In this document: in pieces, positions 1 to 64,000 of the stretch
How the letters are laid out: each line of letters opens with the position of its first letter
Numbering within the stretch: the first letter of the stretch is position 1
From: Actinomycetota bacterium
Lineage (GTDB): Bacteria > Actinomycetota > Thermoleophilia > Solirubrobacterales > Solirubrobacteraceae
DNA length: 64,000 bases
Direction: 5' to 3'
NCBI GenBank assembly: GCA_018268595.1
Contig: JAFDWH010000014.1
Span: 124,001-188,000 of the forward strand
Position numbers and translations under genes: made by a program
Notes under the pieces: generated by a model
The model's database searches: none
Told to the model about the DNA's origin: nothing
Seen by the model: only the letters and a program-made list of their open reading frames with translations

Positions 1-242
1 CACCACTCGCAGTTCGGGCACTGGATCGTGACCGCCCACTCGCCCGGGCCGGCGTGCTCCCACGCGACGGGCGCGACCAGCTCCGAGCGGCACGCGGGAC
101 AGACGTGCAGGCCCGCCTCGCGTCGGTCGGCCTCGTGCGGCGCGCCCCGCGTCCCGGCGCCCTCGACGAACAGCACGTCGACGAACTGCCCGGTCGGGAG
201 CGTCACGCGGCGGGTGGAGCGGTGGTCGGCGGGGTGCTTCAC
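1..242 (-). CDS. Zinc-ribbon protein, C-terminus beyond window edge
   Basis: The reverse strand reads from a GTG at 242 without a stop to the window edge, giving about 80 residues. It contains two CxxC-type knuckles: CPACRSEL near residue 48, and CPNCEW near residue 77 at the cut end. These four cysteines could bind one zinc ion. The first 45 residues resemble no family I know. The gene is divergent from tatA with about 125 bases between them. Function is unknown; nucleic-acid or protein binding by a zinc ribbon is a guess. Confidence 0.6.
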   Translation of the reverse strand, partial: MKHPADHRSTRRVTLPTGQFVDVLFVEGAGTRGAPHEADRREAGLHVCPACRSELVAPVAWEHAGPGEWAVTIQCPNCEW

Positions 243-366
243 AGCCTCAGGATCGGCCGCCCCGCGCCGGAACTTGAGCGGACCTCCACCTATCTGACAC
301 CGCGGAACGTCCGGATGCCGGCGGCGATCGGGCGCTACGCTGTGCGGACCCCATCGGAGGCTTTTC

Positions 367-618
367 GTGTTCTCTCAGATTGGTCCCCTCGAGATCGTCC
401 TGGTCATCGTCGTGCTGCTGGTGATCTTCGGCCCCAAGCGGCTCCCGTCGCTCGGCAAGTCGCTCGGCACCGGCATGCGCGAGTTCAAGGACTCGATCAC
501 CGGCGAGGACAAGCAGCGCGAGCAGGCTGACGCGCCCGACCGACCGGCGCTCACGCAGGCGCAGGCCGACGCCGCCGCCACGCCGGCGGCCGAGTCCGCG
601 CCCGAGCAGCGCGGCTGA
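367..618 (+). CDS. tatA: Sec-independent translocase subunit TatA
   Basis: TatA of 83 residues, which oligomerises in the membrane to form the pore of the twin-arginine export pathway. Residues 2-22 are one hydrophobic helix (PLEIVLVIVVLLVIFGPKR). The FGPKRLPSLGKSLG hinge and amphipathic helix are the family hallmark, followed by an acidic and Ala-rich tail. The start is GTG at 367, with GGAGG just upstream. A possible -10 TACGCT lies at 336-341, leaving a short leader. tatC follows after 18 bases, so the two are very likely cotranscribed. Confidence 0.95.
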   Translation: MFSQIGPLEIVLVIVVLLVIFGPKRLPSLGKSLGTGMREFKDSITGEDKQREQADAPDRPALTQAQADAAATPAAESAPEQRG

Positions 619-636
619 CGCGCACCCGCAGGATCG

Positions 637-1641
637 ATGGCGACCGCGCTCAAGCCGATCGGCCACGACGAGCGGCTGACGATCGTCGATCACCTCGACG
701 AGCTGCGCTCGCGGCTGATCGTGTGCGCGGTCACGCTCGGGATCGCGTTCGCCGTCTGCTTCTGGCAGAACGGCACGCTGCTCGACGTCCTCAACCAGCC
801 GTTGAAGGACAGCACGCCGACCGTCCAGCACAGCCAGGGCAACGGCCGCCTTGCACAGGTCGCTGCGGCCCAGGCGGAGGTCCAGAGAGGCTTCGCGGCG
901 ACCGCCAGAGCGTTCGCGGCGCTCGCGACCGCGCCGAACCTGACGGCGTCGCAGAGAGCCGCCGTCGCCGCGGCGGCTGCGCAGGCGGCGAGCGCGGCCA
1001 GAGCGCTGCCGAAGACGATCCCGCCGCGCGTACCGATCACGACCGGCGTCGGCGAGCCGTTCACGGTGACGCTCACGATCGCGGCGTACTTCGCGCTGCT
1101 GTTCTCGCTGCCGATCCTGCTCTACCAGGCGTACGCGTTCGTGCTGCCCGCGTTCAGCCCGCGCGAGCGGCGGCTCGCGCTGCCGATGATGCTGATGGTG
1201 CCGGTCCTGTTCCTCGTCGGCGTCGCGTTCGGCTACTTCCTCGTGCTGCCGCCCGCGATCTCGTTCCTGCAGAACTTCAACGACACGAACTTCGACGTGC
1301 TGATCCAGGCGAAGGACTACTACCGCTTCTCGGTCCTCGCGCTGCTGTCGACAGGGCTCGTGTTCCAGCTCCCGGTCGGGCTGCTCGCGCTCAACGCGGT
1401 CGGGATCGTGAGCGCTCACCAGCTGCGCGCGAGCTGGCGTTACGCGATCGTCGCGATCGCCGTGATCGCGGCGATCATGCCGGGCGTCGACCCGGTCACG
1501 ACGGTGATCCTGATGGTACCGCTGCTCGGCCTCTACCTGCTGAGTATTCTGCTCTTGACGATCGCCGACCGGCGACGGGGGAGCCGCGGCGACACCGACG
1601 CCTTCGCGTTCCACAGCGACGACGACTTCGAGGAAAGCTGA
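637..1641 (+). CDS. tatC: Sec-independent translocase subunit TatC with enlarged first loop
   Basis: TatC receptor of the Tat pathway, 334 residues, longer than the usual 240-270. The conserved HLDELRSRL entry lies near residues 19-27. The first membrane helix spans about 27-43 and the GEPFTVTL motif is near 139. Five further hydrophobic helices and a charged C-terminal tail follow. The extra length sits between helices 1 and 2: residues about 58-130 form an Ala/Gln-rich stretch predicted to be helical and extracytoplasmic. Four of its five arginines are AGA (886, 907, 955, 1000), while arginines elsewhere in the gene are CGN. It sits between tatA and a TPR gene in one operon. Confidence 0.95.
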   Translation: MATALKPIGHDERLTIVDHLDELRSRLIVCAVTLGIAFAVCFWQNGTLLDVLNQPLKDSTPTVQHSQGNGRLAQVAAAQAEVQRGFAATARAFAALATAPNLTASQRAAVAAAAAQAASAARALPKTIPPRVPITTGVGEPFTVTLTIAAYFALLFSLPILLYQAYAFVLPAFSPRERRLALPMMLMVPVLFLVGVAFGYFLVLPPAISFLQNFNDTNFDVLIQAKDYYRFSVLALLSTGLVFQLPVGLLALNAVGIVSAHQLRASWRYAIVAIAVIAAIMPGVDPVTTVILMVPLLGLYLLSILLLTIADRRRGSRGDTDAFAFHSDDDFEES

Positions 1642-1645
1642 GCCG

Positions 1646-2392
1646 ATGCTGTTCGACCTGCAGAGCCGCGGCCGCAGAAACTTCGTCCGCGTGATCTACC
1701 TGGGCCTCGCCATACTCATGGGCGGCGGCCTGCTGCTGTTCGGGATCGGCACGGGGTCGGGCGGCGGCGGCTTCCTCGACATCTTCGGCAAGGGCGGCTC
1801 CAGCACGAGCGCGCAGGTCAGCACGCTCGAGAAGCGGGCGGACAGAGAGGTCCGGCTGCACCCGCAGAGCGCGCAGGCGTGGGCCGACCTGACCCGTGCG
1901 CGCTACCAGACGGCCGGGCAGGGGAGCAACTACGACGCTGCCGCGAACCAGAGGCAGGGCCAGTTCACGAAGACCGGCCTCGCGAAGCTCGGGCAGGCGT
2001 CGACCGCCTGGCAGAGATACCTCAAGCTCCAGTCGCGCCACCCGGACGCGACGCTCGCGCGCCTGATGGCGACGGCCTACTCGGAAGCCGGCCTCAACCA
2101 GCCGGCGGACGCGGCGGAAGCGATGGAGATCGTGACGGAGCAGCAGCCGTCGGCGGCGGCCTACTCGACGCTCGCGCAGTACGCATACCTCGCCCAGCAG
2201 TACCGCAAGGGTGACCTCGCCTCCGCGAGGGCGGTGCAGCTCGCGCCGTCGGCGCAGCAGAGACTCGTGAGAGCGCAGCTCGCCAACTTCAGGAGACAAG
2301 TGGTCGCGCAGGCGGGCGAAAGAGCGATCCAGTCCGGCAGAGCCGGGGCCGGCAAGGCGGCGCCGCGAGGCAGAACGCAGGGCGTCGGCTGA
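1646..2392 (+). CDS. Membrane-anchored TPR-like protein
   Basis: A 248-residue protein starting 4 bases after tatC, so probably in the tat operon. Residues 12-34 are a single membrane segment (YLGLAILMGGGLLLFGIG), followed by a Gly/Ser linker. Residues 55-200 resemble tetratricopeptide helical pairs, with motifs such as AQAWADLTRARY and YSTLAQYAYLAQQY. This fits an anchored scaffold facing outward or inward. Arginine is coded mostly by AGA or AGG, unusual for this GC content. The partner is unknown; a role in secretion quality control is only suggested by position. Confidence 0.8.
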   Translation: MLFDLQSRGRRNFVRVIYLGLAILMGGGLLLFGIGTGSGGGGFLDIFGKGGSSTSAQVSTLEKRADREVRLHPQSAQAWADLTRARYQTAGQGSNYDAAANQRQGQFTKTGLAKLGQASTAWQRYLKLQSRHPDATLARLMATAYSEAGLNQPADAAEAMEIVTEQQPSAAAYSTLAQYAYLAQQYRKGDLASARAVQLAPSAQQRLVRAQLANFRRQVVAQAGERAIQSGRAGAGKAAPRGRTQGVG

Positions 2393-2492
2393 CGCCTGTC
2401 GCGGCGCGGCCTTCGCCGTGCCGTCGCGCAGCAGATCCGACGGTCACCGGCTACCATGCCTGGTCGGCTCATCACGGTGAGCCGGCATCCCC

Positions 2493-2565
<73 letters not shown>

Positions 2566-2665
2566 TAGGTCAGACCTGCGACAGTCGCTCGCGGGCACCG
2601 GATCGTGCGGGCCGCCGCCGCGAGTGCTTCCAGGGGCGCGGGTGCTGTTGCGCTCGCGCGGTCGC

Positions 2666-2998
2666 TCATCGCGCCCGTTCGCTGAACCGGAGCGCCTCGA
2701 CTTCGCGGAGCTGAGCCGCCGCGGATTTCGCTGCCGCGGCGCGCTGGGGACACATGGCGACGAGTGCGCGGTGCGAATGGCGCTCGACGCGCTGGCAGCT
2801 CCGGCGCAGGGCGATGAGCGCGCTCGGCGGTATCGCGGCAGCGTCGCGACTTCCCGGCTCGGGTTGGGCGTGGAGCCGCACGGCCAGCGTCTCTAGGTAC
2901 GCCATCGCGGCTGCGATCTCGCCGAGCACGTCGGCGACCTGAGCCGCCGAGCCGTCTAGCGGCCTGCGCGAAGCGTGGCGATCCTGCGGCGGCGGCAT
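2666..2998 (-). CDS. Hypothetical protein, 110 residues
   Basis: I do not recognise this protein. The ATG at 2998 was chosen because GGAGA precedes it at a good distance and the predicted protein becomes amphipathic from there. Residues 15-45 (AAQVADVLGEIAAAMAYLETL) and 60-100 look like helices rich in Ala, Arg and Glu. There are two Cys and two adjacent His. It faces away from the padR cassette, sharing a roughly 350-base spacer. Coding status is moderately likely. Confidence 0.45.
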   Translation of the reverse strand: MPPPQDRHASRRPLDGSAAQVADVLGEIAAAMAYLETLAVRLHAQPEPGSRDAAAIPPSALIALRRSCQRVERHSHRALVAMCPQRAAAAKSAAAQLREVEALRFSERAR

Positions 2999-3212
2999 GA
3001 CTGTTCTCCGCGGCGTTCCGGCTGAAGGGTGCGCAAGACCCCGACGACGTGTACCGGGGGGTACGCCGCCGGGGCCCCGCACCCTCTCGCGCGTCCCGAC
3101 GCGCCCCGCTCCGTGGGGGAGGGAGCGAAGCGCGGCGCCCGCGATGCGTGCGGGCCGGTGGGGACGGGGAGGCTCACGGGGCCATCCTCGCTTCACCACC
3201 GCCTATAGGTCT
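2999..3212. other. Non-coding spacer upstream of the padR cassette
   Basis: Together with the leader to 3351 this is the longest gene-free stretch of the window, about 350 bases. I see no convincing gene in it. It holds a small hairpin candidate, GTACC-GGGG-GGTAC (3051-3064), and the ribosome-binding region of the leftward gene at its left end. The right end leads into the operator and promoter of padR. Confidence 0.4.
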
Positions 3213-3267
3213 AGTAACCGGGTTACTGCTTAGCAGCTTGAATAGTGGAACTGCCGAGCGTTAGGCT
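3213..3267 (+). promoter_or_regulatory. Putative padR promoter with overlapping palindromic operators
   Basis: Two perfect inverted repeats overlap: AGTAACC-G-GGTTACT (3213-3227) and CTGCT-T-AGCAG (3226-3236). They adjoin a promoter candidate, TTGAAT (3238-3243), an 18-base spacer, then TAGGCT (3262-3267). The arrangement fits autorepression by the PadR protein encoded next. Confidence 0.5.
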
Positions 3268-3351
3268 TGCCCCGGAAACGTCGGCGTTCTTCTGCGACGC
3301 TCGGGCGTGGATGGGAAGGCTTCCGGGCCGGCGGGAGGAGCGAGCATCGTC

Positions 3352-3933
3352 ATGGTGGGAAATGCGGAGCTGAAGCCGAGCGCTCGGCTGGCAGTCCTGG
3401 GGTTGCTGCTGGAGCGCCCCGGTTGGGGCTACGAGCTGGTGACGCGCTTCGACCGCACCTTCGGGGAGCCGTACGACTGGCGGATCACGTCTGCGGCGAT
3501 CTACCAGGCGTTGAGATACCTCGAACGCACCGGTCTGATCGTGCCGCATGTGGACGAAGGCGAGGGCGCGCCGGAGGAGCCCGGTCAGCGGGGCATGCGC
3601 CAGCCGTATCGCGTGTCCGGGCTGGGGGCTCGGATGATGCGGGAGTGGCTGGCGGCGCCGATGTCGAGCAGCCCGTCGCAGGAGGAGGTGCTGATCCGCT
3701 TGCAGTTCCGCGGTGCCGACGACGAGACGCTGCGAGCGATGCTCAAGCGCCACGCAGAAGCCTGTCTCGCCGAGCTGGAGCGCATCGCAGGCGTCCCCGC
3801 TCGCACGCGCATGGAACGGCTGGTGAAGGAGGAGCGGCGGCTGGTCGTGCAGGCGCGCTTGTCGTGGGTCGACTTCGCTCGTGCCGAGCTGCGCGGACCC
3901 GATGACGCCCGCATACGACCGATCGAGCGATGA
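3352..3933 (+). CDS. PadR family transcriptional regulator
   Basis: A 193-residue PadR-type repressor. The N-terminal winged helix covers residues about 5-90: LGLLLERPGWGYELVTRFD, then AIYQALRYLERTGLI and a wing with RQPYRVSGLG. The C-terminal half is helical (MLKRHAEACLAELERI), typical of PadR dimerisation. The ATG at 3352 was preferred because GGGAGGAG precedes it; a GTG at 3307 has no such site. The gene overlaps the next ABC ATPase by 4 bases, so it heads the operon. PadR proteins often respond to small hydrophobic or cationic ligands and control exporters, which fits here. Confidence 0.9.
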   Translation: MVGNAELKPSARLAVLGLLLERPGWGYELVTRFDRTFGEPYDWRITSAAIYQALRYLERTGLIVPHVDEGEGAPEEPGQRGMRQPYRVSGLGARMMREWLAAPMSSSPSQEEVLIRLQFRGADDETLRAMLKRHAEACLAELERIAGVPARTRMERLVKEERRLVVQARLSWVDFARAELRGPDDARIRPIER

Positions 3934-4652
3934 GCGTCCTCTCGCTGGAGAACGTCAGCAAGCGCTACCGGCGAGGGCACCGCGAGCTCGTCGCGCTGCG
4001 CAGCGTCTCGCTGGAGGTCGAGAACGGCGAGGTCGTGTGCGTCTCCGGTGGTCGCGCTTCCGGCCGTACGACGCTGCTGCGCATCGTCGCAGGGAGCGAG
4101 CGGCCCGACGAGGGGCACGTTCGCTTCGCGGGAACGGACCTCGCGCGAGCAAGCGGCGAGCTGAGGCGGCAGATCGCCGTCTGCAATCTGCGCTTCCTGC
4201 CGGCGCACGGCCGCGACGCGTGCGACCACGTGGCGATGCCGCTGCGGGCGACCCGCGTCTCAGACGACGAGGCAGGATTGCTTGCGCACCGCGCGTTGGA
4301 GCGCGTGGGCGCCGGCGACGTCGCGCTGACGCCACCGCACGAGTGGATTCCGTCTGAGGCGGTTCGTGTGTCGCTTGCGCGAGCGATCGTGCGCGAGCCG
4401 CGGCTCCTGATCTTCGACGAGCCGACAAACGGCGTCGATCCGACCGAGCGCGACGACCTGCTGTTGTTGATCCAACGGCTCGCGCACGAGTCGGGGATCG
4501 CGACGCTGCTCACGGCGGGCGACACGGCGTCGGTCACGGGCGCCGACCGCGTGATGCGCCTGAGCGACGGCGAGCTGTTGGGTCGGCCCCCGCGCGCTGC
4601 GGCCGAGGTGGTCGAGTTGCGCCGGCCGTCCGCGTCGGAGTCCACGCCGTGA
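3930..4652 (+). CDS. ABC transporter ATPase with degenerate nucleotide-site motifs
   Basis: A 240-residue ABC ATPase of the LolD/MacB-like group by overall pattern. Walker B (LLIFDEPTNGVD) is intact. Two key motifs are not: the Walker A reads GRASGRTT, with Arg in place of the ATP-binding Lys, and the LSGGQ signature region reads WIPSEAVRVSLARAI. The protein should bind or hydrolyse ATP poorly on its own. It overlaps padR and the second, canonical ATPase by 4 bases each. I infer an asymmetric ATPase pair with one degenerate site, as in some exporters. Loss of function without partnership is the alternative. Confidence 0.88.
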   Translation: MSVLSLENVSKRYRRGHRELVALRSVSLEVENGEVVCVSGGRASGRTTLLRIVAGSERPDEGHVRFAGTDLARASGELRRQIAVCNLRFLPAHGRDACDHVAMPLRATRVSDDEAGLLAHRALERVGAGDVALTPPHEWIPSEAVRVSLARAIVREPRLLIFDEPTNGVDPTERDDLLLLIQRLAHESGIATLLTAGDTASVTGADRVMRLSDGELLGRPPRAAAEVVELRRPSASESTP

Positions 4653-5383
4653 GCGACGGCCTGGAGCTGCGCGAGATCGTCAAGCACTATCGCGGCGGCG
4701 AGGTCGTGCGCGCCGTGGATGGCGTATCCCTGGGCATCGAGCCGGGGGAGCTGGTCGCGCTGTACGGGCCGAGCGGCTCGGGCAAGACGACGTTGCTGTC
4801 GATCGCGGGCGCCTTCCTCGCGCCTGACGCCGGCACGGTGCGGTTCGCCGGCCGCGACGTGACGGCGTTCTCAGCGTCGGAGCGCGCGCTGTATCAGCGG
4901 CGAGACGTCGGTCTCGTCCAGCAGAGCTATCACCTGAGCGCAGGATCGACGGCGATCGACAACGTGGCCGTGAAGCTGCTGGCGGATCGCGTGCCGCTCG
5001 CGGAGGCGCGACACCGCGTGATCCCCTGGCTGGAGCGGGTCGGACTCGGCGAGCGGCTGAGGTATACGCCCGACCGGCTGTCCGGCGGCGAGGGGCAGCG
5101 CGTCGCGCTCGCGCGAGCCCTCGTGAACGAGCCGCGGCTCGTGCTGGCGGACGAGCCGACCGCGCACCTGGATCGGCGGCGCAGTCGCGACATGCTCGCG
5201 CTGCTCGCGAAGATCGCCCACGAACGATCGGTCGCGATCCTCGTCGTCACGCACGACCCGGAGGCGGCGGCCGTGGCGGACCGCACGCACACGCTCAGCG
5301 ACGGCCGGCTGACATCGGGCGTCCCCCGTGACCTGCTCGCCGTGCCCGAAGGTGCGGCGACGCTGGGTGGTGCGCAGCCGTGA
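4649..5383 (+). CDS. ABC transporter ATPase (LolD/MacB type)
   Basis: A canonical 244-residue ABC ATPase. Walker A is GPSGSGKTT near residue 40, the Q loop follows, the signature is LSGGEGQRVALARAL near 144, Walker B is LVLADEP, and an H-loop histidine sits in VVTHDPEA. The start is GTG at 4649, overlapping the previous gene by 4 bases. The end overlaps the permease start. With the degenerate ATPase it would power the permease encoded next. Confidence 0.93.
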   Translation: MSDGLELREIVKHYRGGEVVRAVDGVSLGIEPGELVALYGPSGSGKTTLLSIAGAFLAPDAGTVRFAGRDVTAFSASERALYQRRDVGLVQQSYHLSAGSTAIDNVAVKLLADRVPLAEARHRVIPWLERVGLGERLRYTPDRLSGGEGQRVALARALVNEPRLVLADEPTAHLDRRRSRDMLALLAKIAHERSVAILVVTHDPEAAAVADRTHTLSDGRLTSGVPRDLLAVPEGAATLGGAQP

Positions 5384-7932
5384 AGCTCCACGCGCTGCTG
5401 CACTTCTACCGCCAGCGGGTGAGAACGCATCCGGCGCAGGAGCTGTTGGCCGGCGCCGGCATCGCCATCGGCGTGGCGCTCGTGTTCGCCGTGGTCGTCG
5501 CGAACACCAGCATCACGACCTCCGCGAGCGAGATCGCGCACGGGATCGCCGGCAACGCCCGGCTCCAGCTCGACGCGCGCAGCGAGCATGGCTTCGACGC
5601 CGGCCTGCTGCGCGTCGTGCGATCTCTGCCGAGCGTTCGACAGGCAGCAGGGATCTTCGAGCAGCGCGCGATCCTCCAGGGCACCCGTCACACGACGAGC
5701 GTCGCGCTCATCGGCGTGGACGCTAGCATCGCGCTGCTGGGCGGTCCGCTGACGCAGGACTTCGGCTCGCAGCGCGAGGGCCTGATCTTCCGAGACGGAC
5801 TGCTCGTGCCCAGCGGCCTCGCGAGCGCAGTGGGCCTGACTGCCGGCGGGCCGGGCGAGCCGCGGACGACGGTCCTTCGCCTTCGCGGCAGAGCCGACCG
5901 CGTGCCCGTCGCGGCTGTGATCGGGTCGGACGTGATCGGCAAGCTGTCGGGCTCGCTCGTCGTCGTCGGCCGGCGCGACTACGTCAACAGGCTCGCCGCG
6001 CTGCCGGATCGACTCACGCGCATCTTCGTGGTGCCCCGCCCAGGGCAGGACGAGCAAGCTCGGCGGGAGCTTGAGGCGATGGCGAACGGCCGGCTCACGG
6101 TCGCGCCCGTCGGCCGCGAGAGCGCAATCCTCACGCTGGCGTCGGCGCCGAACGACCAATCGACCTCCCTGTTCGCTGCGATCAGCGCGCTCGTCGGCCT
6201 GCTGCTCGCGTTCAACGCGATGCTGCTCACCGTGCCGGAGCGCCGCCGCGCCGTCGCCGAGTTCCGCACCCACGGCTACACCCCGCGTCAGGTCGTCCTC
6301 ATGGCCGCCTTCGACGCGCTCCTGCTCGGCACGGTCGCATCGGCGGCCGGGCTCGGCGTCGGGTTCGTGCTGTCGCGCACGGCGTTCCACGGCCTGCCGA
6401 CGTACTTGGCGTTCGCCTTTCCGTTCGGCGTCGAGCAGACCGTTCCGGTCAGCACGATCGCGCTGTGCTTCGCGGGTGGCGTGGTCGCCACCTTCCTTGC
6501 CGGCGCCCAACCGCTGCTCGACCTGCGCCCCGATCGGGCGCCCGACGACGTGTACCGCGAGGAGGGTGAGCCCGGACAAGCGCTCAACGCGGCTCTACGT
6601 CGCCGTATGGGCCTCGCGTCGCTGGCGATGCTCGCACTCACGACCGTCGTCGTGTCGATCAAGCCGGCTGCGACGATCCTCGGCGTCGCGCTCCTGGCGA
6701 CGAGCATGCTGCTCGCACTCCCCGCGCTGCTCGATGTCGTGAAGCACGCTCTGGAGCGCGTCGCGCGGCGACGGGCACGACTGAACATGCTCATCGTCGC
6801 CGTGATGGCCGTGCGCGCCGCACGGGTCCGCGCCGTCGCGCTTGCCGCGACCGGTGCGGTCGCCGTGTTCGGCAGCATCTCGATCGAGGGCGCCAAGCGC
6901 GACCTCGTGAACGGCCTGCACCGCAGCTTCGTGGAGACCGTCGGCATCGCCGACCTGTGGGTGACGACCGGCGGCGACGACCTGACGACCGAGAACTTCA
7001 TCCCAGGCGACACGGAGGCGCGCATCCGTCGCGTACCCGGTGTTCAAGCGGTGCGCCCCTACTACGGCGGCCTGCTCGACATCGGCGATCGGCGTGTCTG
7101 GATCGTCGCCCGCGAGCGAAGCGACCGGCAGATGCTCCCGGCCGGTCAGCTTGACACGGGCAACGCGCGACAAGCCGCCACGGCGTTGCGACGCGGCGGC
7201 GCCGTCGCCCTCTCGGCGCAGCTCGCCGCGGCGACGCACGTGCGCGTCGGGGACATGCTCACGATCCCGACGCCCACCGGCGATCACCGCTATCGCGTCG
7301 TCGCGACGCTCACCAACCTCGGCTGGGGACCAGGCGCGCTGATCGTCAACGCCGCCGACTACCGCCGCGACTGGAACACGGACGATCCGACCGCGTTCGA
7401 GGTCGATGTCAGACCCGGCGTTTCACCGGCCGCCGCGAAGCCCGCGGTGCAGAGCGCGATCCCGCCGTCCGTCGCCCTCCAAGTGCAGACCGCGGCCGAG
7501 CGAGTGGCGCGCTACGACTTCCTGGCCGGCGAGGGCCTGCACCGCCTGACGCAAATCTCGCTGCTGCTGCTGATCTCGGCGGCGATCGCGCTCGCAGCCG
7601 CGACGATCGCCGCGATATGGCAACGGCGAGCGGCCTTCCTCGACTACCGATACCAGGGCTACGCGACGCGGCAATTGTGGAGCGCGCTCCTGATCGAGAG
7701 CAGCATCGTCCTCATCACGGGCTGCGCGCTCGGCGCCGCTGCGGGCCTCTACGGCCACCTGCTGCTGGGTCGCTGGCTGCGTCTCACCACCGGGTTCCCG
7801 GCACCGTTCGACCTGTCCCTCCTGGCCTCGATCGGGACGTTCGGCATCGTGGTCGCGGCCACCCTCCTCGCCATCGCGCCGTGGAGCTACCGAGCGGTGC
7901 GGACCCCACCGGGGCGCGCTGAGCTGAGCTGA
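5380..7932 (+). CDS. FtsX-like ABC transporter permease
   Basis: An 850-residue permease with duplicated FtsX/MacB architecture. A membrane helix lies near residues 20-40, followed by a large outer domain (about 45-255). A block of three or four helices (about 260-380) and a further pair (about 415-455) come next. A second anchor and outer domain (about 480-715) then precede a final three-helix block to 840. The C-terminal block carries the typical RRAAFLDYRYQGYATRQLW turn. Such proteins act by mechanotransmission, moving lipids, peptides or envelope components rather than forming a channel. It starts with GTG inside the stop of the ATPase gene. A terpene synthase follows after 42 bases. Confidence 0.92.
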   Translation: MKLHALLHFYRQRVRTHPAQELLAGAGIAIGVALVFAVVVANTSITTSASEIAHGIAGNARLQLDARSEHGFDAGLLRVVRSLPSVRQAAGIFEQRAILQGTRHTTSVALIGVDASIALLGGPLTQDFGSQREGLIFRDGLLVPSGLASAVGLTAGGPGEPRTTVLRLRGRADRVPVAAVIGSDVIGKLSGSLVVVGRRDYVNRLAALPDRLTRIFVVPRPGQDEQARRELEAMANGRLTVAPVGRESAILTLASAPNDQSTSLFAAISALVGLLLAFNAMLLTVPERRRAVAEFRTHGYTPRQVVLMAAFDALLLGTVASAAGLGVGFVLSRTAFHGLPTYLAFAFPFGVEQTVPVSTIALCFAGGVVATFLAGAQPLLDLRPDRAPDDVYREEGEPGQALNAALRRRMGLASLAMLALTTVVVSIKPAATILGVALLATSMLLALPALLDVVKHALERVARRRARLNMLIVAVMAVRAARVRAVALAATGAVAVFGSISIEGAKRDLVNGLHRSFVETVGIADLWVTTGGDDLTTENFIPGDTEARIRRVPGVQAVRPYYGGLLDIGDRRVWIVARERSDRQMLPAGQLDTGNARQAATALRRGGAVALSAQLAAATHVRVGDMLTIPTPTGDHRYRVVATLTNLGWGPGALIVNAADYRRDWNTDDPTAFEVDVRPGVSPAAAKPAVQSAIPPSVALQVQTAAERVARYDFLAGEGLHRLTQISLLLLISAAIALAAATIAAIWQRRAAFLDYRYQGYATRQLWSALLIESSIVLITGCALGAAAGLYGHLLLGRWLRLTTGFPAPFDLSLLASIGTFGIVVAATLLAIAPWSYRAVRTPPGRAELS

Positions 7933-7974
7933 CCGTCCACCCCGTGCCGGCGAGTACCGAGAGACTTGCCGGCA

Positions 7975-9066
7975 ATGGACGCGATTCGCACCCGGTCGCG
8001 CGGGCGCACGCTGCGCGACGCCCTGGCGCTTGTCGAAACGCTCGCCTGCTACTGGCTCACGATCTTCCCGCTGGCACGACGGGAGCTTCGCCGCTGGCAG
8101 GCGCGCGCGGCGACGATCCCGCAACCTGCGCTGCGCGAGATCGCGACACGAGCGCTCGAACAAGAGGGCCTCAACGCCGAGGGAGCCGCGCTGTTCGCGA
8201 TGCTGGCACCCGCCCGCCAGCGCACGGCCACGACCCGCCTGCTCATCGCCTACCAGGTGATGTACGACTACCTCGACGCGCTCACGGAGCAGCCAACCCC
8301 GGAGCCCGTGAGGAGCAGCCGACAGCTTCACCGCGCCTTGGTCACCGCGCTCGGGCAACCCGCGCCGGCTGACGGCTACTTCGTCCACCACCCGCTGCGC
8401 GAAGACGACGGCTATCTCGCCGAGCTGGCGGCGAGCTGCCGAGCGACCTTCCTGCGCCTACCCGGCGCGCCCGTCGCGGCGCCGCACGCCATCGCCGCGG
8501 CGATGCGGTCGGGCGAGGGACAGAGCCAGAGCCACGCCGCCGCGTTCACCGCGGACCACGACCTGATCCGCTGGGCCGAGCACGCGACGCCCGAAGGGCT
8601 CGACCTTCGCTGGTGGGAGACGGCCGCTGCCGCGGAGTCGTCGCTCGTCATCCACGCGCTGCTGGCGAGCGCCGCGCAGCCGCACATGACCGCCGCGCGC
8701 GCCGAGCGCGTCACCGCCGCGTACTGGCCGTGGATCGCCGGCCTGAATGCGCTCCTCGACGACCTCATCGACACGGCCGAGGATGCCGCCGAGGGCACGC
8801 ACAGCTACATCGCGCACTACGACAGTCCCACGCTCCTCGCGGGCCGCCTCGCGGCCTTCACGGCCGCGGCGAGTCGCGCGATCGATCGACTTCCGCTGCG
8901 GAGCCGGCACGCGGTGATCTTCGCGGCGATGACGAGCTACTACCTCGCCGCTCCGCAGGCGGCCGACGCCGCGATCGAGCCGTCGGCGCGAGCCGTCGCC
9001 GAGCATCTCGCGATGAACGTTCGGCCGCTGCTCGTGATGCTCCGGCTGCGCCGTCGTCTCACCTGA
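7975..9066 (+). CDS. YtpB-like (DUF2600) terpene synthase
   Basis: A 363-residue all-helical protein of the DUF2600 family, whose Bacillus member YtpB makes tetraprenyl-beta-curcumene from a long prenyl diphosphate. Candidate Mg-binding motifs are DYLDALTE (residues 98-105) and LLDDLIDTAED (260-270), followed by GTHSYIAHY. The length matches the family. The ATG at 7975 was chosen; a TTG at 7966 is possible. It lies 42 bases after the permease gene on the same strand, so it is probably cotranscribed with padR and the ABC genes. The substrate cannot be told from sequence. Confidence 0.82.
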   Translation: MDAIRTRSRGRTLRDALALVETLACYWLTIFPLARRELRRWQARAATIPQPALREIATRALEQEGLNAEGAALFAMLAPARQRTATTRLLIAYQVMYDYLDALTEQPTPEPVRSSRQLHRALVTALGQPAPADGYFVHHPLREDDGYLAELAASCRATFLRLPGAPVAAPHAIAAAMRSGEGQSQSHAAAFTADHDLIRWAEHATPEGLDLRWWETAAAAESSLVIHALLASAAQPHMTAARAERVTAAYWPWIAGLNALLDDLIDTAEDAAEGTHSYIAHYDSPTLLAGRLAAFTAAASRAIDRLPLRSRHAVIFAAMTSYYLAAPQAADAAIEPSARAVAEHLAMNVRPLLVMLRLRRRLT

Positions 9067-9120
9067 ACGTTGCTCGTAAAGCCAGGCGCTCCGGGGTGAA
9101 ATTGCCACCGAGCATGGACG

Positions 9121-9990
9121 TCAGCTCGCCTCGACGTGCTCGCGCTCGGCCGTGCTGGCGGCGGCGCGCTGCTCGTACGCGGCGCGGGCGCCGAGGTCGG
9201 CGTCGGCGAGGATCCGGTCGGTCTTCGCGCTGCGGCCGATCGCCTCCGCCACCCGCCGCGGCATCAGCGCCCCGAGCCGCACGCCGACGGCGATCCCCTT
9301 CGGCACGTAGACGTCGTGGCGCGGGCGCTCGAGCGCCGCGACGATCGCGTCCGCGACCTGCTCGGGCTCGACGGTCGCAGTCAGCCCGCGGCCGCTCACG
9401 AGCCCCGCGGCCAGCTCCGTGTTGACCGGGACCGGCATCACGACGCTCGTCTCGACGCCGCTGCCGCGGATCTCGCCGCGGATCGCCTCCGTGAGGCCGA
9501 CGACGGCGTGCTTCGTCGCGGAGTACGTCGCGCCGCCCGGGACGCCGGCCTTGCCCGCCGTCGAGGCGATGTTCACGAGGTGGCCGCGGCGGCGCGGCAG
9601 GAAGCGCTCCAGCGCGAGCTTCGAGCCATGGATCACGCCGTGCAGGTTGATGTCGACCTGGCGCGCCGCGACCGCGTCGCGCTCGTCCACGAAGCGGCCG
9701 AGCTGCATGATCCCGGCGTTGTTGACGAGCACGTCGAGCGGGCCGAGCCGGCGCTCCGTCTCGTCGAGGAAGCGCTCGAACGAGGCGCGGTCGGTCACGT
9801 CGAGCGGCAGCGCGACGGTGCCGCCGCCCAGCTCCGCGGCGGTCCGCTCGGCCAGCGCGACGTCGACGTCGCCGATCGCCACCTGTGCGCCCTTGCGCAC
9901 GAGCGCGGCCGCCGTGGCGCGCCCGATCCCGCGTGCGCCGCCCGTGATCGCGACGACCTTGCCGGTGAGCGACCGGGGCTGCTTGGGCAT
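9121..9990 (-). CDS. Short-chain dehydrogenase/reductase
   Basis: A classical SDR of 289 residues. The Rossmann glycine motif is TGGARGIG near residue 14, NNAG is near 85, the catalytic Ser lies in NIASTAGKAG, and YSATK gives the Tyr and Lys. The C-terminal extension (residues 225-289) resembles the actinobacterial SDRs often annotated as acyl-CoA or steroid reductases. The ATG at 9990 follows GGAGAG and was preferred to upstream starts, which give unstructured residues. It is convergent with the terpene synthase, with 54 bases between them. The substrate is unknown. Confidence 0.9.
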   Translation of the reverse strand: MPKQPRSLTGKVVAITGGARGIGRATAAALVRKGAQVAIGDVDVALAERTAAELGGGTVALPLDVTDRASFERFLDETERRLGPLDVLVNNAGIMQLGRFVDERDAVAARQVDINLHGVIHGSKLALERFLPRRRGHLVNIASTAGKAGVPGGATYSATKHAVVGLTEAIRGEIRGSGVETSVVMPVPVNTELAAGLVSGRGLTATVEPEQVADAIVAALERPRHDVYVPKGIAVGVRLGALMPRRVAEAIGRSAKTDRILADADLGARAAYEQRAAASTAEREHVEAS

Positions 9991-10086
9991 GGGGCTCTCC
10001 TTCGGACGGCGGCTGGTGGCGGACGGACTGGCTGAGCAGCCAGTCTGCCGCGCCGCGCGGCCGAGCGCAAGCGCGGCACGCGCGAC

Positions 10087-10092
10087 TAGCAT
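10087..10092 (+). promoter_or_regulatory. Leaderless -10 element of the aminotransferase gene
   Basis: TAGCAT ends 8 bases before the ATG at 10101, leaving no room for a ribosome-binding site. The same GACTAGCAT word stands before the L,D-transpeptidase start at 35613. No good -35 is seen. Confidence 0.45.
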
Positions 10093-10100
10093 TCGCGCCC

Positions 10101-10901
10101 ATGGCGACCGCCCACCTCGCCTGCCTCGACGGCGCCGTGATGCCGGCCGCCGAGGCCGTCGTCCCCGCGACCGACGAGGGGCTGCTGCGCGGCGACGGCG
10201 TGTTCGAGGTGCTGCGCCTCTACGGCGGGCGGCCCTACGCGCTGGAGGAGCATCTCGCGCGGCTCGAGCGCTCGGCGGCGAACCTGCGCCTGCCGATCGA
10301 CCTCGCGGCGGTCCGCGCGGACGTCGCGCGGCTGCTCGGCGCGGCCGGCGGCGAGCCGGACCCGGGCGCGCTGCGGATCGTGCTGACGCGCGGCGGCCGC
10401 CGGCTGCTGCTGACCGAGGCGCTGCCGGAGCACCTGCCGGCGATCCGCCTCGCGACCGTCACGTACGCGCCCGTGCGGCTGCTGGACGGCATCAAGTCGC
10501 TCTCCTACGCGGCCAACATGCTCGCGACGCGGCTCGCGCAGGAGCAGGGCGCCGACGAGGCGCTGCTCGTCACGCCGCACGGCCGCGTGCTGGAGGCGCC
10601 GACGTCGTCGATCTTCTGGGTCGCCGGCGGCGCCGTTCGCACGCCACCGCTCAGCGACCACATCCTCGCCTCGATCACGCGTGCGCTCGCGCTCGAGCTG
10701 GGCGGCGCCGAGGAGCGCCCCTGCACGCTCGACGACCTGCACGCGGCCGACGAGGCGTTCCTCGTCTCCACCACGCGCGAGCTGCAGCCGGTCGCGAGCG
10801 TGGACGGGCGGGCGATCGGCGCCCCTGCGCCCGGCCCCGTCTCGGCTGACCTCGCCGCGCGCTTGCACGAGCGGATCCTGCGCGACCTCGAGGCCGCCTG
10901 A
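10101..10901 (+). CDS. Class IV (branched-chain / aminodeoxychorismate lyase type) aminotransferase
   Basis: A PLP-dependent fold-type IV enzyme of 266 residues. Markers are the N-terminal LLRGDGVFEVLR, the PLP lysine in GIKSLSYAANMLA (near residue 135), the ADEALLVTPHGRVLEAPTSS segment with its Glu, and the C-terminal DEAFLVSTTRELQPV. It could be a branched-chain or D-amino acid aminotransferase or 4-amino-4-deoxychorismate lyase; these are hard to separate by eye. It overlaps wecB by one base, so the two are coupled. That coupling raises a possible link to sugar metabolism, although class IV enzymes are not known sugar aminotransferases. Confidence 0.88.
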   Translation: MATAHLACLDGAVMPAAEAVVPATDEGLLRGDGVFEVLRLYGGRPYALEEHLARLERSAANLRLPIDLAAVRADVARLLGAAGGEPDPGALRIVLTRGGRRLLLTEALPEHLPAIRLATVTYAPVRLLDGIKSLSYAANMLATRLAQEQGADEALLVTPHGRVLEAPTSSIFWVAGGAVRTPPLSDHILASITRALALELGGAEERPCTLDDLHAADEAFLVSTTRELQPVASVDGRAIGAPAPGPVSADLAARLHERILRDLEAA

Positions 10902-11989
10902 TGCGCGTCCTCACGGTCATCGGGAACCGCCCGCAGTTCATCAAGGCCTCGGCCGTCTCCTCGCGCCTGCGGGCGCTCGGCGAGGAGGTCACGGTCCACA
11001 CCGGCCAGCACTACGACAGCGAGCTGTCGCAGGTCTTCTTCGACGAGCTGGAGCTGCCGCCGCCCGAGCACCTGTTGGGCATCGGCGGCGGCACGAACAC
11101 CGCGCAGACCGCGCGCATGCTCGCCGCGCTCGAGCCGCTGCTCGCGGACGTGCGGCCCGACGCCGTGCTCGTCTACGGCGACACGAACTCGACGCTGGCC
11201 GGTGCGCTGGCTGCGGTGCAGGCGGGGATCCCGGTCGCGCACGTCGAGGCGGGCATGCGCTCGTTCGACCGCGCGATGCCGGAGGAGGTCAACCGCGTCG
11301 TGACCGACCACCTCGGCGCGCTGCTGCTGTGCCCGTCGCAGACGGCGGTCGACAACCTGCGGCGCGAGTCGGTCGCGGGCGCGGTGGAGCTGGTCGGCGA
11401 CGTGATGGTCGACGTCGCGCAGCTGCTGCAGCCGGCCGCGCGCGCCCGCGTCGAGTCGCTCGCGCCGTACGAGGTCGAGCCGGGCGGCTACCTGCTCGCG
11501 ACCGCGCACCGCGCCGGCAACGTCGACGACCCCGAGCGGCTGCGCCTGCTCGCCGACGTGCTGCTGGCGCTGCCGCTGCCGGTCGTGCTGCCGCTGCACC
11601 CGCGCACGCGCGCGCGTCTGGAGGCGGCAGGGCTGCTGGAGGAGGTGACCGCTGCCGCGCACGTCCGGCTCGCGCCGCCGCTCGGCTACCTCGACTTCAC
11701 CGCGCTGCTGTGCAACGCGCGCGCGGTCGTGACCGACTCGGGCGGAGTGCAGAAGGAGGCCTACCTCGCCGGCGTGCCGTGCGTGACGATGCGCCCCAGC
11801 ACCGAGTGGGTCGAGACGGTCGAGGCCGGCTGGAACACGCTGGTCGACCTCGACGCGGAGCGTGCGCTCGCCGCGCTCGAGCGCACGCCGCCGGGCGAGC
11901 GCCCGCAGCTCTACGGCGACGGCAAGGCCGGCGAGCGGGTTGCGCAGGCGGTTCGCGCGCTCGCGGCCGGCGCGCCGGCGCCCGCCTGA
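10901..11989 (+). CDS. wecB: UDP-N-acetylglucosamine 2-epimerase (non-hydrolysing)
   Basis: A 362-residue enzyme of the WecB family, interconverting UDP-GlcNAc and UDP-ManNAc in the cytoplasm for cell-surface glycans. Markers are GNRPQFIKA at the N-terminus, TGQHYD near residue 40, VYGDTNST near 95, VEAGMRSFD near 113, PEEVNR, TAHRAGN near 203, and TDSGGVQKEA near 280. These match the GT-B fold and its UDP-binding site. Length is typical. It follows the aminotransferase directly and converges on the nucleotide-sugar dehydrogenase, so this end of the cluster is on the opposite strand. Confidence 0.95.
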   Translation: MRVLTVIGNRPQFIKASAVSSRLRALGEEVTVHTGQHYDSELSQVFFDELELPPPEHLLGIGGGTNTAQTARMLAALEPLLADVRPDAVLVYGDTNSTLAGALAAVQAGIPVAHVEAGMRSFDRAMPEEVNRVVTDHLGALLLCPSQTAVDNLRRESVAGAVELVGDVMVDVAQLLQPAARARVESLAPYEVEPGGYLLATAHRAGNVDDPERLRLLADVLLALPLPVVLPLHPRTRARLEAAGLLEEVTAAAHVRLAPPLGYLDFTALLCNARAVVTDSGGVQKEAYLAGVPCVTMRPSTEWVETVEAGWNTLVDLDAERALAALERTPPGERPQLYGDGKAGERVAQAVRALAAGAPAPA

Positions 11990-12007
11990 GCGGCCCGCGT
12001 CCGCGTC

Positions 12008-13300
12008 CTACGGTCGCCCGATCCGCCGCAGCGCCACGCCGGCCGCCGCGAACGGCGCGGGGTCGAGCACGTTGCGGCCGTCCACGACCGCGCGCGCACC
12101 CGGGAGCCCCGACGGCGTCAGCGCTCGGTACTCCTGGTGGTCTGCTTGGAGGATCGCGCCGTCGATCGCGCCCCCGTCCCACGGCTCGAAGCCGAGCGCG
12201 CGCAGCTCGTCGCCGTCGTAGAGCGGGTCGGCGGCCAGCGGGATCGCGCCGCGCGCCGACAGCTCGTCGCGCAGCGCGAACGCGCCGGAGAAGGCCGTCT
12301 CCTTCACCCCGCCGCGGTACGCGACGCCGAGGATCGGCACGCGCGCGCCGGCCAGCTCGCCGAGCGCCCCGGCGAGCAGCTCGACCGCGTACGCCGGCAT
12401 CGCGCCGTTGACCTCGCGCGCGAGCGCCGGCAGCCGCGCCTCGGGCGCGCCGTGCAGGAAGAAGTGGGGATAGACCGGGATGCAGTGGCCGCCGACCGCG
12501 ACGCCGGGGCGGTGGATGTGGCTGAACGGCTGGCTGTTCGACGCGTCGATCACGCGCTCGACGTCGACCCCGACGCGGTCGGCGTGGCGCGCCAGCTCGT
12601 TCGCGAACGCGATGTTGAGGTCGCGGTACGTCGTCTCGGCGAGCTTCGCCAGCTCGGCCGCCTCCGCCGAGCCCATCGGCCACACCTCGGCCGCCGGCTC
12701 GACGAACGCGCGATACAGCTCCACTGCGCGCGCCTCGCCCGCCGCCGAGCAGCCGCCGACGAGCTTCGGGTAGCTGCGCAGGTCCGCGAAGATCCGCCCG
12801 CTGTAGACGCGCTCCGGGCTGAAGGCGGTGTGGAAGTCGCGCTCGGGCTCGAGCCCACTCCCGCGCGCGAGCGCCGGCGCGACGCGCGAGCGCGTCGTCC
12901 CGACCGGCAGGGTCGTCTCGACGCACACGACCGTCCCGCTGCGGCCGGCGTCGGCCGCGCCGCGCAGCCCGCGCGCGATGTCGTCCAGCACGCTGTCGAG
13001 GATCCGCCAGTCCGGCTTCGCGTCCGCGTCCACGATCAGTGGGGGGACCGCGATCACGAGGTCCGGCCCCTCCGCGACCGCCGCCGCGGTGTCGCGCTGC
13101 GCGTGCAGGCGCCCGTCGCCGACGACCTCCGCAAGCGCCTCCTCCAGGCCGGCCTCCCCGGGGAACGGCGCCTGCGCCGCGTTGACCAGTTCGCACGTGC
13201 GCGCGTCGACGTCGCAGCCGACGACCGTGTGGCCGGCCCGCGCGACGTGCGCCGCGAGCGGCAGGCCGATCTTCCCGAGTGCGACGACGACGACTCTCAC
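12008..13300 (-). CDS. Nucleotide-sugar (UDP-N-acetylhexosamine) 6-dehydrogenase, WbpA/WecC type
   Basis: A 430-residue UDP-sugar dehydrogenase that oxidises C6 of a UDP-N-acetylhexosamine to the uronic acid using NAD. The Rossmann motif is ALGKIGLPLA (residues 7-16). VETTLPVGTT follows near 130, FSPERVYSGR near 160, and the catalytic Cys lies in VGGHCIPVYPHF near 263. The C-terminal domain contains LGVAYRGGVKETAFS. It overlaps the oxidoreductase gene by 4 bases. Together with that gene and the facing wecB and acyltransferase it suggests a di-N-acetylated uronic acid pathway. Confidence 0.9.
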   Translation of the reverse strand: MRVVVVALGKIGLPLAAHVARAGHTVVGCDVDARTCELVNAAQAPFPGEAGLEEALAEVVGDGRLHAQRDTAAAVAEGPDLVIAVPPLIVDADAKPDWRILDSVLDDIARGLRGAADAGRSGTVVCVETTLPVGTTRSRVAPALARGSGLEPERDFHTAFSPERVYSGRIFADLRSYPKLVGGCSAAGEARAVELYRAFVEPAAEVWPMGSAEAAELAKLAETTYRDLNIAFANELARHADRVGVDVERVIDASNSQPFSHIHRPGVAVGGHCIPVYPHFFLHGAPEARLPALAREVNGAMPAYAVELLAGALGELAGARVPILGVAYRGGVKETAFSGAFALRDELSARGAIPLAADPLYDGDELRALGFEPWDGGAIDGAILQADHQEYRALTPSGLPGARAVVDGRNVLDPAPFAAAGVALRRIGRP

Positions 13301-14322
13301 GCCGCGCTGCCCGCCGCCCCGCCGGCCGGCGCGAGCCGCACCGTCTCGCCGCGCGCGGCGCTCTCCAGCACCGCCTCCGCCGAGCGCAGCGCCGCGAGGC
13401 CCTGTGCCAGCGTCACCACGCGCGACTCCTCGCCGCTGCCGGCCACGAGGTCGCGGAACGCCTCGAGCTCAGTCCGCAGCGGCTCCGCGCGCGCGAGGGC
13501 GTAGCGCGTCGCGTCACCCTCGGAGACGCCGCGCAGCGCCTGCGCGCTCGTCCATGACGAGGTCACGTCGCCGTTCTCGTAGAACGTCAGGTCGGCCGTC
13601 ACCGTCTCCGCGACGAGCATGCCGCGGTCCCCGAGCACGCGCGTGCGGCGCGTCTTCGTCGGCGTCAGCCAGTCGACGATCGAGTTGAACGGCACGTCGG
13701 AGGCGAGCCGCCCGGTCACCAGGACGAGGTCCTCGTGCGGGCGGCCGGTGCGGTGCGCGGTCTGGGCGGCAACCGTCTCGATCGGCGCGTCGGCGACCCA
13801 CGTGACGATGTCGAGGTCGTGCGTCGCGAGGTCCTTCACGACGCCGACGTCGCGCACGCGTTCGGGGAAGGGGCCGATCCGCTCGGTCGCGACGAGGAAC
13901 ACCTCGCCGAGCTGGCCGGCGAGGACGCGCTCGCGCAGCGCGATCAGCGCCGGGTTGAAGCGCTCGACGTGGCCGACCACCGCCCGCACCCCGGCGCGCT
14001 CGCAGGCGGCGACGATCTGCTCGCCCTCCTCGACGGAGGCGGCGAGCGGCTTCTCGATCAGCAGGTGCACGCCGGCCTCGGCGAGCCGCAGCGCAGCCGC
14101 CAGGTGCTCCTCCGTCGGCAGCGCGACGACGGCCATGTCGAGCGGGCCTGTGGCCAGCAGCTCGTCGAGCGTCGCGAACACCAGCGCCGGGTCGCGCACC
14201 GCGTCGTTGCGGTCGCCGGCGGCGTCGACCGCCCCGGCGAAGCGGACGCCCGGCAGCGACTGCAGGATGCGGGCGTGGTGCCGGCCCATCATGCCGAGCC
14301 CGAGCGTGGCTGCACGCAGCAC
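13297..14322 (-). CDS. Gfo/Idh/MocA family sugar oxidoreductase (WbpB/WlbA-like)
   Basis: A 341-residue NAD(P)-dependent oxidoreductase. The Rossmann motif is LGLGMMGRHHARIL near residue 8. The characteristic EKPLAASVEEGE near 90 holds the active Lys. HVERFNPA is near 118 and KDLATHDLD near 163 supplies the catalytic His/Asp region. In the Wbp/Wlb pathways a relative oxidises C3 of UDP-GlcNAcA. Start GTG at 14322 sits 7 bases after a TATCCT -10. It is divergent from the acyltransferase gene, with 101 bases between. Confidence 0.9.
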   Translation of the reverse strand: MLRAATLGLGMMGRHHARILQSLPGVRFAGAVDAAGDRNDAVRDPALVFATLDELLATGPLDMAVVALPTEEHLAAALRLAEAGVHLLIEKPLAASVEEGEQIVAACERAGVRAVVGHVERFNPALIALRERVLAGQLGEVFLVATERIGPFPERVRDVGVVKDLATHDLDIVTWVADAPIETVAAQTAHRTGRPHEDLVLVTGRLASDVPFNSIVDWLTPTKTRRTRVLGDRGMLVAETVTADLTFYENGDVTSSWTSAQALRGVSEGDATRYALARAEPLRTELEAFRDLVAGSGEESRVVTLAQGLAALRSAEAVLESAARGETVRLAPAGGAAGSAA

Positions 14323-14329
14323 GCGCGGC

Positions 14330-14335
14330 AGGATA
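14330..14335 (-). promoter_or_regulatory. Leaderless -10 element of the Gfo/Idh gene
   Basis: On the reverse strand TATCCT ends 7 bases before the GTG start at 14322. A matching element for the divergent acyltransferase lies at 14410-14415, so the spacer drives both genes. Confidence 0.5.
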
Positions 14336-14409
14336 TCGGCGCCGCCCCCCGCCTCGCGGCGCGCCGAGCGGCCCGCGCCCGCTGCCGCCGTGCCGCCGCC
14401 CGCGCCGCG

Positions 14410-14415
14410 TAGGCT
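14410..14415 (+). promoter_or_regulatory. Leaderless -10 element of the acyltransferase gene
   Basis: TAGGCT ends 8 bases before the ATG at 14424, with no ribosome-binding site between. Confidence 0.5.
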
Positions 14416-14423
14416 TCGCGCCG

Positions 14424-15119
14424 ATGCCCGCCGCCCCCGGCCTCGTCCTCAGCCCCTCCGCCCGTGTCGGCGCGGACGTGACGTTCGGCGCGCACGTCGT
14501 CGTGCACGGCGACGTCGAGATCGGCGACGGGGTGACGATCGAGGACGGCGTCGTGCTCGGCAAGCGGCCGCGCCTCGCGCCCGGCTCGGCGGCCGCCGGC
14601 GACGTGCCGCCGCTCGCGATCGGCGCCGGCGCGAAGGTCTGCTGCGGCGCGATCGTGTTCGCCGGCGCGCAGGTCGGCGCGGGCGCGATCGTCGGCGACC
14701 AGGCGTTCGTGCGCGAGCGCGCGACCGTCGGCGAGCGCAGCGTGGTCGGGCGCGGCTCCACGGTCGACAACGACGTGGTCGTCGGCGCGCGCGTGAAGCT
14801 CCAGACGAACGTCTACCTGACGGCCTTCTCCGTCGTCGAGGACGACGTCTTCGTCGGTCCCTGCGCGACGACGACGAACGACGACGCGATGGGCCGCCTC
14901 GCCGCCGGAACGCCGCTGCGCGGTGCCACGCTGCGCCGCGCCTGCCGGATCGGCGGCGGGGTCGTGCTGACGCCCGGCGTCGAGGTCGGCGAGGAGGCGT
15001 TCGTCGCCGCCGGCGCGGTCGTCACGCGCGACGTGCCCGCGCGCGCGGTCGTGATGGGCGTTCCCGCGCGCGTCGTGCGCGAGGTGCCCGACGCGGACCT
15101 GATCGAGCGCTGGCGCTGA
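14424..15119 (+). CDS. Left-handed beta-helix (hexapeptide) acyltransferase, WbpD/WlbB-like
   Basis: A 231-residue acyltransferase with continuous hexapeptide repeats from residue 10 (VGADVTFGAHVVVHGDVEIG) through about 210. The loop VFVGPCATTTNDDAMGR near residue 140 matches sugar N-acetyltransferases that acetylate a 3-amino UDP-sugar. The C-terminal VVTRDVPARAVVMGVPARVV is typical. It is expected to act as a trimer with acetyl-CoA. It faces the Gfo/Idh gene and converges on purA. Confidence 0.88.
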   Translation: MPAAPGLVLSPSARVGADVTFGAHVVVHGDVEIGDGVTIEDGVVLGKRPRLAPGSAAAGDVPPLAIGAGAKVCCGAIVFAGAQVGAGAIVGDQAFVRERATVGERSVVGRGSTVDNDVVVGARVKLQTNVYLTAFSVVEDDVFVGPCATTTNDDAMGRLAAGTPLRGATLRRACRIGGGVVLTPGVEVGEEAFVAAGAVVTRDVPARAVVMGVPARVVREVPDADLIERWR

Positions 15120-15122
15120 GCC

Positions 15123-15138
15123 GCGCGCTACGGCGCGC
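15123..15138. terminator. Possible bidirectional hairpin between acyltransferase and purA
   Basis: GCGCGC-TACG-GCGCGC forms a 6-bp stem with a tetraloop between two convergent genes. There is no T tract, so its terminator role is tentative. Confidence 0.3.
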
Positions 15139-15147
15139 CGCGGCCGG

Positions 15148-16518
<1,371 letters not shown>

Positions 16519-17886
16519 CTACCCCGCGAAGCGATCGCCCGCGAAGTTCATGAACTTCGGGTACTCCTTCTGGAACGTCAGCGTGACGTCCCCGAGCGCG
16601 CCGTTGCGGTGCTTGGCGATGATGATGTCGGCCTCGCCCTCGCGCTCGGACTCTCTGTCGTAGTACTCGTCGCGGTAGATGAACATCACGAGGTCGGCGT
16701 CCTGCTCGATGTTCCCGGACTCGCGCAGGTCCGACAGGATCGGTCTCTTGTCGGTGCGCGACTCGACCGCGCGCGAGAGCTGGGAGAGCGCGATCACCGG
16801 CACCTCCAGCTCGCGCGCGAGGATCTTCAGCCCGCGGCTCATCTGGCCGACGGCCTCGACGCGGTTCTCGATGCGGCTGTCGGCGCGCATCAGCTGCAGG
16901 TAGTCGAGGATGATCAGCCCGAGCCCGTTCTCGCTCTGCTGGTGCAGGCGCCGCGCCTTCGCACGCAGCTCGAGGATGCCGATGTCGGACGAGTCGTCGA
17001 CGTAGAGCGGCGCGTCGGACAGCCGCTGGCACGCCTCGAGGATCTTCGGCCAGCGGTTCTCCGCGACGCGGCCCTTGCGCAGCTCCTCGCCGCGGATGCG
17101 CGCCTGCGACGCGACGAAGCGCTGCGCCAGCTCCGCCTCCGACATCTCGAGGCTGAACAGCGCGACCGGCTTGCCGTGCTCCAGCGCGGCGTTCTCGGCG
17201 ATGTTCGTGACGAGCGCCGACTTGCCCATCGAGGGGCGCGCGGCGAGGATGATCAGGTTGCCGGGCTGGAAGCCGCCGGTGATCTCGTCGAGGTCCTTGT
17301 AGCCCGACGGCGTGCCCGTGAGGGCGGTGTGCTCGAGCGAGAGCCGGTGCAGCTTGTCCATCTCGTCGTGCAGCACCTCGCCGACGGCGCGGAAGTCCTT
17401 CTGGCGGTCGTCGTGCCCGACCTCGAGGATGTCGCGCTCGGCCCACTCGACCAGCTCGCGCGCGGGCGCCTCGTGGTTGTAGACGTTCGCCTGGATCTGC
17501 TGCGTCGTCGTCAGCAGGCGCCGCAGCAGCGCGTTGCTCTGGACGATGCGCGCGTACTCGCGCACGTTGCCGGCGGCCGGCGCCGCGCCGGCGAGCGCGT
17601 CGACCATCGCCGGGCCGCCGACCTGCTCCAGCTCGCCGCTCTGCCGCAGCTCCTCGGTGACGGTGAGCACGTCGATCTCGCGGCTCTCCTCGTAGAGCCG
17701 CAGCATCGCGCGGTAGATCGTCGCGTGCTGCTCGCGGTAGAACTGCTCCGGCTTGAGGCCCTCGTTGATGACGAGCCCGTAGAGCGTCGTGTCCGCCAGC
17801 AGGATCGCGCCGAGGACCGACTGCTCCGCTTCGAGGTTGTGCGGGGGCAGGAGCGCGGGGTTGTGCTGCTGCTCGATCGCGGCCAC
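16519..17886 (-). CDS. dnaB: Replicative DNA helicase DnaB
   Basis: DnaB, 455 residues, the hexameric 5'-3' helicase at the replication fork. The N-terminal domain begins PHNLEAEQSVLGAIL. The RecA-like domain has Walker A ARPSMGKSAL near residue 210, Walker B LGLIILDYLQLM near 310, and the ALSQLSR, RPILSDLRESG and AKHRNG motifs. No intein is present. GTG at 17886 follows a TATCAC -10 by 6 bases. A perfect 15-base palindrome overlaps this -10. The gene lies downstream of the rpsF-ssb-rpsR-rplI cluster but after a strong hairpin, so it likely has its own promoter. Confidence 0.97.
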   Translation of the reverse strand: MAAIEQQHNPALLPPHNLEAEQSVLGAILLADTTLYGLVINEGLKPEQFYREQHATIYRAMLRLYEESREIDVLTVTEELRQSGELEQVGGPAMVDALAGAAPAAGNVREYARIVQSNALLRRLLTTTQQIQANVYNHEAPARELVEWAERDILEVGHDDRQKDFRAVGEVLHDEMDKLHRLSLEHTALTGTPSGYKDLDEITGGFQPGNLIILAARPSMGKSALVTNIAENAALEHGKPVALFSLEMSEAELAQRFVASQARIRGEELRKGRVAENRWPKILEACQRLSDAPLYVDDSSDIGILELRAKARRLHQQSENGLGLIILDYLQLMRADSRIENRVEAVGQMSRGLKILARELEVPVIALSQLSRAVESRTDKRPILSDLRESGNIEQDADLVMFIYRDEYYDRESEREGEADIIIAKHRNGALGDVTLTFQKEYPKFMNFAGDRFAG

Positions 17887-17892
17887 CCAGGA

Positions 17893-17909
17893 GTGATAGA
17901 TGATCTATC
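17893..17909 (-). promoter_or_regulatory. dnaB -10 element with overlapping palindrome
   Basis: The forward strand reads GATAGAT-G-ATCTATC at 17895-17909, a perfect 7-base inverted repeat around one base. It overlaps the reverse-strand TATCAC (17893-17898), which ends 6 bases before the dnaB GTG. This looks like an operator, regulator unknown. Confidence 0.5.
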
Positions 17910-17964
17910 GCCCGGCAGGCCGGGATCTGGCGGAACCGCCCGCTATTTGCGGCGGTTAACGACG

Positions 17965-17990
17965 ACGCGCCGCGGAGGTCCGCGGCGCGT
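17965..17990 (-). terminator. Strong hairpin after rplI
   Basis: ACGCGCCGCGG-AGGT-CCGCGGCGCGT is a perfect 11-bp stem with a 4-base loop, 25 bases after the rplI stop. A U tract is absent, as is usual for high-GC actinobacterial hairpins. It separates the ribosomal operon from dnaB. Confidence 0.6.
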
Positions 17991-18015
17991 GAGACGAGGT
18001 GAGGCTGTGAGGCGG

Positions 18016-18468
18016 TTACTTCTGCTCGACGACCATCGTCTTGATGGTCGCCATGACGCCGTCCTCGATCTCGACGACGACCATGTGGGTGCCGATGTGG
18101 CGGATCGGCTCCTCGAGATGGACCTTGCGCTTGTCGACCTTGATGCCGCGTGCGTCGCGGATCGCGTCGGCGATGTCCTGGGCCGTCACCGAGCCGAACA
18201 GACGGCCGTCGTCGCCGGCCTGCTGCTCGATCGTCAGCACGGTCTTGCCGAGCAGCGCGGCGTTCTCCTGCGCGCGCGCCTTCGCCTCGCGCTCGGCGCG
18301 CTCGGCGGCGGCTCTGCGCTCCTGGGCGGCGTCGAGCGCGCCCTTCGTGGCGGGCTGCGCCAGCTTGCGCGGGATCAGGTAGTTGCGCAGGTAGCCGGCC
18401 GAGACCTCGACGACGGTCCCGCGCTCGCCCAGCGCCTCGACGTCCTGCGTGAGGATCGCCTGCGGCAT
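18016..18468 (-). CDS. rplI: 50S ribosomal protein L9
   Basis: L9, 150 residues. The N-terminal RNA-binding domain begins MPQAILTQDVEALGERGTVV and carries GYLRNYLIPRKLA (residues 26-38). A long charged connecting helix (about 48-75) and the C-terminal domain with FGSVTAQDIADAI near 92 follow. Length is typical. It starts 4 bases after rpsR, within the rpsF-ssb-rpsR-rplI operon. Confidence 0.97.
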   Translation of the reverse strand: MPQAILTQDVEALGERGTVVEVSAGYLRNYLIPRKLAQPATKGALDAAQERRAAAERAEREAKARAQENAALLGKTVLTIEQQAGDDGRLFGSVTAQDIADAIRDARGIKVDKRKVHLEEPIRHIGTHMVVVEIEDGVMATIKTMVVEQK

Positions 18469-18472
18469 CGGG

Positions 18473-18799
18473 CTACCGGTCCTCGCGATCGCGGTCGCGG
18501 TCGCGACGACCGCCGCCCGCGCGCTCGTTCGCCGGCTCGGCGACGTACGGCAGCAGCGCGAGCTCGCGCGCGCGCTTGACCGCCTTCGCGACCTGGTTCT
18601 GGTGGCGGCGGCAGGCGCCCGTGATGCGGCGCGAGCGGATCTTGCCGCGTTCCGAGATGAAGCGCCGCAGCGCGCTGAGGTCCTTGTAGTCGACCTGCTC
18701 GATCTTGTCCTTGCAGTACGGGCACGGCTTGCGCCGGCCGGAGCCCGGACCGCCCTTCTTGTCGCGCCGTCGCGTCGGGCGCCTACGTTGCTTTGCCAC
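18473..18799 (-). CDS. rpsR: 30S ribosomal protein S18
   Basis: S18, 108 residues, longer than the usual 75-85 because of basic extensions at both ends. The core contains KPCPYCKDK near residue 24, [19 protein letters not shown] and [18 protein letters not shown]. The C-terminus ends in an Arg/Asp-rich stretch ([13 protein letters not shown]). The CPYC pair suggests a partial zinc-binding form, since a second pair is reduced to one Cys in GACRRHQ. Confidence 0.96.
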
Positions 18800-18834
18800 T
18801 TAGAGCCTTACCTCGTCGAAGTCGTCTGCCAGCC

Positions 18835-19311
18835 CTAGAACGGGATGTCGTCGTCGGCGGTGGAAGCGGGCGCTGCCGGAGCGGACTGGAAGTCCCGGTC
18901 GTCGATCGGAACGTCCCCTCCTCCCGCTACGCTTGCGGAAGGCCCGGAGAACCCGTTCCCGGCGCCGGCATCGTCACGCCCGCCGAGGAACTGCACGGAA
19001 TCGGCGATGATATCGACTGCCTGGCGTCTTTGCCCATCTCTGGTCTCGAACTCGCGCCACTCGAGGCGGCCGTCGATCGCGACGGGGCGGCCCTTGGAGA
19101 GGAAACGGTGGCAGTTCTCGCCCTGCGCGCCCCACACGGTGACGTCGAAGTAGTTCGGCTTGTCCTCCCACTCGCCGGAGGCGCCCTTGCGCCGGGTGTT
19201 GCAGGCGATCCGCAGGCTGCAGACGGACATGCCGCTCGACAGCGAGCGCAGCTCGGGGTCGCGCGTGAGGTTTCCGGTCAACACGACCCGGTTGATGTTG
19301 GTGGCTGCCAT
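18835..19311 (-). CDS. ssb: Single-stranded DNA-binding protein
   Basis: SSB of 158 residues. The OB fold begins MAATNINRVVLTGNLTRDPE. It includes LRIACNTRRKG, YFDVTVWG and GRLEWREFET, and a Gly/Ala/Pro-rich linker follows. The C-terminal tip is DDDIPF, the acidic peptide that recruits replication and repair proteins. It lies between rpsF and rpsR as is usual in bacteria, 141 bases after rpsF. Confidence 0.97.
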   Translation of the reverse strand: MAATNINRVVLTGNLTRDPELRSLSSGMSVCSLRIACNTRRKGASGEWEDKPNYFDVTVWGAQGENCHRFLSKGRPVAIDGRLEWREFETRDGQRRQAVDIIADSVQFLGGRDDAGAGNGFSGPSASVAGGGDVPIDDRDFQSAPAAPASTADDDIPF

Positions 19312-19452
19312 GGGGGAGGCTCCTTTCGGCGGCAGATGCTCAGCGGCGACCGAGTGTACGCGCGGATCGGCCGGTTCCCCGGCTCAGGCCCCGGAAACTG
19401 GGGAGAAACGTCATGAGACGCCTGAGCGGCGTGCGCAACCGCGCGAGTTCCG

Positions 19453-19833
19453 TTACGCCTCGGCGCCCGCGGCGGCGGGCTCGCCCTCGCCGCCGGCCGG
19501 CTCGTGGAGCGTCGGCTCCGGCGGCGGCGGCGTGCCAGGCGTGACCTTGATGATCCGATGGCGCAGCACGCCGTCCGCGATCTTCAGGTTGTAGCTCAGC
19601 GTCTCGACCAGTGCGGGCGGGCCGGTGAACTGCAGCAGGTGGTACTCGGCGTCGGGCGTGTGCGCGATCTCGAACGCGAGTCTGCGCACGCCCCACTCCT
19701 GCTTGAGCTCGACCGTGCCGCCGTTGTCGGCGATCGTCTGCTCGACGTCGGCGAGGATTCTCGCGCGGCGCTCGTCCTCGGCGGAGGCCGAGAGCAGGAC
19801 CATGAGGTCGTAGATGGACGGAAGCTGTGCCAT
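19453..19833 (-). CDS. rpsF: 30S ribosomal protein S6
   Basis: S6, 126 residues. The ferredoxin-like core includes YDLMVLLSA, the helix EDERRARILADVEQTIADNGG, EWGVRRLAFEI, AEYHLLQFTG and ADGVLRHRIIKV. The Pro/Glu/Ala-rich tail is an extension. The ATG at 19833 was chosen because the preceding eight residues match no S6 start. A TATAGT -10 lies 22 bases upstream. The stop codon sits in a 22-base sequence shared with the 3' end of dtd. Confidence 0.96.
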   Translation of the reverse strand: MAQLPSIYDLMVLLSASAEDERRARILADVEQTIADNGGTVELKQEWGVRRLAFEIAHTPDAEYHLLQFTGPPALVETLSYNLKIADGVLRHRIIKVTPGTPPPPEPTLHEPAGGEGEPAAAGAEA

Positions 19834-19855
19834 AACGGTTGGACTGCGGCGGGGC

Positions 19856-19861
19856 ACTATA
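19856..19861 (-). promoter_or_regulatory. Probable -10 element of the rpsF operon
   Basis: TATAGT on the reverse strand, 22 bases upstream of the rpsF ATG. The same AT-rich spot reads TATACC forward and could serve the divergent gene at 19905. Confidence 0.45.
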
Positions 19862-19904
19862 CCAACGGGGGCGAAACAAGCTCTCCCGGAGCCTCCGAGC
19901 CCTT

Positions 19905-20432
19905 ATGCCCTCGACGCCCCGCCGCCCGCGCGCGGCCACAGCAGCCGCCCTCGTCCTCGCTGTTCTGCTCGCCGTCGTCTGGCTGCGCTCCTCCGCCGTC
20001 GAGCCCCCGTCCTTCCCCACGGGCCTCGCGGTCGAGACCGTCCCGGCGCCGGCTCCCGAGCAGCCGGCGCCGCCGGTCCTGCGCGGGGAGGAAGCCGGCG
20101 ACTACCGCGTCCGCGGCGGCGGGCAGGACGCGCGTCGTGGCCGCTTGCGCGGGGCCGTCCGCGAGCGCCAGGCCGGCCGCGCGGGCAAGGGCGGCCGCAC
20201 GCATGAGGCCGACCGCACGCGCAAGGCTGGTCGCACGCGTGAGGTCGGCCGACGGCGCAACGTCGGCCGGCCGCGCGAGAAGGGCCGGTCGCGCGAGGCC
20301 GGCCGCGTGCGCCGTCGGTCGCGCCGCTCCGCGACGGTGACGGCACCGGCACCATCGGCGCCCGCGCCACGGAGGGCGCCGGTGCCCTCGCTGAGCGCAA
20401 CCGGCGCGGCGCCCGAGTTCGCGCTCGGCTGA
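19905..20432 (+). CDS. Membrane-anchored basic protein with six-residue repeats
   Basis: A 175-residue protein of unknown function. Residues 12-30 form one membrane segment or signal anchor (TAAALVLAVLLAVVWLRSS). A Pro-rich stretch follows, then about eight copies of a six-residue repeat of the type GRTREA (20175-20318). The tail is Ala/Pro-rich. The repeat region is strongly positive and could bind nucleic acid, teichoic-like polymers or membranes. ATG at 19905 was chosen because it places the hydrophobic segment at the N-terminus. Confidence 0.6.
   Translation: MPSTPRRPRAATAAALVLAVLLAVVWLRSSAVEPPSFPTGLAVETVPAPAPEQPAPPVLRGEEAGDYRVRGGGQDARRGRLRGAVRERQAGRAGKGGRTHEADRTRKAGRTREVGRRRNVGRPREKGRSREAGRVRRRSRRSATVTAPAPSAPAPRRAPVPSLSATGAAPEFALG
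20175..20318 (+). repeat. Tandem 18-base repeat, about 8 copies
   Basis: Degenerate tandem units of the form GGCCGCACGCGTGAGGCC encode GRTREA-like hexapeptides. Units differ mainly in the third, fifth and sixth codon. The whole array stays in frame. Confidence 0.8.
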
Positions 20433-20445
20433 CGCGGCTGACGCG

Positions 20446-20478
20446 GCTGACGGGCGGCCGCGTCAGCCGCCCGTCAGC
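20446..20478. terminator. Bidirectional terminator overlapping the otsA stop
   Basis: GCTGACGGGCGG and CCGCCCGTCAGC form a perfect 12-bp stem with a 9-base loop. It lies between the convergent repeat-protein gene and otsA. The otsA stop codon (20474-20476) is inside the right arm. Confidence 0.65.
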
Positions 20479-21937
20479 GGAGCGTCTCGGCCTTCTTGCG
20501 GATGTCGGCGAGCTGCTCGTCGACCCAGTCGCCGGGGTCGCGCTGGGTGACGGTCCGCTCGAGGCCGGCCATCCGCCGCTCGCGCTCGCCGCGCTCCATC
20601 GTCAGCGCGGCGTGGATCGAGTCGGCCAGCTCCTGGATGTCGAACGGGTTGACCGACAGCGCGAACTCGCCCAGCTCCTCGTGCGCGCCGGTGTTCTCCG
20701 ACAGGATCGAGACGCCGGCGCGCTCGTTCACGAGCGGCCCCTCCTTCGCGACCAGGTTCATGCCGTCGAACATCGCGTTCACGAGCAACACGTCGTAGTG
20801 CTTGTAGGCCGCCACGGCCTCCTCGAGGTCGTCGCGCAGCTTCAGATGGATCGGCATCCAGTCGGGCGTCCCGTGGCGGTGGTTGACGACCGCGACGACC
20901 GCCTCGATCCGCTCCAGGTACTCGGCGTACTCCGGCACGTCGGTTCGGGAGGGCATCAGCTGGGCGATGAACGTGACCCGCTCGTGGAACTCCGGATGCT
21001 GGGTGAGGAACACGTCGAACGCGGTGAAGCCGCGCAGCACGTTCTTCGACAGGTCGGCGCGATCGACGCGCAGGATCAGGTGGTCGCGGCGGCGCCGCAG
21101 CAGCTCGCGCTCGAACTGCTCGGTGCGCGGGCGCCGCGCGACGGCGCGCGTCGCCTCTGCGTCGATCGGCAGCGGGTAGGCGCGCACCCACACCTCGCGA
21201 TCGTCGTGGAACACGACGCCGCGCTCGAAGTCGACGTCGAGGTCCATCAGGTCGCGGCAGCACTGCAGGAAGTTGCGCCGGTAGGAGCGCGTGTGGAAGC
21301 CGATGATGTCGTTCGCCAGCAGCCCACGGTAGATCTCCTCGCGGATCATGCTCGGCAGCACGCGCCACGCGTCCGACTGCGTCCACGGGATATGGATGAA
21401 GTGGTGCAGGAACGCGTCGGGCCGCACCTTCCGCACGAGCGCCGGCAGCGTGTAGAGGTGGTAGTCGTGCACCATCACGACCGGCTCCGACTCGCCCTCG
21501 ATCTCGTCCAGCACGGCGCGCGCGAGGTCCTCGTTGACGACGTTGTAGCCGAACTCGAACGCCTCGACCTCTTCGCGGCGAATGTCCGGTGCGTTCGAGA
21601 GGTCCCACAGGTAGTGCTGGATGAACCACAGCATCGGGTTCGCGAAGACGTTGTAGAAGCGGTCGTACGCGTCCGGGTCCGACGCGACCAGGCGCACGTG
21701 GTAGGCGCCGCCGTCGGGCAGCTTCACCTCGAACGGCCGCCCCTCGTGCTCGCGCGAGTGGGCGACGTCCTCGTCCGTCATCGCAGACGCGATCCAGACC
21801 GCCTCGCGGTGCGACGCCAGTCCCGTCAGCGCCGTGACGAGGCCGCCCGTCCCACGCCGGATCTCCCCGTCCGGCCCGAACGTGACCGGGCCGCGGTTGG
21901 AGACGAGGACGAGCGGGCGGGCGCCGTCGGGACTCAG
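20474..21937 (-). CDS. otsA: Trehalose-6-phosphate synthase (GT20)
   Basis: A 487-residue OtsA-type glucosyltransferase, making trehalose 6-phosphate from a nucleotide-glucose and glucose 6-phosphate. Family motifs are SNRGPVTF at the N-terminus, GTGGLVTAL, VMVHDYHLYTLP near 145, RVDRADLSKN near 270, FDGMNLVAKE near 375 and LSENTGAHEELGEFAL near 395. No ATG, GTG or TTG lies before the conserved SNRGP. The best start is CTG at 21937-21935, overlapping the treT stop as CTGA and preceded by AGGAGGGG 8 bases upstream. No phosphatase gene (otsB) is seen nearby. A related GT20 activity on another acceptor is possible. Confidence 0.9.
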   Translation of the reverse strand: MSPDGARPLVLVSNRGPVTFGPDGEIRRGTGGLVTALTGLASHREAVWIASAMTDEDVAHSREHEGRPFEVKLPDGGAYHVRLVASDPDAYDRFYNVFANPMLWFIQHYLWDLSNAPDIRREEVEAFEFGYNVVNEDLARAVLDEIEGESEPVVMVHDYHLYTLPALVRKVRPDAFLHHFIHIPWTQSDAWRVLPSMIREEIYRGLLANDIIGFHTRSYRRNFLQCCRDLMDLDVDFERGVVFHDDREVWVRAYPLPIDAEATRAVARRPRTEQFERELLRRRRDHLILRVDRADLSKNVLRGFTAFDVFLTQHPEFHERVTFIAQLMPSRTDVPEYAEYLERIEAVVAVVNHRHGTPDWMPIHLKLRDDLEEAVAAYKHYDVLLVNAMFDGMNLVAKEGPLVNERAGVSILSENTGAHEELGEFALSVNPFDIQELADSIHAALTMERGERERRMAGLERTVTQRDPGDWVDEQLADIRKKAETLR

Positions 21938-23175
21938 GACGCCTGCCCCTCCTGCGCGGTGATCATCCGCAGCCAGTCGCGCAGCAGCCGCGGCATCAGG
22001 AAGTGGCGGCGCACGTGCTCCTTGCCGGCGCGGCCGAGGCGGCGGCCGAGCGCCGGGTCGGACAGCACCTCGAGCGCGCGCTGGGCGCACTGCTCGACGC
22101 TCTCGACGAGGAAGCCGGAGACGCCGTCCTCGACCTGCAGCGGGATCCCGCCGACGTTGCCGCCGATGAACGGGCGCGCCTTCCAGATCGCCTCCGAGAC
22201 GGTCAGCCCGAAGCCCTCGCGCGTGGACTTCTGGATCAGCACGTCCGCGTGCGACTGGAACGCGTTGACCTCGATCGCGCCGACGTTGTTGAAGTTGTTG
22301 AGGATGTGGACGTCCGGGTCGCGGTCGGCGTGGGCGATCGTCGCGTTGAAGAAGTCCCAGCCCTCCGGGTCGTCGGTCGCCATCGAGCCGACGAGCGCGA
22401 GCTGCGCCTCCGGCATCTGCTCCTTCACGACCCGGTAGGCGTCGATCACGCCGAGCGGGTCCTTCCACGGGTCGAAGCGCGAGACCTGGCACATCAGCGG
22501 GCGGTCGACGTCGATCCCGAACTGCTCGCAGATGTAGACCGAGTCCTCAGGCGAGAAGGCCATGTTCTTCGGCGCGAGCGGGTCGATCGCGGGCGGCACG
22601 ATGTTGATGTGCCCCTCCATCCCGGCGGGCACGTACTGCTGCATGTGGAAGACCGACGCGGGATACGTCTTGACGTAGGGGAGCAGCCGCTCGATCGTGG
22701 CCGCGTTGGGCGTCGAGAGGTCGATGTGACAGCGCCAGAACCAGTGGCGCGCCTTCTCCGGCGCGAGCGTGTGGAGCGCCGCCGGCTGCGGGTCGTGCAC
22801 GACGCAGACGTCCCAGCCGCGCGACAGCTCGCGCGCGTTCATCTCGTTGTAGCGCCGCCAGGCGTCCCACTGCTCGTCGGTCAGGTCCTGCGGGTTGCCC
22901 TGCAGCGCGTTGTGCATCACCTTCGTGGCGTTGAAGAACTCCTCGCGGCCGTAGATGACGTGCCACTCGCACTCGAGCCCGACGTCGCGCATCAGCGGGA
23001 CGAGCGTGTAGAGGATCTCCGAGACGCCGCCGCCGAACGCGGTCGCGGACAGGTGCAGGACGCGCTTGCCCTTGAGCGGCTCCGCCAGCTCGCGGATCTC
23101 TTCGACGAGCGAGCGACCGACGATGCTGGCGTAGTCCGCGAGCGTCTTGTGTCCGACGGCGATGGGTTGGAGCAT
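21934..23175 (-). CDS. treT: Trehalose synthase TreT-like glycosyltransferase (GT4)
   Basis: A 413-residue GT4 enzyme matching the TreT family, which joins a nucleotide-glucose to glucose reversibly to form trehalose. Markers are TAFGGGVSEILYTLVPLM near residue 45, the HDPQPAAL and WRCHIDLS segment near 128-150, a GT-B hinge, VSRFDPWKDP near 230, and the donor-binding STREGFGLTVSEAIWK near 315. The ATG at 23175 begins MLQPIAVG. Together with otsA it gives two routes to trehalose in one transcription unit. A possible -10 TATCGT is about 45 bases upstream. Confidence 0.88.
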   Translation of the reverse strand: MLQPIAVGHKTLADYASIVGRSLVEEIRELAEPLKGKRVLHLSATAFGGGVSEILYTLVPLMRDVGLECEWHVIYGREEFFNATKVMHNALQGNPQDLTDEQWDAWRRYNEMNARELSRGWDVCVVHDPQPAALHTLAPEKARHWFWRCHIDLSTPNAATIERLLPYVKTYPASVFHMQQYVPAGMEGHINIVPPAIDPLAPKNMAFSPEDSVYICEQFGIDVDRPLMCQVSRFDPWKDPLGVIDAYRVVKEQMPEAQLALVGSMATDDPEGWDFFNATIAHADRDPDVHILNNFNNVGAIEVNAFQSHADVLIQKSTREGFGLTVSEAIWKARPFIGGNVGGIPLQVEDGVSGFLVESVEQCAQRALEVLSDPALGRRLGRAGKEHVRRHFLMPRLLRDWLRMITAQEGQAS

Positions 23176-23272
23176 GGGCTGAGCAGCTCGCTCGGGACGG
23201 GACGGGACCGGAGCGCGCGGACGATACCGGATCGCTTCGGCTGCGCTGGCACGCGGACGCTGGGCGTCGCGC

Positions 23273-24661
23273 TCAGGCCGGCAGCTCGAGCGTGAAGACC
23301 GTCCGGCCGGGGCGCGACTCGACGCCCAGGCGGCCGTTCATGCGCTCCGCCAGCTCGCTCGCGATCGCGAGGCCGAGGCCCGATCCCTGCGCGTCGTCGG
23401 ACGTGTAGAAGGGCTCGAACACCTGCGAGAGGGACTGGCGCGGGATGCCCTTGCCGTGGTCGCGCACGGCCAGGCAGGCGAAGCCGTTGTCGCGATTGGC
23501 GGACACGACGATGTTGGTGCCGGCGGTCGTGTGGGTGACGGCGTTGTCGATCAGGATGCGCGCGATCTGGGCGACTCGCACCGGGTCGCACTGCGCCTCG
23601 ACCGGCGTCCCCGGCAGCCGCACCTCGAGGTGCGAGTCGTGCTGCGCGAGCACCGGCTCGAACTCGGAGCTGACCGAGCGCGCCAGCTCCGCGAGGTCGA
23701 CCGGCTCCGGCCGCAGCTCGAGCGAGCCGGCCTCGAGGCGCGAGAGGTCGAGCAGGTCGACCGACAGCTTCGCGAGGCGGTCGACCTGCTGGCGCACCTG
23801 TGCCAGGAAGCGTCTGCGCGTCTCCTCGTCGAGCTCCTCGTCCTCGAGCAGCTCGACGAAGCCGCCGAGCGAGAACAGCGGCGTGCGCAGCTCGTGCGAG
23901 GCGGTCGCGATGAACTGCTTGCGCGCGCGGTCGAGCTGCGCGAGCTGGCGCTGCATGTCGTTGAAGGCGACCGCGAGCTGGCCCAGCTCGTCGTCGGAGT
24001 CGACCGGGATCGGGCGCGAGAAGTCCCCGGCGGCGACCTGCTCGGCCGCCTTCTCGAGGCGCTTGACGCGCTGCGCGAGCGCGCGCGCGCTCAGCCAGCC
24101 GGCGAGCACCGCGAGCGCGAGCGCGATCGCTCCGGCGACGAGGATCTGCGCGCGCACGATCGCGACGTTGCGCTCGACGTCGGCCATCGGCGTCGAGTAG
24201 ACGACGACCTCGACGACGCGCCCGCCTTCCCGCAACGGGATCGCGACCTCCGCCACGGGGCCGTCCGCCGACACCTCCGAGCCGCTCGCGACGCGGCCCG
24301 TGCGGGCGGAGCTGTCGGCCGTCGGCAGCGCCAGCTCCGGCTGCGCCGGATCGCTCGAGTCGGTGATCGTCTGCGGCACCGGCAGCCCGCCGACGCGGCC
24401 GATCCGCAGCAGCGTGACCCGCGCGTTGGCCGCGTCGCTGGCCGCGCGCACGACGCGCGTGACGTCGGTGTTCGTGCGCTCCCCGCCGACGGTCGCGGCG
24501 ACCGGCGCGACCGTCTGCCTGGCGGCGATCTCGAGCTGCGAGAGCTTCTCGTCGCGCAGGCGCGACTGCAGCTGCGGCACGACGTAGAGGTACAGGACGC
24601 CGATCGCGGCGAGCGTGATCGCGAAGAACAGGAACGCGAGCCGGTTGCGGAGCGAGCGCAG
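23273..24661 (-). CDS. Sensor histidine kinase
   Basis: Membrane sensor kinase of about 462 residues. A first membrane helix (LAFLFFAITLAAIGVLYLYV) lies near residues 8-27. An outer sensor domain covers about 30-175, and a second helix (ILVAGAIALALAVLAGWLS) is followed by HAMP. The HisKA site is ATASHELRTPLFS with the phosphorylated His. ATPase motifs are DNAVTH, RDHGKGI and GSGLGLAI. The first canonical start (GTG 24580) would delete the first helix. The frame is open upstream only to the regulator stop, so translation probably begins at CTG 24661 or ACG 24664. It is paired with the response regulator. Confidence 0.9.
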   Translation of the reverse strand: MRSLRNRLAFLFFAITLAAIGVLYLYVVPQLQSRLRDEKLSQLEIAARQTVAPVAATVGGERTNTDVTRVVRAASDAANARVTLLRIGRVGGLPVPQTITDSSDPAQPELALPTADSSARTGRVASGSEVSADGPVAEVAIPLREGGRVVEVVVYSTPMADVERNVAIVRAQILVAGAIALALAVLAGWLSARALAQRVKRLEKAAEQVAAGDFSRPIPVDSDDELGQLAVAFNDMQRQLAQLDRARKQFIATASHELRTPLFSLGGFVELLEDEELDEETRRRFLAQVRQQVDRLAKLSVDLLDLSRLEAGSLELRPEPVDLAELARSVSSEFEPVLAQHDSHLEVRLPGTPVEAQCDPVRVAQIARILIDNAVTHTTAGTNIVVSANRDNGFACLAVRDHGKGIPRQSLSQVFEPFYTSDDAQGSGLGLAIASELAERMNGRLGVESRPGRTVFTLELPA

Positions 24662-24664
24662 CGT

Positions 24665-25372
24665 CTACTCGTCCGTGTCGCGGAAGCGGTAGCCGACGCC
24701 GCGCACGGTGAAGAGGTACTCCGGCTCCTTCGGGTCGCGCTCGAGCTTCTCGCGCAGGTGCCGGATGTGGACGTCGATCGTGCGCGGGTCGCGGTAGGCC
24801 GAGTCGCCCCACACGCGCGCGAGCAGCATGTCGCGCGTGAAGACGCGGCCCGGGCTGCGGGCGAGCGTCAGCAGGATCTCGAACTCGACGAACGTGGTCG
24901 CGATCGCCTCGCCGGCGAGCCACACGGCCCGCTTGTCCGCGTCGATCCGGAGCTCGTGCTGGCGCAGCGCGGCCTCGTCCCCGTCGGCCGCGCGCGACAG
25001 CTCGGAGCGGCGCAGGGCGGCCTTCACGCGACTGCGGAACTCGCGCATCGAGAACGGCTTGGTGATGTAGTCGTCGGCGCCGATCTCGAGCCCGACGACC
25101 TTGTCGATCTCCTCCGACTTGGCCGTCAGCATGATGATCGGGACCGCGCTGCGGCTGCGCAGCCGGCGGCACACCTCCAGCCCGTCGAGCTTCGGCAGCA
25201 TCACGTCCAGCACGACGAGGTCGAACGGGCGCTCGTCGAAGCGGTCGAGCGCCTCGCGGCCGTCGACCGCCTGCACGACCTCGTAGCCGTCTCTCCTGAG
25301 CGGGTAGGAGAGCAGCGTCTGGATCGACTGCTCGTCGTCGACGAGCAGGATGCGCGTGGATCGCTCCGCCAT
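24665..25372 (-). CDS. OmpR/PhoB-family response regulator
   Basis: A 235-residue regulator. The receiver domain contains VDDEQS (acidic pocket), the phospho-acceptor Asp in LVVLDVMLPKLDGLE near residue 55, the Thr in IIMLTAK and the Lys in DDYITKPFS. A winged-helix effector follows with TFVEFEILLTLARSPGRV, VWGDSAYRDPRTIDVHI and FTVRGVGYRF. ATG at 25372 follows a TACCCT hexamer by 9 bases. It directly precedes the kinase gene with no spacer. Confidence 0.95.
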   Translation of the reverse strand: MAERSTRILLVDDEQSIQTLLSYPLRRDGYEVVQAVDGREALDRFDERPFDLVVLDVMLPKLDGLEVCRRLRSRSAVPIIMLTAKSEEIDKVVGLEIGADDYITKPFSMREFRSRVKAALRRSELSRAADGDEAALRQHELRIDADKRAVWLAGEAIATTFVEFEILLTLARSPGRVFTRDMLLARVWGDSAYRDPRTIDVHIRHLREKLERDPKEPEYLFTVRGVGYRFRDTDE

Positions 25373-25381
25373 GGCGTTCGA

Positions 25382-25387
25382 AGGGTA
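25382..25387 (-). promoter_or_regulatory. Possible leaderless -10 of the response regulator gene
   Basis: Reverse-strand TACCCT ends 9 bases before the ATG at 25372. The surrounding 25385-25425 is AT-rich for this genome, as expected of a promoter. Confidence 0.4.
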
Positions 25388-25483
25388 GTCCGCTGAACGT
25401 AGACGTACTACCTAAATTCCAAGGCCGCCTCGCGGGGCGCCGCGCCGGCGTCCAGGCGCGCCCGCCGCGGCGTCGCACGTGGA

Positions 25484-25489
25484 TAACCT
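25484..25489 (+). promoter_or_regulatory. Possible leaderless -10 of the M28-like gene
   Basis: TAACCT ends 7 bases before the in-frame GTG at 25497, favouring that start over the GTG at 25479. Confidence 0.35.
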
Positions 25490-25496
25490 GCCGCGT

Positions 25497-27257
25497 GTGC
25501 TCGATCCGCGGATCTACCGCGCGGGATTCCTCCCGATCCTGTTCGCGCTCGTGCTCGCCGGCTTCTCGCTGCGCGAGCCGCCCCGGCCGCTGACGACGTC
25601 GCTCGCGCCCGACGCGTTCGACGGCGCGGCGGCCTTCCGCGAGCTCGACCAGCTGGCCGCAGAGGCGCCGCTGCGGCGTCCCGGCTCGGCCGGCGACCGG
25701 CTCGTCGCGCGACGTGTCGAGGCGACCCTGCGCGCGAACGGCTTCCGCGTCGGCACGCGCCGCTTCACGGCCCAGACGGCCGACGGCAGCCGCGCGCTGG
25801 AGACGGTCGTCGGCGAGCGCACCGGCTTCTCGAACCGGCGCATCGTCGTGCTGGCCCATCGCGACGCGCTCGGTCGCGGCGCGCGCGCCGAGCTGTCCGG
25901 GACGGCCGCGCTGCTCGAGCTGGCGCGCGTGCTCGGGGGCCGCACGCTCAACCGCACGCTCGTGTTGGCCTCGACGAGCGGCGGGACCGCGGGCCTGGCG
26001 GCGGCCGAGCGGCTGGCGGAGCGCTCCGGCGGCCCGGTCGACGCGGTGCTGGTGCTCGGCGACCTCGCGGGCACGCGCACCGACCGGCCGTTCGTCGTGC
26101 CGTGGTCGCGTTCGACGGCGCTGGCGCCGCTCGAGCTGCGGCGCACCGTCGAGTCGGCGCTGACGACCGAGGCGAGCGTGCGCGCGGGGGGCGTGCGGCC
26201 GGCGGTGCAGCTGGCGCGCCTCGCCTTCCCGCTGACGCTCGGCGAGCAGGGGCCGTTCGACGCGCGCGGCGTCGGCGCCGTGCTGTTGTCGGCCAGCGGC
26301 GAGCGGGCGCCGGCACCCGACGCGCCGGTCTCGGCCGCGCGCCTGACCGCCTTCGGCCGCGCCGCGCTGCGCAGCGTCGGCGCGCTCGACGGCGGCGGCG
26401 ACGTGCCGGCCAGCGGGCCGTACGTGACGCTCGAGCGCAAGGTGCTGCCGTCCGGTCCGGTGCGGCTGCTCGCGATCGCGCTGATGCTGCCGGTGCTGCT
26501 GGCCGCGATCGACGGCTTCGCGCGCGTGCGCCGCCGGCGCGAGCGCGTCGGCCTGTGGGCCGGCTGGGTCGTGGCCGGCGCGCTCCCGTTCCTGCTCGCG
26601 GCGCTCGCCGCGATCGCGCTGTTCCGCGTCGGCTTGGTGGATGCGGCGCCGGACGGCCCGGTCGCCGGGCTCGCGTCGGCGCCGAACGCGGCGGCGCTGG
26701 CGACCGTGGCGGTCGTGTGGCTGCTCGCCTGGTTCGGGCTGCGGCCGCTGCTGCTGGGCGCGCTCGGCCTGCGCGACGGCGGCGCCGACCCGGCCGGCGG
26801 CGGCGCCGCGACGGCGATCGTGCTGCTGCTGTGCGCCGCGACGCTCGTCGTGTGGCTCGGCAACCCCTACGCCAGCCTGCTGCTGATCCCCGCGCTGCAC
26901 CTGTGGCTGCTGGCGATGGTGCCCGAGACGAACCTGCGCCGCGCGACCGCGCTGGCGCTGTGGGCGCTCGGCCTGCTGCCGCCGCTGCTCGTCGCCTACG
27001 CGTACGCGCGCCAGCTCGGGCTCGACCCGCTCGAGCTCGCCTGGATGGCGCAGCTGCTCGTCGCCGGCGGGACGATCTCGCTGCTCGGCGTGCTGCTGTG
27101 GAGCGTCGTCCTCGGCTGCACGGTGGGGGCGCTCGCGGTCGTCCTGCGCGCCAGCGGCGGCGGGCCGGCCGCGACCGCGCCGATCACCGTGCGCGGCCCG
27201 CAGACGTACGCCGGCCCCGGCTCGCTCGGCGGGACCGAGTCCGCGCTGCGGCGATGA
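25497..27257 (+). CDS. M28-like pseudopeptidase fused to a multi-helix membrane domain
   Basis: A protein of about 586 residues. A membrane helix (residues 11-28) leads to a domain patterned on M28 aminopeptidases: RRPGSAGDRLVARRVEATL, IVVLAHRDALGRGAR near 117, and SGTAALLELARVLGG. The first metal His and Asp are present (AHRD). The bridging Asp expected before SGTAALLEL is replaced (RAELSG), and the catalytic Glu-Glu pair is STSGGTAG instead. About eight hydrophobic helices fill residues 320-560. I infer an inactive protease fold used for binding. A sortase gene follows after 34 bases on the same strand. Confidence 0.7.
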   Translation: MLDPRIYRAGFLPILFALVLAGFSLREPPRPLTTSLAPDAFDGAAAFRELDQLAAEAPLRRPGSAGDRLVARRVEATLRANGFRVGTRRFTAQTADGSRALETVVGERTGFSNRRIVVLAHRDALGRGARAELSGTAALLELARVLGGRTLNRTLVLASTSGGTAGLAAAERLAERSGGPVDAVLVLGDLAGTRTDRPFVVPWSRSTALAPLELRRTVESALTTEASVRAGGVRPAVQLARLAFPLTLGEQGPFDARGVGAVLLSASGERAPAPDAPVSAARLTAFGRAALRSVGALDGGGDVPASGPYVTLERKVLPSGPVRLLAIALMLPVLLAAIDGFARVRRRRERVGLWAGWVVAGALPFLLAALAAIALFRVGLVDAAPDGPVAGLASAPNAAALATVAVVWLLAWFGLRPLLLGALGLRDGGADPAGGGAATAIVLLLCAATLVVWLGNPYASLLLIPALHLWLLAMVPETNLRRATALALWALGLLPPLLVAYAYARQLGLDPLELAWMAQLLVAGGTISLLGVLLWSVVLGCTVGALAVVLRASGGGPAATAPITVRGPQTYAGPGSLGGTESALRR

Positions 27258-27291
27258 GCCGCGCGCGCGGCGCACGTGGGATGCTCCTGCC

Positions 27292-27975
27292 GTGAGGCGC
27301 GCGCTGCGGGCATTCTCGACCGTCCTGATCGTGGCGGGCGTGCTGATGATCGCGGACGCGGGGCTGACGCTCGCATGGCAGGAGCCGGTCTCCGCGCTGC
27401 TCGCGCGAATCGAGCAGAACAAGCTCTCCGGCCAGCTCGACAAGCTCGAGGCGGCCTCGCCGACGCGCGTGCAGCAGCGCGTGCTGCGCGCGCTCGACAC
27501 GCAGAGACGACGGATCGCGTTCCTCGCGCGCGAGGCGCGCCGCACCGCGCAGACGGGCGATCCGCTCGGGCGCATCGCGATCCCGTCGATCGGCGCCGAC
27601 TTCGTCGTCGTGCAGGGGACCGACGCGGCGTCGCTGCGCAAGGGCCCGGGCCACTATCCGGCGACGACGTTCCCGGGCCTGCCGGGGACCGTCGCGATCG
27701 CCGGCCATCGCACGACGTACCTTGCGCCGTTCCACGACGTCGACGAGCTGAAGCGGGGCGACGCGATCGTGCTGACGATGCCGTACGGCCGCTTCACCTA
27801 CGCCGTCGAGCGCACGCAGATCGTCGACCCCTCGGCGCTGTGGGTCACGAGAGACGTCGGCTATCCGCGGCTCGTGCTGTCGGCCTGCCACCCGCTCTAC
27901 AGCGCCGCGCAGCGGATCATCGTCTTCGCACGGCTGCGACACGTCGTCGCGCGCGGGCCCGCCTTGGGGCGCTGA
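27292..27975 (+). CDS. Class E sortase
   Basis: A 227-residue sortase with an N-terminal membrane anchor (residues 7-29). The catalytic His is in IAGHRTTYLAPFHDVDEL, the Cys in LVLSACHPLYSA, and the Arg near the end in FARLRH. A charged helical linker separates anchor and catalytic domain. Class E sortases of high-GC Gram-positive bacteria attach proteins bearing an LAxTG-type signal to the wall. No substrate with a sorting signal is encoded in this window. Start GTG at 27292. It probably shares a transcript with the M28-like gene. Confidence 0.92.
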   Translation: MRRALRAFSTVLIVAGVLMIADAGLTLAWQEPVSALLARIEQNKLSGQLDKLEAASPTRVQQRVLRALDTQRRRIAFLAREARRTAQTGDPLGRIAIPSIGADFVVVQGTDAASLRKGPGHYPATTFPGLPGTVAIAGHRTTYLAPFHDVDELKRGDAIVLTMPYGRFTYAVERTQIVDPSALWVTRDVGYPRLVLSACHPLYSAAQRIIVFARLRHVVARGPALGR

Positions 27976-28166
27976 CCCCACTCGCCGACGACCCCGGGGA
28001 TTGCGCGCGGCCACCCTGGTGGCCGGACGTCCGATGTTGAGCGCGTGTTCTCATCCGCACCGCGGGTACCCCCGATATCGACTGCGACGACCGGCACGGT
28101 GGTCGCGGATGCGGGTCCGCGAGGCGTGCCATCCGGCCCGTCCGGGAAAGTCGTTGGCAGGAACTC

Positions 28167-28361
28167 ATGGACGACGAGAACACCACAGTGCGGATCAACG
28201 AGCTGAAAGCGCAAATCGAGCGCGCTGCCTACGACGTGGACGTCGAGGCGGTGGCGGAGGCGTTCGTCTCCCGCATGCTGGCCGTCCACGCTGCCCTCCG
28301 CCGCGCCGACGTGCGCGCGCTGGTCGGCGAGTCGGCGTTCGCCGAGATCCGCCCCGCCTAG
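28167..28361 (+). CDS. FlgM-like small protein (possible anti-sigma factor)
   Basis: A 64-residue protein resembling the C-terminal half of the flagellar anti-sigma factor Flg[17 protein letters not shown] followed by [13 protein letters not shown]. This matches the pattern RxxxLKxxIxxGxYxVDxxxVAxxLL of FlgM, which wraps sigma-28. ATG at 28167 follows AGGA. The stop codon overlaps that of convergent thiL. No flagellar gene is in the window, so the partner sigma factor is unknown. The short length makes the assignment tentative. Confidence 0.55.
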
Positions 28362-29305
28362 AGCTCGTGCTCGAAGCCGCGCAGGGAAGCGCCGCGCGGC
28401 CCGAGGTCGAGCTGCGGATCGCCGTCCTCGACCGTGCCGATCCACGTGAGCGGCGCGGCGGCCTCGGCCGCGCGGCGCGCCGCGGGCGGCACGCACACGC
28501 ACAGCTCGTAGTCCTCGCCGGCGGTCGCCGCGAACGCTGCGGGGTCGCGGCCGAGCGCTCGCGCCACGTCGGCGACGCCGGGCGCGAGCGGCAGGCGGTC
28601 GAGGTCGACGACGACGCGCGCGCGGCTGCGCCGCGCGAGGTGGCGCGCGTCGGTCGCGAGGCCGTCTGACAGGTCGATCATCGCGTGGGCGCCCGCGGCC
28701 GCGAGCGCCCGCCCCTCGGCGAGGCGCGGCTGCGGGCGCAGGTACCGCTGCACGAGCTGCGGCATCCCCTCGGCACGGCCCTGCAGGATCGCGAGCCCGG
28801 CGCCCGCGTCGCCGAGCGTGCCGGTCACGCCGACGAGGTCGCCCGGCCGCGCGCCGTCGCGCCCCACCAGCGCGTCCGCGTCGTCGGCCCAGCCGACGAC
28901 GGTCACGGCGAGCACGAGCGCCGGACCGCGTGCGACGTCGCCGCCCGCGATCGTCACGCCGCACGCGGCGGCGAGCGCCTGCGCGGCGCCGAACAGCTCC
29001 AGCACGTCGTCCTGTCCGAGCCCCGACGGCAGCACGAGCCCCAGGTACGCCTCGCCCGCCTCCGCGCCCATCGCGCCGATGTCCGACAGCGCGCCCGCGA
29101 GCGCGCGGTGACCGGCGTCCGCGAGCGTGCAGGTCCCCTCGGCGAGCGACGGGAAGTGCACGCCCTCGACCATCGTGTCGACCGAGGTCACCGCATAGGC
29201 GCGGCCGCGCACGACAGCGGCGTCGTCGCCGAGCCAGCGCACGACGCGCGGGTCGTCGTGGCGCAGCACGCGCTCCAGCGCCTCGATCAGCTCCAGCTCG
29301 CGCAT
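28358..29305 (-). CDS. thiL: Thiamine-monophosphate kinase
   Basis: ThiL, 315 residues, phosphorylates thiamine monophosphate to the diphosphate cofactor. Markers are the N-terminal [22 protein letters not shown] near residue 22, [10 protein letters not shown] near 42, [16 protein letters not shown] with the Asp ligands near 65, GGDVARGP near 120, [23 protein letters not shown] and [15 protein letters not shown] at 29305 was chosen over longer starts, which add low-complexity residues. It lies downstream of infA. Confidence 0.94.
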
Positions 29306-29330
29306 CGACGCGTGGCCGGGACGGCCGGCG

Positions 29331-29549
29331 CTAGCGGTGGCGGTAGACGATGCGGGCGCGGTCGAGGTCGTAGGGCGACAGCTCGCAGCGCACGCGGTCG
29401 CCCGGCAGGATGCGGATGCGGAAACGGCGCATCTTGCCGGCGACGTGGCCGAGGACGACATGGTCGTTGTCGAGTCTCACGCGGAACATCGCGTTGGGGA
29501 GGGCCTCGATCACCTCGCCCTCCAGCTCGACCTTCTCTTCCTTTGGCAC
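29331..29549 (-). CDS. infA: Translation initiation factor IF-1
   Basis: IF-1, 72 residues, a single S1-like OB fold that blocks the ribosomal A site during initiation. The sequence has [63 protein letters not shown] at 29549 gives the usual length and sits 7 bases after a TACGGT -10, so the mRNA is probably leaderless. It is not beside the usual rpmJ-rpsM cluster here. Confidence 0.96.
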
Positions 29550-29556
29550 GCGGGGA

Positions 29557-29562
29557 ACCGTA
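29557..29562 (-). promoter_or_regulatory. Leaderless -10 element of infA
   Basis: Reverse-strand TACGGT ends 7 bases before the infA GTG. An identical hexamer and spacing precede hicA. Confidence 0.45.
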
Positions 29563-29587
29563 CCAGCGATCGGTGCGTTCGCGCGGA

Positions 29588-31756
29588 TCAGCGCGCCGGC
29601 GCGCCGGCGCCGCCGCCCTGGCTCTGGCCCGGCGGCGAGTGACCGTTGCCGTTGCCGCCGTTGCCGCCGCCCGCCGGCGGCGGCGTCTGGGGCGCCGTCT
29701 GCGGCGGGTGCGCGTAGGGGCCGGTGTTCGTGCCGCCGGGGGTGGTGGTCGTGGGCGTCGTCGTCGTCGGCGTGGTGCTGGTGCCGCTCGTCGAGCTCGT
29801 GTCGCTGCTCGACCCGTGCGCCGACGCGTAGGTGCCGAAGAACGGCTGCGCGTGGAACGCCTCCGTCGGCGCGGGCCAGTCGTCGCAGTAGCTGCCCTTC
29901 GCGACCGTCATGAAGTCGTGCCAGATCGGCGCGGCGATCGTGCCGCCGAAGACCGAGCTGCCGAGCGTCGTCGACTCGTTCGGGTAGCCGACCCACACCG
30001 CCGTCGAAAGTCTCGGCGTGATCCCGACGAACCACGCGTCGGTGTTGTTCGAGGTCGTGCCGGTCTTGCCGGCCGACGGGCAGCCGATGCCCTGGCCGGC
30101 GGCCGTGCCGCTGACCAGCACCGCCTTCATCGCCGGCAGGATCTCGTACGCCTCGCCGTCGGTGAACTTCTTCACGCGTCTCGGTCTGCCGAGGTCGTCG
30201 ACCGTGCCGTCCGGGTGCACGACCTTCGCTATCGCGGTCACCGTGTTGCGCCAGCCGCCGTCCGCGACGGTCGCGTACGCGTCCGCCATCTCGAGCGGCG
30301 AGACGCCGTAGGTGAGGCCGCCGATCGCCTCGGCGTAGTAGGCGTCGAGGTGCGACGTGATGCCCATGTCGTACGCCGCCTGGCGCACCTTCTCCGGCCC
30401 GAGGTCGGCGCCGAGCTGCGCGAAGACCGTGTTGTCGGACGCGGGCAGCGCGCGGGCGAGGCTGATCGAGCCGGCGTAGGAGTGGCTGTCGGTCTGCACT
30501 TCCCACGTCGGCTCCTGCGGCAGCCAGCCGGGCGTGAGGTGTCTGGAGACGTAGTAGGTCGTGTTCGGGTCGACGCCCTCGCGCACCGCCGCCATCAGGT
30601 CGATCACCTTGAACGTCGAGCCGGGCTGGCGGTGCGACTGGGCGGCGTAGTTGAAGACGGTCGGGCCGTACTGCGCGGAGGACGCCATCGCGAGGATGTG
30701 GCCGTTCGTCGGGTCGACGGTCGCGAGCGCCGCCGAGGGCGCGCCGGGGTAGCCGACGTGGCTCTGGATCGCCTGGCGCGCGAGCTCCTGGAATCTGAGG
30801 TTGATCGTCGTGTAGACCTTCAAGCCGCCCTGCTCGACGACTCTGCGCCCGTAGCGTCTGATCAGCTCGCTTCTGACGTAGTCGAAGAAGAACTGCTCGC
30901 GGCGGTGCGCGTAGTAGTCGCTGCGGTGGACGCCGAGCGGCGCGGCGTTCGCGGCGGCGGCCTCGCCCTGGGTGACGTAGCCGGCGGCGACCATCGCCTT
31001 CAGCACCTCGCCGCGCCGCTTGCGCGCCCCGGAGGGGTTGTTGAACGGGTTGTACTGCGACGGCGCCTGCGGCAGGCCGGCGAGCAGCGCCGCCTGCGAC
31101 AGCGTCAGCGCGGAGGCCGGCTTGTTGAAGAAGATGCGCGCGGCCGCCTGCACCCCGACCGCCGTCTGCCCGCCGACGGTCCCGTACGGGACGTTGTTGA
31201 GGTACGCGACGAGGATCCACTCCTTCGAGTGCTCGCTCTCCAGCTGCTCGGCCAGCTTCGCCTCGCGGATCTTGCGCTTGAACGTCTTCGTGAAGCGCGT
31301 GTCCGGCGTGTACAGGTTGCGCACGAGCTGCATCGTCAGCGTCGAGCCGCCCTGCTGGGTCGTGTCGGAGGTGACGTTCTTGACGGCGGCGCGCAGCAGG
31401 CCGACCGGGTCGACGCCGCCGTGCTTGTAGAAGCGCTTGTCCTCGATCGCGACCGTCGCGCGCTTCATCACGAGCGGGATCTGGCTGCCCGGGATGGCGC
31501 TGCGCAGCGTGTCCGAGGAGATGAAGCCGAGCCGCGTGCCGTCGGCGGCGTAGACGGTCGAGATGGCGCCCTGCGGCTTCGGTCTGAGGTCCTGGATGTT
31601 CGGCGTGTCCTGGAGGACGTGCACGACCCAGCCGGCCAGCGCGATGCCGCCGCCCGCGGCGGCGATGACCAGCAGCGTCGCGACGACGATCAGCGTCCGT
31701 CGCAGGGGACTGGCGTGCCGGCGCCGGCGGCGCCGCTGTCGCTCTCGGCGGGTCAC
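29588..31756 (-). CDS. Class A penicillin-binding protein (glycosyltransferase/transpeptidase)
   Basis: A bifunctional peptidoglycan synthase of 722 residues. An Arg-rich cytoplasmic start and one membrane helix (about 20-45) precede the GT51 domain: [15 protein letters not shown] holds the catalytic Glu, with [12 protein letters not shown] and AYLNNVPYG. The transpeptidase has SxxK in [12 protein letters not shown] in LPASDNTVF and KTGTT. The last 90 residues are Thr, Pro and Gly-rich, a likely wall-spanning tail. Many Arg codons are AGA. Start GTG at 31756. Confidence 0.95.
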
Positions 31757-31862
31757 GGGACGAGGGGGCGTGCCGCGCTCCCAGCGGCGGCACGGAAACG
31801 GAAGGCAAGTGTAGCCAGGAGCGTTGTTCGGCCCGGCCGGCGGGGCTCCTGCCGCGCCCGCG

Positions 31863-32666
31863 TCAGACGACGCCGGCGCCGACCAGCCCGGCCGTGCGCA
31901 GCGCGCGCAGCGCGTCGGCGCGCAGCTCCGACGCGCGCGCGGTGCGCTCGGCCGGCGGCACGGCGCCGCGCGTGACCGTGTAGCGCACGCTGTCGGCGGT
32001 GACCTCGGCGATCCGCGCGATCGGCGCGCCGTCGAGGCTGCGCAGCGCGCCCAGCGCGGCGTCGGCGTCGATCGCGTGCGGCAGCCACAGCTCCACCTCG
32101 AGCGCGACGAGCGGCTCGACGATCGTGTCGTTGTGGAGGATCCCGGCCGCCAGCCGCTCGTTCGGGATGAAGATGCGCCCGCCGTCGCCGCCGCGCACGA
32201 CCGTGTAGTTGAGCCGCACGTCCTCGACGGTGCCGGCCTCGCCCTCGAGCGTCACGCGATCGCCGATCCGCAGCGGCTGCGTGATCGTCAGCATCACGCC
32301 GGCGATCAGGTTCGCGAGCGTCTGGCGCGCGGCGAAGCCGAGGATCGCCGCGATCAGCGCGCCGGACGCGAGCAGGCCGGCCGCGAGCCGGCTGAGGCCG
32401 CCGAACTGCGACAGCGCCAGCAGCAGCCCGATCACGACGATCGAGAGCGTGATCAGGCGGCGCAGGAAGCGCAGGCGCGTGTCGAGCACCGGCGTCAGCT
32501 CCTCGCGCACGACGGCGGTCGCGAGCTTGTGGCCGCGGTGCAGCAGCGCGCGGTCGACGGCGATCGCGAGCAGGATCGTCCCGACGACCGTCAGCAGCGC
32601 GGTCAGCTCGTTCTTGTGCTCCTGCAGGAAGGTGGCGGCGAGCGTGGGAACATCGAGTCCGAGCAT
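31863..32666 (-). CDS. MscS-family mechanosensitive channel
   Basis: A small-conductance mechanosensitive channel homologue of 267 residues. There are three membrane helices (about 20-40, 70-90, 95-120). The pore-lining third contains GLLASGALIAAILGFAARQTLANLIAG. The beta domain reads ITQPLRIGDRVTLEGEAGTVEDV, followed by RIFIPNERL. ATG at 32666 begins MLGLDVP and lies 8 bases after TACGCT. The start codon overlaps that of the divergent glycosyltransferase gene. Confidence 0.93.
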   Translation of the reverse strand: MLGLDVPTLAATFLQEHKNELTALLTVVGTILLAIAVDRALLHRGHKLATAVVREELTPVLDTRLRFLRRLITLSIVVIGLLLALSQFGGLSRLAAGLLASGALIAAILGFAARQTLANLIAGVMLTITQPLRIGDRVTLEGEAGTVEDVRLNYTVVRGGDGGRIFIPNERLAAGILHNDTIVEPLVALEVELWLPHAIDADAALGALRSLDGAPIARIAEVTADSVRYTVTRGAVPPAERTARASELRADALRALRTAGLVGAGVV

Positions 32667-33987
32667 GGAGCGCGAGCGTACCGTCAGCCGCGGCAGCGTC
32701 CCCGTCCGCCTGCGCGCCGTGCGCGAGCGGCTGCGACGGCGCGGTGCGGGCGCTTGGCGCGAGGCGTGGGCGGCCGTGTGGACCTCGCGCCTGGTCGTGT
32801 GGGCGGCCGGCGTGCTGGGCCTGATGTGGTTCGGGCGCGCGCCGGGGACGGAGCGCTACGACCCGACCGGCCTGACGACGCCGTTCTCGGCGCTCGGCGA
32901 CCTGCTCGTCTCGCCCGCCGCCCGCTGGGACTCCTACTGGTACCTGACGATCGCGACCCACGGGTACGGGACGCGGAGCGCGCACGCGCAGGCCGCCTTC
33001 TATCCGCTCTATCCGCTGCTGATGCGGGCCGGCGGCTGGGTGCTCGGCTCGCCGCTGCTCGCCGGGATGCTCGTCTCGCTCGTCTGCTTCGTGGGCGCGC
33101 TGGTGGTGCTGCACCGGCTGGCGACGCTGGAGCTGGGTCCGGCGCACGCGCGCTCGACGGTGCTGCTGGTGGCGTTCTTCCCGTCCGCGCTGTTCTTCTC
33201 GGCGGTCTACTCCGAGTCGCTGTTCCTGCTCGTGTCGGCCGGCGCGATCCTCGCCGCGCGGCGCGAGCGCTGGGCGTGGGCCGGCGCGCTCGGCGGGCTC
33301 GCCGCGCTCACGCGCAACAGCGGCGTGCTGCTGCTGCTCCCGCTCGCGCTGCTGTTCCTCTACGGGCCGCGCGGAGGTGGCGTCGCGCCGGCTGTCGGCC
33401 GGGCGCGCTGGCTGCCGCGCTACCGGCTCGGGCCGCAGGCGCTGTGGCTCGCGCTCGTGCCGCTCGGGCTCGCGCTGTACCTCGGCTGGTCGGCCGTCGC
33501 GCTCGGCGACGCGTTCGCCCCGTATCACGCGCAGGAGCTGTGGCTGCGGCACTTCGCGCCGTTCGGCGCGGTGACGGGCGGACTCGATGCCGCCGCCGAC
33601 GCGGCGCACGCGCTGACGCGCGGCGGCGGCACGTCGCCATACCTCGCCGTCAACGGCGGCGACCCGCTCCAGCCGGCCAGTCAGAGCCTGCTGCTGCTCG
33701 GCTTCCTCGTCTTCGCGCTCGTCGCGCTCGTCGGGGCGCTGCGGCGGCTGCCGCTCGCGTACGGTGCCTACGCCGGCGTCGCGCTCGCGATGACGCTCTC
33801 CTACCCGGTCGACGGGCAGCCGCTGATGTCGCTGCCGCGCTATCTGCTCGCGCTGTTCCCGCTGCAGATGTGGCTCGCGCTGTGGACCAGCCGGCGCGAG
33901 GGCCGGCTCGAGCGCACGGTCGGCGTCAGCGCGGTGCTGCTCGGCCTGCTCGCGGCGCAGTTCGCGCGCTGGGGGTTCGTCGCGTGA
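32665..33987 (+). CDS. PIG-V-like mannosyltransferase, membrane GT-C type
   Basis: A membrane protein of up to 440 residues with about ten hydrophobic helices. The motif ARWDSYWYLTIATHGY, followed by FYPLYPLLMR, is characteristic of the PIG-V family of lipid-linked mannosyltransferases. It probably transfers mannose from a polyprenyl carrier to an outer glycan or protein. Annotated from ATG 32665, whose codon overlaps the opposite mscS start; a GTG at 32719 is a plausible alternative. It overlaps the HAD gene by 4 bases. Confidence 0.82.
   Translation: MERERTVSRGSVPVRLRAVRERLRRRGAGAWREAWAAVWTSRLVVWAAGVLGLMWFGRAPGTERYDPTGLTTPFSALGDLLVSPAARWDSYWYLTIATHGYGTRSAHAQAAFYPLYPLLMRAGGWVLGSPLLAGMLVSLVCFVGALVVLHRLATLELGPAHARSTVLLVAFFPSALFFSAVYSESLFLLVSAGAILAARRERWAWAGALGGLAALTRNSGVLLLLPLALLFLYGPRGGGVAPAVGRARWLPRYRLGPQALWLALVPLGLALYLGWSAVALGDAFAPYHAQELWLRHFAPFGAVTGGLDAAADAAHALTRGGGTSPYLAVNGGDPLQPASQSLLLLGFLVFALVALVGALRRLPLAYGAYAGVALAMTLSYPVDGQPLMSLPRYLLALFPLQMWLALWTSRREGRLERTVGVSAVLLGLLAAQFARWGFVA
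32675..32680 (-). promoter_or_regulatory. Leaderless -10 element of mscS
   Basis: Reverse-strand TACGCT ends 8 bases before the mscS ATG. It lies inside the first codons of the divergent gene as annotated. Confidence 0.4.
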
Positions 33988-34733
33988 GCGACGGCCTTCG
34001 CGCTCCGGTCGCCGCGAGCGGACGACCTGCGGGCGACGTCACCAGGGCAGTGCTGCTCGACGCGCTGGGGACGCTCGTCGAGCTGGAGCCGCCGGTCGAG
34101 CCGCTGCGGCGCGAGCTGCGCGACCGCTGCGGGATCGAGGTGAGCGCGGTGCAGGCGGCGGCCGCGCTGCGGGCCGAGATCGCCTTCTACCGCGCGCACC
34201 ACGACGAGGCGCCCGACCGTACGCGGCTCGCCGACCTGCGCCGGCGTGCGGCGGAGGCGCTGCGCGAGGCGCTGCCGCCGGCCGCCGCGAAGGTGCCGCC
34301 GGGGGAGCTGACGGCGGCGCTGCTCGCTGCGCTGCGCTTCCGCGCGTTCCCTGAGGTCCCCGAGGTGCTGCGCGCGGCGCGCGAGCGCGGGCTGCGGCTG
34401 GTCGTCGTCAGCAACTGGGACGTCTCGCTGCACGACGTGCTGGCGGCGACCGGGCTGGCGCCGCTGCTCGACGGCGTCGTCACGTCGGCCGAGCTGGGCA
34501 GCCCGAAGCCGCAGACGGCGATCTTCGCCCGCGGGCTCGAGCTGGCCGGCGCGACGGCGCGCGAGGCGGTGCACGTCGGGGACAGCGTCGCGCACGACGT
34601 CGCCGGTGCGCGCGCGGCCGGGATCGAGCCGCTGCTGCTCGTGCGCGACGGCGCGGAGCCCGACGCGCCGGCGCCGGCCGGCGTCCGCACGATCGCGAGC
34701 CTGCGACCGCTGCTCCGTATCCTGAGCGCATGA
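33984..34733 (+). CDS. HAD-superfamily hydrolase
   Basis: A 249-residue HAD phosphatase with a helical cap. Motif I is LLDALGTLVE, the nucleophile being its Asp near residue 25. Motif II is VVVSNWDVS, the Lys is in GSPKPQTAIF, and the Asp pair lies in GDSVAHDVAGA. Motif I keeps DxLGT rather than DxDGT, as in REG-2-like members, which may weaken phosphatase activity. GTG at 33984 overlaps the mannosyltransferase stop. The substrate is unknown. Confidence 0.9.
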   Translation: MSDGLRAPVAASGRPAGDVTRAVLLDALGTLVELEPPVEPLRRELRDRCGIEVSAVQAAAALRAEIAFYRAHHDEAPDRTRLADLRRRAAEALREALPPAAAKVPPGELTAALLAALRFRAFPEVPEVLRAARERGLRLVVVSNWDVSLHDVLAATGLAPLLDGVVTSAELGSPKPQTAIFARGLELAGATAREAVHVGDSVAHDVAGARAAGIEPLLLVRDGAEPDAPAPAGVRTIASLRPLLRILSA

Positions 34734-35599
34734 GCAGCGTCCCCTCCTACGGCTCGTGGCTGCCGCCCACCGCGCAGCCGCCGCAGGAGCCGCCGCGGCC
34801 CGAGGACGGCGCGTCCGGCTGGGCGCCGTGGACCGCTCCGCTCGCGCTCGTCGCCGCGTTCGCGTTCGCGCTGACGGGGGCGATCGTCGTGGGCGTGATC
34901 GGGGCGATCTTCGGCGCCAGCTTCGACAGCCCGCCGCCGGCGGTGAACATCGCTGCGACCGTCGTGCAGGACGGCGCCTTCATCGGCGCCGCCGTGCTGC
35001 TCGCGAGCCGTGCCGGCCGCGTGCTGCCGGCGCAGTTCGGGATCGTGCGCACGCACGTCCGCCCGGCGCTCGGCTGGATGGCCGCCGCGTACGTCGCGTA
35101 CATCGTGCTGGGCCAGCTGTGGGCGCAGCTGATCGACACGCACGCGACGGACAAGCTGCCCGACAGCCTCGGCGCCGACGAGAGCACGGCCGCGCTGATC
35201 GCCGTCTGCGTCGTCGTGACGACGATCGCGCCGATCGCGGAGGAGGTCTTCTTCCGCGGCTACTTCTACGGCGCGCTGCGCAACTGGCGCGGCCCGTGGC
35301 CGGCGGCGCTCCTCACCGGCCTCGTGTTCGGCGCGATCCACGTCGGCTCGGCCGACGCGGTCTTCCTCGTGCCGCTCGCAATTTTCGGCGTCATGCTGTG
35401 CGTGGTGCGGGAGAAGACCGGCTCGCTGCTGCCGTGCATCGCGCTGCACGCGTTCAACAACGGGCTCGCGTTCGCCGTCACCGAGAAGTGGTCCGCCGGC
35501 GCGGGGCTCGCGCTCGTCGCGGGGGCGGTCGGGGCCACGCTGCTGGTCTGCTCGCCGCTGCTGCCGCCGCGGGCGGCTGACGCCCGCGCGCTCGACTAG
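34730..35599 (+). CDS. CPBP (CAAX-type) intramembrane metalloprotease
   Basis: A 289-residue membrane protein with about seven helices. The ABI/CPBP signature is present: IAEEVFFRGYFYGAL (EExxxR) near residue 172, FGAIHVG with the metal His, and LHAFNNG near 242. The N-terminal 30 residues are Pro-rich and probably cytoplasmic. A TATCCT hexamer ends 6 bases before the ATG, inside the HAD gene, so it may have a promoter of its own besides the 4-base overlap coupling. Confidence 0.9.
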   Translation: MSSVPSYGSWLPPTAQPPQEPPRPEDGASGWAPWTAPLALVAAFAFALTGAIVVGVIGAIFGASFDSPPPAVNIAATVVQDGAFIGAAVLLASRAGRVLPAQFGIVRTHVRPALGWMAAAYVAYIVLGQLWAQLIDTHATDKLPDSLGADESTAALIAVCVVVTTIAPIAEEVFFRGYFYGALRNWRGPWPAALLTGLVFGAIHVGSADAVFLVPLAIFGVMLCVVREKTGSLLPCIALHAFNNGLAFAVTEKWSAGAGLALVAGAVGATLLVCSPLLPPRAADARALD

Positions 35600-35602
35600 C
35601 AT
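35597..35602 (+). promoter_or_regulatory. Possible -10 element of the L,D-transpeptidase gene
   Basis: TAGCAT in the word GACTAGCAT ends 10 bases before the ATG at 35613, overlapping the stop of the CPBP gene. Confidence 0.4.
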
Positions 35603-35612
35603 CCGGCGCCGG

Positions 35613-36587
35613 ATGCTTCGCAGGGTCCTCGTGTCGCTGGCCGCGCTCGCCGCGCTGTCGCTGCCGGCGTCGCCCGCGCTCGCGAGCGGCACGACGGGCA
35701 AGCCGAGAGCGACAGGTCGCATCGGCCTGCAGATCGACGGCTCGTGGTCCGTGCACGGGCGGCAGCTCGCCGTCACCAGACGGCCGCTGCAGATCGAGGG
35801 CCGCATCGTGCCCTACGTCCCCGGCCAGTCCGTCAGCGTGCGGATCTGGCGCGGGCACACGCTGCTGAAGACGGTGACGGTCGCGCCGAGGCCGACGCGC
35901 ACGCGCAAGACGGCCACGTTCAGCGTCAGATTCCAGCCGGAGAGACCCGGCGACGTGCAGGTCTTCGCGCTGCACGAGAGAACGGACCAGCAGCGCAGAC
36001 TGCTGACGCGGGCACCGCTGTCGGTCATCACGCCGGCGGCGTGGCCGGGCGCGCGCGGGCCGTTCGTCGCGCTGCTGCAGCAGCGGCTGGCGGCGCTCGG
36101 CTACGCGACCCCGCAGACCGGCGTCTACGACGAGCTGACCGGGCTGGCGGTGCTGGCGTTCCGCAAGGTCAACGGGCTGCCGCGCATCACGACGCTGACG
36201 CCCGTCGTCGTCGACCGCGTGCTGCGCGGCGTCGGCGGCTTCAAGATCCGCTACCCGCAGCACGGCCGCCACGTCGAGGCGAACCTCGGCTGGCAGGTGC
36301 TGGCGCTGATCGACAACGGCAAAGTCGTGCGCGCGTACACGACCAGCTCCGGCAAGCCCTCCACGCCGACGGTGCTGGGCAGCTTCCGCTTCTACATGAG
36401 AGAGCCGGGCACGAACAGCCACGGGATGGTCTACTCGACCTACTTCATCCGCGGCTACGCGATCCACGGCTACGCGGAAGTGCCGCCCTACGCGGCGAGC
36501 CACGGCTGCCTGCGCGTCCCGATCCCCGACGCCTACGCGATCTACGCGTGGGTGCACCTCGGGGACCAGATCGACGTCTACTACTGA
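35613..36587 (+). CDS. Secreted L,D-transpeptidase with peptidoglycan-binding domain
   Basis: A 324-residue exported protein. The signal peptide is about residues 1-25 (LVSLAALAALSLPASPALA). A beta-rich domain (about 30-140) and a peptidoglycan-binding-like segment (FVALLQQRLAALGY...LAVLAFRKVNGL, about 150-190) follow. The YkuD domain contains YAIHGYAEVPPYAASHGCLR, with the catalytic His and Cys in SHGCLR. It would crosslink or anchor peptides on the wall. Many arginines are AGA. Its end overlaps the convergent FUSC-like gene by 7 bases. Confidence 0.93.
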   Translation: MLRRVLVSLAALAALSLPASPALASGTTGKPRATGRIGLQIDGSWSVHGRQLAVTRRPLQIEGRIVPYVPGQSVSVRIWRGHTLLKTVTVAPRPTRTRKTATFSVRFQPERPGDVQVFALHERTDQQRRLLTRAPLSVITPAAWPGARGPFVALLQQRLAALGYATPQTGVYDELTGLAVLAFRKVNGLPRITTLTPVVVDRVLRGVGGFKIRYPQHGRHVEANLGWQVLALIDNGKVVRAYTTSSGKPSTPTVLGSFRFYMREPGTNSHGMVYSTYFIRGYAIHGYAEVPPYAASHGCLRVPIPDAYAIYAWVHLGDQIDVYY

Positions 36588-37699
36588 GCCTCCTCCAGCA
36601 CGCGCGCGGCGGCTGCGCGCACTGCGTCGCGTGCCTCGCGCGACTCGAGCCCGAGCGCGCGCAGCAGGTCGGTGGCGGTGCTGCGCACCTGGCCGACGAG
36701 CACGCTGACGGACAGGCTGCCCGTGCGCTCCAGCGCCAGCGAGGCCTGTGCGGCCGCCCGCAGCGCCGCGTCGCGCACGGCGGCGCGCCGGTCCGCGCGC
36801 TCGGGATGGCCGAGCGCCGGCGCGAGCGCGCGCACGGCGCCGGCCAGCTCGCGCAACGCCTGCTCGAGCTCCGGCGGCACGTGCTCGTGCAGCTCGACGG
36901 CGCGGACCGCGCCGCGCGCGAGCAGCCGCACGTTGCGTGTCGTGAAGTCGAGCGCCGGGTCGGCGGTCGCGTAGTCGGCGAGCAGCGGGCGCGAGCGCCA
37001 GCGCTGCGGCGCGAGCCGGGCCGTCTCCGCGCCGGCCTGCACGGCGCCGTGGAACGCGCTCACGTCGATCGCGCGGGCACGGGCGAGCGCCGCGCCGACC
37101 GCCGCGGCGTCGGCTCCGCTCAAGGCGGCCGCGACGTCCTCGATCGTCGCGGCCAGCTCCTCCAGCAGCGGCACGACGGCCCGCCGCGCGAGCGCGACCG
37201 GGTCGACCGGCAGCAGCGCCGTCACGAGCAGGCCGAGCGAGCCGCCCACCAGCGCGTCGACGAAGCGGCCCCAGTAGATCCCGCTCGTCGGCGGCTGCAG
37301 CGTCGCCACCAGCACGGCCGACACGGCCGCCTGCGTGATCAGCAGCGGCCCGCCGCCGACCAGCACCGCCGCCGCCATCGCGAGCGCGACGACGAGCATC
37401 ATCTGCAGCGTCCCGACGCCGATGCCGGCGATCAGGATGTCGCCGACGGCGATCCCGAGCGCCACGCCGACGACCAGCTCGGCGGTGCGCCGGCCGCGCT
37501 CGAGGAACGACGCGCCGACCGAGATCACGGCCGCGATCGGCGCGAAGAAGGGGTGCGGGTGGTCGATCACGTGCCGCGCCACGAACCACGCCGCGCCCGC
37601 CGCCAGCGTCGCCTGCGCGATCGGCAGCGCCGCGCGGCGCAGGTCGAGCAGGCGGCTGTGGAGGAGGGTGGGCGTCGGCGCGCGCGAAGGAGTCCCCAA
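36581..37699 (-). CDS. FUSC-like (aromatic acid exporter type) membrane protein
   Basis: A 372-residue protein. Residues 25-170 contain about six membrane helices with the family-like segment FFAPIAAVISVGASFLERG and RTAELVVGVALGIAVGD. A long helical cytoplasmic region rich in Ala, Arg and Glu follows. This is the layout of FUSC/ArAE proteins, some of which export aromatic acids. The start near 37699 is two bases from the tRNA-Arg gene on the same strand, so the leader may come from the tRNA transcript. Confidence 0.82.
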   Translation of the reverse strand: MGTPSRAPTPTLLHSRLLDLRRAALPIAQATLAAGAAWFVARHVIDHPHPFFAPIAAVISVGASFLERGRRTAELVVGVALGIAVGDILIAGIGVGTLQMMLVVALAMAAAVLVGGGPLLITQAAVSAVLVATLQPPTSGIYWGRFVDALVGGSLGLLVTALLPVDPVALARRAVVPLLEELAATIEDVAAALSGADAAAVGAALARARAIDVSAFHGAVQAGAETARLAPQRWRSRPLLADYATADPALDFTTRNVRLLARGAVRAVELHEHVPPELEQALRELAGAVRALAPALGHPERADRRAAVRDAALRAAAQASLALERTGSLSVSVLVGQVRSTATDLLRALGLESREARDAVRAAAARVLEEAQ

Positions 37700-37700
37700 A

Positions 37701-37774
<74 letters not shown>

Positions 37775-37782
37775 TGCGCGCA

Positions 37783-37788
37783 AGCGTA
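37783..37788 (-). promoter_or_regulatory. Probable -10 element of tRNA-Arg
   Basis: Reverse-strand TACGCT ends 8 bases before the tRNA 5' end, placing the transcription start at or beside the mature end. A perfect inverted repeat, GCGTCAC-G-GTGACGC (37803-37817), lies in the upstream promoter region. Confidence 0.45.
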
Positions 37789-37934
37789 GTGGGTGCGGCG
37801 GAGCGTCACGGTGACGCGCACACGGCCCTCACCAGACAGGAGTTGGGCTGGCGCGCGCGAACTCCTCCCGAGCAGGCGGTGCGAGTCATGCAGTCGATGA
37901 GTGAGGAACGAACCCGTACGCGCGAGGCCCGCCG

Positions 37935-38906
37935 ATGAGCGTCGGCGCGCCCGGCCTGCTCGCGCAGGAGGAGCGCTACGAGCACGACTTCGAGACGGGC
38001 GTCGCGCGCTCGCCGTGGCAGCTGTTCTGGCGCCGGCTGCGCTCCGACCGCGTCGCGCTGGCCGCGCTCGGCGTGATCGTCGCGCTCGTGCTGGTCGCGG
38101 TCCTCGCCCCGCTCGTGGTGAAGCTCGCAGGCGCGCCGGGGCCGAACGTCCAGGATCGCAACGCCACCGACGTCTTCGGCACGCCGCTCGGGCCGAGCGG
38201 CGGTCACTGGTTCGGCGTCGACCCGCTCGGCCGCGACGTCTTCTCGCGCACCGTCTACGGCGCGCGCGTCTCGCTGCTCGTCGGCGTCGTCGGGACCGGC
38301 GTCGCCGTGCTGCTCGGCGTCGCCGTCGGCCTGGTGGCCGGCTACTACCGCGGCTGGGTCGACACGCTGCTGTCGCGGCTCGTGGACGTCGTGCTGTCGT
38401 TCCCCGTGTTGCTGCTCGGCATCGGGATCGCGTCCGCGTGCTCGCTCGGCAAGGGCTGCGTGGGCGGTGCGGTGACGCCCGGCGTGCGCACGGTGATCCT
38501 CGTCGTGGCGCTGGTGAGCTGGACGTCGATCGCGCGGATCGTGCGCGGTCAGGTGCTGTCGCTGCGCGAGCGCGAGTTCGTCGTCGCGGCGCGCTCTCTG
38601 GGCGCCTCGAACCGCCGCATCGTGGTGCGCGAAATCCTCCCAAACCTCACTGCCCCGATCATTGTCTACTCAAGTCTGCTGCTTCCGCAGACGATCTTGC
38701 TGGAGGCGGCCCTGTCGTTCCTGGGCGTGGGAGTGTCTCCCCCGACCGCGAGCTGGGGCTGGATGATCGCCGACGCATCCGACAACTTCGACACACAGTG
38801 GTGGTACATGGTCTTTCCCGGCGCAGCGCTCCTGCTCACCGTGCTTGCATTCAACCTGCTGGGAGACGGCCTGCGTGACGCGCTCGACCCGAGAGCTGAA
38901 CGGTGA
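37935..38906 (+). CDS. Peptide ABC transporter permease, DppC/OppC type
   Basis: A 323-residue inner-membrane permease. The N-terminal OppC segment SPWQLFWRRLRSDRVALAALG leads into helix 1. HWFGVDPLGRDVFSRTVYGAR follows, and the EAA loop is VAARSLGASNRRIVVREILPN near residue 220. LEAALSFLGVGVSPPTASWG is near 260. It precedes the binding protein by 43 bases. From about 38630 onward the codons are visibly less GC-biased than in the first two thirds. Confidence 0.94.
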   Translation: MSVGAPGLLAQEERYEHDFETGVARSPWQLFWRRLRSDRVALAALGVIVALVLVAVLAPLVVKLAGAPGPNVQDRNATDVFGTPLGPSGGHWFGVDPLGRDVFSRTVYGARVSLLVGVVGTGVAVLLGVAVGLVAGYYRGWVDTLLSRLVDVVLSFPVLLLGIGIASACSLGKGCVGGAVTPGVRTVILVVALVSWTSIARIVRGQVLSLREREFVVAARSLGASNRRIVVREILPNLTAPIIVYSSLLLPQTILLEAALSFLGVGVSPPTASWGWMIADASDNFDTQWWYMVFPGAALLLTVLAFNLLGDGLRDALDPRAER

Positions 38907-38949
38907 AAGTCGAATGGTGAATCCCCCTAGCCACCCGAAAGGAACCCCT

Positions 38950-40701
38950 ATGCGGCGACCCGTCAAGCGCGCGCTCCCCCTCCTGCTGTCGGCGGGCGCG
39001 ACCCTCCTGCTGGGCGCCTGCGGCTCCAGCGGCAACGGCGGGACGGCGGCGACGGCGGACAACGGCGCCGGGGGTCACCGTGGAGGAACCCTCACCGTCC
39101 TCACCAGCCAGGACGTCGCGAGCCTCGACCCGGGGGTCACCTACGCGAGCCTCGACCTCAACCTGCTGGCCGCGACGGTGCGGACGCTCTACAGCTACTC
39201 GCCGACGAACCCGACCGACCTCGTCCCGGACCTCGCGGCGGGGCCGCCGCGCGTGTCGGACGGCGGCAAGACGCTCACCGTGACGATCCGCAGAGGAGTG
39301 AAGTTCGGGCCGCCGGTGAACCGCGAGGTGACGTCGAGAGACGTGAAGTACGCGATCGAGCGCGGCTTCAACCCGCACGTCGCCAACCCGTACGCGAGCA
39401 CCTACTACGGCGACCTCGTCGGCGCCGACAGAGCCAGCGGCGGCGCGATCGCCGGCCTGCAGACGCCGGACGACCACACGCTCGTCTTCAAGCTCAAGCG
39501 CCCGACCGCGTCGCTCGTCGCGCAGGCGACCGTGCTGCCGCTGTCCGCGCCGGTGCCGGCCGAGTACGCGAAGCCGTTCGACGCGAAGGCGCCCTCGCAG
39601 TACGGCAACCACGTCGTCGCGACCGGCCCGTACATGCTCCCCGCCGACAGCTCCGGGAAGGTGCTCGGCGACGGCTACGTCCCCGGCCGCAGCATCAGAC
39701 TGGTGCGCAACCCCAACTGGCGCGCGGCGACCGACCACCGCCCCGCCTACGTCGACGCGGTCGACGTCAAGATCGGCGGCTCGCCGACCGTCTCGGGGCG
39801 CCAGACGCTTGCCGGCAGAGGGCTCGTGCTGGCCGACGCCCCGACGCCGCCGCTCGTCAAGAAGGCCTATCAGCAGGCGCGCGACCAGATCTACTTCTCG
39901 CCCGGCGCAGGGTCCCGCTACGTCGCGCTCAACACGACGATCCCGCCGTTCGACGACGCGAACGTGCGCAAGGCGGTCGCCGCCGCGCTCGACCGCGAGC
40001 AGATGCGGCGCATCCGCGGCGGGCAGGTGATCGGCGACATCGCCTCGCACTTCCTCTACCCGGGCGTGCTCGGCTTCGACGAGGCCGGGGGCGAGCAGGG
40101 CACCGGCGTCGACTTCCTCGCCCACCCCGAGGGCGACAGCGCGCTCGCCGCGAGATACATGCGCGCCGCCGGCTACGCGAGCGGCAAGTACACCGGCGGG
40201 GCGACGGTCCAGGTCGTCGGCCTCGCCGGCACCCCCGACAGCAACGACGCGCAGATCTTCGACCAGACGCTGAAGGACCTCGGCTTCAAGACGAGCCTCA
40301 AGCTCGTCGACTCGACGGTCATGTACGGCCGCTTCTGCGCGGTGCCGAGAGCGAGAGTGCAGGCGTGTCCGAACGTCGGCTGGATCCGCGACTTCGCCGA
40401 CCCGCAGACGGTGCTCGACATCGCCTTCAACGGCAACGACATCTTCCCCGAGAACAACCCGAACTGGCCGCAGCTCAACGACCCCGCGATCAACAGAGCG
40501 ATGGCGAGAGCGGAGCTGACGGTCGGCTCCGCCGCGCGCGCGAGAGCGTGGGGCGACATCGACCGCCGGATCACTGCGACCGCGGCCGCGATCCCGTGGC
40601 TGTGGGACAGACAGCCGAACGTCTTCTCGGCCGACGTGCGCTGCGTGCCCGAGCTGTGGAACCAGGGCCACTGCGACTTCGCGTACAGCTCGCTGAAGTA
40701 G
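38950..40701 (+). CDS. Peptide/nickel-type ABC transporter substrate-binding lipoprotein
   Basis: A family 5 solute-binding protein of 583 residues. The lipoprotein signal is at residues 1-24, with lipobox LLGAC. The mature part opens with GGTLTVLTSQDVASLDPGVTY. It carries LVPDLAAGPPRVSDGGKTLTV, VKYAIERGFNP, YVALNTTIPPFDDANVRKAVA and a C-terminal DIDRRI helix. ATG at 38950 follows AAAGGAA. Ligand is likely an oligopeptide. Arginine is often AGA. Confidence 0.93.
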   Translation: MRRPVKRALPLLLSAGATLLLGACGSSGNGGTAATADNGAGGHRGGTLTVLTSQDVASLDPGVTYASLDLNLLAATVRTLYSYSPTNPTDLVPDLAAGPPRVSDGGKTLTVTIRRGVKFGPPVNREVTSRDVKYAIERGFNPHVANPYASTYYGDLVGADRASGGAIAGLQTPDDHTLVFKLKRPTASLVAQATVLPLSAPVPAEYAKPFDAKAPSQYGNHVVATGPYMLPADSSGKVLGDGYVPGRSIRLVRNPNWRAATDHRPAYVDAVDVKIGGSPTVSGRQTLAGRGLVLADAPTPPLVKKAYQQARDQIYFSPGAGSRYVALNTTIPPFDDANVRKAVAAALDREQMRRIRGGQVIGDIASHFLYPGVLGFDEAGGEQGTGVDFLAHPEGDSALAARYMRAAGYASGKYTGGATVQVVGLAGTPDSNDAQIFDQTLKDLGFKTSLKLVDSTVMYGRFCAVPRARVQACPNVGWIRDFADPQTVLDIAFNGNDIFPENNPNWPQLNDPAINRAMARAELTVGSAARARAWGDIDRRITATAAAIPWLWDRQPNVFSADVRCVPELWNQGHCDFAYSSLK

Positions 40702-40747
40702 CGCGCTCGCACAGGGAGTAGGCGGCGCGGCGGCGAAACACACCGTC

Positions 40748-41710
40748 GTGGCCGCCTACATCCTCCGGCGGGTGCTGTGGGGCGTCGTGCTCCTGGTGCT
40801 CGTGAGCCTGCTGACGTTCGTCGTCTTCTACGTCCTGCCGTCCGCCGATCCCGCGCAGCTGCGCGCGGGTCGCAACGCCGACCCGGCGACGCTCGCGCAG
40901 ATCCGCGCGAACCTCGGGCTCGACCGGCCGCTGACCGCGCAGTACTGGACGTTCCTCACGCAGGCGCTGCTGCACGCGAACCTCGGCTACAGCTACTTCA
41001 GCCAGGCGTCGGTCGGCTCGCTGCTCGTCGACCGCCTGCCGGCGACGATCTCGCTGACGCTCGGCGCGATCGTGATCTGGGTGCTGGTGGCGGTGCCGCT
41101 CGGCGTCGTCTCGGCCGTGCGGCGCGGCACATGGGTCGACAAGCTGACGACCGGCGGCGCGCTGCTGGGCATCTCCGTGCCGGTCTACTGGCTCGGGCTC
41201 GTCGCGCTCTACCTGTTCGCCTCCGACATCGGCAAGTTCCCGCTGCTGCCGGGGGCTGGCAGCTACGTGCCGCTGACCGACGACCCCTGGAAGTGGCTCA
41301 CGTCGCTGATCCTGCCGTGGCTCGTGCTGGCGTCGACCTTCACGGCCGTCTACGCGCGCCTGCTGCGCGGCAACATGATCGAGGTGCTGAGCGAGGACTA
41401 CGTGCGCACGGCCCGCGCGAAGGGCCTGTCAGAGCGGCGCGTGGTGTGGCGCCACGCGCTGCGTGCGGCCGTCACGCCGTTGGTGACGCTCGCCGGCCTC
41501 GACGTCGGCCTGCTGCTGGGCGGCGCGGTGCTGACCGAGACGGTGTTCGGGATCCCAGGCATCGGCCGCCTCAACTACGACGCGATCGTGCACGCCGACT
41601 ACCCCGTGATCCAGGGGACCGTGCTGCTGGCGGCGTTCTTCGTGATCGTCGCGAACATCGTCGTCGACGTCGCCTACGCCTACCTCGACCCGCGGGTGCG
41701 GACGGCGTGA
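40748..41710 (+). CDS. Peptide ABC transporter permease, DppB/OppB type
   Basis: A 320-residue permease with six membrane helices. The N-terminus YILRRVLWGVVLLVLVSLLTF is typical, followed by IRANLGLDRPLTAQYWTFL. The EAA loop is VRTARAKGLSERRVVWRHALR near residue 220, and TETVFGIPGIGRL is near 265. The start is GTG at 40748 without an obvious ribosome-binding site. It overlaps the ATPase gene by 4 bases. Confidence 0.94.
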   Translation: MAAYILRRVLWGVVLLVLVSLLTFVVFYVLPSADPAQLRAGRNADPATLAQIRANLGLDRPLTAQYWTFLTQALLHANLGYSYFSQASVGSLLVDRLPATISLTLGAIVIWVLVAVPLGVVSAVRRGTWVDKLTTGGALLGISVPVYWLGLVALYLFASDIGKFPLLPGAGSYVPLTDDPWKWLTSLILPWLVLASTFTAVYARLLRGNMIEVLSEDYVRTARAKGLSERRVVWRHALRAAVTPLVTLAGLDVGLLLGGAVLTETVFGIPGIGRLNYDAIVHADYPVIQGTVLLAAFFVIVANIVVDVAYAYLDPRVRTA

Positions 41711-42849
41711 GCGACGCCGCCATCCTGCGCGTCGAGGATCTGCGCGTCGGCTTCGCGACGCCCGAGGGGCTCGTGCAGGCGGTCGACGGCGTCTCATGGG
41801 CGGTCGCGCCCGGCCGCACGCTCGGGATCGTCGGCGAGTCCGGCTCCGGCAAGACGGTCGCGGCGATGACCGCGATGGGGCTGACGCGCGGCCGGCGCAC
41901 GCGCGTGAGCGGGCGCGTGCTGCTCGACGGCGAGGATCTGCTGAGCGCCCCGCCCGAGCGCCTGCGCGCGCTGCGCGGCGACGCGCTCGCGATGGTCTTC
42001 CAGGACCCGCTGTCCGCGCTGCACCCGCTGCTGCGGGTCGGCGACCAGATCGCGGAGGCGGTGCGCGCGCATCGGGCCGGCGTCTCGCGCGCGGCGGCGC
42101 GCGCCCGCGCGGTCGAGCTGCTCGAGCACGTCGCGATGCCGGACGCGGCGCGGCGCGTCGACGCCTACCCGCACGAGCTGTCGGGCGGGATGCGCCAGCG
42201 CGCGATGATCGCGATGGCGCTCGCGAACGAGCCGCGCGTGCTGATCGCCGACGAGCCGACGACGGCGCTCGACGTGACGGTGCAGAAGCAGATCCTCGAG
42301 CTGCTGCGCAGGCTGCGCGACGAGCTCGGGATGGCGATGGTGCTGATCACGCACGACCTCGGCGTCGTCGCCGAGACGGCCGACGAGGTCGCCGTCATGT
42401 ACGCCGGGCGGATCGTCGAGCAGGCGCCCGCCGCCGAGCTGTTCGCGGCCCCGCAGCATCCCTACACGTGGGGTCTGCTGCGCTCGATGCCGCGGCTCGA
42501 CGCCGAGGCCGGCGCCGAGCTGGTGCCGATCCCGGGCCGCCCGCCGTCGCTGATCCACCCGCCGTCCGGCTGTCGCTTCCACCCCCGCTGCGCGTACGTG
42601 CGTGAGCGCCACCGCGAGGTCGACCCTCCGCTGGCGCCGCTCGCAGGCGCGGGCGCGGCCGACACCGGGCACCGCGTCGCCTGTCTGCTGAGCGAGACCG
42701 AGCGGCGCGCGATCTGGGCGCGGCTCGCGCAGGGGGCGGCGCGACGACGGAGCTGGCCGGCGTCGAGCAGCTCGTCAAGCGCTTCCCGCTCACGCGCGGC
42801 GTGCTGCTGCGCCGGCGGCTCGGCGAGGTGGCGGCGGTCGACGGCGTGA
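41707..42849 (+). CDS. Peptide ABC transporter ATPase, DppD/OppD type, with readthrough tail
   Basis: An ATPase open for 380 residues. Walker [10 protein letters not shown] is near residue 40, the signature [16 protein letters not shown] near 158, Walker [12 protein letters not shown], and the OppD C-terminal cluster [13 protein letters not shown] near 285 with Cys for an iron-sulfur site. Homology ends near residue 345 (WARLAQGAA). The next codon is CGA at 42742 where TGA would be expected; the frame then runs 35 residues inside the next gene as Ser/Arg/Cys-rich sequence. Start GTG at 41707. Confidence 0.92.
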
Positions 42850-43595
42850 GCCTGTCGGTGCTGGAGGGCGAGTCGCTCGGGATCGTCGGCGAGACCGGCA
42901 GCGGGAAGTCGACGCTCGCGCGCATGCTGCTCAACCTGCTGGAGCCGACGAGCGGCGTGGTGCGCTGGCGCGGCGAGGACGTCACGCACGCGCGCGGCGC
43001 GCGGCTCGCGGAGCTGCGGCGCGCGCGCCAGCTCGTCTTCCAGGATCCGGCGGGGTCGCTCAACCCGCGCAAGACGGTCGGCGCCGCGCTCGCCGACCCG
43101 TTCCTGATCCACGGCCTGCTGCCCGAGCGCGCGGCGCGCGCGCGGCGGGTGGGGGAGCTGCTGGAGCAGGTCGGCCTCGACGCCGCGCTCGCCAACCGCT
43201 ACCCGCACGAGCTGTCGGGCGGGATGCGCCAGCGCGTCGGGATCGCGCGCGCGATCGCGCTCGGGCCCGAGCTGCTCGTAGCCGACGAGCCGGTCTCCGC
43301 GCTCGACGTCTCGATCCAGGCGCAGATCCTCACGCTGCTGCGGCAGCTGCGCCGCGAGCTGGGGCTGACGCTCGTGCTGATCGCGCACGACCTCGCCGTC
43401 GTGCGCCACATGTGCGATCGCGTCGCGGTGATGCGCGGCGGCCGGCTCGTCGAGGTCGCGCCGGTGGAGCAGCTCTACCGCGCCCCGCAGGCGGACTACA
43501 CGCGCGAGCTGCTGGCCGCGGTGCCGCGGATCCCGTCGCCGTCGCCGCCCGGCGCGCCCGGCGGCGCTCAGTCCTCGCCGTCGTCCTCGACGTAG
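42741..43595 (+). CDS. Peptide ABC transporter ATPase, DppF/OppF type, start codon lost
   Basis: An ATPase of about 284 residues with Walker [27 protein letters not shown], signature [16 protein letters not shown] and Walker [12 protein letters not shown]. The expected N-terminus ([19 protein letters not shown]) is open in frame but has no ATG, GTG or TTG; the first is GTG 42801, which would remove the first beta strand. A T at 42742 would give GTG at 42741 and TGA for the previous gene. The C-terminus overlaps the convergent 43568-44191 gene by 28 bases and lacks the usual final cysteine cluster. Confidence 0.85.
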
Positions 43596-44191
43596 AGCGA
43601 CTCGCGCGCCAGCTCCTGGCCGCGCGCCGAGAACAGCTTGACGTCGAGGAAGTCGCCGCGGTACGCGTCGGGCGCGACGAGCGTGAAGCGGCCGTCGAGC
43701 AGCTCGCATTGGTCGACCGCGAGGTCGGCCAGCTCGGCCGTCGCGACGCCGCCGTGCTCGACGAGCGGCGTGCCCCAGATGAGCGTCACGTCGGCGCTTT
43801 TGCCCTGCTCCCCGCGCCAGCGGCCGATCACCTCCTCGTTGAGGTCGATCGTCCAGTCGGGGTTGTCGTCCGCCGTCTCGCTCGTGAAGTCGGCGCGCGC
43901 GAGGAAGCGGTCGGGCGCGCCGTCCTCGCCCTCGGTGAACGAGACGAAGCCGAACAGCTCGAAGCCGTTGCTGGTGCGCGCGGTCGCCGGGACGTAGGTG
44001 CGGCCGCCGTAGGTGCGGTCCGGGAACCACGCGATCTCGCCCGGCTCGCCGAGCTCCTCGCCGTCCGCGTCGATCTCGGCGACGGCGGCGAGGAAGTGGC
44101 CGCGCAGCGTGTCCGCCCAGCGCCCGTACGGCAGCGCCTCCTGCGGAGGCTCTGCGGCGAAGCGGATCACGAAGCGGTCGGTCGGTGCCAT
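43568..44191 (-). CDS. Hypothetical protein, 207 residues
   Basis: I do not recognise a family. The protein is soluble and acidic, with motifs such as RFVIRFAAEPPQEALPYGRW, GEIAWFPDRTYGGRTYVPAT, GFELFGFVSF and DWTIDLNEEVIGRWRGEQG. It has alternating hydrophobic residues suggesting a beta-sandwich. A TAGGCT hexamer ends 10 bases before the ATG at 44191. Its end overlaps the OppF-type gene. Coding potential is good from composition and a clean start. Confidence 0.65.
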   Translation of the reverse strand: MAPTDRFVIRFAAEPPQEALPYGRWADTLRGHFLAAVAEIDADGEELGEPGEIAWFPDRTYGGRTYVPATARTSNGFELFGFVSFTEGEDGAPDRFLARADFTSETADDNPDWTIDLNEEVIGRWRGEQGKSADVTLIWGTPLVEHGGVATAELADLAVDQCELLDGRFTLVAPDAYRGDFLDVKLFSARGQELARESLYVEDDGED

Positions 44192-44239
44192 CGCGGGCGG
44201 GAGCCTACCTTCCCGGCCGCCTGGGACAGGCGCCGGAGC

Positions 44240-44437
44240 TCAGACCGCGGTACGGGTCGGCTCCGGCACGGGACGGCCGGTGTCGCGCAGCAGCGCCACA
44301 TGCGCTGCGACGGCCTCACGCGCGTCGCGCTCCGCCTCGGCGCGGGTCGTGCCAAACGCGGTGCATCCCGGGAGATCCGGGAAGTGCGCCCACCAACCGT
44401 CTCTGGTCTGCTCGTAGATGGCGGTGTACTCGCTCAT
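44240..44437 (-). CDS. hicB: HicB-family antitoxin
   Basis: A 65-residue HicB-like protein with the family fold: YTAIYEQTRDGWWAHFPDLPGCTAFGTT, a degraded RNase H-like sheet, then AEAERDAREAVAAHVALL. No DNA-binding domain follows, so this is the short form. It overlaps hicA by 4 bases and is downstream of it, the usual order of a HicAB toxin-antitoxin pair. Confidence 0.88.
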   Translation of the reverse strand: MSEYTAIYEQTRDGWWAHFPDLPGCTAFGTTRAEAERDAREAVAAHVALLRDTGRPVPEPTRTAV

Positions 44438-44634
44438 CGCAACTGGCCGATCCCGGTCGTGCGCCTGATCGATGCCAGGGTACCGACCGGCACCTCGGTC
44501 CCGGGGGTTCCCGGGACGGTCACCACACATGGATTGTCGGGATGCGTCCATTGCCGGTGACTGCCGACGACGCGCTCGCACGTCCAGCCGTGCGCACGCA
44601 GGATCTTCTCGATCTGACGAACCGTCTTCGCCAC
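44434..44634 (-). CDS. hicA: HicA-family mRNA interferase toxin
   Basis: A 66-residue HicA-like protein with a double-stranded-RNA-binding fold. The catalytic His lies in VVGSHRQWTHPDNP, within the conserved GSH motif. IEKILRAHGWTCERV precedes it and VTVPGTPGTEVPVGTLASI follows. GTG at 44634 sits 7 bases after TACGGT. It would cleave mRNA unless bound by HicB. Confidence 0.9.
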   Translation of the reverse strand: MAKTVRQIEKILRAHGWTCERVVGSHRQWTHPDNPCVVTVPGTPGTEVPVGTLASIRRTTGIGQLR

Positions 44635-44641
44635 GGCGGCG

Positions 44642-44647
44642 ACCGTA
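44642..44647 (-). promoter_or_regulatory. Leaderless -10 element of hicAB
   Basis: Reverse-strand TACGGT ends 7 bases before the hicA GTG. Confidence 0.45.
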
Positions 44648-44740
44648 GTCGCGGCGCCGTGCCGAATCGCCGAAACGGCCGAACTGGAACAGACTCGACG
44701 CTGCGCGCGCGCAGTGATGGACGAAATCGCGCGAGCTCCG

Positions 44741-45160
44741 TCACACCTCGACCAGCAGCGTCACCGGCCCGTCGTTGACCAACTCGACCTCCATGTGCGC
44801 GCCGAACACGCCGCGCTCCGCGCCCAGCGTGTCGCACACGCGCGCGTAGAGCGGCTCGGCGACCTCCGGCCGCGCGGCCTCGACGTAGCTCGGCCGGTTG
44901 CCCTTGCGCGCGTCGCCGTAGAGCGTGAACTGGCTGATGCACAGCACGCCGCGGCCGGGCCCGAGCGGCTCGTTCATGCGGCCTTCGGCGTCGGGGAAGA
45001 TCCGCAGCTTCAGCAGCTTGTCGGCAAGCTTGTCGGCCGTCGCCTCGTCGTCGTCGTGCGTCACGCCGAGCAGCACGAGCAGCCCCGGCCCGATCTGCCC
45101 GACGACCGCGCCGTCCACGCGCACCGCGGCGCGGGAGACGCGCTGGACGAGCGCCTTCAC
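44741..45160 (-). CDS. dtd: D-aminoacyl-tRNA deacylase
   Basis: DTD, 139 residues, removes D-amino acids from mischarged tRNA. The sequence has ALVQRVSRAAVRVDG, LLVLLGVTHDDDE, LRIFPDAEGRMN, the catalytic CISQFTLYGDARKGNRPSY near residue 75, and the Gly-Pro motif NDGPVTLL near the end. GTG at 45160 overlaps the galT stop by 4 bases. The stop codon sits in a 22-base sequence also found at the rpsF stop. Confidence 0.95.
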   Translation of the reverse strand: MKALVQRVSRAAVRVDGAVVGQIGPGLLVLLGVTHDDDEATADKLADKLLKLRIFPDAEGRMNEPLGPGRGVLCISQFTLYGDARKGNRPSYVEAARPEVAEPLYARVCDTLGAERGVFGAHMEVELVNDGPVTLLVEV

Positions 45161-46137
45161 GCGTCGCGCAGCTCCGCCGCGGCCCGCTCCGGCGCGACGA
45201 TGTCGAGGTGCAGCCCGGTGCCCAGCTCGAGGCCCGCGAGGTGCGTCAGGCGCGGCATCACGTCGATCCGCCAGCAGAAGTGGTCGGCCCCGCGCGGCGC
45301 CGTGCGCACCCACAGGTTCAGCGGCGGGCTCGCCCCGAGCCGGCGCGCGAGCCGGTTCAGCACCTCGTGCAGCAGCGCCGCCCCGGTCGGCCCGTCGTCC
45401 TCGAAGCGCGCGCGCGGACGGCGTGGGGCGATCATCAGCTGGTAGGGGAGCCGCGAGGCGTACGGCGCGACCGCGACCGCCTCGTCGTCGATCGCGACGA
45501 TCCGCTCGCGCCGGCGCACCTCCTCCTGCACGAGGTCGGCGAGCAGGTTCGCGCCCATCGTGCGGGTCGCGTACGCCGAGAAGCGCTCGCGCTCGCGCGC
45601 GACCGCGGCCGGCACGAAGTCGAGCGCGTACAGCTGCGCGTGCGTGTGCGGCAGCGACGCGCCGGCCTCGCGCCGCTCGTTCACGAGCACGTGCACGTAG
45701 CCTGCGCCGGCGTGCGCGCGGACCCGCTCGCGCCACACGTCCATCGCCGTCGCCACCTGCTCGACCGGCAGCTCCGCCAGCGCGGTCGCCGCCTGCGGGG
45801 CGTTGACGATCACCTCGTGCGCGCCGCGCGCCGGCGCGGCGGTGAAGAGGTCCGGCGCGGCGTCCGGCTCCGGCGGCGCGCCGTCGGGCGACAGCGCGGG
45901 GAACAGGTTCGGCACGACCCGCACGCGCCAGCCCGGCATGTTCGGCGCGGAGCCGTCCGGGCGCAGCGCGTACAGCTCCGGCGGAGTCCTGTCCTCGTTG
46001 CCCTCGGCGAACGGGTCGCCGGCCGGGTCGAGCGGCGGGCTCGGGTCGGCGCTCAGGCCCGCGTTGGGCCGGTTGGCCCGCTCCCCCGCGACGATCGTGC
46101 GCAGCCCCGTGAGCGGGTCGACGCGCACTTCGCTCAC
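45157..46137 (-). CDS. galT: Galactose-1-phosphate uridylyltransferase-like protein
   Basis: A 326-residue GalT/HIT-superfamily protein. The nucleotidyl-acceptor His lies in SLPHTHAQLYALDFVP (HxHxQ). Also seen are RVVPNLFPAL, HEVIVNAP, VLVNERREAGAS and a C-terminal HFCWRIDVMPRLT. The N-terminal zinc-binding CxxC of classical GalT is absent; ELYALRP occupies the place. It may act on another sugar phosphate or nucleotide. It is flanked by dtd and a GNAT gene with 4-base overlaps. Confidence 0.82.
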   Translation of the reverse strand: MSEVRVDPLTGLRTIVAGERANRPNAGLSADPSPPLDPAGDPFAEGNEDRTPPELYALRPDGSAPNMPGWRVRVVPNLFPALSPDGAPPEPDAAPDLFTAAPARGAHEVIVNAPQAATALAELPVEQVATAMDVWRERVRAHAGAGYVHVLVNERREAGASLPHTHAQLYALDFVPAAVARERERFSAYATRTMGANLLADLVQEEVRRRERIVAIDDEAVAVAPYASRLPYQLMIAPRRPRARFEDDGPTGAALLHEVLNRLARRLGASPPLNLWVRTAPRGADHFCWRIDVMPRLTHLAGLELGTGLHLDIVAPERAAAELRDA

Positions 46138-46568
46138 AGGCGCTTCTCCATCGCGACGTGCTCGATGCCCGCCTCCACGAACGTACGCCCGCGCTCCTCG
46201 TAGCCGTCGGCCGCGTACAGCTCGCGCGCGTACGTCTGCGCGTGCAGGACGATCCGCTTCGCGCGCACCGCCGCCGCCTCGCGGTCGGCCGCGCGCAGCA
46301 GCGCGCTCGCGATCCCCTGGCGGCGCGCCTCCGGCTCGACCGCCAGCCGGCTCAACTGCAGCGTGCGGTCGACGAGCAGCAGCCGGCAGGTGCCGAGCAC
46401 GCGGCTGTCCTCGGTCTGCACCGCGACGAGGTGGATCGCGTCGCCGTCGCGGCCGTCGAGCTCCTCGCGCTTCGGCACGCCCTGCTCGATGCAGAAGACG
46501 CGGTGGCGCAGGTCGAGCAGTGCGTCCAGCTCGGCGCGCCCCTCGGCGCGACGGATCTCGACGCTCAC
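46134..46568 (-). CDS. GNAT-family N-acetyltransferase
   Basis: A 144-residue acetyltransferase. The N-terminus has ALLDLRHRVFCIEQGVP, typical of ElaA-like members. The acetyl-CoA loop is VEPEARRQGIASALLRAA (Q/R-x-x-G-I/A). The C-terminus reads LHAQTYARELYAADGYEERG. GTG at 46568 overlaps the TlpA-like gene stop region by 4 bases. Substrate unknown. Confidence 0.88.
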   Translation of the reverse strand: MSVEIRRAEGRAELDALLDLRHRVFCIEQGVPKREELDGRDGDAIHLVAVQTEDSRVLGTCRLLLVDRTLQLSRLAVEPEARRQGIASALLRAADREAAAVRAKRIVLHAQTYARELYAADGYEERGRTFVEAGIEHVAMEKRL

Positions 46569-47143
46569 GAGGCCCCCGCGTAGCGCCGCACGTCGGCGAG
46601 CAGCGACGCCTCGTCGCGGTACTCGCCCTGGTGGACGAACGCCACCTTGCCGTCGCGTCCGTAGAAGACGGTCGTCGGCAGGCCGGCGCGCACGCCGACC
46701 TCGTTCGCGATCTGGTCGTGCGGGTCGACGTAGCTCGGATACGGCACGTAGTGCGACCTGAGGAACGCGCGCGCTCTCGCGTCCTCGTCGCCGGCGTTGA
46801 CGCCGAGGAACGCGACGCGTCTGCCGAAGCGCACCGCGGCGCGAGAGAAATACGGCATCTCGGTGCGACACGGCGGGCACCACGAGGCCCACGCGTTCAC
46901 CACGACCGGGCGTCCTCTGAGCGTCGCGAGGCGCGCCTTGTACGCGCCCAGTCCGCCGTCGAGCAGCCGTGCCGCCTGGCGGTGCAGCGACGCCAGCGCC
47001 GCCGGCGATCCGGCCAGCTCGGCGCGCGCCTGTGCGGGCGTCGGAGCGCGCACGTTCGCCTGCTGTGCGCCGCAGCCGCTCACGAGCAGCACCCCGGCGA
47101 CGAGGAGCGCGCTAGCCCGGACTCCGACGGAGGTGGCGCGCAT
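46565..47143 (-). CDS. TlpA/ResA-like thioredoxin lipoprotein
   Basis: A 192-residue exported thiol-disulfide protein. The signal ends in lipobox LLVSGCG near residue 24. The thioredoxin fold holds the redox pair in NAWASWCPPCRTEMPYF near residue 95, and the cis-Pro in AGLPTTVFYG. Such proteins reduce apocytochrome c cysteines or other outer thiols. The ccm cluster is about 8 kb away, so a functional link is possible. ATG at 47143; the preceding in-frame sequence is not coding-like. Confidence 0.92.
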   Translation of the reverse strand: MRATSVGVRASALLVAGVLLVSGCGAQQANVRAPTPAQARAELAGSPAALASLHRQAARLLDGGLGAYKARLATLRGRPVVVNAWASWCPPCRTEMPYFSRAAVRFGRRVAFLGVNAGDEDARARAFLRSHYVPYPSYVDPHDQIANEVGVRAGLPTTVFYGRDGKVAFVHQGEYRDEASLLADVRRYAGAS

Positions 47144-47208
47144 GAGCCGAAGCTTGGCACATCGCGCGTATTCCCCCGTCCCATCTGATTCAATGTGGCT
47201 ATCCTCCT

Positions 47209-47271
47209 GTGTTGGACGGGGAAACGCTGGTGAGAGTTCTCCCCGTGCCCGGCAGACGCCGGACCTCCTGA
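47209..47271 (+). CDS. Possible upstream peptide in the helicase leader
   Basis: A TATCCT hexamer (47200-47205) lies just before a 20-codon frame starting GTG (47209) or TTG (47212), ending TGA at 47269. The peptide would read VLDGETLVRVLPVPGRRRTS. It precedes the helicase start by 77 bases. It could be a leaderless leader peptide or chance. GGGGA and TCCCC within it could pair. Confidence 0.2.
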   Translation: MLDGETLVRVLPVPGRRRTS

Positions 47272-47348
47272 GCCGCCCAGCTTGCTGCACCGCGGCTCGC
47301 TCATCGCAGAGGCCACGTCCACTCACAGGGAACCCCTGCAGGCCGTTC

Positions 47349-50252
47349 ATGGCTGACCCAACGCCCCTTCCCGATGCCGGCGCGCTCAGACGCGCGGAGC
47401 GCTTCACCCGTGAGACCTTCGTCCACGAGGGCGAGCTGCCCGAGGACGCGCTCGCGCTCGGCAGCGCCCGCCGCCGCGCGCTCGACGCGGCGCTCGCCGA
47501 GCTCGACGCCGGCGCGAAGGCGCCGTCGGTCGCCTGGCGGCGCGAGTACTCGCTGCTGCTCGGGCTCGAGCGACTGCTGTCCGAGGAGGAGCCGCGGCTG
47601 GCCGACGGCACGCTGCTGAACCCGCACCAGGTCGACGCGCTGTCGGGCACGTTGACCGCGCTGATGGCCGAGGTGCAGTCGCGCTCGGCGAACGGCAACG
47701 GCCGCGTCGCGGTCGACCCGGCGCCCGAGGCGAGCGACGAGCCGCCGCCGCTCGCCTCCGCCGCGATCCCCGGCGAGGAGGAGCTCGACGAGGAAGAGGG
47801 CGAGCCCGACGAGGAGCCGCAGGACTGGCAGGACGAGCCGTCCGACGAGGACGACGACGGCCAGATGGCGGAGCAGCCGGAGGACCCGAACGCCGCCAAG
47901 CGCTTCTGGTTCGAGCACGCGACCGGCGCCGGCAAGACGGTCGCGGCGCTCGGCTTCGTCGAGGCCTCGCGCACCGGCGGCGTGCTGATCCTCACCCACC
48001 GCCGCAACCTCGTCGACCAGTTCCACGGCGAGCTGAGAGAGCGCGGCTACGGCAGACGCATCGCCGCGCCGCTGCTGGCCGGCCAGGACAGCCCGGCCGG
48101 TCCTGTGACGGTCGAGACGTACCAGTGGTTCGTCCGCAACGCCGGGCAGATCTCCGACGCGTACTCGATCGTCATCTGCGACGAGGCGCACACCGCGCTG
48201 GGCGAGAAGACGTCCGCCTCGATCCGCAGATGGGACGGGCCGGTCTTCATCGGCATGACCGCGACGGGCGCGCTGATCGCCCGCCACGTGACCGACCTGT
48301 TCCCGACGCAGACCTCGCGCTTCGACCTCGCGCAGGCGGCGAGGCGCGGCGTGATCGCGCCGCTGCGCTGCATCCGCATCCCGCCCGGCCCCGGCGTGCG
48401 CACGATCGCCAAGGTGCCGCTGCGGCGCGGCGAGGTGGACACCGAGTTCGACCAGGACATGCTGGCCGAGCTGCTGGACCAGCTGCCGTTCAACCTCGCG
48501 ATCGCGGATCTCTACAAGACGCGCTTCAACGGCGTCCCCGGCGTCGTCTACACCGCAGGCGTCCGCCATGCGTACAACGTCGCGCAGGCGTTCCGCGACG
48601 TGGGCCTGAGAGCGCAGGCGGTCTCAGGCGAGACGCCGAAGCGCGAGCTGGCCCGCATCCTGGCCGAGTACGAGCGCGGCTCGATCGACGTCCTGATCAA
48701 CGCGCAGCTGCTCGCCGAGGGCTGGAACTCGCCGCGCGCGACCGTCTGCATGCACCTCGCGCCGACCGCCTCCAAGCGCATCTACCAGCAGCGCGTCGGC
48801 CGCGTCACGCGCCGCCATCCGGGCAAGGAGGCGGGCATCGTCGTCGACTTCGTGCACCCGGCGACCAAGCACGACGACCCGGTCGTGACGCTCCACTCGC
48901 TGCTCGACCGCGACGTCTACCGCGGCGGCGCGATCGTCGTCGGCCCGGTCCGGCGTGGACGCGGCCGGCGCGTGCGCGTCGAGCGCCGCGTTCTGCCCGT
49001 GACGCCGGAGCCGGAGCGGCGCGCGGAGGTCTTCGAGCGCGAGCTGTGGCGGATCGCCGTCGAGCATCTCGACTACGCCGAGCAGCACGTGTGGGCGGCG
49101 CTGGCCGGCGCGCGCGTGGCGCCGAACGGCTGGCGGCGCGCGAAGGCGATGCTGCACTTCGACCGCCAGGGGGACCTCAAGCGCCGCTTCCTCATCACCG
49201 CGGTCGAGCGCAACCGCAACGCGCAGCTGCGCCTGCGCGCGCTGCAGGAGATCGCCGCCGCACGCGACGCCGAGGCGTTCGACCAGGCGATCGACATGAT
49301 GGCGACCTGGCCTCGCGACGAGCGCCGCGAGGGCGTGAAGATCATGCTGCAGGCGCTGGCCGAAAAGCGGATCGGCCGTAGGGATCAGGCGAACGCGTGG
49401 ATCTGGCGGATGGCCGAGTACACGCGCGAAGTGCACGAGGAGTACGCCGTGCAGCGCTGGCCCGAGACGAAGCGGCTGCTCGGCCTGCTGGTCAACTCGT
49501 CCGGCGGCGCGCACGCGCGCAACGCGCGCCGGCTCGTGCACGCGGCGCGCAGACAGGACAGGCGCCTGTCGGCGGCGCTGCTGGCAGCCGCGCTCGCGCA
49601 CACGCCGGAGGCCGAAGAGGCGCTGCGCGGGGCGCGCACGCGGATGGCGCGCAAGCCCTCCGCGCTGGCGCGCGAGCTGCTGCGCAACTTCCCGAGAGGC
49701 CGTCGCGGGCGCGGCTCGCGCCGTCGCCGCAAGGGCAAGGAGGGCGTCGTCGCGGAGGGCGCCGCGGTCGTCGTGGGCGCGGAGGCGCTCGACGGCGAGG
49801 AGCTGGAGCTGGACGACGAGCTCGATGGCGACGAGGGGCCCTCTCCCGAGGTCGCCGAGGAGGCCTACGACGAGGCGCTCGACGCCGACGAGCCGGTCGA
49901 GGAGGCGCCGCCACTGCCCGCCGGCGATCGCGAGGACGTCGAGGAGGCCGTCGCGGAGGCGCTCGAGCACGACGCCGAGACGCTGGTCGTCGCGAGACCG
50001 AGGCGCAGACGCGGCGCCGGGCGCAGACGCGCGGGCGCGAGCGCCAGACCGCGTGGGGCCGCCGCGGCGAGCGCCGAGGCGAACGGCGGCGCGCCGCCCG
50101 AGGCGGTCAACGGGTCGGGCGACGCCGCCGAGGCACAGATCGCGCTCGAGCTGGTGCCGGCGCTGGAGGCGCCCGACGCGCCCGCGGCCAGACCGAGAAG
50201 AAGACGCGCGCCGCGCAGACGCAGAGCGGTCGCCAGAGCCGAGGTCGAGTAG
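47349..50252 (+). CDS. Large SF2 (DEAH) helicase with acidic linker and basic tail
   Basis: A 967-residue protein. Residues 1-105 are helical and unfamiliar. A strongly acidic linker (about 125-180, with EEELDEEEGEPDEEPQDW) precedes a RecA-like pair: Walker A HATGAGKTVAALGF near 195, LTHRRNLVDQF, DEAH box VICDEAHTALGEK near 277, and FIGMTATG. The second domain has VVYTAGVRHAYNVAQAF, INAQLLAEGWN and YQQRVGRVTRRHPG. A 350-residue helical region follows. The last 200 residues alternate Glu-rich and Arg-rich blocks, resembling tails of RNA-processing proteins. Role unknown; RNA or DNA unwinding is inferred. Confidence 0.85.
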   Translation: MADPTPLPDAGALRRAERFTRETFVHEGELPEDALALGSARRRALDAALAELDAGAKAPSVAWRREYSLLLGLERLLSEEEPRLADGTLLNPHQVDALSGTLTALMAEVQSRSANGNGRVAVDPAPEASDEPPPLASAAIPGEEELDEEEGEPDEEPQDWQDEPSDEDDDGQMAEQPEDPNAAKRFWFEHATGAGKTVAALGFVEASRTGGVLILTHRRNLVDQFHGELRERGYGRRIAAPLLAGQDSPAGPVTVETYQWFVRNAGQISDAYSIVICDEAHTALGEKTSASIRRWDGPVFIGMTATGALIARHVTDLFPTQTSRFDLAQAARRGVIAPLRCIRIPPGPGVRTIAKVPLRRGEVDTEFDQDMLAELLDQLPFNLAIADLYKTRFNGVPGVVYTAGVRHAYNVAQAFRDVGLRAQAVSGETPKRELARILAEYERGSIDVLINAQLLAEGWNSPRATVCMHLAPTASKRIYQQRVGRVTRRHPGKEAGIVVDFVHPATKHDDPVVTLHSLLDRDVYRGGAIVVGPVRRGRGRRVRVERRVLPVTPEPERRAEVFERELWRIAVEHLDYAEQHVWAALAGARVAPNGWRRAKAMLHFDRQGDLKRRFLITAVERNRNAQLRLRALQEIAAARDAEAFDQAIDMMATWPRDERREGVKIMLQALAEKRIGRRDQANAWIWRMAEYTREVHEEYAVQRWPETKRLLGLLVNSSGGAHARNARRLVHAARRQDRRLSAALLAAALAHTPEAEEALRGARTRMARKPSALARELLRNFPRGRRGRGSRRRRKGKEGVVAEGAAVVVGAEALDGEELELDDELDGDEGPSPEVAEEAYDEALDADEPVEEAPPLPAGDREDVEEAVAEALEHDAETLVVARPRRRRGAGRRRAGASARPRGAAAASAEANGGAPPEAVNGSGDAAEAQIALELVPALEAPDAPAARPRRRRAPRRRRAVARAEVE

Positions 50253-50262
50253 CGGGCGTCGC

Positions 50263-50973
50263 TCAGCCGCCGGTGCCGAGGTGGACCTCGCCGGCGTCCA
50301 GCAGCAGCTCCTCGCCGGTCGGGTCGTCGCCCGGACGCACGCGCAGCCGGCCGTCGTCGGCGATCCCGAGCGCGGTTCCGCGTCCGCCGTTCCACGCGAT
50401 CTCGCGCCCGGCGAGCGCGTCGCGCGCGCGGTAGGCGTCGATCGCGTCCGCGGGCGCGGTGGCAAGCCAGTGCTCGAGGCGCTCGAGCAGCAGCGCGAGC
50501 GCGGTCTCGACGTCGGCCGGCGCGCGGTCGAGCGAGGTCGCGAGCGCGTGCAGCTCCGGTGGGAAGCCGTCCTGCGCGACCGCGACGTTGAGGCCGATGC
50601 CGAGCACGACCCAGCCCTCCTGCGGTCGTCCCTCGGCGAGGATCCCGGCGACCTTGCGGCCGTCGAGCAGCACGTCGTTGGGCCACTTGATCGCGGCTGT
50701 GCGGCCGGCCGCGTCGAGGCGGTCCGCCACGTCGGCGACCGCAAGCGCCGCGACCATCGGCAGCAGCCGCGGCGGGTCGCGCAGCACGAGCGAGCAGGCG
50801 AGCGCGCGCCCCGGCGGCGTGACCCACGCGCGCCCCTGGCGCCCGTGGCCGGCAGTCTGCGCGGCCGCCGTCACGAGCGCCCCGTGCGGCGCGCCGCCGA
50901 CCGCGAGCCGCTGCGCGCGCACGTTCGTCGAGTCGACCTCGCGCAGGTGCAGGCGGGGGGTGCCGAGCGTCAT
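50263..50973 (-). CDS. birA: Biotin--[acetyl-CoA-carboxylase] ligase
   Basis: BirA of 236 residues without an N-terminal DNA-binding domain, so probably not a repressor. Markers are VDSTNVRAQRLA near residue 12, the biotinyl-AMP loop TAGHGRQGRAW near 42, IKWPNDVLLDGRKVAGILAE near 95, and GIGLNVAV near 125. It attaches biotin to carboxylase carrier proteins. The ATG at 50973 was preferred to 51012, whose extra residues are not conserved-looking. Confidence 0.93.
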   Translation of the reverse strand: MTLGTPRLHLREVDSTNVRAQRLAVGGAPHGALVTAAAQTAGHGRQGRAWVTPPGRALACSLVLRDPPRLLPMVAALAVADVADRLDAAGRTAAIKWPNDVLLDGRKVAGILAEGRPQEGWVVLGIGLNVAVAQDGFPPELHALATSLDRAPADVETALALLLERLEHWLATAPADAIDAYRARDALAGREIAWNGGRGTALGIADDGRLRVRPGDDPTGEELLLDAGEVHLGTGG

Positions 50974-51030
50974 CGATCGCGGCCCTCCGTCTTGCGCGGG
51001 AGCCACGTCCACACGAACGCCTCGCGCGGC

Positions 51031-51297
51031 TCAGAAGTCATCGTCCGCGTCGGTCGGCTTGCGGACGCTCTGCGGCAGGAGGGCGAGGCGGTCCTCGACG
51101 CGGCCCGCCTCGAGCCGCACGCACGCGCGGTCCTCGTCGAACAGCGGCACGCCGACGAGCGCCGCGGCCTCGAACGCGACGCCGAGCCGGACGCTCGGAT
51201 CACCGCGCTCGACCTTCGCCATCGTCGGGTGCGTGACGCCGGCGCGGTCCGCCAGCTCCTGGAGCGTCCAGCCGCGCTCGCGGCGCGCGAGGCGCAC
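51031..51297 (-). CDS. XRE-family helix-turn-helix protein
   Basis: An 88-residue protein. Residues 1-55 form a lambda-repressor-type HTH (MRLARRERGWTLQELADRAG, then VTHPTMAKVERGDPS). The acidic C-terminus ends DDDF. GTG at 51297 begins 9 bases after the cobA-hemD stop, so it is the last gene of the hem transcript or internal to it. It may regulate biotin or tetrapyrrole genes, but nothing shows which. Confidence 0.82.
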   Translation of the reverse strand: MRLARRERGWTLQELADRAGVTHPTMAKVERGDPSVRLGVAFEAAALVGVPLFDEDRACVRLEAGRVEDRLALLPQSVRKPTDADDDF

Positions 51298-51306
51298 GCG
51301 CCCTTG

Positions 51307-52845
51307 CTATCTCTGGTCCGCAACGAGCGCAGCGAGCAGTCCCTCGACGTCATGCGGGTCGGCTTCGAGCGCGGGCTCGAGCCCGTTGGCGCGGAGTGCC
51401 TCCGAGGTGATCGGGCCGATCGAGGCGAGGCGCACGCCGTCGAGCGCGGCCGGACCCTCGTCGCCGAGCGCGCCGAGCAGGTTGGTCACGGTCGAGGCCG
51501 ACGTGAAGGTGACGTAGCCGGCGGCGCGCAGCGCGGCGAGCTGCTCGGCGGAGAGCGGCTCGGCGACCGTCTCGTACAGCTCCAGCACGTCGACCTCCGT
51601 CCCGCAGGCGCGCAGCGCCTCGGGCAGCACGTCGCGGGCGACCTTCGCGCGGGCGATCAGCGCCCGCTCCGCCGGCCGCTCCCCGAGCGCGTCCACGAGC
51701 GACTCCGCCACCGCTCTGTCGGGCAGCACGTCCGCGATCACGCCGTGCGCGCGGAGCGCCCGGGCGGTCGCCGGGCCGATCGCCGCGACGCGCATGCCGA
51801 ACAGCGCGCGCGCGTCGGCTCCGGTGCGGGCGAGCCGCTCGAAGAACAGCCGCACGCCGTTCGGCGAGGTGAAGCAGATGAGGTCCCAATCGGCCTCGTC
51901 GTCCGGTGGGCTGGCGAACGCGAAGCGGTCGAGCGGCGGGTCGAGCGGAACGACTCTGATCACCGGCGTCTCCACCACCTCGGCGCCCAGCTCGCGCAGC
52001 CGCGTCGCCAGTCCGCTCGCCTGCTCGCGCGCGCGCGTCACGGCGACCGTCCGCCCGTAGAGCGGCCGCTCCTCGAACCAGCGCAGCCCCTCCTCGCGCA
52101 ACGCCGCGACGTCGCCGACGAGCGTGATCGACGGCGGTCTGACGCCCGCCTCGGCGGCCCGCTCGGCGATCGTCGCCAGTGTCGCGACGATCGTCCGCTG
52201 GCCCGGCAGCGTGCCGCGCTCGATCACCGCCGCCGGCTGGTCCGCCGGGCGGCCGCCGGCGACGAGCTGCGAGGCGATCTGCGGCAACTGCTTGACGCCC
52301 ATGTAGAAGACGAGCGTCCCCGGGAACGCCGCCAGCGCTGGCCAGTCGATCGCCGACTCCGGCTTGTCGGGGTCCTCGTGGCCGGTGATCAGCGCGACGG
52401 CCGAGGCGCGCTCGCGGTGCGTCACCGGGATGCCGGCATAGGCGGGCGCCGCGACGCCGGACGTCACGCCCGGCACGACCTCGAACGGAATCCCCGCCGC
52501 GCGCAGCACGAGCGCCTCCTCGCCGCCGCGGCCGAACACGAACGGGTCGCCGCCCTTCAGCCGCACGACGCGCTTGCCGGCGCGCGCGAACTCGAGCAGG
52601 ACGCGCTCGATCTGCGTCTGGGGGATCTGCGGCCCGCGGCCCTCCTTGCCGACGTAGACCAGCTCGGCGTCGGGGCGTGCGCCGTCGAGCGCGGTCGCCG
52701 GGATCAGCCGGTCGTAGAGGATCACGTCGGCCGCCGCGATCAGCTCCAGCGCGCGCGCGGTCAGCAAGCCCGGGTCGCCCGGCCCGGCGCCGACGAGGTG
52801 GACGACGCCGCGGGAGCCGGGGGCAGGGGGAGCGGCGTCGCTCAC
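51307..52845 (-). CDS. hemD: Uroporphyrinogen-III C-methyltransferase / uroporphyrinogen-III synthase fusion
   Basis: A 512-residue two-domain enzyme. The N-terminal SUMT domain (about 12-255) has VHLVGAGPGDPGLLTARA, VRLKGGDPFVFGRGGEE, VTSGVAAPAYAGIPVTHR and YMGVKQLPQI. The C-terminal HemD domain (about 265-510) has VAVTRAREQASGLATRL, ICFTSPNGVRLFF, IGPATARALR and YVTFTSASTVTNLL. It makes uroporphyrinogen III and methylates it toward precorrin-2. GTG at 52845 overlaps hemC by 4 bases. The oxidation step to sirohydrochlorin is encoded separately at 61589-62326. Confidence 0.95.
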   Translation of the reverse strand: MSDAAPPAPGSRGVVHLVGAGPGDPGLLTARALELIAAADVILYDRLIPATALDGARPDAELVYVGKEGRGPQIPQTQIERVLLEFARAGKRVVRLKGGDPFVFGRGGEEALVLRAAGIPFEVVPGVTSGVAAPAYAGIPVTHRERASAVALITGHEDPDKPESAIDWPALAAFPGTLVFYMGVKQLPQIASQLVAGGRPADQPAAVIERGTLPGQRTIVATLATIAERAAEAGVRPPSITLVGDVAALREEGLRWFEERPLYGRTVAVTRAREQASGLATRLRELGAEVVETPVIRVVPLDPPLDRFAFASPPDDEADWDLICFTSPNGVRLFFERLARTGADARALFGMRVAAIGPATARALRAHGVIADVLPDRAVAESLVDALGERPAERALIARAKVARDVLPEALRACGTEVDVLELYETVAEPLSAEQLAALRAAGYVTFTSASTVTNLLGALGDEGPAALDGVRLASIGPITSEALRANGLEPALEADPHDVEGLLAALVADQR

Positions 52846-53795
52846 AGCCGCGTCCCCTCCGGCGTCGACGCCGGGGGCGGCGCGCCGTTGCCGGCGGCGC
52901 GCGCCTCGCACTGCGCCAGCAGCTCGTCCGCGCCCGCCGCACGCAGCCGCTGCGCGACCTCGGCGCCGAGCGCCTCCGGCGAGGCGCCGAGCGGGTCGGT
53001 CAGCTCGTCGCGCAGCCACGCCGAGCCGTCCGGCAGCCCGAGGAAGGCGCGCAGCGTCATCGCGCCGTCGTCCGCCAGCGTCGCGTGCGCGCCGAGCGGG
53101 GTGTTGCACGAGGCGCCGAGCGCACGCGCCAGCGCACGCTCCGCCGCGAGACAGGCCCCGACGTGCGGGTCGTCGATCGCGGCCAGCGCCGCCCGCGTCG
53201 CCTCGTCGCCGGCGCGGACCTCGACCGCGAGCGTGCCCTGGCCGGGCGCCGGCACCAGCTCGTCCAGCAGGCAGCCGACCGGGACCCTGCGTCCCAGCCG
53301 GTCGAGCCCGGCCTGCGCCAGCACGATCGCCGACAGGCCCAGTTCGCCGCCCTCCTTCTCCAGCTTCCACAGCCGCGTGTCGACGTTGCCGTGCAGCGCG
53401 ACCACCTCCAGGTCGGGCCGCAGCGCGCGCAGCCCGGCCGTCCGCCGCAGGCTGCTCGTGCCGATCCGCGCGCCCTGCGGCAGCTCCCCCAGCGACGCCG
53501 CCCCGCACAGCGCGTCGCGCGGGTCGACCCGTTCGGGAACCGCGGCGAGCGCGAAGCCGTCCGGCAGCTCGACCGGCACGTCCTTCGCCGAGTGCACGGC
53601 GGCGTCGACCTCGCCCGCCAGCAGCGCCGCCTCCAGCTCCTTGACCCAGCGCGACTTGTCGCCGAGCAGGATGCCGCGGTCGCCGCTCGTCGTGATCACG
53701 ACGACCTCGACGCCGGCGTCGGCGCCGCCGAGCAGCTCCGCCACGAAGTTCGCCTGTGCCAGCGCGAGCGCGCTCCCGCGCGAGCCGATCCGCAT
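52842..53795 (-). CDS. hemC: Porphobilinogen deaminase (hydroxymethylbilane synthase)
   Basis: HemC, 317 residues, polymerises four porphobilinogens. The sequence has RIGSRGSALALAQA at the N-terminus, DKSRWVKELEAALLAGEVDAA, HSAKDVPVELP, IGTSSLRRTAGL and VPAPGQGTLAVEVR. The dipyrromethane cofactor Cys is in LGASCNTPLGAHA near residue 235. Its start codon overlaps the hemA stop by one base. Confidence 0.96.
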   Translation of the reverse strand: MRIGSRGSALALAQANFVAELLGGADAGVEVVVITTSGDRGILLGDKSRWVKELEAALLAGEVDAAVHSAKDVPVELPDGFALAAVPERVDPRDALCGAASLGELPQGARIGTSSLRRTAGLRALRPDLEVVALHGNVDTRLWKLEKEGGELGLSAIVLAQAGLDRLGRRVPVGCLLDELVPAPGQGTLAVEVRAGDEATRAALAAIDDPHVGACLAAERALARALGASCNTPLGAHATLADDGAMTLRAFLGLPDGSAWLRDELTDPLGASPEALGAEVAQRLRAAGADELLAQCEARAAGNGAPPPASTPEGTRL

Positions 53796-55147
53796 CAGGA
53801 GGCGGACCGACCCCGCCCGCCCGGGCGCAGCGGCCGCACGTCTGCGAGCGGCGCGTCGGCGGTCGCGTCCACGCCCTCGACGACCTCCTCCAGCCCGAAC
53901 AGCTCGCGAACGACCTGCGTCCGCAGGTGCACCCGCTCGTCGCTCATCTGCTTCATCCGCAGCGTCGGCTCGTGCAGCAGCCGGTTGACGATCGCCTGCG
54001 CGATCGCCTCGACGCGCTCGCGGTCTCGCTCCGAAGCCGACTCCCAGCGGCCGGCGTTCTCGCGCACGACCTGCTGCGCGATCGCGTTCCCGCGCTCGCG
54101 CAGCGCGCTCAGCGTCGGCAGCACCTCCAACGACCCGAGCCACTCGGCGAAGCGCTGGATCTCCTCCTCGACGATCCCCTCCGCATGCGACGCCTCGCCC
54201 TGGCGCACCGCTCTGTTGCGGCGCACGACCGCCTGCAGGTCGTCGACGTCGTAGAGCGCCACGCCCGGCACGTCGCGCACGTCCGGCGCCACGTCGCGCG
54301 GGACCGCGAGGTCGAGGATCAGCAGCGGGCGCCCGTCGCGCGCGTCCATCACGGCGGCGAGCTCCTCGGCGCCGAGCAGCGCGTGCGGGGAGGAGGTCGC
54401 GCAGACGAGCGCGTCGGCGCGCTGCAGCTCGGCCGGCAGCTCGTCGAACGACATCGCCTGGCCGCCGAAGCGCCGCGCCAGCGAGACCGCCCGCTCGTGG
54501 CGGCGGTTGGCGACGAAGATCGCCTCGACGCCCTGCGCGGCCAGCGCCTTCGCCGCCAGCTCGCTCGTCTCGCCGGCGCCCAGCAGCAGGACCTCCTTGC
54601 GCTCCAGCCCGTGCAGCTGCTCGGCCGCGAGCTGGGCGGCGACGGACGAGACGCTCAGGTGCCGCTCGCCGATCTTCGTCTCGCTGCGCACGCGCTTGCC
54701 GGTCGCGAGCGCAGCGCGGAAGAGGTGGTTCGTGAGCGGGCCGGTCGTCTGCGCGGCCAGCGCGTCCTCGTAGGCGCGCTTGACCTGGCCCTGCACCTCC
54801 GCCTCGCCGACGATCATCGACTCCAGCCCGGCCGTCACGCGGTAGAGGTGGCGCGCCGCGTCGCAGTTGCGCAGCGCGTAGATCGAGGACGCCAGCTCGG
54901 TCGGACGGATGCCCGCCTTGCGCGCGAGCATCCCCAGCACCGCCGTCTCGGCCTCGACAGGATCGCTCGCGACGAGGTACGTCTCGGTGCGGTTGCAGGT
55001 CGAGATCGCGACCGCCTCCTGCACGCTCGCGACGCCGCGCACGTCGTGCAGGTAGCCGGCGACCTTCCCGGGCGTGAGCGCGAGCCGCTCGCGCACGGCG
55101 ATCGGCGCGGTCTTGTGCGAGACGCCGACGGCGAGGACCTCGCTCAT
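53795..55147 (-). CDS. hemA: Glutamyl-tRNA reductase
   Basis: HemA, 450 residues, makes glutamate 1-semialdehyde from Glu-tRNA in the first step of C5 tetrapyrrole synthesis. The nucleophile Cys lies in VAISTCNRTETYL near residue 48. GLESMIVGEAEVQGQVKRA follows near 105, the NADPH-binding LLLGAGETSELAAKAL near 180, and the C-terminal dimerisation helices contain VNRLLHEPTLRMKQM. It overlaps ccmD by 4 bases, joining heme synthesis to cytochrome c maturation genes. Confidence 0.97.
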   Translation of the reverse strand: MSEVLAVGVSHKTAPIAVRERLALTPGKVAGYLHDVRGVASVQEAVAISTCNRTETYLVASDPVEAETAVLGMLARKAGIRPTELASSIYALRNCDAARHLYRVTAGLESMIVGEAEVQGQVKRAYEDALAAQTTGPLTNHLFRAALATGKRVRSETKIGERHLSVSSVAAQLAAEQLHGLERKEVLLLGAGETSELAAKALAAQGVEAIFVANRRHERAVSLARRFGGQAMSFDELPAELQRADALVCATSSPHALLGAEELAAVMDARDGRPLLILDLAVPRDVAPDVRDVPGVALYDVDDLQAVVRRNRAVRQGEASHAEGIVEEEIQRFAEWLGSLEVLPTLSALRERGNAIAQQVVRENAGRWESASERDRERVEAIAQAIVNRLLHEPTLRMKQMSDERVHLRTQVVRELFGLEEVVEGVDATADAPLADVRPLRPGGRGRSAS

Positions 55148-55365
55148 CGCTTCGCGGCCTCCGCTCTCGCGCTCTCGCCGCGCTCGCGCGCCTCGACGGC
55201 GGCGTTCAGCTCGTGCAGCTCTCTGCTCATGCGCTGCAGCTTCACGGCCATGATCGCGACATAGATCACGATCACCGCGACGAACACGACGAACGCGCCG
55301 GCGACGTACTTGCCGGCCTCGTCGAGCGGCAGCGCGGGGGCGGCGGCGAGCAGGGCGGGGATCAC
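55144..55365 (-). CDS. ccmD: CcmD-like small membrane protein
   Basis: A 73-residue protein with one membrane helix (AGKYVAGAFVVFVAVIVIYVAIMAV) and a charged helical tail (QRMSRELHELNAAVEARERGE). This matches CcmD, which helps release heme-loaded carrier from the CcmABC complex. Assignment rests on size, layout and position between ccmC and hemA. GTG at 55365 overlaps ccmC. Confidence 0.72.
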   Translation of the reverse strand: MIPALLAAAPALPLDEAGKYVAGAFVVFVAVIVIYVAIMAVKLQRMSRELHELNAAVEARERGESARAEAAKR

Positions 55366-56150
55366 GAGGCCGCCTCCGCGGGATTGCGCGGCGCGCGGGT
55401 GACGGAGCCGCCGCGCGCCGGCTCGCCGAGCGACGGCGCGGCGCTGCGGCCGAGCGGCGCGACCGCGTCGGAGCCGAGCAGGCGCCGTCTGAGCGCGCGC
55501 AGCTGCCAGCGCGTCTGCTTGGCGGCGATCTCGTAGCAGCACAGCAGCGCGAACAGCAGCGCCATCGCGACGATCGCCAGCACGAACACGAGCGCCATCT
55601 GGCTCGGCAGGCCGCCGTTGGTCGTGCCCAGCACGCGCGGGTGCACGTACGCGGTCGCGGCGCGCACGGCGACGAAGTTCAGCGGCACGAACGCGCCGGC
55701 CATGATCGCGAAGACCGACGCGTAGCGCGCCTGGCGCTCCGGGTCCTCGATCGAGAAGCGCAGCGGCTGGTAGGTCGCGAACAGCAGGAAGACGATCAGG
55801 AACGAGACGAGCGTCGGCTCGTCCCACACCCACCAGTGGCCCCACGACGCCTTCGCCCAGATCGCGCCCGTCAGCAGCCCGAGGATGTTGAAGATCAGCG
55901 CGATGTGGATCACGACGTACGAGCGCAGGTCCCACCTGCGGTCGCGCGTGCGCAGGTGCAGCGCCGCGAAGATCGCGCCGAGCACGTACGCGCAGAGCGT
56001 CACGATCGCGACCGGCACGTGCACGTAGAAGATCTTCTGGATGAAGCCCTGGTCGGCGTCGAGCGGGGCGTAGAAGAAGACCAGCGCGAACGTGGCGGTC
56101 AAGGCGGCGAAGGTGGCGAGCGAGAGCGCCCGCAGCCCCTTCCCGTACAT
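55362..56150 (-). CDS. ccmC: Heme export/handling protein CcmC
   Basis: CcmC, 262 residues, with six membrane helices. The heme-binding tryptophan-rich motif is ASWGHWWVWDEPTLV near residue 110. Conserved His lie in FYVHVPVAIV and in the loop preceding AYVHPRVLG. The C-terminal 45 residues are an unusual Arg/Ala-rich cytoplasmic tail. It works with CcmAB to load heme on its periplasmic or outer-face carrier. Confidence 0.93.
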   Translation of the reverse strand: MYGKGLRALSLATFAALTATFALVFFYAPLDADQGFIQKIFYVHVPVAIVTLCAYVLGAIFAALHLRTRDRRWDLRSYVVIHIALIFNILGLLTGAIWAKASWGHWWVWDEPTLVSFLIVFLLFATYQPLRFSIEDPERQARYASVFAIMAGAFVPLNFVAVRAATAYVHPRVLGTTNGGLPSQMALVFVLAIVAMALLFALLCCYEIAAKQTRWQLRALRRRLLGSDAVAPLGRSAAPSLGEPARGGSVTRAPRNPAEAAS

Positions 56151-56155
56151 GCTTG

Positions 56156-56823
56156 TCAGTCCTCCAGGAGGAAGTCGAACACGGCGTAGGCGAGCAGCCC
56201 GAAGACGAGATCATAGAGCGCCAGCACGGCCAGCCACTTGGTTGGCGGCCCGCTCGCGCCGGCGGCGTCGAACAGCGGCGCGGTGGCGCGCGCGGCGGCG
56301 ATCAGCGCGGGCGTCAGCAGCGGCAGCGCGACGATCGGCACGATCAGGTCGCGTGCGCGCGTGCGGATCGCGAGCGCGGAGACGAGCGCCCCGACGACCG
56401 CCAGCGCGACGTTGAGGAGCGCCAGCACGAGGACCAACCCCGGCAGCCCTGGCCACGGGCTGGGGCCGAGCAGCAGGATCGCGAACGCCGCCACCGCCAC
56501 CAGCTCGACGAGCGCGAGGAACAGGAACAGCCCGGCGGCCTTCGCGACGAACAGCGCGGTGCGGTCGATCGGCGCCAGCAGCACGCCGTCGAAGCCGCCC
56601 TCCTCCTGCTCGGCGACGAACAGCCGGTTGATCCCGAGGATCGCCGCGAACAGCAGCGTGACCGTGAGGACCCCGGCGGCGAGCTGCCCGGCGACCTCGT
56701 CGCGCCCGAGGCCGAAGTGGAACAGCACGAACGTCGTCACGCTGAACAGCAGCATCGCCGGGATCGCCTCCGGCGCGCGCCGCTCGAGCAGCAGGTCCTT
56801 GCGCAGCAGGGCGATCGAGGGCC

Positions 56824-56827
<4 letters not shown>
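56156..56827 (-). CDS. ccmB: Heme exporter membrane subunit CcmB
   Basis: CcmB, 223 residues with six membrane helices. The N-terminus ALLRKDLLLERRAPEAIPAML is typical, and FVAEQEEGGFDGVLLAPIDR near residue 75 is the family hallmark. IVPIVALPLLTPALIAAARAT is near 165. GTG at 56827 overlaps ccmA by 4 bases. It forms the ABC transporter with CcmA. Confidence 0.93.
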
Positions 56828-57487
<660 letters not shown>

Positions 57488-57510
<23 letters not shown>

Positions 57511-57973
57511 CGTCGCGCTGGAGCGTCGCGACGACGTGTCTCAGCGTCGGCGCGAGCACCGGGAAGAGCTGGGCGACCGCCTTCGGGCTGCCCGGCAGGT
57601 TGACGATCAGCGTGCGGCCGGCGACCCCGGCGACGCCGCGCGAGAGGATCCCCAGCGGCGTGTGCTTCAGCGACTCCGCGCGCAGCGCCTCGGCGAAGCC
57701 GGGCGCGTCGCGCTCGATCACCGCGCGCGTCGCCTCGGGCGTGACGTCGTCGGGCGTGAGGCCGGTGCCGCCGGTCGTGAAGACGAGCGGGATCCCCTGG
57801 CGCACGTAGCCGCGCAGCGCCGGCTCGATCGCGCCCTTGTCGTCGCCGACCACGTCGCGCGCGACGACCTCGCAGCCGGCCTCGGTCGCGAGCCGCGCGA
57901 GCAGGTCGCCCGAGGCGTCGTCGCCCTCTCCGCGCGCGAGTGTCGTGGAGATCGTCAGGACCGCCGTCTGCAC
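57488..57973 (-). CDS. Molybdopterin adenylyltransferase family protein (MogA/MoaB)
   Basis: A 161-residue MoCF-domain protein. TTGGTGLTPDDVTPEAT near residue 66 is the substrate loop, and VNLPGSPKAVAQLFPVL near 125 is the C-terminal signature. It would adenylylate molybdopterin. GTG at 57973 lies 7 bases after a TAAGCT -10. moaC is 2 kb away on the same strand, in a separate unit. Confidence 0.92.
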
Positions 57974-57980
57974 GCGGGCG

Positions 57981-57986
57981 AGCTTA
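57981..57986 (-). promoter_or_regulatory. Leaderless -10 element of mog and the ccm-hem run
   Basis: Reverse-strand TAAGCT ends 7 bases before the mog GTG. Overlaps downstream suggest this promoter could drive mog-ccmABCD-hemACD as one long transcript. Confidence 0.45.
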
Positions 57987-58021
57987 CGCCACGGCGACCG
58001 CTGCGCCCGCCGTCGCGTCGC

Positions 58022-58531
58022 TCACGTCGCGAGCGGCTCGAGCAGCCGGTGCGGCGTGCGCAGCGCGCGTGTGACCGGGTCGTCACGCTGGCTGGGACGG
58101 AGCGCGACCACCACGACGTCCTCCGGTTCCGGCGTCGTGCCGCACGACGGGCACGCGCCGAGGTCGTCGAGCGTCGTCCCGCATGGGGCGTGCTGGAAGG
58201 CGCGGATGTCCCCGGTGGGGCTGCGGCGCCGTCCCCACACCAGCAGCGCGTGCAGCGCCGGCCACAGCGCGCGTCCGTCGACCGTCAGCTCGTAGCGGTG
58301 GCGTCCGGCGTGGTCGGGGTCGGGGCGGCGGACGAGCAGGCCGTGCTCGACGAGTCCGCTGAGGCGCTCGGAGAGGACCGCTCGCGGGATGTCGAGGTGC
58401 GCCTGGAAGTCGTTGAAGCGCTGCACGCCGTAGAAGGCGTCGCGCACGATCAGCAGGGTCCAGCGCTCGCCGATCGCGTCGAGCGAGCGCGCGATCGTGC
58501 AGTCCTGGCCCTCGTAGCGCTTGCCGAGCAT
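58022..58531 (-). CDS. HxlR-family transcriptional regulator
   Basis: A 169-residue regulator. The winged helix reads CTIARSLDAIGERWTLLIVRDA, FYGVQRFNDFQAHLDIPRAV and LSERLSGLVEHGLLVRR, the HxlR hallmark. A C-terminal extension carries a CGTTLDD...CPSCGTT zinc-like site. ATG at 58531 is preceded by TATCCT, 8 bases upstream. It is divergent from an MFS gene and probably controls it. Confidence 0.93.
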   Translation of the reverse strand: MLGKRYEGQDCTIARSLDAIGERWTLLIVRDAFYGVQRFNDFQAHLDIPRAVLSERLSGLVEHGLLVRRPDPDHAGRHRYELTVDGRALWPALHALLVWGRRRSPTGDIRAFQHAPCGTTLDDLGACPSCGTTPEPEDVVVVALRPSQRDDPVTRALRTPHRLLEPLAT

Positions 58532-58539
58532 CTCCTGCA

Positions 58540-58545
58540 AGGATA
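58540..58545 (-). promoter_or_regulatory. -10 element of the hxlR-type gene
   Basis: Reverse-strand TATCCT ends 8 bases before the ATG at 58531. Confidence 0.45.
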
Positions 58546-58556
58546 TCGCCCGGCAG

Positions 58557-58606
58557 TTCGGTGATCGAACCGAGACCTGGTAGGGTCGGTTCAATGAACG
58601 AACCGA
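58557..58606 (+). promoter_or_regulatory. MFS gene promoter with two inverted-repeat operators
   Basis: TTCGGT (58557-58562), an 18-base spacer and TAGGGT (58581-58586) precede the ATG at 58594 by 7 bases. Two related inverted repeats flank the -10: TCGGT-N6-ACCGA (58558-58573) and TCGGTTC-N7-GAACCGA (58586-58606), the latter covering the start codon. They are good HxlR operator candidates. Confidence 0.55.
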
Positions 58607-59829
58607 ACGCACGCACACGGAGCGCTTGGGTGGCCGTCGCCGCGATCCTGCTGGGGACCGGCTGGGGCTCGAACCAGATCACGCCGATGCTGCTCGTCTA
58701 CAGCGACCGGCTCGGCCTCACGACCGGGACGCTCCAGGCGATGTTCGGCGTCTACGCGCTCGGGCTGATCCCCGGGCTGCTGCTTGCCGGGCCGCTGTCC
58801 GACACGCGCGGCCGGCGCGGCGTCGTGCTGCCGGCGGCCGCGCTCTCGCTGCTGGCGACCGTCACGCTGATCGCCGGCGGTCACCACACCTGGCTGCTGT
58901 TCGTCGCGCGGCTGCTCAACGGCGTCAGCAACGGCGCCGTCTTCGGCGTCGGCACCGCCTGGCTGCGCGAGGTCTCGCTGCCGCCGTTCGGCGCGGCGGG
59001 GGCGCACACGATCGCGCGCCGCGCCGCCGTCGCGATGACGGCCGGCTTCGCGTTCGGGCCGCTCCTCGCCGGACTGCTCGCGCAGTGGGCGCCCGATCCG
59101 CTGCTCGTGCCCTACGTGCCGCACCTCGTGCTGATGACCGCCGCGCTCGTCGCGGTGCGCACCGTGCCGGAGACCGTTCCCTCCGGCCGGAGCCGCGGCG
59201 GCGCGCGCCTGCGACTGGAGGACGTGCGCAGCCCGCGCTTCTGGCGCATCGTCGCGCCGATGGCGCCGTGGGGGTTCGCGGCGACGGCGGTGGCGGTCGC
59301 GCTGCTGCCGAGCCTCACCGGCGCCGCGGACGCCGCGCAGGGGATCGCCCTGACCGCGTCGATCGCCGCGCTGTGCGCGCTCGCCGGCGTGCTGATCCAG
59401 CCGCTGGCGCGTCGCCTCGACGCCGGCGGCGCGGGCAACCGCGCCGCGCTCGCCGGCCTCGCGACGACGGCGGCCGGGATGCTGCTCGCCGCCGTCACGG
59501 CCGCGAGCGAGCAGATCTGGCTGTTGGTCCCGTGCGCGCTCGTCTTCGGCGCCGCCTACGGCCTGATCCTGGTCGCCGGCCTGGTCGAGGTCCAGCGGCT
59601 CGCCGAGCCACGCGCCCTGGCCAGCCTCACGGCCGTCTACTACGCGCTCACGTACGCCGGCTTCGCGCTGCCGGTCGTGTTGGCCGCGCTCGCCGGCGGC
59701 CTCGGCTACCCGCTGCTGCTGACGATCTGCGCCGTGCTCGTGCTGGCCACGGCTGCGTGGGTCACGCCTCGCGGCGCCATGCGCCCGAGCGACCGCCCGA
59801 CTTCTCCAGCAGAGCAACCTGTTCGATGA
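58594..59829 (+). CDS. Major facilitator superfamily transporter
   Basis: An MFS protein of 411 residues with about twelve helices. The loop 2-3 motif reads [17 protein letters not shown] near residue 75, and [20 protein letters not shown] follows near 110. A hydrophilic loop lies mid-protein (about residues 200-220). Control by the adjacent HxlR protein suggests drug or metabolite export. Its 3' end overlaps convergent moaC by 68 bases. Confidence 0.9.
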
Positions 59830-60241
59830 CGACGCCGCGCTCGAGCGCCTTGACCATGTCGTAAACGGTCAGCGCCGCGACCGAGGCGGCCGTCAGCGCC
59901 TCCATCTCGACGCCCGTCTGCGCGCTCGTGCGCGCCTCCGCGACGAGCGTCACCGTGCCGGCGTCGGCGTCGATCTCGGCCGCGACGTCGACGTAGGACA
60001 GCGGGAGCTGATGGCACAACGGGATCAGCTCCCACGTGCGCTTCGCCGCCTGGATCCCCGCGATCCGCGCCGGGCCCAGCACGTCACCCTTCGGCGCGTC
60101 GCCGTCGCGCACAGCCGCGGCGGTCGCCGGCGACATCCGCACGACCGCGCGCGCGAGCGCGCGGCGGGCGGTCACGTCCTTGGCGCCGACGTCGACCATC
60201 CGTGCGCGACCGGCGTCGTCGAGATGCGTCAGCTCGCTCAC
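59762..60241 (-). CDS. moaC: Cyclic pyranopterin monophosphate synthase
   Basis: MoaC, 159 residues, forms cPMP with MoaA in molybdenum cofactor synthesis. Markers are [14 protein letters not shown] near residue 14, [20 protein letters not shown] near 65 with the substrate His and Cys, and [21 protein letters not shown] near 110. GTG at 60241. It begins 32 bases after the sigma/amidotransferase gene on the same strand. Confidence 0.95.
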
Positions 60242-60273
60242 GCGGCGAAGTGTCGCACGCGTGCGCGGGCCGC

Positions 60274-61458
60274 TCAGGCCGCGACCGCCGGCGGCTCCGC
60301 GGCCGCGTGCCGCAGTGCCGCGTCGGCGAGCGCGTCGCGCACGCGCCGGCCGGAGATGCCGGCCTCCGGCAGCTCGGCGTGCCACTGCACGCCGACCGCG
60401 AACGGATGGCGCGGGTCCTCGACACCCTCGACGATCCCGTCGGCCGAGCGCGCGGTCACGCGCAGGCCGGCGCCGAGCCGGTCGATCGCCTGGTGGTGGA
60501 GGCTCGGCACGCTCGCGCGCGGCCCGACGATCCGCCGCGTCAACGAGTCGCCCCCGGTCGCGACCGCGTGCATGCGGCGGTCGGCGTGCAGCTCGGGCCG
60601 CTCCGTCGCGCCCTCCGAGCCGAGGTCCTGGTGGAGCGTCCCGCCGTGCAAGACGTTGAGGAGCTGGTGACCGCGGCAGATGCCGAGCACCGGCAGGCCG
60701 CCCGCGAGCGCGTCGCGCAGGATCGCCGCGTCGGCGCGGTCCCCGTCGAGGCTGCCGGCGCGCGCGCTGCGGATCTGCTGGCCGTAGAGCGCCGGGTGGA
60801 CGTCCTCGTCGGCGCCCGTCAGCACGAGCGCGTGCGCGGTCGCGAGCTGGCGCGCTGCCGCCTGCCCGTCGGCGACGCGCTGCACGCGCAGCTCCGCGCC
60901 GCCCAGCCAGCGCTCGTACGGGGCCGGGTCCTCGTCGCGCACGAGCAGCAGCACGAGCGGTCGCGTGGCCGGGGCGGTTGCCGCGTACGCGCGGCGGAAG
61001 CGCTCGCGGGCGCGCGCGAGCCGCTTGCGCGCCGCCTCCGGCGTCGTCTGCAGCAGGCGCGCCGCGTCGGTCGGCCCGTAGCCGGCGAACTGCAGCGTCA
61101 CGAGCGCCCGCTCGCGCGCCGGGAGCTGCGCGAGCGCCGTCTCGATCGCGAGCCGCTCGTCGTGGTCCTCGGCCTCCGGGGCGGCGGCGCGCTCGAGCGC
61201 GTCGAGCAGCGCGCCGTCGGATGCGATCCCGCCCACCCGCCCGGCCCGCGCGCGCAGCGCGTCGATCGCGACGTTCGTCGCGACGCGGTAGAGCCAGGCG
61301 CGCAGGCGCGGGTCGGTGAGGCCGGCGGGCGCGTGCAGCCAGGCGCGCAGGAAGACCTCCTGCGCGAGGTCCTCGGCGAGCGAGGGGTCGCCGACGCGGC
61401 GGCGCAGGTGGCGCTCGAGCGGCCGGCGGTGGGTGGCGATGAGCGTGTCGAGGTCCAT
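60274..61458 (-). CDS. ECF sigma factor fused to a class I glutamine amidotransferase-like (peptidase C26) domain
   Basis: A 394-residue protein joining two families in one uninterrupted frame. Residues 1-165 are an ECF sigma factor: region 2 has [15 protein letters not shown] and [18 protein letters not shown], region 4 has [18 protein letters not shown] and [17 protein letters not shown]. Residues 167-394 match PuuD-type gamma-glutamyl hydrolases: [14 protein letters not shown] near 213, [17 protein letters not shown] with Cys261, SLHHQAID, and GVQWHAE with His360 and Glu362. All triad residues are present. No anti-sigma gene is adjacent. I infer a sigma factor controlled by, or coupled to, a gamma-glutamyl metabolite. 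Confidence 0.88.
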
Positions 61459-61588
61459 GCCGGTGAAGACGGATCGCGGCCCGCGAAGCGGACGTGTCCG
61501 GTCCGCGTGATGGCGTGCGTCCTCATCGTCATGCACCAGACGCTCCACGTCCACTTCGTCGCCGGCCGCCAGGCGGCGCTCGCCGGGC

Positions 61589-62326
61589 TCAGGCCGGCGC
61601 GTGCGTCCGCTGCGCGGCCGCGATCAGGTCGAGCACGGCTCGCTCGTCGCCCGCGCGCAGCAGCTCGATCGGGTCCGGCGAGCCGTTGACGATCGACTCG
61701 AAGAAGTCCTTGCGGTCCTGATAGGTCGGCAGCGTCGCCTTCGCCCACCCGCGCGCGTCGTTGAGCATGACCGCCAGGCGCGCGTAGTCCTCGCCGAACA
61801 GCTCGCCGATCTCGCGCTTCATGCGCTTGGCCAGCGCCGGCGAGGCGCCGGCGGTCGAGATCGCGATCGCGAGCGGGCCGCTGCGGACGATCGCCGGCAG
61901 GATGAAGTTGCACAGCGGCGGCACGTCGACGACGTTGACGAGCATCGCGCGCCGCTCCGCGTCCTCGTAGACGCCGATGTTGACCTCGGAGTCGTTCGTC
62001 GCGGTGATCACCATGAACGCGCCTTCGAGGTCGGACGGCTCGTAGGGCCGTGCTTGCCACGCGATCGAGCCCTCGTCTGACAGGCCCCGCAGCTGCGGAT
62101 GCAGCTCCGGCGCGACGACCGTCACGTCGCCGTCGCAGGCGAGCAGGCCCTCGACCTTCTCCAAGCCGACGTCGCCGCCGCCGACGACGAGGCAGCGCCG
62201 CCCCTTCAGCTTCAGGCAGGCGACGTAGAAGGGCGTCTCGAGCATGTCCCGCACGCACGACTGGTCGCAGATCCCCTTGCGGAGCTGACAGACGCACTCC
62301 TTGCCGCTGTAGGCCTGGGCGGGCAT
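61589..62326 (-). CDS. Precorrin-2 dehydrogenase / sirohydrochlorin ferrochelatase-like protein
   Basis: A 245-residue Met8/CysG-N-type protein for siroheme synthesis. The NAD-binding motif is [18 protein letters not shown] near residue 45. [24 protein letters not shown] follows near 110, and the dimerisation region has [19 protein letters not shown] near 155. The N-terminus is unusual: residues 9-25 carry four Cys ([14 protein letters not shown]), a possible metal or Fe-S site not typical of the family. ATG at 62326 lies 7 bases after TACCCT. Confidence 0.9.
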
Positions 62327-62333
62327 CGGCTTG

Positions 62334-62339
62334 AGGGTA
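62334..62339 (-). promoter_or_regulatory. Leaderless -10 element of the precorrin-2 dehydrogenase gene
   Basis: Reverse-strand TACCCT ends 7 bases before the ATG at 62326. Confidence 0.5.
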
Positions 62340-62374
62340 TCGCGAGGCTGCGGGGTGGCGGCGTGCTGCCCGGC

Positions 62375-62380
62375 TACCCT
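62375..62380 (+). promoter_or_regulatory. Leaderless -10 element of the DUF2236 gene
   Basis: TACCCT ends 7 bases before the ATG at 62388, divergent from and mirroring the element at 62334-62339. Confidence 0.5.
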
Positions 62381-62387
62381 GGGTCGC

Positions 62388-63212
62388 ATGGGGAACGTCG
62401 AGGGGGTCTACCCGAACGACGCGGTCATCCGCCGCCTCTACCGCGAGCACGTGATGATGCTCGCCGGCCCGCGCGCGCTGCTGATGCAGGCCGCGCACCC
62501 GGTCGCGTGGGCCGGCTTCTACGCCCAGACCACCTCGAAGGACGAGCCGTACGAGCGGCTGCACCGCACCGCGCAGATCGTCGAGCTGGTCACGTACGGC
62601 CCGCGTAGAGAGGCCGAGCGCGCCACGCGCCGCGTGCGCGCGATGCACGGGAAGGTGCGCGGCGAGCTGCACGAGGCCGCCGGCAACTTCCCGGCCGGCA
62701 CGCCATACGCGGCCGACGACCCCGAGCTGCTGCTGTGGATCCTCGCCACGCTCGTCGACTCCGGCATGACCGTCTACCAGCGCTACGTCTGTCGGCTGAC
62801 GCTGGACGAGCGTGAGTCGCTGTGGCAGGAGTACCGCGTCTTCGGTCGCCTGTTCGGCCTGCCCGACACGGCGATGCCCGCCACCTACGAGGACTTCCGC
62901 CGCTACCTGCGGCGCATGCTCGACGGCGACGAGTTGTTCGTGACCGAGGAGGCGCGCACGACCGCGCGGCAGATCGTGATGCGCCCGCCCGTGCCGCTCG
63001 CGGCGCGTCCGCTGCTCGAGCTGGCGAACTTCGTGACCGTCGGGCTGCTGCCGCCGCGCATCCGCCGCATGTACGGCTTCTCGTGGGACCCGGCGCGCGG
63101 GCTGGCGCTGTTCGGCCACACCGAGTACGCGCGGCGCGTGCTCGTGCCGTTGCTGCCGGGACGGCTGCGCTACGCCAACCGCGCGCAACTGACCGCCCGC
63201 GCCGCCGCCTGA
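62388..63212 (+). CDS. DUF2236 / oxygenase MpaB family protein
   Basis: A 274-residue helical protein of the DUF2236 group, which includes latex-clearing protein and MpaB-type heme oxygenases. Family features are [19 protein letters not shown] near residue 30 with the candidate heme-ligand His, VRAMHGKV near 85, and [14 protein letters not shown] near 108. [13 protein letters not shown] lies near 150. No signal peptide is seen. The substrate is unknown. Confidence 0.85.
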
Positions 63213-63286
63213 GCGCACGCCGTTCCGTAGTCGCCGCGGAGCGCGATGCGCGAACCACACGGTGATTGAGGTGCCGGCTTCAGGCG

Positions 63287-63292
63287 TACGCT
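63287..63292 (+). promoter_or_regulatory. Leaderless -10 element of the 63300 gene
   Basis: TACGCT ends 7 bases before the ATG at 63300. A TTGAGG 15 bases upstream could be a close-set -35. Confidence 0.45.
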
Positions 63293-63299
63293 GGCGTTC

Positions 63300-63824
63300 A
63301 TGTCACCGTTCACCGCACTGCTGAGCGACGCCGTCAACGGCGCGCTCGCGCTGCCGTCGATCCCGCTCCAACTCGCGCGCATCGCCGAGGCGACCGACGC
63401 GCTGCCCGAGCTGCGTCGCGAGATGGCGCGCGTGGCCAAGGCCACCGACACGCTGCCGGGCATCCGTCACGACATGGCGCGCGTCGCCGAGGCGACGGAA
63501 GTGCTCCCTGCGGTGCTGGCGGCGCTCGAGAAGGTCGCCGAGCAAACCGCGGTGTTGAGCGACATCGACGAGCACACGACGCACATCGAGCGGATGCTCC
63601 CCGCGCTGGTGGAGCTCGAGCGCTCGCTGCCGGAGCTGACGCCCGCGATCGCGAGATTGACGGAGCCGATCGAGCGTCTGCTGCTCGTGCTCGACCACCT
63701 CGACGGGACGATGAACACGCTCGTGCACGTCGTCGAGCCGCTCCAGGGCCCCGCCGAGCGCTTCGGCCGCCTCGCCGGCCGCTTCCCCCGACGCTCCGGC
63801 AACGGCAGAGCGACCGGAGGCTAG
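63300..63824 (+). CDS. Hypothetical coiled-coil protein with internal repeats
   Basis: A 174-residue protein of unknown function. Residues 25-80 hold three repeats of about 18 residues: LARIAEATDALPELRREM, ARVAKATDTLPGIRHDM, ARVAEATEVLPAVLAAL. Later segments continue the same amphipathic pattern (IERMLPALVELERSLPEL). The N-terminus is mildly hydrophobic and the end is basic (RRSGNGRATGG). The pattern suggests a long amphipathic helix that may lie on the membrane or form a coiled coil. Its stop codon overlaps that of the convergent gene. Confidence 0.65.
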   Translation: MSPFTALLSDAVNGALALPSIPLQLARIAEATDALPELRREMARVAKATDTLPGIRHDMARVAEATEVLPAVLAALEKVAEQTAVLSDIDEHTTHIERMLPALVELERSLPELTPAIARLTEPIERLLLVLDHLDGTMNTLVHVVEPLQGPAERFGRLAGRFPRRSGNGRATGG

Positions 63825-64000
63825 GGCTCCCGCCCGCGCGCTCTCCGGATCTCGGCGAGCCGCGCGGCCAGCGCCGCCTCCTGCGCGTCCGGCGCGTAGA
63901 AGCGCTCGCCGACCGCGCCCGGCGGCGCGACCTCCTGCTCGCCGAGGTGGCCCGGATGACCGTGCGGCGAGTCGTAGCCGTGCCCGCGCCCGCCGGAGCG
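63821..64000 (-). CDS. C-terminal part of an unknown protein, start beyond window
   Basis: The last 59 residues of a reverse-strand gene, open to the window edge. The visible part is His/Gly-rich at first (RGHGYDSPHGHPGHLGE), then EVAPPGAVGERFYAPDAQE and a helical end AALAARLAEIRRARGREP. The His cluster could bind a metal. I cannot name the family. Confidence 0.45.
   Translation of the reverse strand, partial: RSGGRGHGYDSPHGHPGHLGEQEVAPPGAVGERFYAPDAQEAALAARLAEIRRARGREP

What the first reader, a model, noticed from the sequence alone, without database searches (positions are those of the whole stretch)
3213..9066. PadR-controlled ABC exporter coupled to a terpene synthase
padR, two ABC ATPases, a duplicated FtsX-type permease and a DUF2600 terpene synthase lie head to tail with 4-base overlaps, then a 42-base gap, behind one operator-promoter. 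MacB/Lol-type exporters move lipids or hydrophobic compounds, and YtpB-type enzymes make terpenes from long prenyl diphosphates. A plausible unit makes and exports, or places in the envelope, a terpenoid under PadR sensing. I know of no described system with this set.
Basis: inference. Interest (0 to 1): 0.75.

Follow-up and report, generated by a model that had tools for sequence, protein, structure and literature searches.

The report
Ten-copy terpene synthase–exporter cassette
In the soil bacterium Conexibacter and some relatives, a gene for a terpene-making enzyme almost always sits beside the same lipid-exporter genes, and this genome carries ten diverged copies of the pair, which suggests a family of lipid make-and-move machines that I could not find described.

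Summary
padR, two ABC ATPases, a 10-TM FtsX-type permease and a DUF2600 gene lie head to tail at 3352-9066, with 4-base overlaps and one 42-base gap. The genome (Conexibacter) holds ten DUF2600 genes, and all ten lie in this cassette. Across the family, 89 of 93 resolvable DUF2600 genes adjoin the permease, even where the strand is flipped. DUF2600 genes from Bacillota and Deltaproteobacteria lack the cassette. The enzyme matches the class IB terpene synthase BalTS in fold (TM 0.86-0.91), with the key metal-binding acids conserved in nearly all 47 copies. The permease resembles E. coli YbbP. One ATPase is canonical and the other degenerate in every cassette, so the transporter is probably an asymmetric heterodimer. 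Independent support comes from cis-prenyltransferases: the only three extra copies in the genus lie in or near DUF2600 cassettes, and in one relative they replace DUF2600. Some relatives add a P450. A 17-bp palindrome upstream of padR recurs before sister cassettes. Best reading: diversified, locally regulated units that make a long-chain terpenoid and move it through or out of the membrane. Linkage and enzyme class are shown. Product, export step and PadR control are inferred. No description was found in the open-access library searched.

The parts
3212..3228 (.). putative operator, palindrome TAGTAACCGGGTTACTG, variant of TAGT-N9-ACTA
   Evidence: same dyad with at most one mismatch 139-161 bp before the PadR domain in L011, L052, L053, L059: 5 of the 13 occurrences in 547 kb
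3352..3933 (+). padR, 193 aa (or from GTG 3307, 208 aa)
   Evidence: Pfam PadR E 4.9e-6, 26.9 bits against cut-off 27
3930..4652 (+). ABC1: degenerate ATPase (Walker A GGRASGRTT 4047-4073, no LSGGQ: PSEAV near 4347-4367, no H-switch His: TAGD 4506-4523)
4649..5383 (+). ABC2: canonical MacB/LolD-type ATPase (GSGKTT, Q-loop, LSGGE, DEP, H-switch TH all present)
5380..7932 (+). Type VII permease, 850 aa, two FtsX halves with two extracytoplasmic domains, about 10 TM helices
   Evidence: Pfam FtsX x2, MacB_PCD x2; AF2 pLDDT 84.5; best match E. coli YbbP
7933..7974 (+). 42-base spacer without terminator-like or promoter-like site
7975..9066 (+). DUF2600 class IB terpene synthase, 363 aa (or from TTG 7966, 366 aa)
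   Evidence: Pfam 259 bits; family profile to BalTS 5yo8 E 1.5e-80; AF2 pLDDT 93.9, Foldseek 6loo TM 0.86/0.91
8266..8289 (+). first Asp-rich motif DYLDALTE
   Evidence: D2 and E invariant, D1 42 of 47 cassettes; aligned to DYLDNLCD of BalTS
8752..8784 (+). second Asp-rich motif LLDDLIDTAED
   Evidence: D2 and D3 invariant in 47 cassettes; aligned to LLDYFIDQEED of BalTS

Best explanation
The cassette is one functional unit. A PadR-type regulator acting at its own palindromic operator controls a Type VII (MacB/FtsX/YbbP-like) ABC machine made of one double-length permease and two unequal ATPases, of which only ABC2 looks able to complete a normal ATP cycle. It also controls a class IB terpene synthase. 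The synthase ionises a long polyprenyl diphosphate, most likely the C35 chain also used for MK-7 menaquinone, and forms a very hydrophobic terpene at the membrane. The permease lifts that terpenoid out of the inner leaflet and flips or exports it to the outer face, the wall or the medium. In some relatives a dedicated cis-prenyltransferase supplies or replaces the enzyme step and a P450 tailors the product. Ten diverged copies in one genome suggest ten products or ten inducing signals. Shown: gene set, conservation, enzyme fold and motifs, permease fold, asymmetric ATPases. Inferred: substrate length, product, direction of transport, PadR ligand.
For: Ten of ten DUF2600 genes in the genome lie in the cassette. 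In the family 89 of 93 resolvable genes do, including cases with the synthase on the opposite strand. DUF2600 loci from Bacillota and Deltaproteobacteria have no such cassette. BalTS fold with conserved Asp motifs. The three extra cis-prenyltransferases of the genus are all in or near DUF2600 cassettes, one overlapping the permease stop by 4 bases; cis-prenyltransferase replaces DUF2600 in G548. P450 beside the synthase in some relatives. Permease and synthase distances correlate (Mantel r 0.66 over 47 cassettes, 0.88 within C. arvalis). The permease's best structural match, YbbP, is proposed to extract hydrophobic molecules for a lipid hydrolase (PMC12646458). MK-7(H4) in C. woesei implies a C35 precursor (PMC3035278). 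Shared operator.
Against: No product or transport was measured. Permease cassettes also exist without DUF2600 (3 of 13 in this genome), so the cargo need not be its product. Within this genome synthase and permease distances correlate only weakly (r 0.36, p 0.025), and synthase with ATPases not significantly, so partners may have been reshuffled. Some synthases are on the opposite strand. The canonical motif DYLDNLxD is altered to DYLDxxxE.
Confidence: 0.55

Rival explanations
1. Cell-envelope protection module of the BceAB kind: the transporter relieves antibiotics that bind undecaprenyl- or other polyprenyl-pyrophosphates, and the synthase and cis-prenyltransferase tune the pool of prenyl diphosphates at the membrane.
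For: BceB is the next full-length fold after YbbP. In B. subtilis loss of ytpB with lowered MenA activity accumulates heptaprenyl diphosphate and was reported to sensitise to bacitracin (discussed in PMC7038271). cis-Prenyltransferases make the undecaprenyl carrier. PadR regulators often control drug exporters (general knowledge).
Against: No two-component system was seen beside the cassettes. The permease has two extracytoplasmic domains as in YbbP, not the single large one of BceB (BceB domain layout from general knowledge). A P450 beside some copies is odd for resistance. Heptaprenyl diphosphate did not inhibit BceAB (PMC7038271).
Confidence: 0.2
2. Coregulation only: the exporter moves an unrelated compound and the synthase independently changes membrane properties under the same PadR signal.
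For: Permeases of the same subfamily occur without DUF2600, some with a secreted protein pair; weak within-genome co-divergence.
Against: Linkage survives strand inversion and holds in 89 of 93 cases over highly diverged copies; the replacement partner is again an isoprenoid enzyme.
Confidence: 0.18
3. The DUF2600 proteins have lost catalysis and act as prenyl-lipid-binding subunits or sensors of the transporter.
For: Strong divergence from YtpB (about 25% identity to BalTS) and an altered first motif.
Against: Metal-binding Asp/Glu positions invariant or nearly so in 47 copies.
Confidence: 0.05

Closest known systems
B. subtilis YtpB / B. alcalophilus BalTS, class IB large-terpene synthases (5YO8, 6LOO)
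   Same: Fold, length, two Asp-rich motifs at the same places
   Different: Motif 1 ends in Glu (DYLDxxxE, not DYLDNLxD); embedded in a PadR-ABC-ABC-FtsX cassette; up to ten copies per genome; YtpB-type loci examined from Bacillota have no such neighbours
E. [quoted passage not shown]
   Same: Full-length permease fold with two extracytoplasmic domains; transporter encoded beside a lipid-acting enzyme; [quoted passage not shown]
   Different: Enzyme is a terpene synthase instead of a periplasmic hydrolase; two unequal ATPases instead of two YbbA copies; PadR control
BceAB antimicrobial-peptide transporters
   Same: Type VII ABC, one long permease chain, link to prenyl pyrophosphates
   Different: No sensor kinase seen, two extracytoplasmic domains, degenerate second ATPase, biosynthetic enzymes alongside
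MacB and LolCDE
   Same: ATPase and FtsX/MacB_PCD domain families
   Different: Scores far below the NCBIfam equivalog cut-offs (LolD 190 vs 308; MacB 176 vs 966); permease halves fused to each other, ATPases separate

Membership tests
Class IB (YtpB/BalTS) terpene synthase | all-alpha class IB fold | tested here: met
   AF2 pLDDT 93.9; 6loo TM 0.86/0.91, 5yo8 0.84/0.88
Class IB (YtpB/BalTS) terpene synthase | first Asp-rich motif DYLDNLxD | tested here: inconclusive
   DYLDALTE: acidic positions kept (D2 and last acid invariant in 47, D1 42 of 47), last acid is Glu
Class IB (YtpB/BalTS) terpene synthase | second Asp-rich motif DY(F/L/W)IDxxED | tested here: met
   LLDDLIDTAED here; the second and third Asp invariant in 47, aligned to BalTS
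Class IB (YtpB/BalTS) terpene synthase | terpene formation from C25-C35 prenyl diphosphate | not testable with these tools
   needs enzyme assay
Type VII ABC transporter | FtsX/MacB permease with extracytoplasmic domain plus MacB/LolD-like ATPase | tested here: met
YbbAP-TesA | permease with two extracytoplasmic domains in one chain | tested here: met
   9ge6 TM 0.61/0.64, Z 21-27 over about 695 residues
YbbAP-TesA | one ATPase gene used twice, SGNH hydrolase TesA partner | tested here: not met
   two different ATPase genes; adjacent enzyme is DUF2600
BceAB | partner sensor kinase and response regulator, single large extracellular domain | tested here: not met
   PadR instead, none seen in the neighbourhood; two extracytoplasmic domains in the model
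PadR regulator | PadR winged helix above Pfam cut-off | tested here: inconclusive
   E 4.9e-6, 26.9 bits vs 27; another PadR beside a relative's cassette scores 51.9 (L178)

The most novel reading that the evidence does not exclude
A previously undescribed class of isoprenoid make-and-export machines confined, as far as tested, to Solirubrobacteraceae: an asymmetric YbbP-like ABC exporter is paired with an exchangeable prenyl-diphosphate enzyme (terpene synthase, cis-prenyltransferase or both), and the whole module has been multiplied and diversified into up to ten locally regulated terpenoid systems per genome.
Probability: 0.45. Interest if true: 0.85.

Novelty: new variant of a known kind. 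Interest (0 to 1): 0.72.

Why it matters
Few dedicated exporters of bacterial terpenes are known. A cassette that pairs a C25-C35-type terpene synthase with a YbbP-like transporter, in up to ten versions per genome, offers a direct way to test how very hydrophobic terpenes leave the membrane where they are made. It also points to a large unexplored set of class IB terpene synthases in a soil lineage poor in characterised natural products, and to an asymmetric ATPase pair in a transporter class usually driven by two equal ATPases.

Tried and rejected
Upstream polyprenyl synthase as part of the unit: the PF00348 gene just before the window (G000:C5:122948) belongs to a tatA-tatC-TPR block kept in three other Conexibacter genomes, so it is a housekeeping neighbour. 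Squalene-hopene-type cyclase as a constant second step (the SqhC route of Bacillus): absent from this genome and from C. woesei, strong hits in only two of seven. One operator for all ten copies: the TAGT-N9-ACTA dyad is found only before a subset and general dyad searches gave only GC-rich noise. Recent duplication of the ten copies: identities of 35-52% (permease) and 27-47% (synthase) say they are old. First alignment A1 was too diverse for a genome-contig scan; A2 was used. Secreted pair SP1/SP2: no Pfam or PDB relative beyond weak Dirigent and pyocyanin-demethylase hints. Literature: no paper in the open library joins terpene synthase, PadR, ABC transporter and FtsX, and DUF2600 appears in one unrelated paper; subscription journals and preprints are not covered.

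Full report
Observation. The five genes are present as described: padR (probably ATG 3352 to 3933), ABC1 (3930-4652), ABC2 (4649-5383), permease (5380-7932) and DUF2600 (ATG 7975 to 9066), with 4-base overlaps and a 42-base spacer. Domain assignments are PadR (E 4.9e-6), ABC_tran twice, FtsX and MacB_PCD twice each in one 850-residue chain, and DUF2600. The spacer has no terminator-like or promoter-like site.

Conservation. The genome is a Conexibacter (Solirubrobacteraceae; two genus relatives are C. arvalis, by its named contigs, and C. woesei, by its 6,359,369-base single contig, which fits my knowledge of that genome). It carries ten DUF2600 genes, and each of the ten sits beside ABC genes and a permease of one discrete subfamily that has 13 members in this genome. 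All seven genomes of the genus have DUF2600, one to ten copies, always beside the cassette. In the family, 25 of 146 genomes have it. By my count there are 97 distinct genes: 89 adjoin the permease, four do not (L166, L172, L173, and the fragment in L174), and four lie at contig ends. In 7 of the 72 matches linked by coordinates the synthase is on the opposite strand, so the pairing outlasts operon structure. In the wider phylum DUF2600 is rare (1 of 346 genomes sampled, this one). In Bacillota, Deltaproteobacteria and other loci fetched by similarity it occurs without these neighbours, as in two other genomes of the class.

The enzyme. A profile of 29 genus sequences matches only one solved protein, tetraprenyl-beta-curcumene synthase BalTS (5yo8, E 1.5e-80), and aligns both Asp-rich motifs. 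The AlphaFold model (pLDDT 93.9) matches 6loo and 5yo8 at TM 0.83-0.91, with ordinary class I terpene synthases far behind. In 47 cassettes the two central Asp of motifs 1 and 2, the last acid of motif 1 and the last Asp of motif 2 never vary. Motif 1 is DYLDxxxE rather than DYLDNLxD. Active class IB synthases are therefore very likely. C. woesei makes MK-7(H4) (PMC3035278), so a C35 prenyl diphosphate, the substrate of YtpB (PMC7839719), should be available. That step is inference.

The transporter. The permease model (pLDDT 84.5) has two extracytoplasmic domains and about ten membrane helices. Its best solved match over nearly the whole chain is E. coli YbbP (Foldseek E 2e-18; VIA Z 21-27 over about 695 residues), followed by BceB, MacB and LolE. 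[quoted passage not shown] ABC2 keeps the Walker A Lys, signature Ser and Gly, catalytic Glu and switch His in 47 of 47 cassettes and the Q-loop Gln in 45. ABC1 has Walker A Arg in 20, non-Ser at the signature in 21, Asp at the catalytic Glu in 20, and the switch His replaced in nearly all. An asymmetric ATPase pair on one fused permease is the natural reading.

Independent metabolic evidence. Every genome of the genus has one ordinary cis-prenyltransferase. The only three further copies in the genus lie in DUF2600 cassettes or within about 1.5 kb of one: L053, where it overlaps the permease stop by four bases with DUF2600 converging on it, L054, and L051. In the relative G548 three cassettes lack DUF2600 and carry a cis-prenyltransferase after the permease. 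Another cassette (L170) has both, plus a secreted protein pair, and is sister to the clade with either. Cytochrome P450 genes follow the synthase in several MAG cassettes, and one lies beside an extra permease in this genome. These neighbours point to isoprenoid chemistry without relying on the DUF2600 annotation.

Regulation and evolution. The palindrome at 3212-3228 belongs to a dyad TAGT-N9-ACTA found, with at most one mismatch, upstream of padR in five related cassettes; these are 5 of the 13 occurrences in 547 kb of cassette loci. Other copies have other sequences there, as expected if each copy answers its own signal. The copies are old (permease 35-52% identical within the genome). Permease and synthase distances correlate (Mantel r 0.66 overall, 0.88 in C. 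arvalis), but only weakly in this genome (0.36, p 0.025). Permease members without DUF2600 occur repeatedly in the tree.

Mechanism and verdict. Most likely the synthase makes a long-chain terpene at the membrane and the asymmetric Type VII transporter moves it outward, under local PadR control. I give 0.55 to the whole statement, about 0.95 to the unit being functional, and about 0.85 to the enzyme being an active terpene synthase. The main rival is an envelope-protection module acting on prenyl pyrophosphates, as proposed around BceAB (PMC7038271). No description of this set was found in the open-access library, which excludes most subscription journals.

Noticed in passing
L011:903-2232 (own genome) and L046, L055, L143, L145, L148, L149, L154-L159, L170, L171, L175, L176, L178, L182, L183: A pair of secreted proteins (about 165 and 280 aa, no Pfam family; the smaller with a weak Dirigent/barrel hint) recurs beside these permease cassettes, with and without DUF2600.
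   Followed up: partly
L184:5536-6867 and L009:470-2980: In the window's genome a P450 of the same family as in the MAG cassettes lies beside an extra permease, which neighbours the L009 DUF2600 cassette: a double cluster.
   Followed up: partly
L190:3177-7470 and L191:452-5027: Two further ABC-ABC-permease cassettes of the window's genome without DUF2600.
   Followed up: partly
L052:8712-9572: A YkuD L,D-transpeptidase lies between permease and synthase in one C. arvalis cassette.
   Followed up: no
window 1-3352: The cassette sits after tRNA-Lys (2493-2565) and a tatA-tatC-TPR block that is conserved in other Conexibacter genomes; the insertion may have used the tRNA region.
   Followed up: partly
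L016, L017, L050, L051: Some cassettes have a third ATPase gene, in three of the four directly after padR on the opposite strand: a variant layout with three ATPases.
   Followed up: no
window 9121-10092 (-): A short-chain dehydrogenase converges on the synthase; it was not tested as a tailoring enzyme.
   Followed up: no

What the first reader, a model, noticed from the sequence alone, without database searches (positions are those of the whole stretch)
60274..61458. ECF sigma factor fused to a PuuD-like glutamine amidotransferase domain
One uninterrupted frame encodes a complete ECF sigma factor (regions 2 and 4) and a complete C26-type domain with Cys261, His360 and Glu362. ECF factors with C-terminal extensions are established (for example SnoaL-like in ECF41 and TPR in ECF42). 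A catalytic class I amidotransferase extension is not one I can name. The intact triad suggests a sigma factor whose activity is gated by binding or hydrolysing a gamma-glutamyl compound, replacing an anti-sigma factor. No anti-sigma gene is adjacent.
Basis: partly seen in the sequence, partly recalled or inferred. Interest (0 to 1): 0.85.

Follow-up and report, generated by a model that had tools for sequence, protein, structure and literature searches.

The report
Sigma factor fused to amidotransferase domain
A soil-bacterium gene joins a transcription-starting protein to a glutamine-amidotransferase-type enzyme domain; the joined form is kept in many related species together with its own promoter, which suggests a sigma factor that carries its own chemical sensor.

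Summary
The fusion is real. One 394-aa frame (ATG 61458, stop at 60274, minus strand) holds sigma-70 regions 2 and 4 and a class I amidotransferase (Peptidase_C26) domain with Cys261, His360 and Glu362. The junction is spanned in 27 of 232 genomes of the order (7 of 7 in the genus, Conexibacter) and in none outside it among class and phylum samples. Fused C26 domains form one clade against 10 stand-alone ones. An ECF-type promoter, GTCCG(C/G)T(T/C)-N14-CGTC(T/A), precedes the fusion in 23 of 26 loci, so the gene probably drives itself. Few other genes carry it: an alpha/beta hydrolase (4 of 4 Conexibacter orthologues found), an amidotransferase-like protein (2 of 2), a cupin (2 genomes). Best reading: an autoregulated, narrow-regulon ECF sigma factor whose C26 domain stands in for an anti-sigma factor, working like ECF41. 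Gating and ligand are inferred. Two lineages lost His and Glu but kept Cys, which favours binding or Cys chemistry over obligatory hydrolysis. Evidence for a wider regulon is mixed. Four searches of the open library found no paper on such a fusion.

The parts
60274..61458 (-). ECF sigma factor - C26 amidotransferase fusion gene, 394 aa plus stop
   Evidence: orthologues
61243..61443 (-). sigma-70 region 2 (residues 6-72)
   Evidence: Pfam Sigma70_r2 E 3.9e-16
61000..61152 (-). sigma-70 region 4 (residues 103-153)
   Evidence: Pfam Sigma70_r4_2 E 4.2e-9
60961..60996 (-). junction between sigma region 4 and the first strand of the C26 domain (about residues 155-166)
   Evidence: alignment A1; fastest-changing stretch in the genus at codon positions 1 and 2
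60277..60960 (-). C26 class I amidotransferase domain (residues 167-394; Pfam match 188-362)
   Evidence: one clade apart from 10 stand-alone C26
60676..60678 (-). codon of Cys261, the nucleophile by homology and the only cysteine of the protein
   Evidence: kept in 25 of 25 fused sequences, only Cys in 7 of 7 Conexibacter proteins
60373..60381 (-). codons of His360, Ala361 and Glu362
   Evidence: His and Glu kept in 22 of 24 fused sequences readable here; lost in L016 and L029
61467..61493 (-). ECF-type promoter: -35 GTCCGCTT, 14-base spacer, -10 CGTCT, ending 8 bases before the ATG
   Evidence: exact pattern in 23 of 26 orthologous upstream regions
59762..60253 (-). moaC, 20 bases downstream on the same strand; probably co-transcribed with the fusion (inference)
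   Evidence: MoaC E 4.2e-54; a gene of the same cluster follows the fusion in 7 of 7 genus loci
61589..62389 (-). siroheme-synthase-type NAD-binding protein, upstream neighbour on the same strand
   Evidence: NAD_binding_7 E 1.1e-33 and Sirohm_synth_M; same cluster upstream in 6 of 7 genus loci

Best explanation
The gene encodes a working ECF sigma factor that carries its own sensor. Sigma regions 2 and 4 direct RNA polymerase to promoters of the form (T)GTCCG(C/G)T(T/C)-N14-CGTC, its own included, plus a handful of others. The C26 domain, tied to region 4 by about a dozen residues, takes the place of an anti-sigma factor: it holds the sigma part inactive (or active) until a small molecule with a glutamine-like or gamma-glutamyl-like part occupies the pocket around Cys261 and changes how the domain sits on regions 2 and 4. 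Shown here: the fusion, its conservation, its single clade, retention of the Cys, the conserved promoter at the gene itself and before a few shared targets. Inferred: that this sigma reads that promoter, that the C26 domain gates it, the direction of gating, and the ligand.
For: Junction spanned in 27 of 232 genomes of the order (21 near full length, 6 cut by contig ends, N runs or apparent frameshifts). Linker of nearly constant length. Fused C26 domains are one clade, 100/100, against 10 stand-alone C26. dN below dS for both domains in all 21 genus pairs. Exact promoter pattern before the fusion in 23 of 26 loci, surrounding sequence little conserved. The same motif precedes the alpha/beta hydrolase in 4 of 4 genomes where it was found (of 12 searched), the amidotransferase-like protein in 2 of 2 (of 27 searched) and the cupin in G060 and G066; in G062 the cupin lies directly downstream of the fusion. 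W-ended pattern: 86 hits in 28 genomes (61 not at the fusion or its partial copies) against 18 for the reversed pattern; in 28 fusion-lacking relatives 33 against 34. Of those, 0 of 30 examined sit just before a gene start, against 6 of 59 non-self hits examined in the first set. Published parallel: ECF41 has a fused regulatory C-terminus, TGTCACA-N16-CGTC, and one target transcript (PMC3426412, abstract and passages); here TGTCCGS-N16-CGTC has the same spacing.
Against: No experiment. With TT fixed and any last base, the motif is not enriched: 81 hits in 25 genomes (20 at the fusion or its partial copies, 61 others) against 64 for the reversed pattern, and in the own genome 8 hits for the N13-15 form against 7. 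6 of 59 against 0 of 30 is weak alone (about 0.08 one-sided, my arithmetic). Of 28 cupin matches in 22 of 27 genomes only 2 have the motif. Ligand identity has no support from gene neighbours: what recurs next to the fusion is the Conexibacter cofactor cluster and a small ORF, though neighbours outside the window were mostly not annotated. Only 27 of 232 genomes of the order have it. The structure model failed (pLDDT 41), so no contact between domains could be examined.
Confidence: 0.62

Rival explanations
1. Trigger enzyme: the C26 domain is an active gamma-glutamyl hydrolase, and sigma activity follows substrate turnover, so the factor destroys its own signal.
For: Cys kept in 25 of 25, His and Glu in 22 of 24; the loop at residues 213-222 aligns without a gap to the solved 'probable glutamine amidotransferase' 7d4r, and the profile also hits E. 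coli PuuD 6vtv; the NCBIfam PuuD model matches at 7.3e-21, below its cut-off.
Against: His and Glu are replaced in G063, where sigma regions and promoter stay intact, and in G062, where the promoter is intact but most of the sigma part is unread N; the stretch after the first strand is 10 or more residues shorter than in all 10 stand-alone relatives compared.
Confidence: 0.2
2. Thiol switch: the pocket Cys is oxidised or alkylated, as proposed for DJ-1-type relatives of the same fold (recalled, no call), and this frees the sigma part.
For: Cys261 is the only cysteine in 7 of 7 Conexibacter proteins and is kept in 25 of 25 fused sequences, also where His and Glu are gone; an OsmC-type gene has the motif in G086.
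Against: The whole pocket (His-His-Gln, glycines, Glu344, Glu347) is conserved too, which fits ligand binding; OsmC orthologues have the exact motif in 1 of 6 genomes, and the own genome's orthologue lacks it.
Confidence: 0.17
3. Two domains merely joined: sigma is constitutive and C26 an independent enzyme, with no gating.
For: In Conexibacter the gene lies inside a housekeeping cofactor cluster (siroheme, MoaC, MogA, Ccm).
Against: Nearly constant linker length and a single clade across genera with otherwise different neighbours; loss of the catalytic pair with the domain otherwise kept.
Confidence: 0.12
4. Artefact: frameshift or assembly error joining two genes.
For: One orthologue (G069) appears to carry two frameshifts.
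Against: 27 genomes in 12 genera span the junction in one frame.
Confidence: 0.01

Closest known systems
ECF41 sigma factors (SnoaL-type C-terminal extension; PMC3426412, PMC8999054, passages)
   Same: ECF core plus fused C-terminal domain, no adjacent anti-sigma, promoter before its own gene, TGTC-type -35 and CGTC -10 with the same spacing, very few targets
   Different: Extension is a class I amidotransferase domain, not SnoaL; -35 reads GTCCGSTY rather than TGTCACA; none of the targets found is a carboxymuconolactone decarboxylase, oxidoreductase or epimerase
ECF42 (TPR extension; PMC8999054, passages)
   Same: C-terminal extension of about 200 residues in a sigma factor without anti-sigma
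   Different: No TPR match; extension is an enzyme-type fold with a nucleophile
GATR family: AraC-type regulators with a glutamine amidotransferase-1-like domain (GbdR, CdhR; PMC5806209, passages)
   Same: A GATase-1-like domain used in a transcription regulator
   Different: There the DNA-reading part is AraC, here an RNA polymerase sigma factor; homology of the two GATase-like domains was not tested
PuuD, 7d4r and Lin1909 C26 hydrolases (6vtv, 7d4r, 3fij)
   Same: Nearest solved relatives of the C-terminal domain
   Different: No sigma factor attached; none of the 47 PDB sequences matched covers both parts

Membership tests
ECF sigma factor | Sigma regions 2 and 4 only, about 160 residues | tested here: met
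   also for L016
ECF sigma factor | Bipartite ECF-type promoter before its own gene | tested here: met
   23 of 26 loci, (sequence only, no transcription data)
ECF41 | SnoaL-like C-terminal extension | tested here: not met
   Extension is Peptidase_C26; no SnoaL match at E 0.01
ECF41 | -35 TGTCACA and -10 CGTC | tested here: not met
   -10 and spacing agree, -35 is GTCCGSTY in 23 of 26; one exception, L026, has TGTCACA at the same spacing with CGTT
ECF42 | TPR C-terminal extension | tested here: not met
   no TPR match at E 0.01
Peptidase C26 (PuuD-like) | Cys nucleophile with His and Glu in the class I amidotransferase arrangement | tested here: met
   met by the window protein; two exceptions among orthologues, G063 and G062
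Peptidase C26 (PuuD-like) | Hydrolysis of a gamma-glutamyl amide | not testable with these tools
   needs an enzyme assay
Regulatory C-terminal extension | Extension changes sigma activity | not testable with these tools
   needs a truncation assay
Numbered ECF group of the 2021 classification | Match to a group model | not tested
   models not available; the paper is not held

The most novel reading that the evidence does not exclude
A sigma factor that is itself a metabolite-consuming enzyme: the C26 domain binds and hydrolyses a gamma-glutamyl compound, or is trapped as a thioester on its single cysteine, and that covalent or bound state sets the activity of RNA polymerase directly, giving a one-protein sensor, timer and transcription switch; lineages that lost His and Glu turned it into a pure binding sensor.
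Probability: 0.22. Interest if true: 0.88.

Novelty: new variant of a known kind. Interest (0 to 1): 0.72.

Why it matters
ECF sigma factors with fused regulatory domains are known, but a 2022 review says members of at least 26 groups carry extensions and 15 of those groups remain to be studied (PMC8999054, passages). Here the extension is a fold with a well understood pocket and nucleophile, and a promoter, a small target set and natural variants without His and Glu are in hand. That makes the question of how a fused domain switches a sigma factor on and off directly testable with one protein, one promoter and a few point changes.

Tried and rejected
Frameshift or assembly artefact: rejected by orthologues. 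Separate neighbouring genes with a stop at the junction: not seen; the stand-alone C26 loci I read (L263-L265, L267-L269, L002, L036, L037) are ordinary full-length C26 reading frames, and L266 was read in the wrong frame and dropped. Loss of the oxyanion-region glycine: suspected from the comparison with 10 stand-alone domains, dropped because 7d4r has the same loop length and no second Gly. Loss of 'about 20 residues' after the first strand, as I first noted: measured again, 14-18 against 28-35 residues. Second motif copies near the fusion in G140 and G141: a partial duplicate of the fusion's own 5' end, not a new target. Larger regulon: the TT form in 25 genomes gave 81 hits against 64 for the reversed pattern (my note says about 74, which was a miscount), and 20 of these hits read one by one gave no convincing new target. 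OsmC as a target: exact motif in 1 of 6 orthologues, one base off in G081, only the -10 box in G084 and G085, nothing in G083 and the own genome. Cupin: 2 of 28 matches have the motif; the close form of G061 has none. The first fused versus stand-alone comparison stopped on a script error (after its cysteine table) and was redone.

Literature searches for such a fusion: searches returned no paper; one search returned one genome paper (PMC2405808, seen in the listing only). The 2021 reclassification paper is not held, so a group with a C26 extension may already be listed there.

Full report
WHAT IS THERE. The frame 60274-61458 on the minus strand is open for 394 codons. Pfam finds sigma-70 region 2, region 4 and a Peptidase_C26 domain in it, all above their curated cut-offs. 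The nearest solved structures by sequence are C26 hydrolases for the C-terminal part (3fij, 7d4r, 6vtv) and ECF sigma factors for the N-terminal part; none of the 47 sequences matched at E 1e-5 covers both.

CONSERVATION OF THE FUSION. In a search of 232 genomes of the order, matches that cross the junction were found in 27: 7 of 7 in the same genus and 20 others, in 12 genera of two families. Twenty-one are near full length; six are cut by contig ends (L028, L032, L034), runs of N (L029, L035) or what look like two frameshifts (L030). Several matches count one stop codon, which lies at their very end. The tool scored at most eight candidates a genome and its listing was cut, so 27 is a lower bound. 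A sample of 399 genomes of the class and one of 396 of the phylum, both of which include genomes of the order, listed no match across the junction outside the order at E 1e-45 and 1e-50; matches there begin at model position 170 or later. The genus is Conexibacter: L038 and L039 are titled so and have the contig lengths of two genus genomes; its order is Solirubrobacterales. In the genus, dN is below dS for both domains in all 21 pairs. A tree of 24 fused and 10 stand-alone C26 domains puts the fused ones on one side of a branch with 100/100 support. The linker between region 4 and the first strand is about 11 to 13 residues in the rows I counted. One joining event followed by descent and frequent loss, or limited transfer, fits best (inference).

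THE C26 DOMAIN. The nucleophile Cys is present in 25 of 25 fused sequences listed, and is the only cysteine of the whole protein in 7 of 7 Conexibacter orthologues. His360 and Glu362 are kept in 22 of the 24 sequences readable there (L030, L032, L034 and L035 are cut, gapped or frameshifted before that point); G063 has Lys and Gln, G062 Gln and Gln. G063 still has both sigma regions and the promoter; G062 has the promoter, but most of its sigma part is unread N. Against 10 stand-alone relatives the span from the first-strand Pro to the conserved Tyr/Phe is 14-18 residues in 22 of 22 fused domains and 28-35 in 10 of 10 others; the fused domain keeps the His-His-Gln motif, most glycines and Glu344/Glu347, and changes several other conserved residues. 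It is thus a remodelled subfamily, not a PuuD that happens to be attached.

THE PROMOTER. Reading the bases before the start codons of 22 orthologues showed a shared pair of boxes, GTCCG(C/G)T(T/C), 14 bases, CGTC(T/A), mostly 8 to 12 bases before the start codon (19 in L027), in otherwise unlike sequence. The exact pattern is found at the fusion in 23 of 26 loci that hold the upstream region. Exceptions: L018 has CGTTG for the -10 box, L026 has TGTCACA...CGTT at the same spacing, L030 has none. Written as TGTCCGS-N16-CGTC the spacing equals that of ECF41's TGTCACA-N16-CGTC. In the window the GTCCGSTT-N13-15-CGTC form occurs once, at 61468-61493 minus, where shuffled sequence gives 0.07 on average (7 of 100 shuffles have one). 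In the own genome that form has 8 hits against 7 for the reversed pattern; of the five I looked at, two precede gene starts, the fusion and an alpha/beta hydrolase with a hydrophobic N-terminus.

OTHER TARGETS. In 28 genomes, 27 with the fusion and one with the contig-edge C26 fragment (G030), the W-ended pattern gave 86 hits against 18 reversed; 25 of the 86 are at the fusion or at partial duplicates of its 5' end. In 28 fusion-lacking genomes of the family it gave 33 against 34. I examined 59 of the other 61 as fetched stretches and a sixtieth, before a small ORF directly downstream of the G060 fusion, separately. Six of the 59 lie outside coding-like frames and 3-25 bases before a coding-like ORF of 100 aa or more (L185, L189, L197, L199, L221, L225), against 0 of 30 examined of the 33 in fusion-lacking genomes. 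The same test passes only 11 of 22 hits near true fusion genes, one of these before the small ORF in G060, so it misses real sites. Shared targets are the stronger evidence. The alpha/beta hydrolase was found in 4 of 12 genomes searched and has the motif in 4 of 4, ending CGTCC in three and CGTCA in one. The amidotransferase-like protein was found in 2 of 27 genomes, motif in 2 of 2. Cupins matched in 22 of 27 genomes (28 matches): the motif precedes two, G060 and G066; in G062 a close cupin lies directly downstream of the fusion; that of G061 has no exact motif; nor do the rest. A 68-70 aa ORF shared by G081 and G086 has it 33 bases upstream. OsmC has it exactly in 1 of 6 orthologues. With TT fixed and any last base, 25 genomes give 81 hits, 20 of them at the fusion or its partial copies, against 64 reversed. 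The two whole-genome counts thus disagree; I read them as a small set of targets.

NEIGHBOURS. In the window the gene sits between a siroheme-type dehydrogenase and moaC, followed by mogA and ccm genes. By clustering, the moaC-type gene follows in 7 of 7 genus loci and the siroheme-type gene precedes in 6 of 7. moaC starts 20 bases after the fusion in the window, so the sigma-type promoter may also feed moaC (inference). In other genera the nearest neighbours differ, apart from a small ORF of no Pfam family (three of its members tested) beside the fusion in five genomes of three genera. Other neighbours outside the window were not annotated.

MECHANISM. Fused domain, no anti-sigma gene beside it, self promoter and very few targets is the pattern described for ECF41 (PMC3426412, abstract and passages). 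GATase-1-like domains serve in AraC-type regulators of the GATR group (PMC5806209, passages). The simplest reading is a ligand-gated sigma factor. Whether the ligand is hydrolysed, merely bound, or reacts with the Cys is open; the two lineages without His and Glu argue against obligatory hydrolysis. They fall on separate branches of the tree, but the support between them is modest (82/83), so one loss or two cannot be told.

NOVELTY. Four searches of the open library for a sigma factor plus amidotransferase or C26 fusion found none describing it, and the word amidotransferase does not occur in the main text of two ECF reviews. The library lacks most subscription papers and the 2021 classification, so prior listing cannot be ruled out.

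Noticed in passing
L143:3-773 (G030, contig edge): A C26 domain of the fused clade is preceded in frame by a TPR-like peptide (Pfam match below cut-off) instead of sigma region 4; the contig starts there, so a different architecture and a chimeric contig cannot be told apart.
   Followed up: partly
L130:9176-9850 and L131 (G141, G140): A partial duplicate of the fusion's 5' end with its own copy of the promoter lies just upstream of the intact fusion; in G141 a small ORF lies between.
   Followed up: partly
L185:1667-2380:- and L197:1658-2344:-: A second class I amidotransferase-like protein with the fusion's promoter motif; where C26 has His-Pro-Glu it reads His-Pro-Gln.
   Followed up: partly
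L124:9169-9561, L129, L132, L133, L130: A small conserved ORF beside the fusion in five genomes of three genera; no Pfam match in the three members tested.
   Followed up: partly
L137:7974-8897 (G069): The fusion orthologue appears to have two frameshifts and has no exact promoter motif, so it may be a decaying copy or a sequencing error.
   Followed up: no
window 58022-59829: An HxlR-type regulator and an MFS transporter lie between moaC and mogA here and in none of the six other genus loci compared.
   Followed up: no
L207:2177-2386:- and L226:2222-2425:-: A 68-70 aa ORF without Pfam match shared by two Conexibacter genomes has the motif 33 bases upstream with a nearly identical spacer.
   Followed up: no
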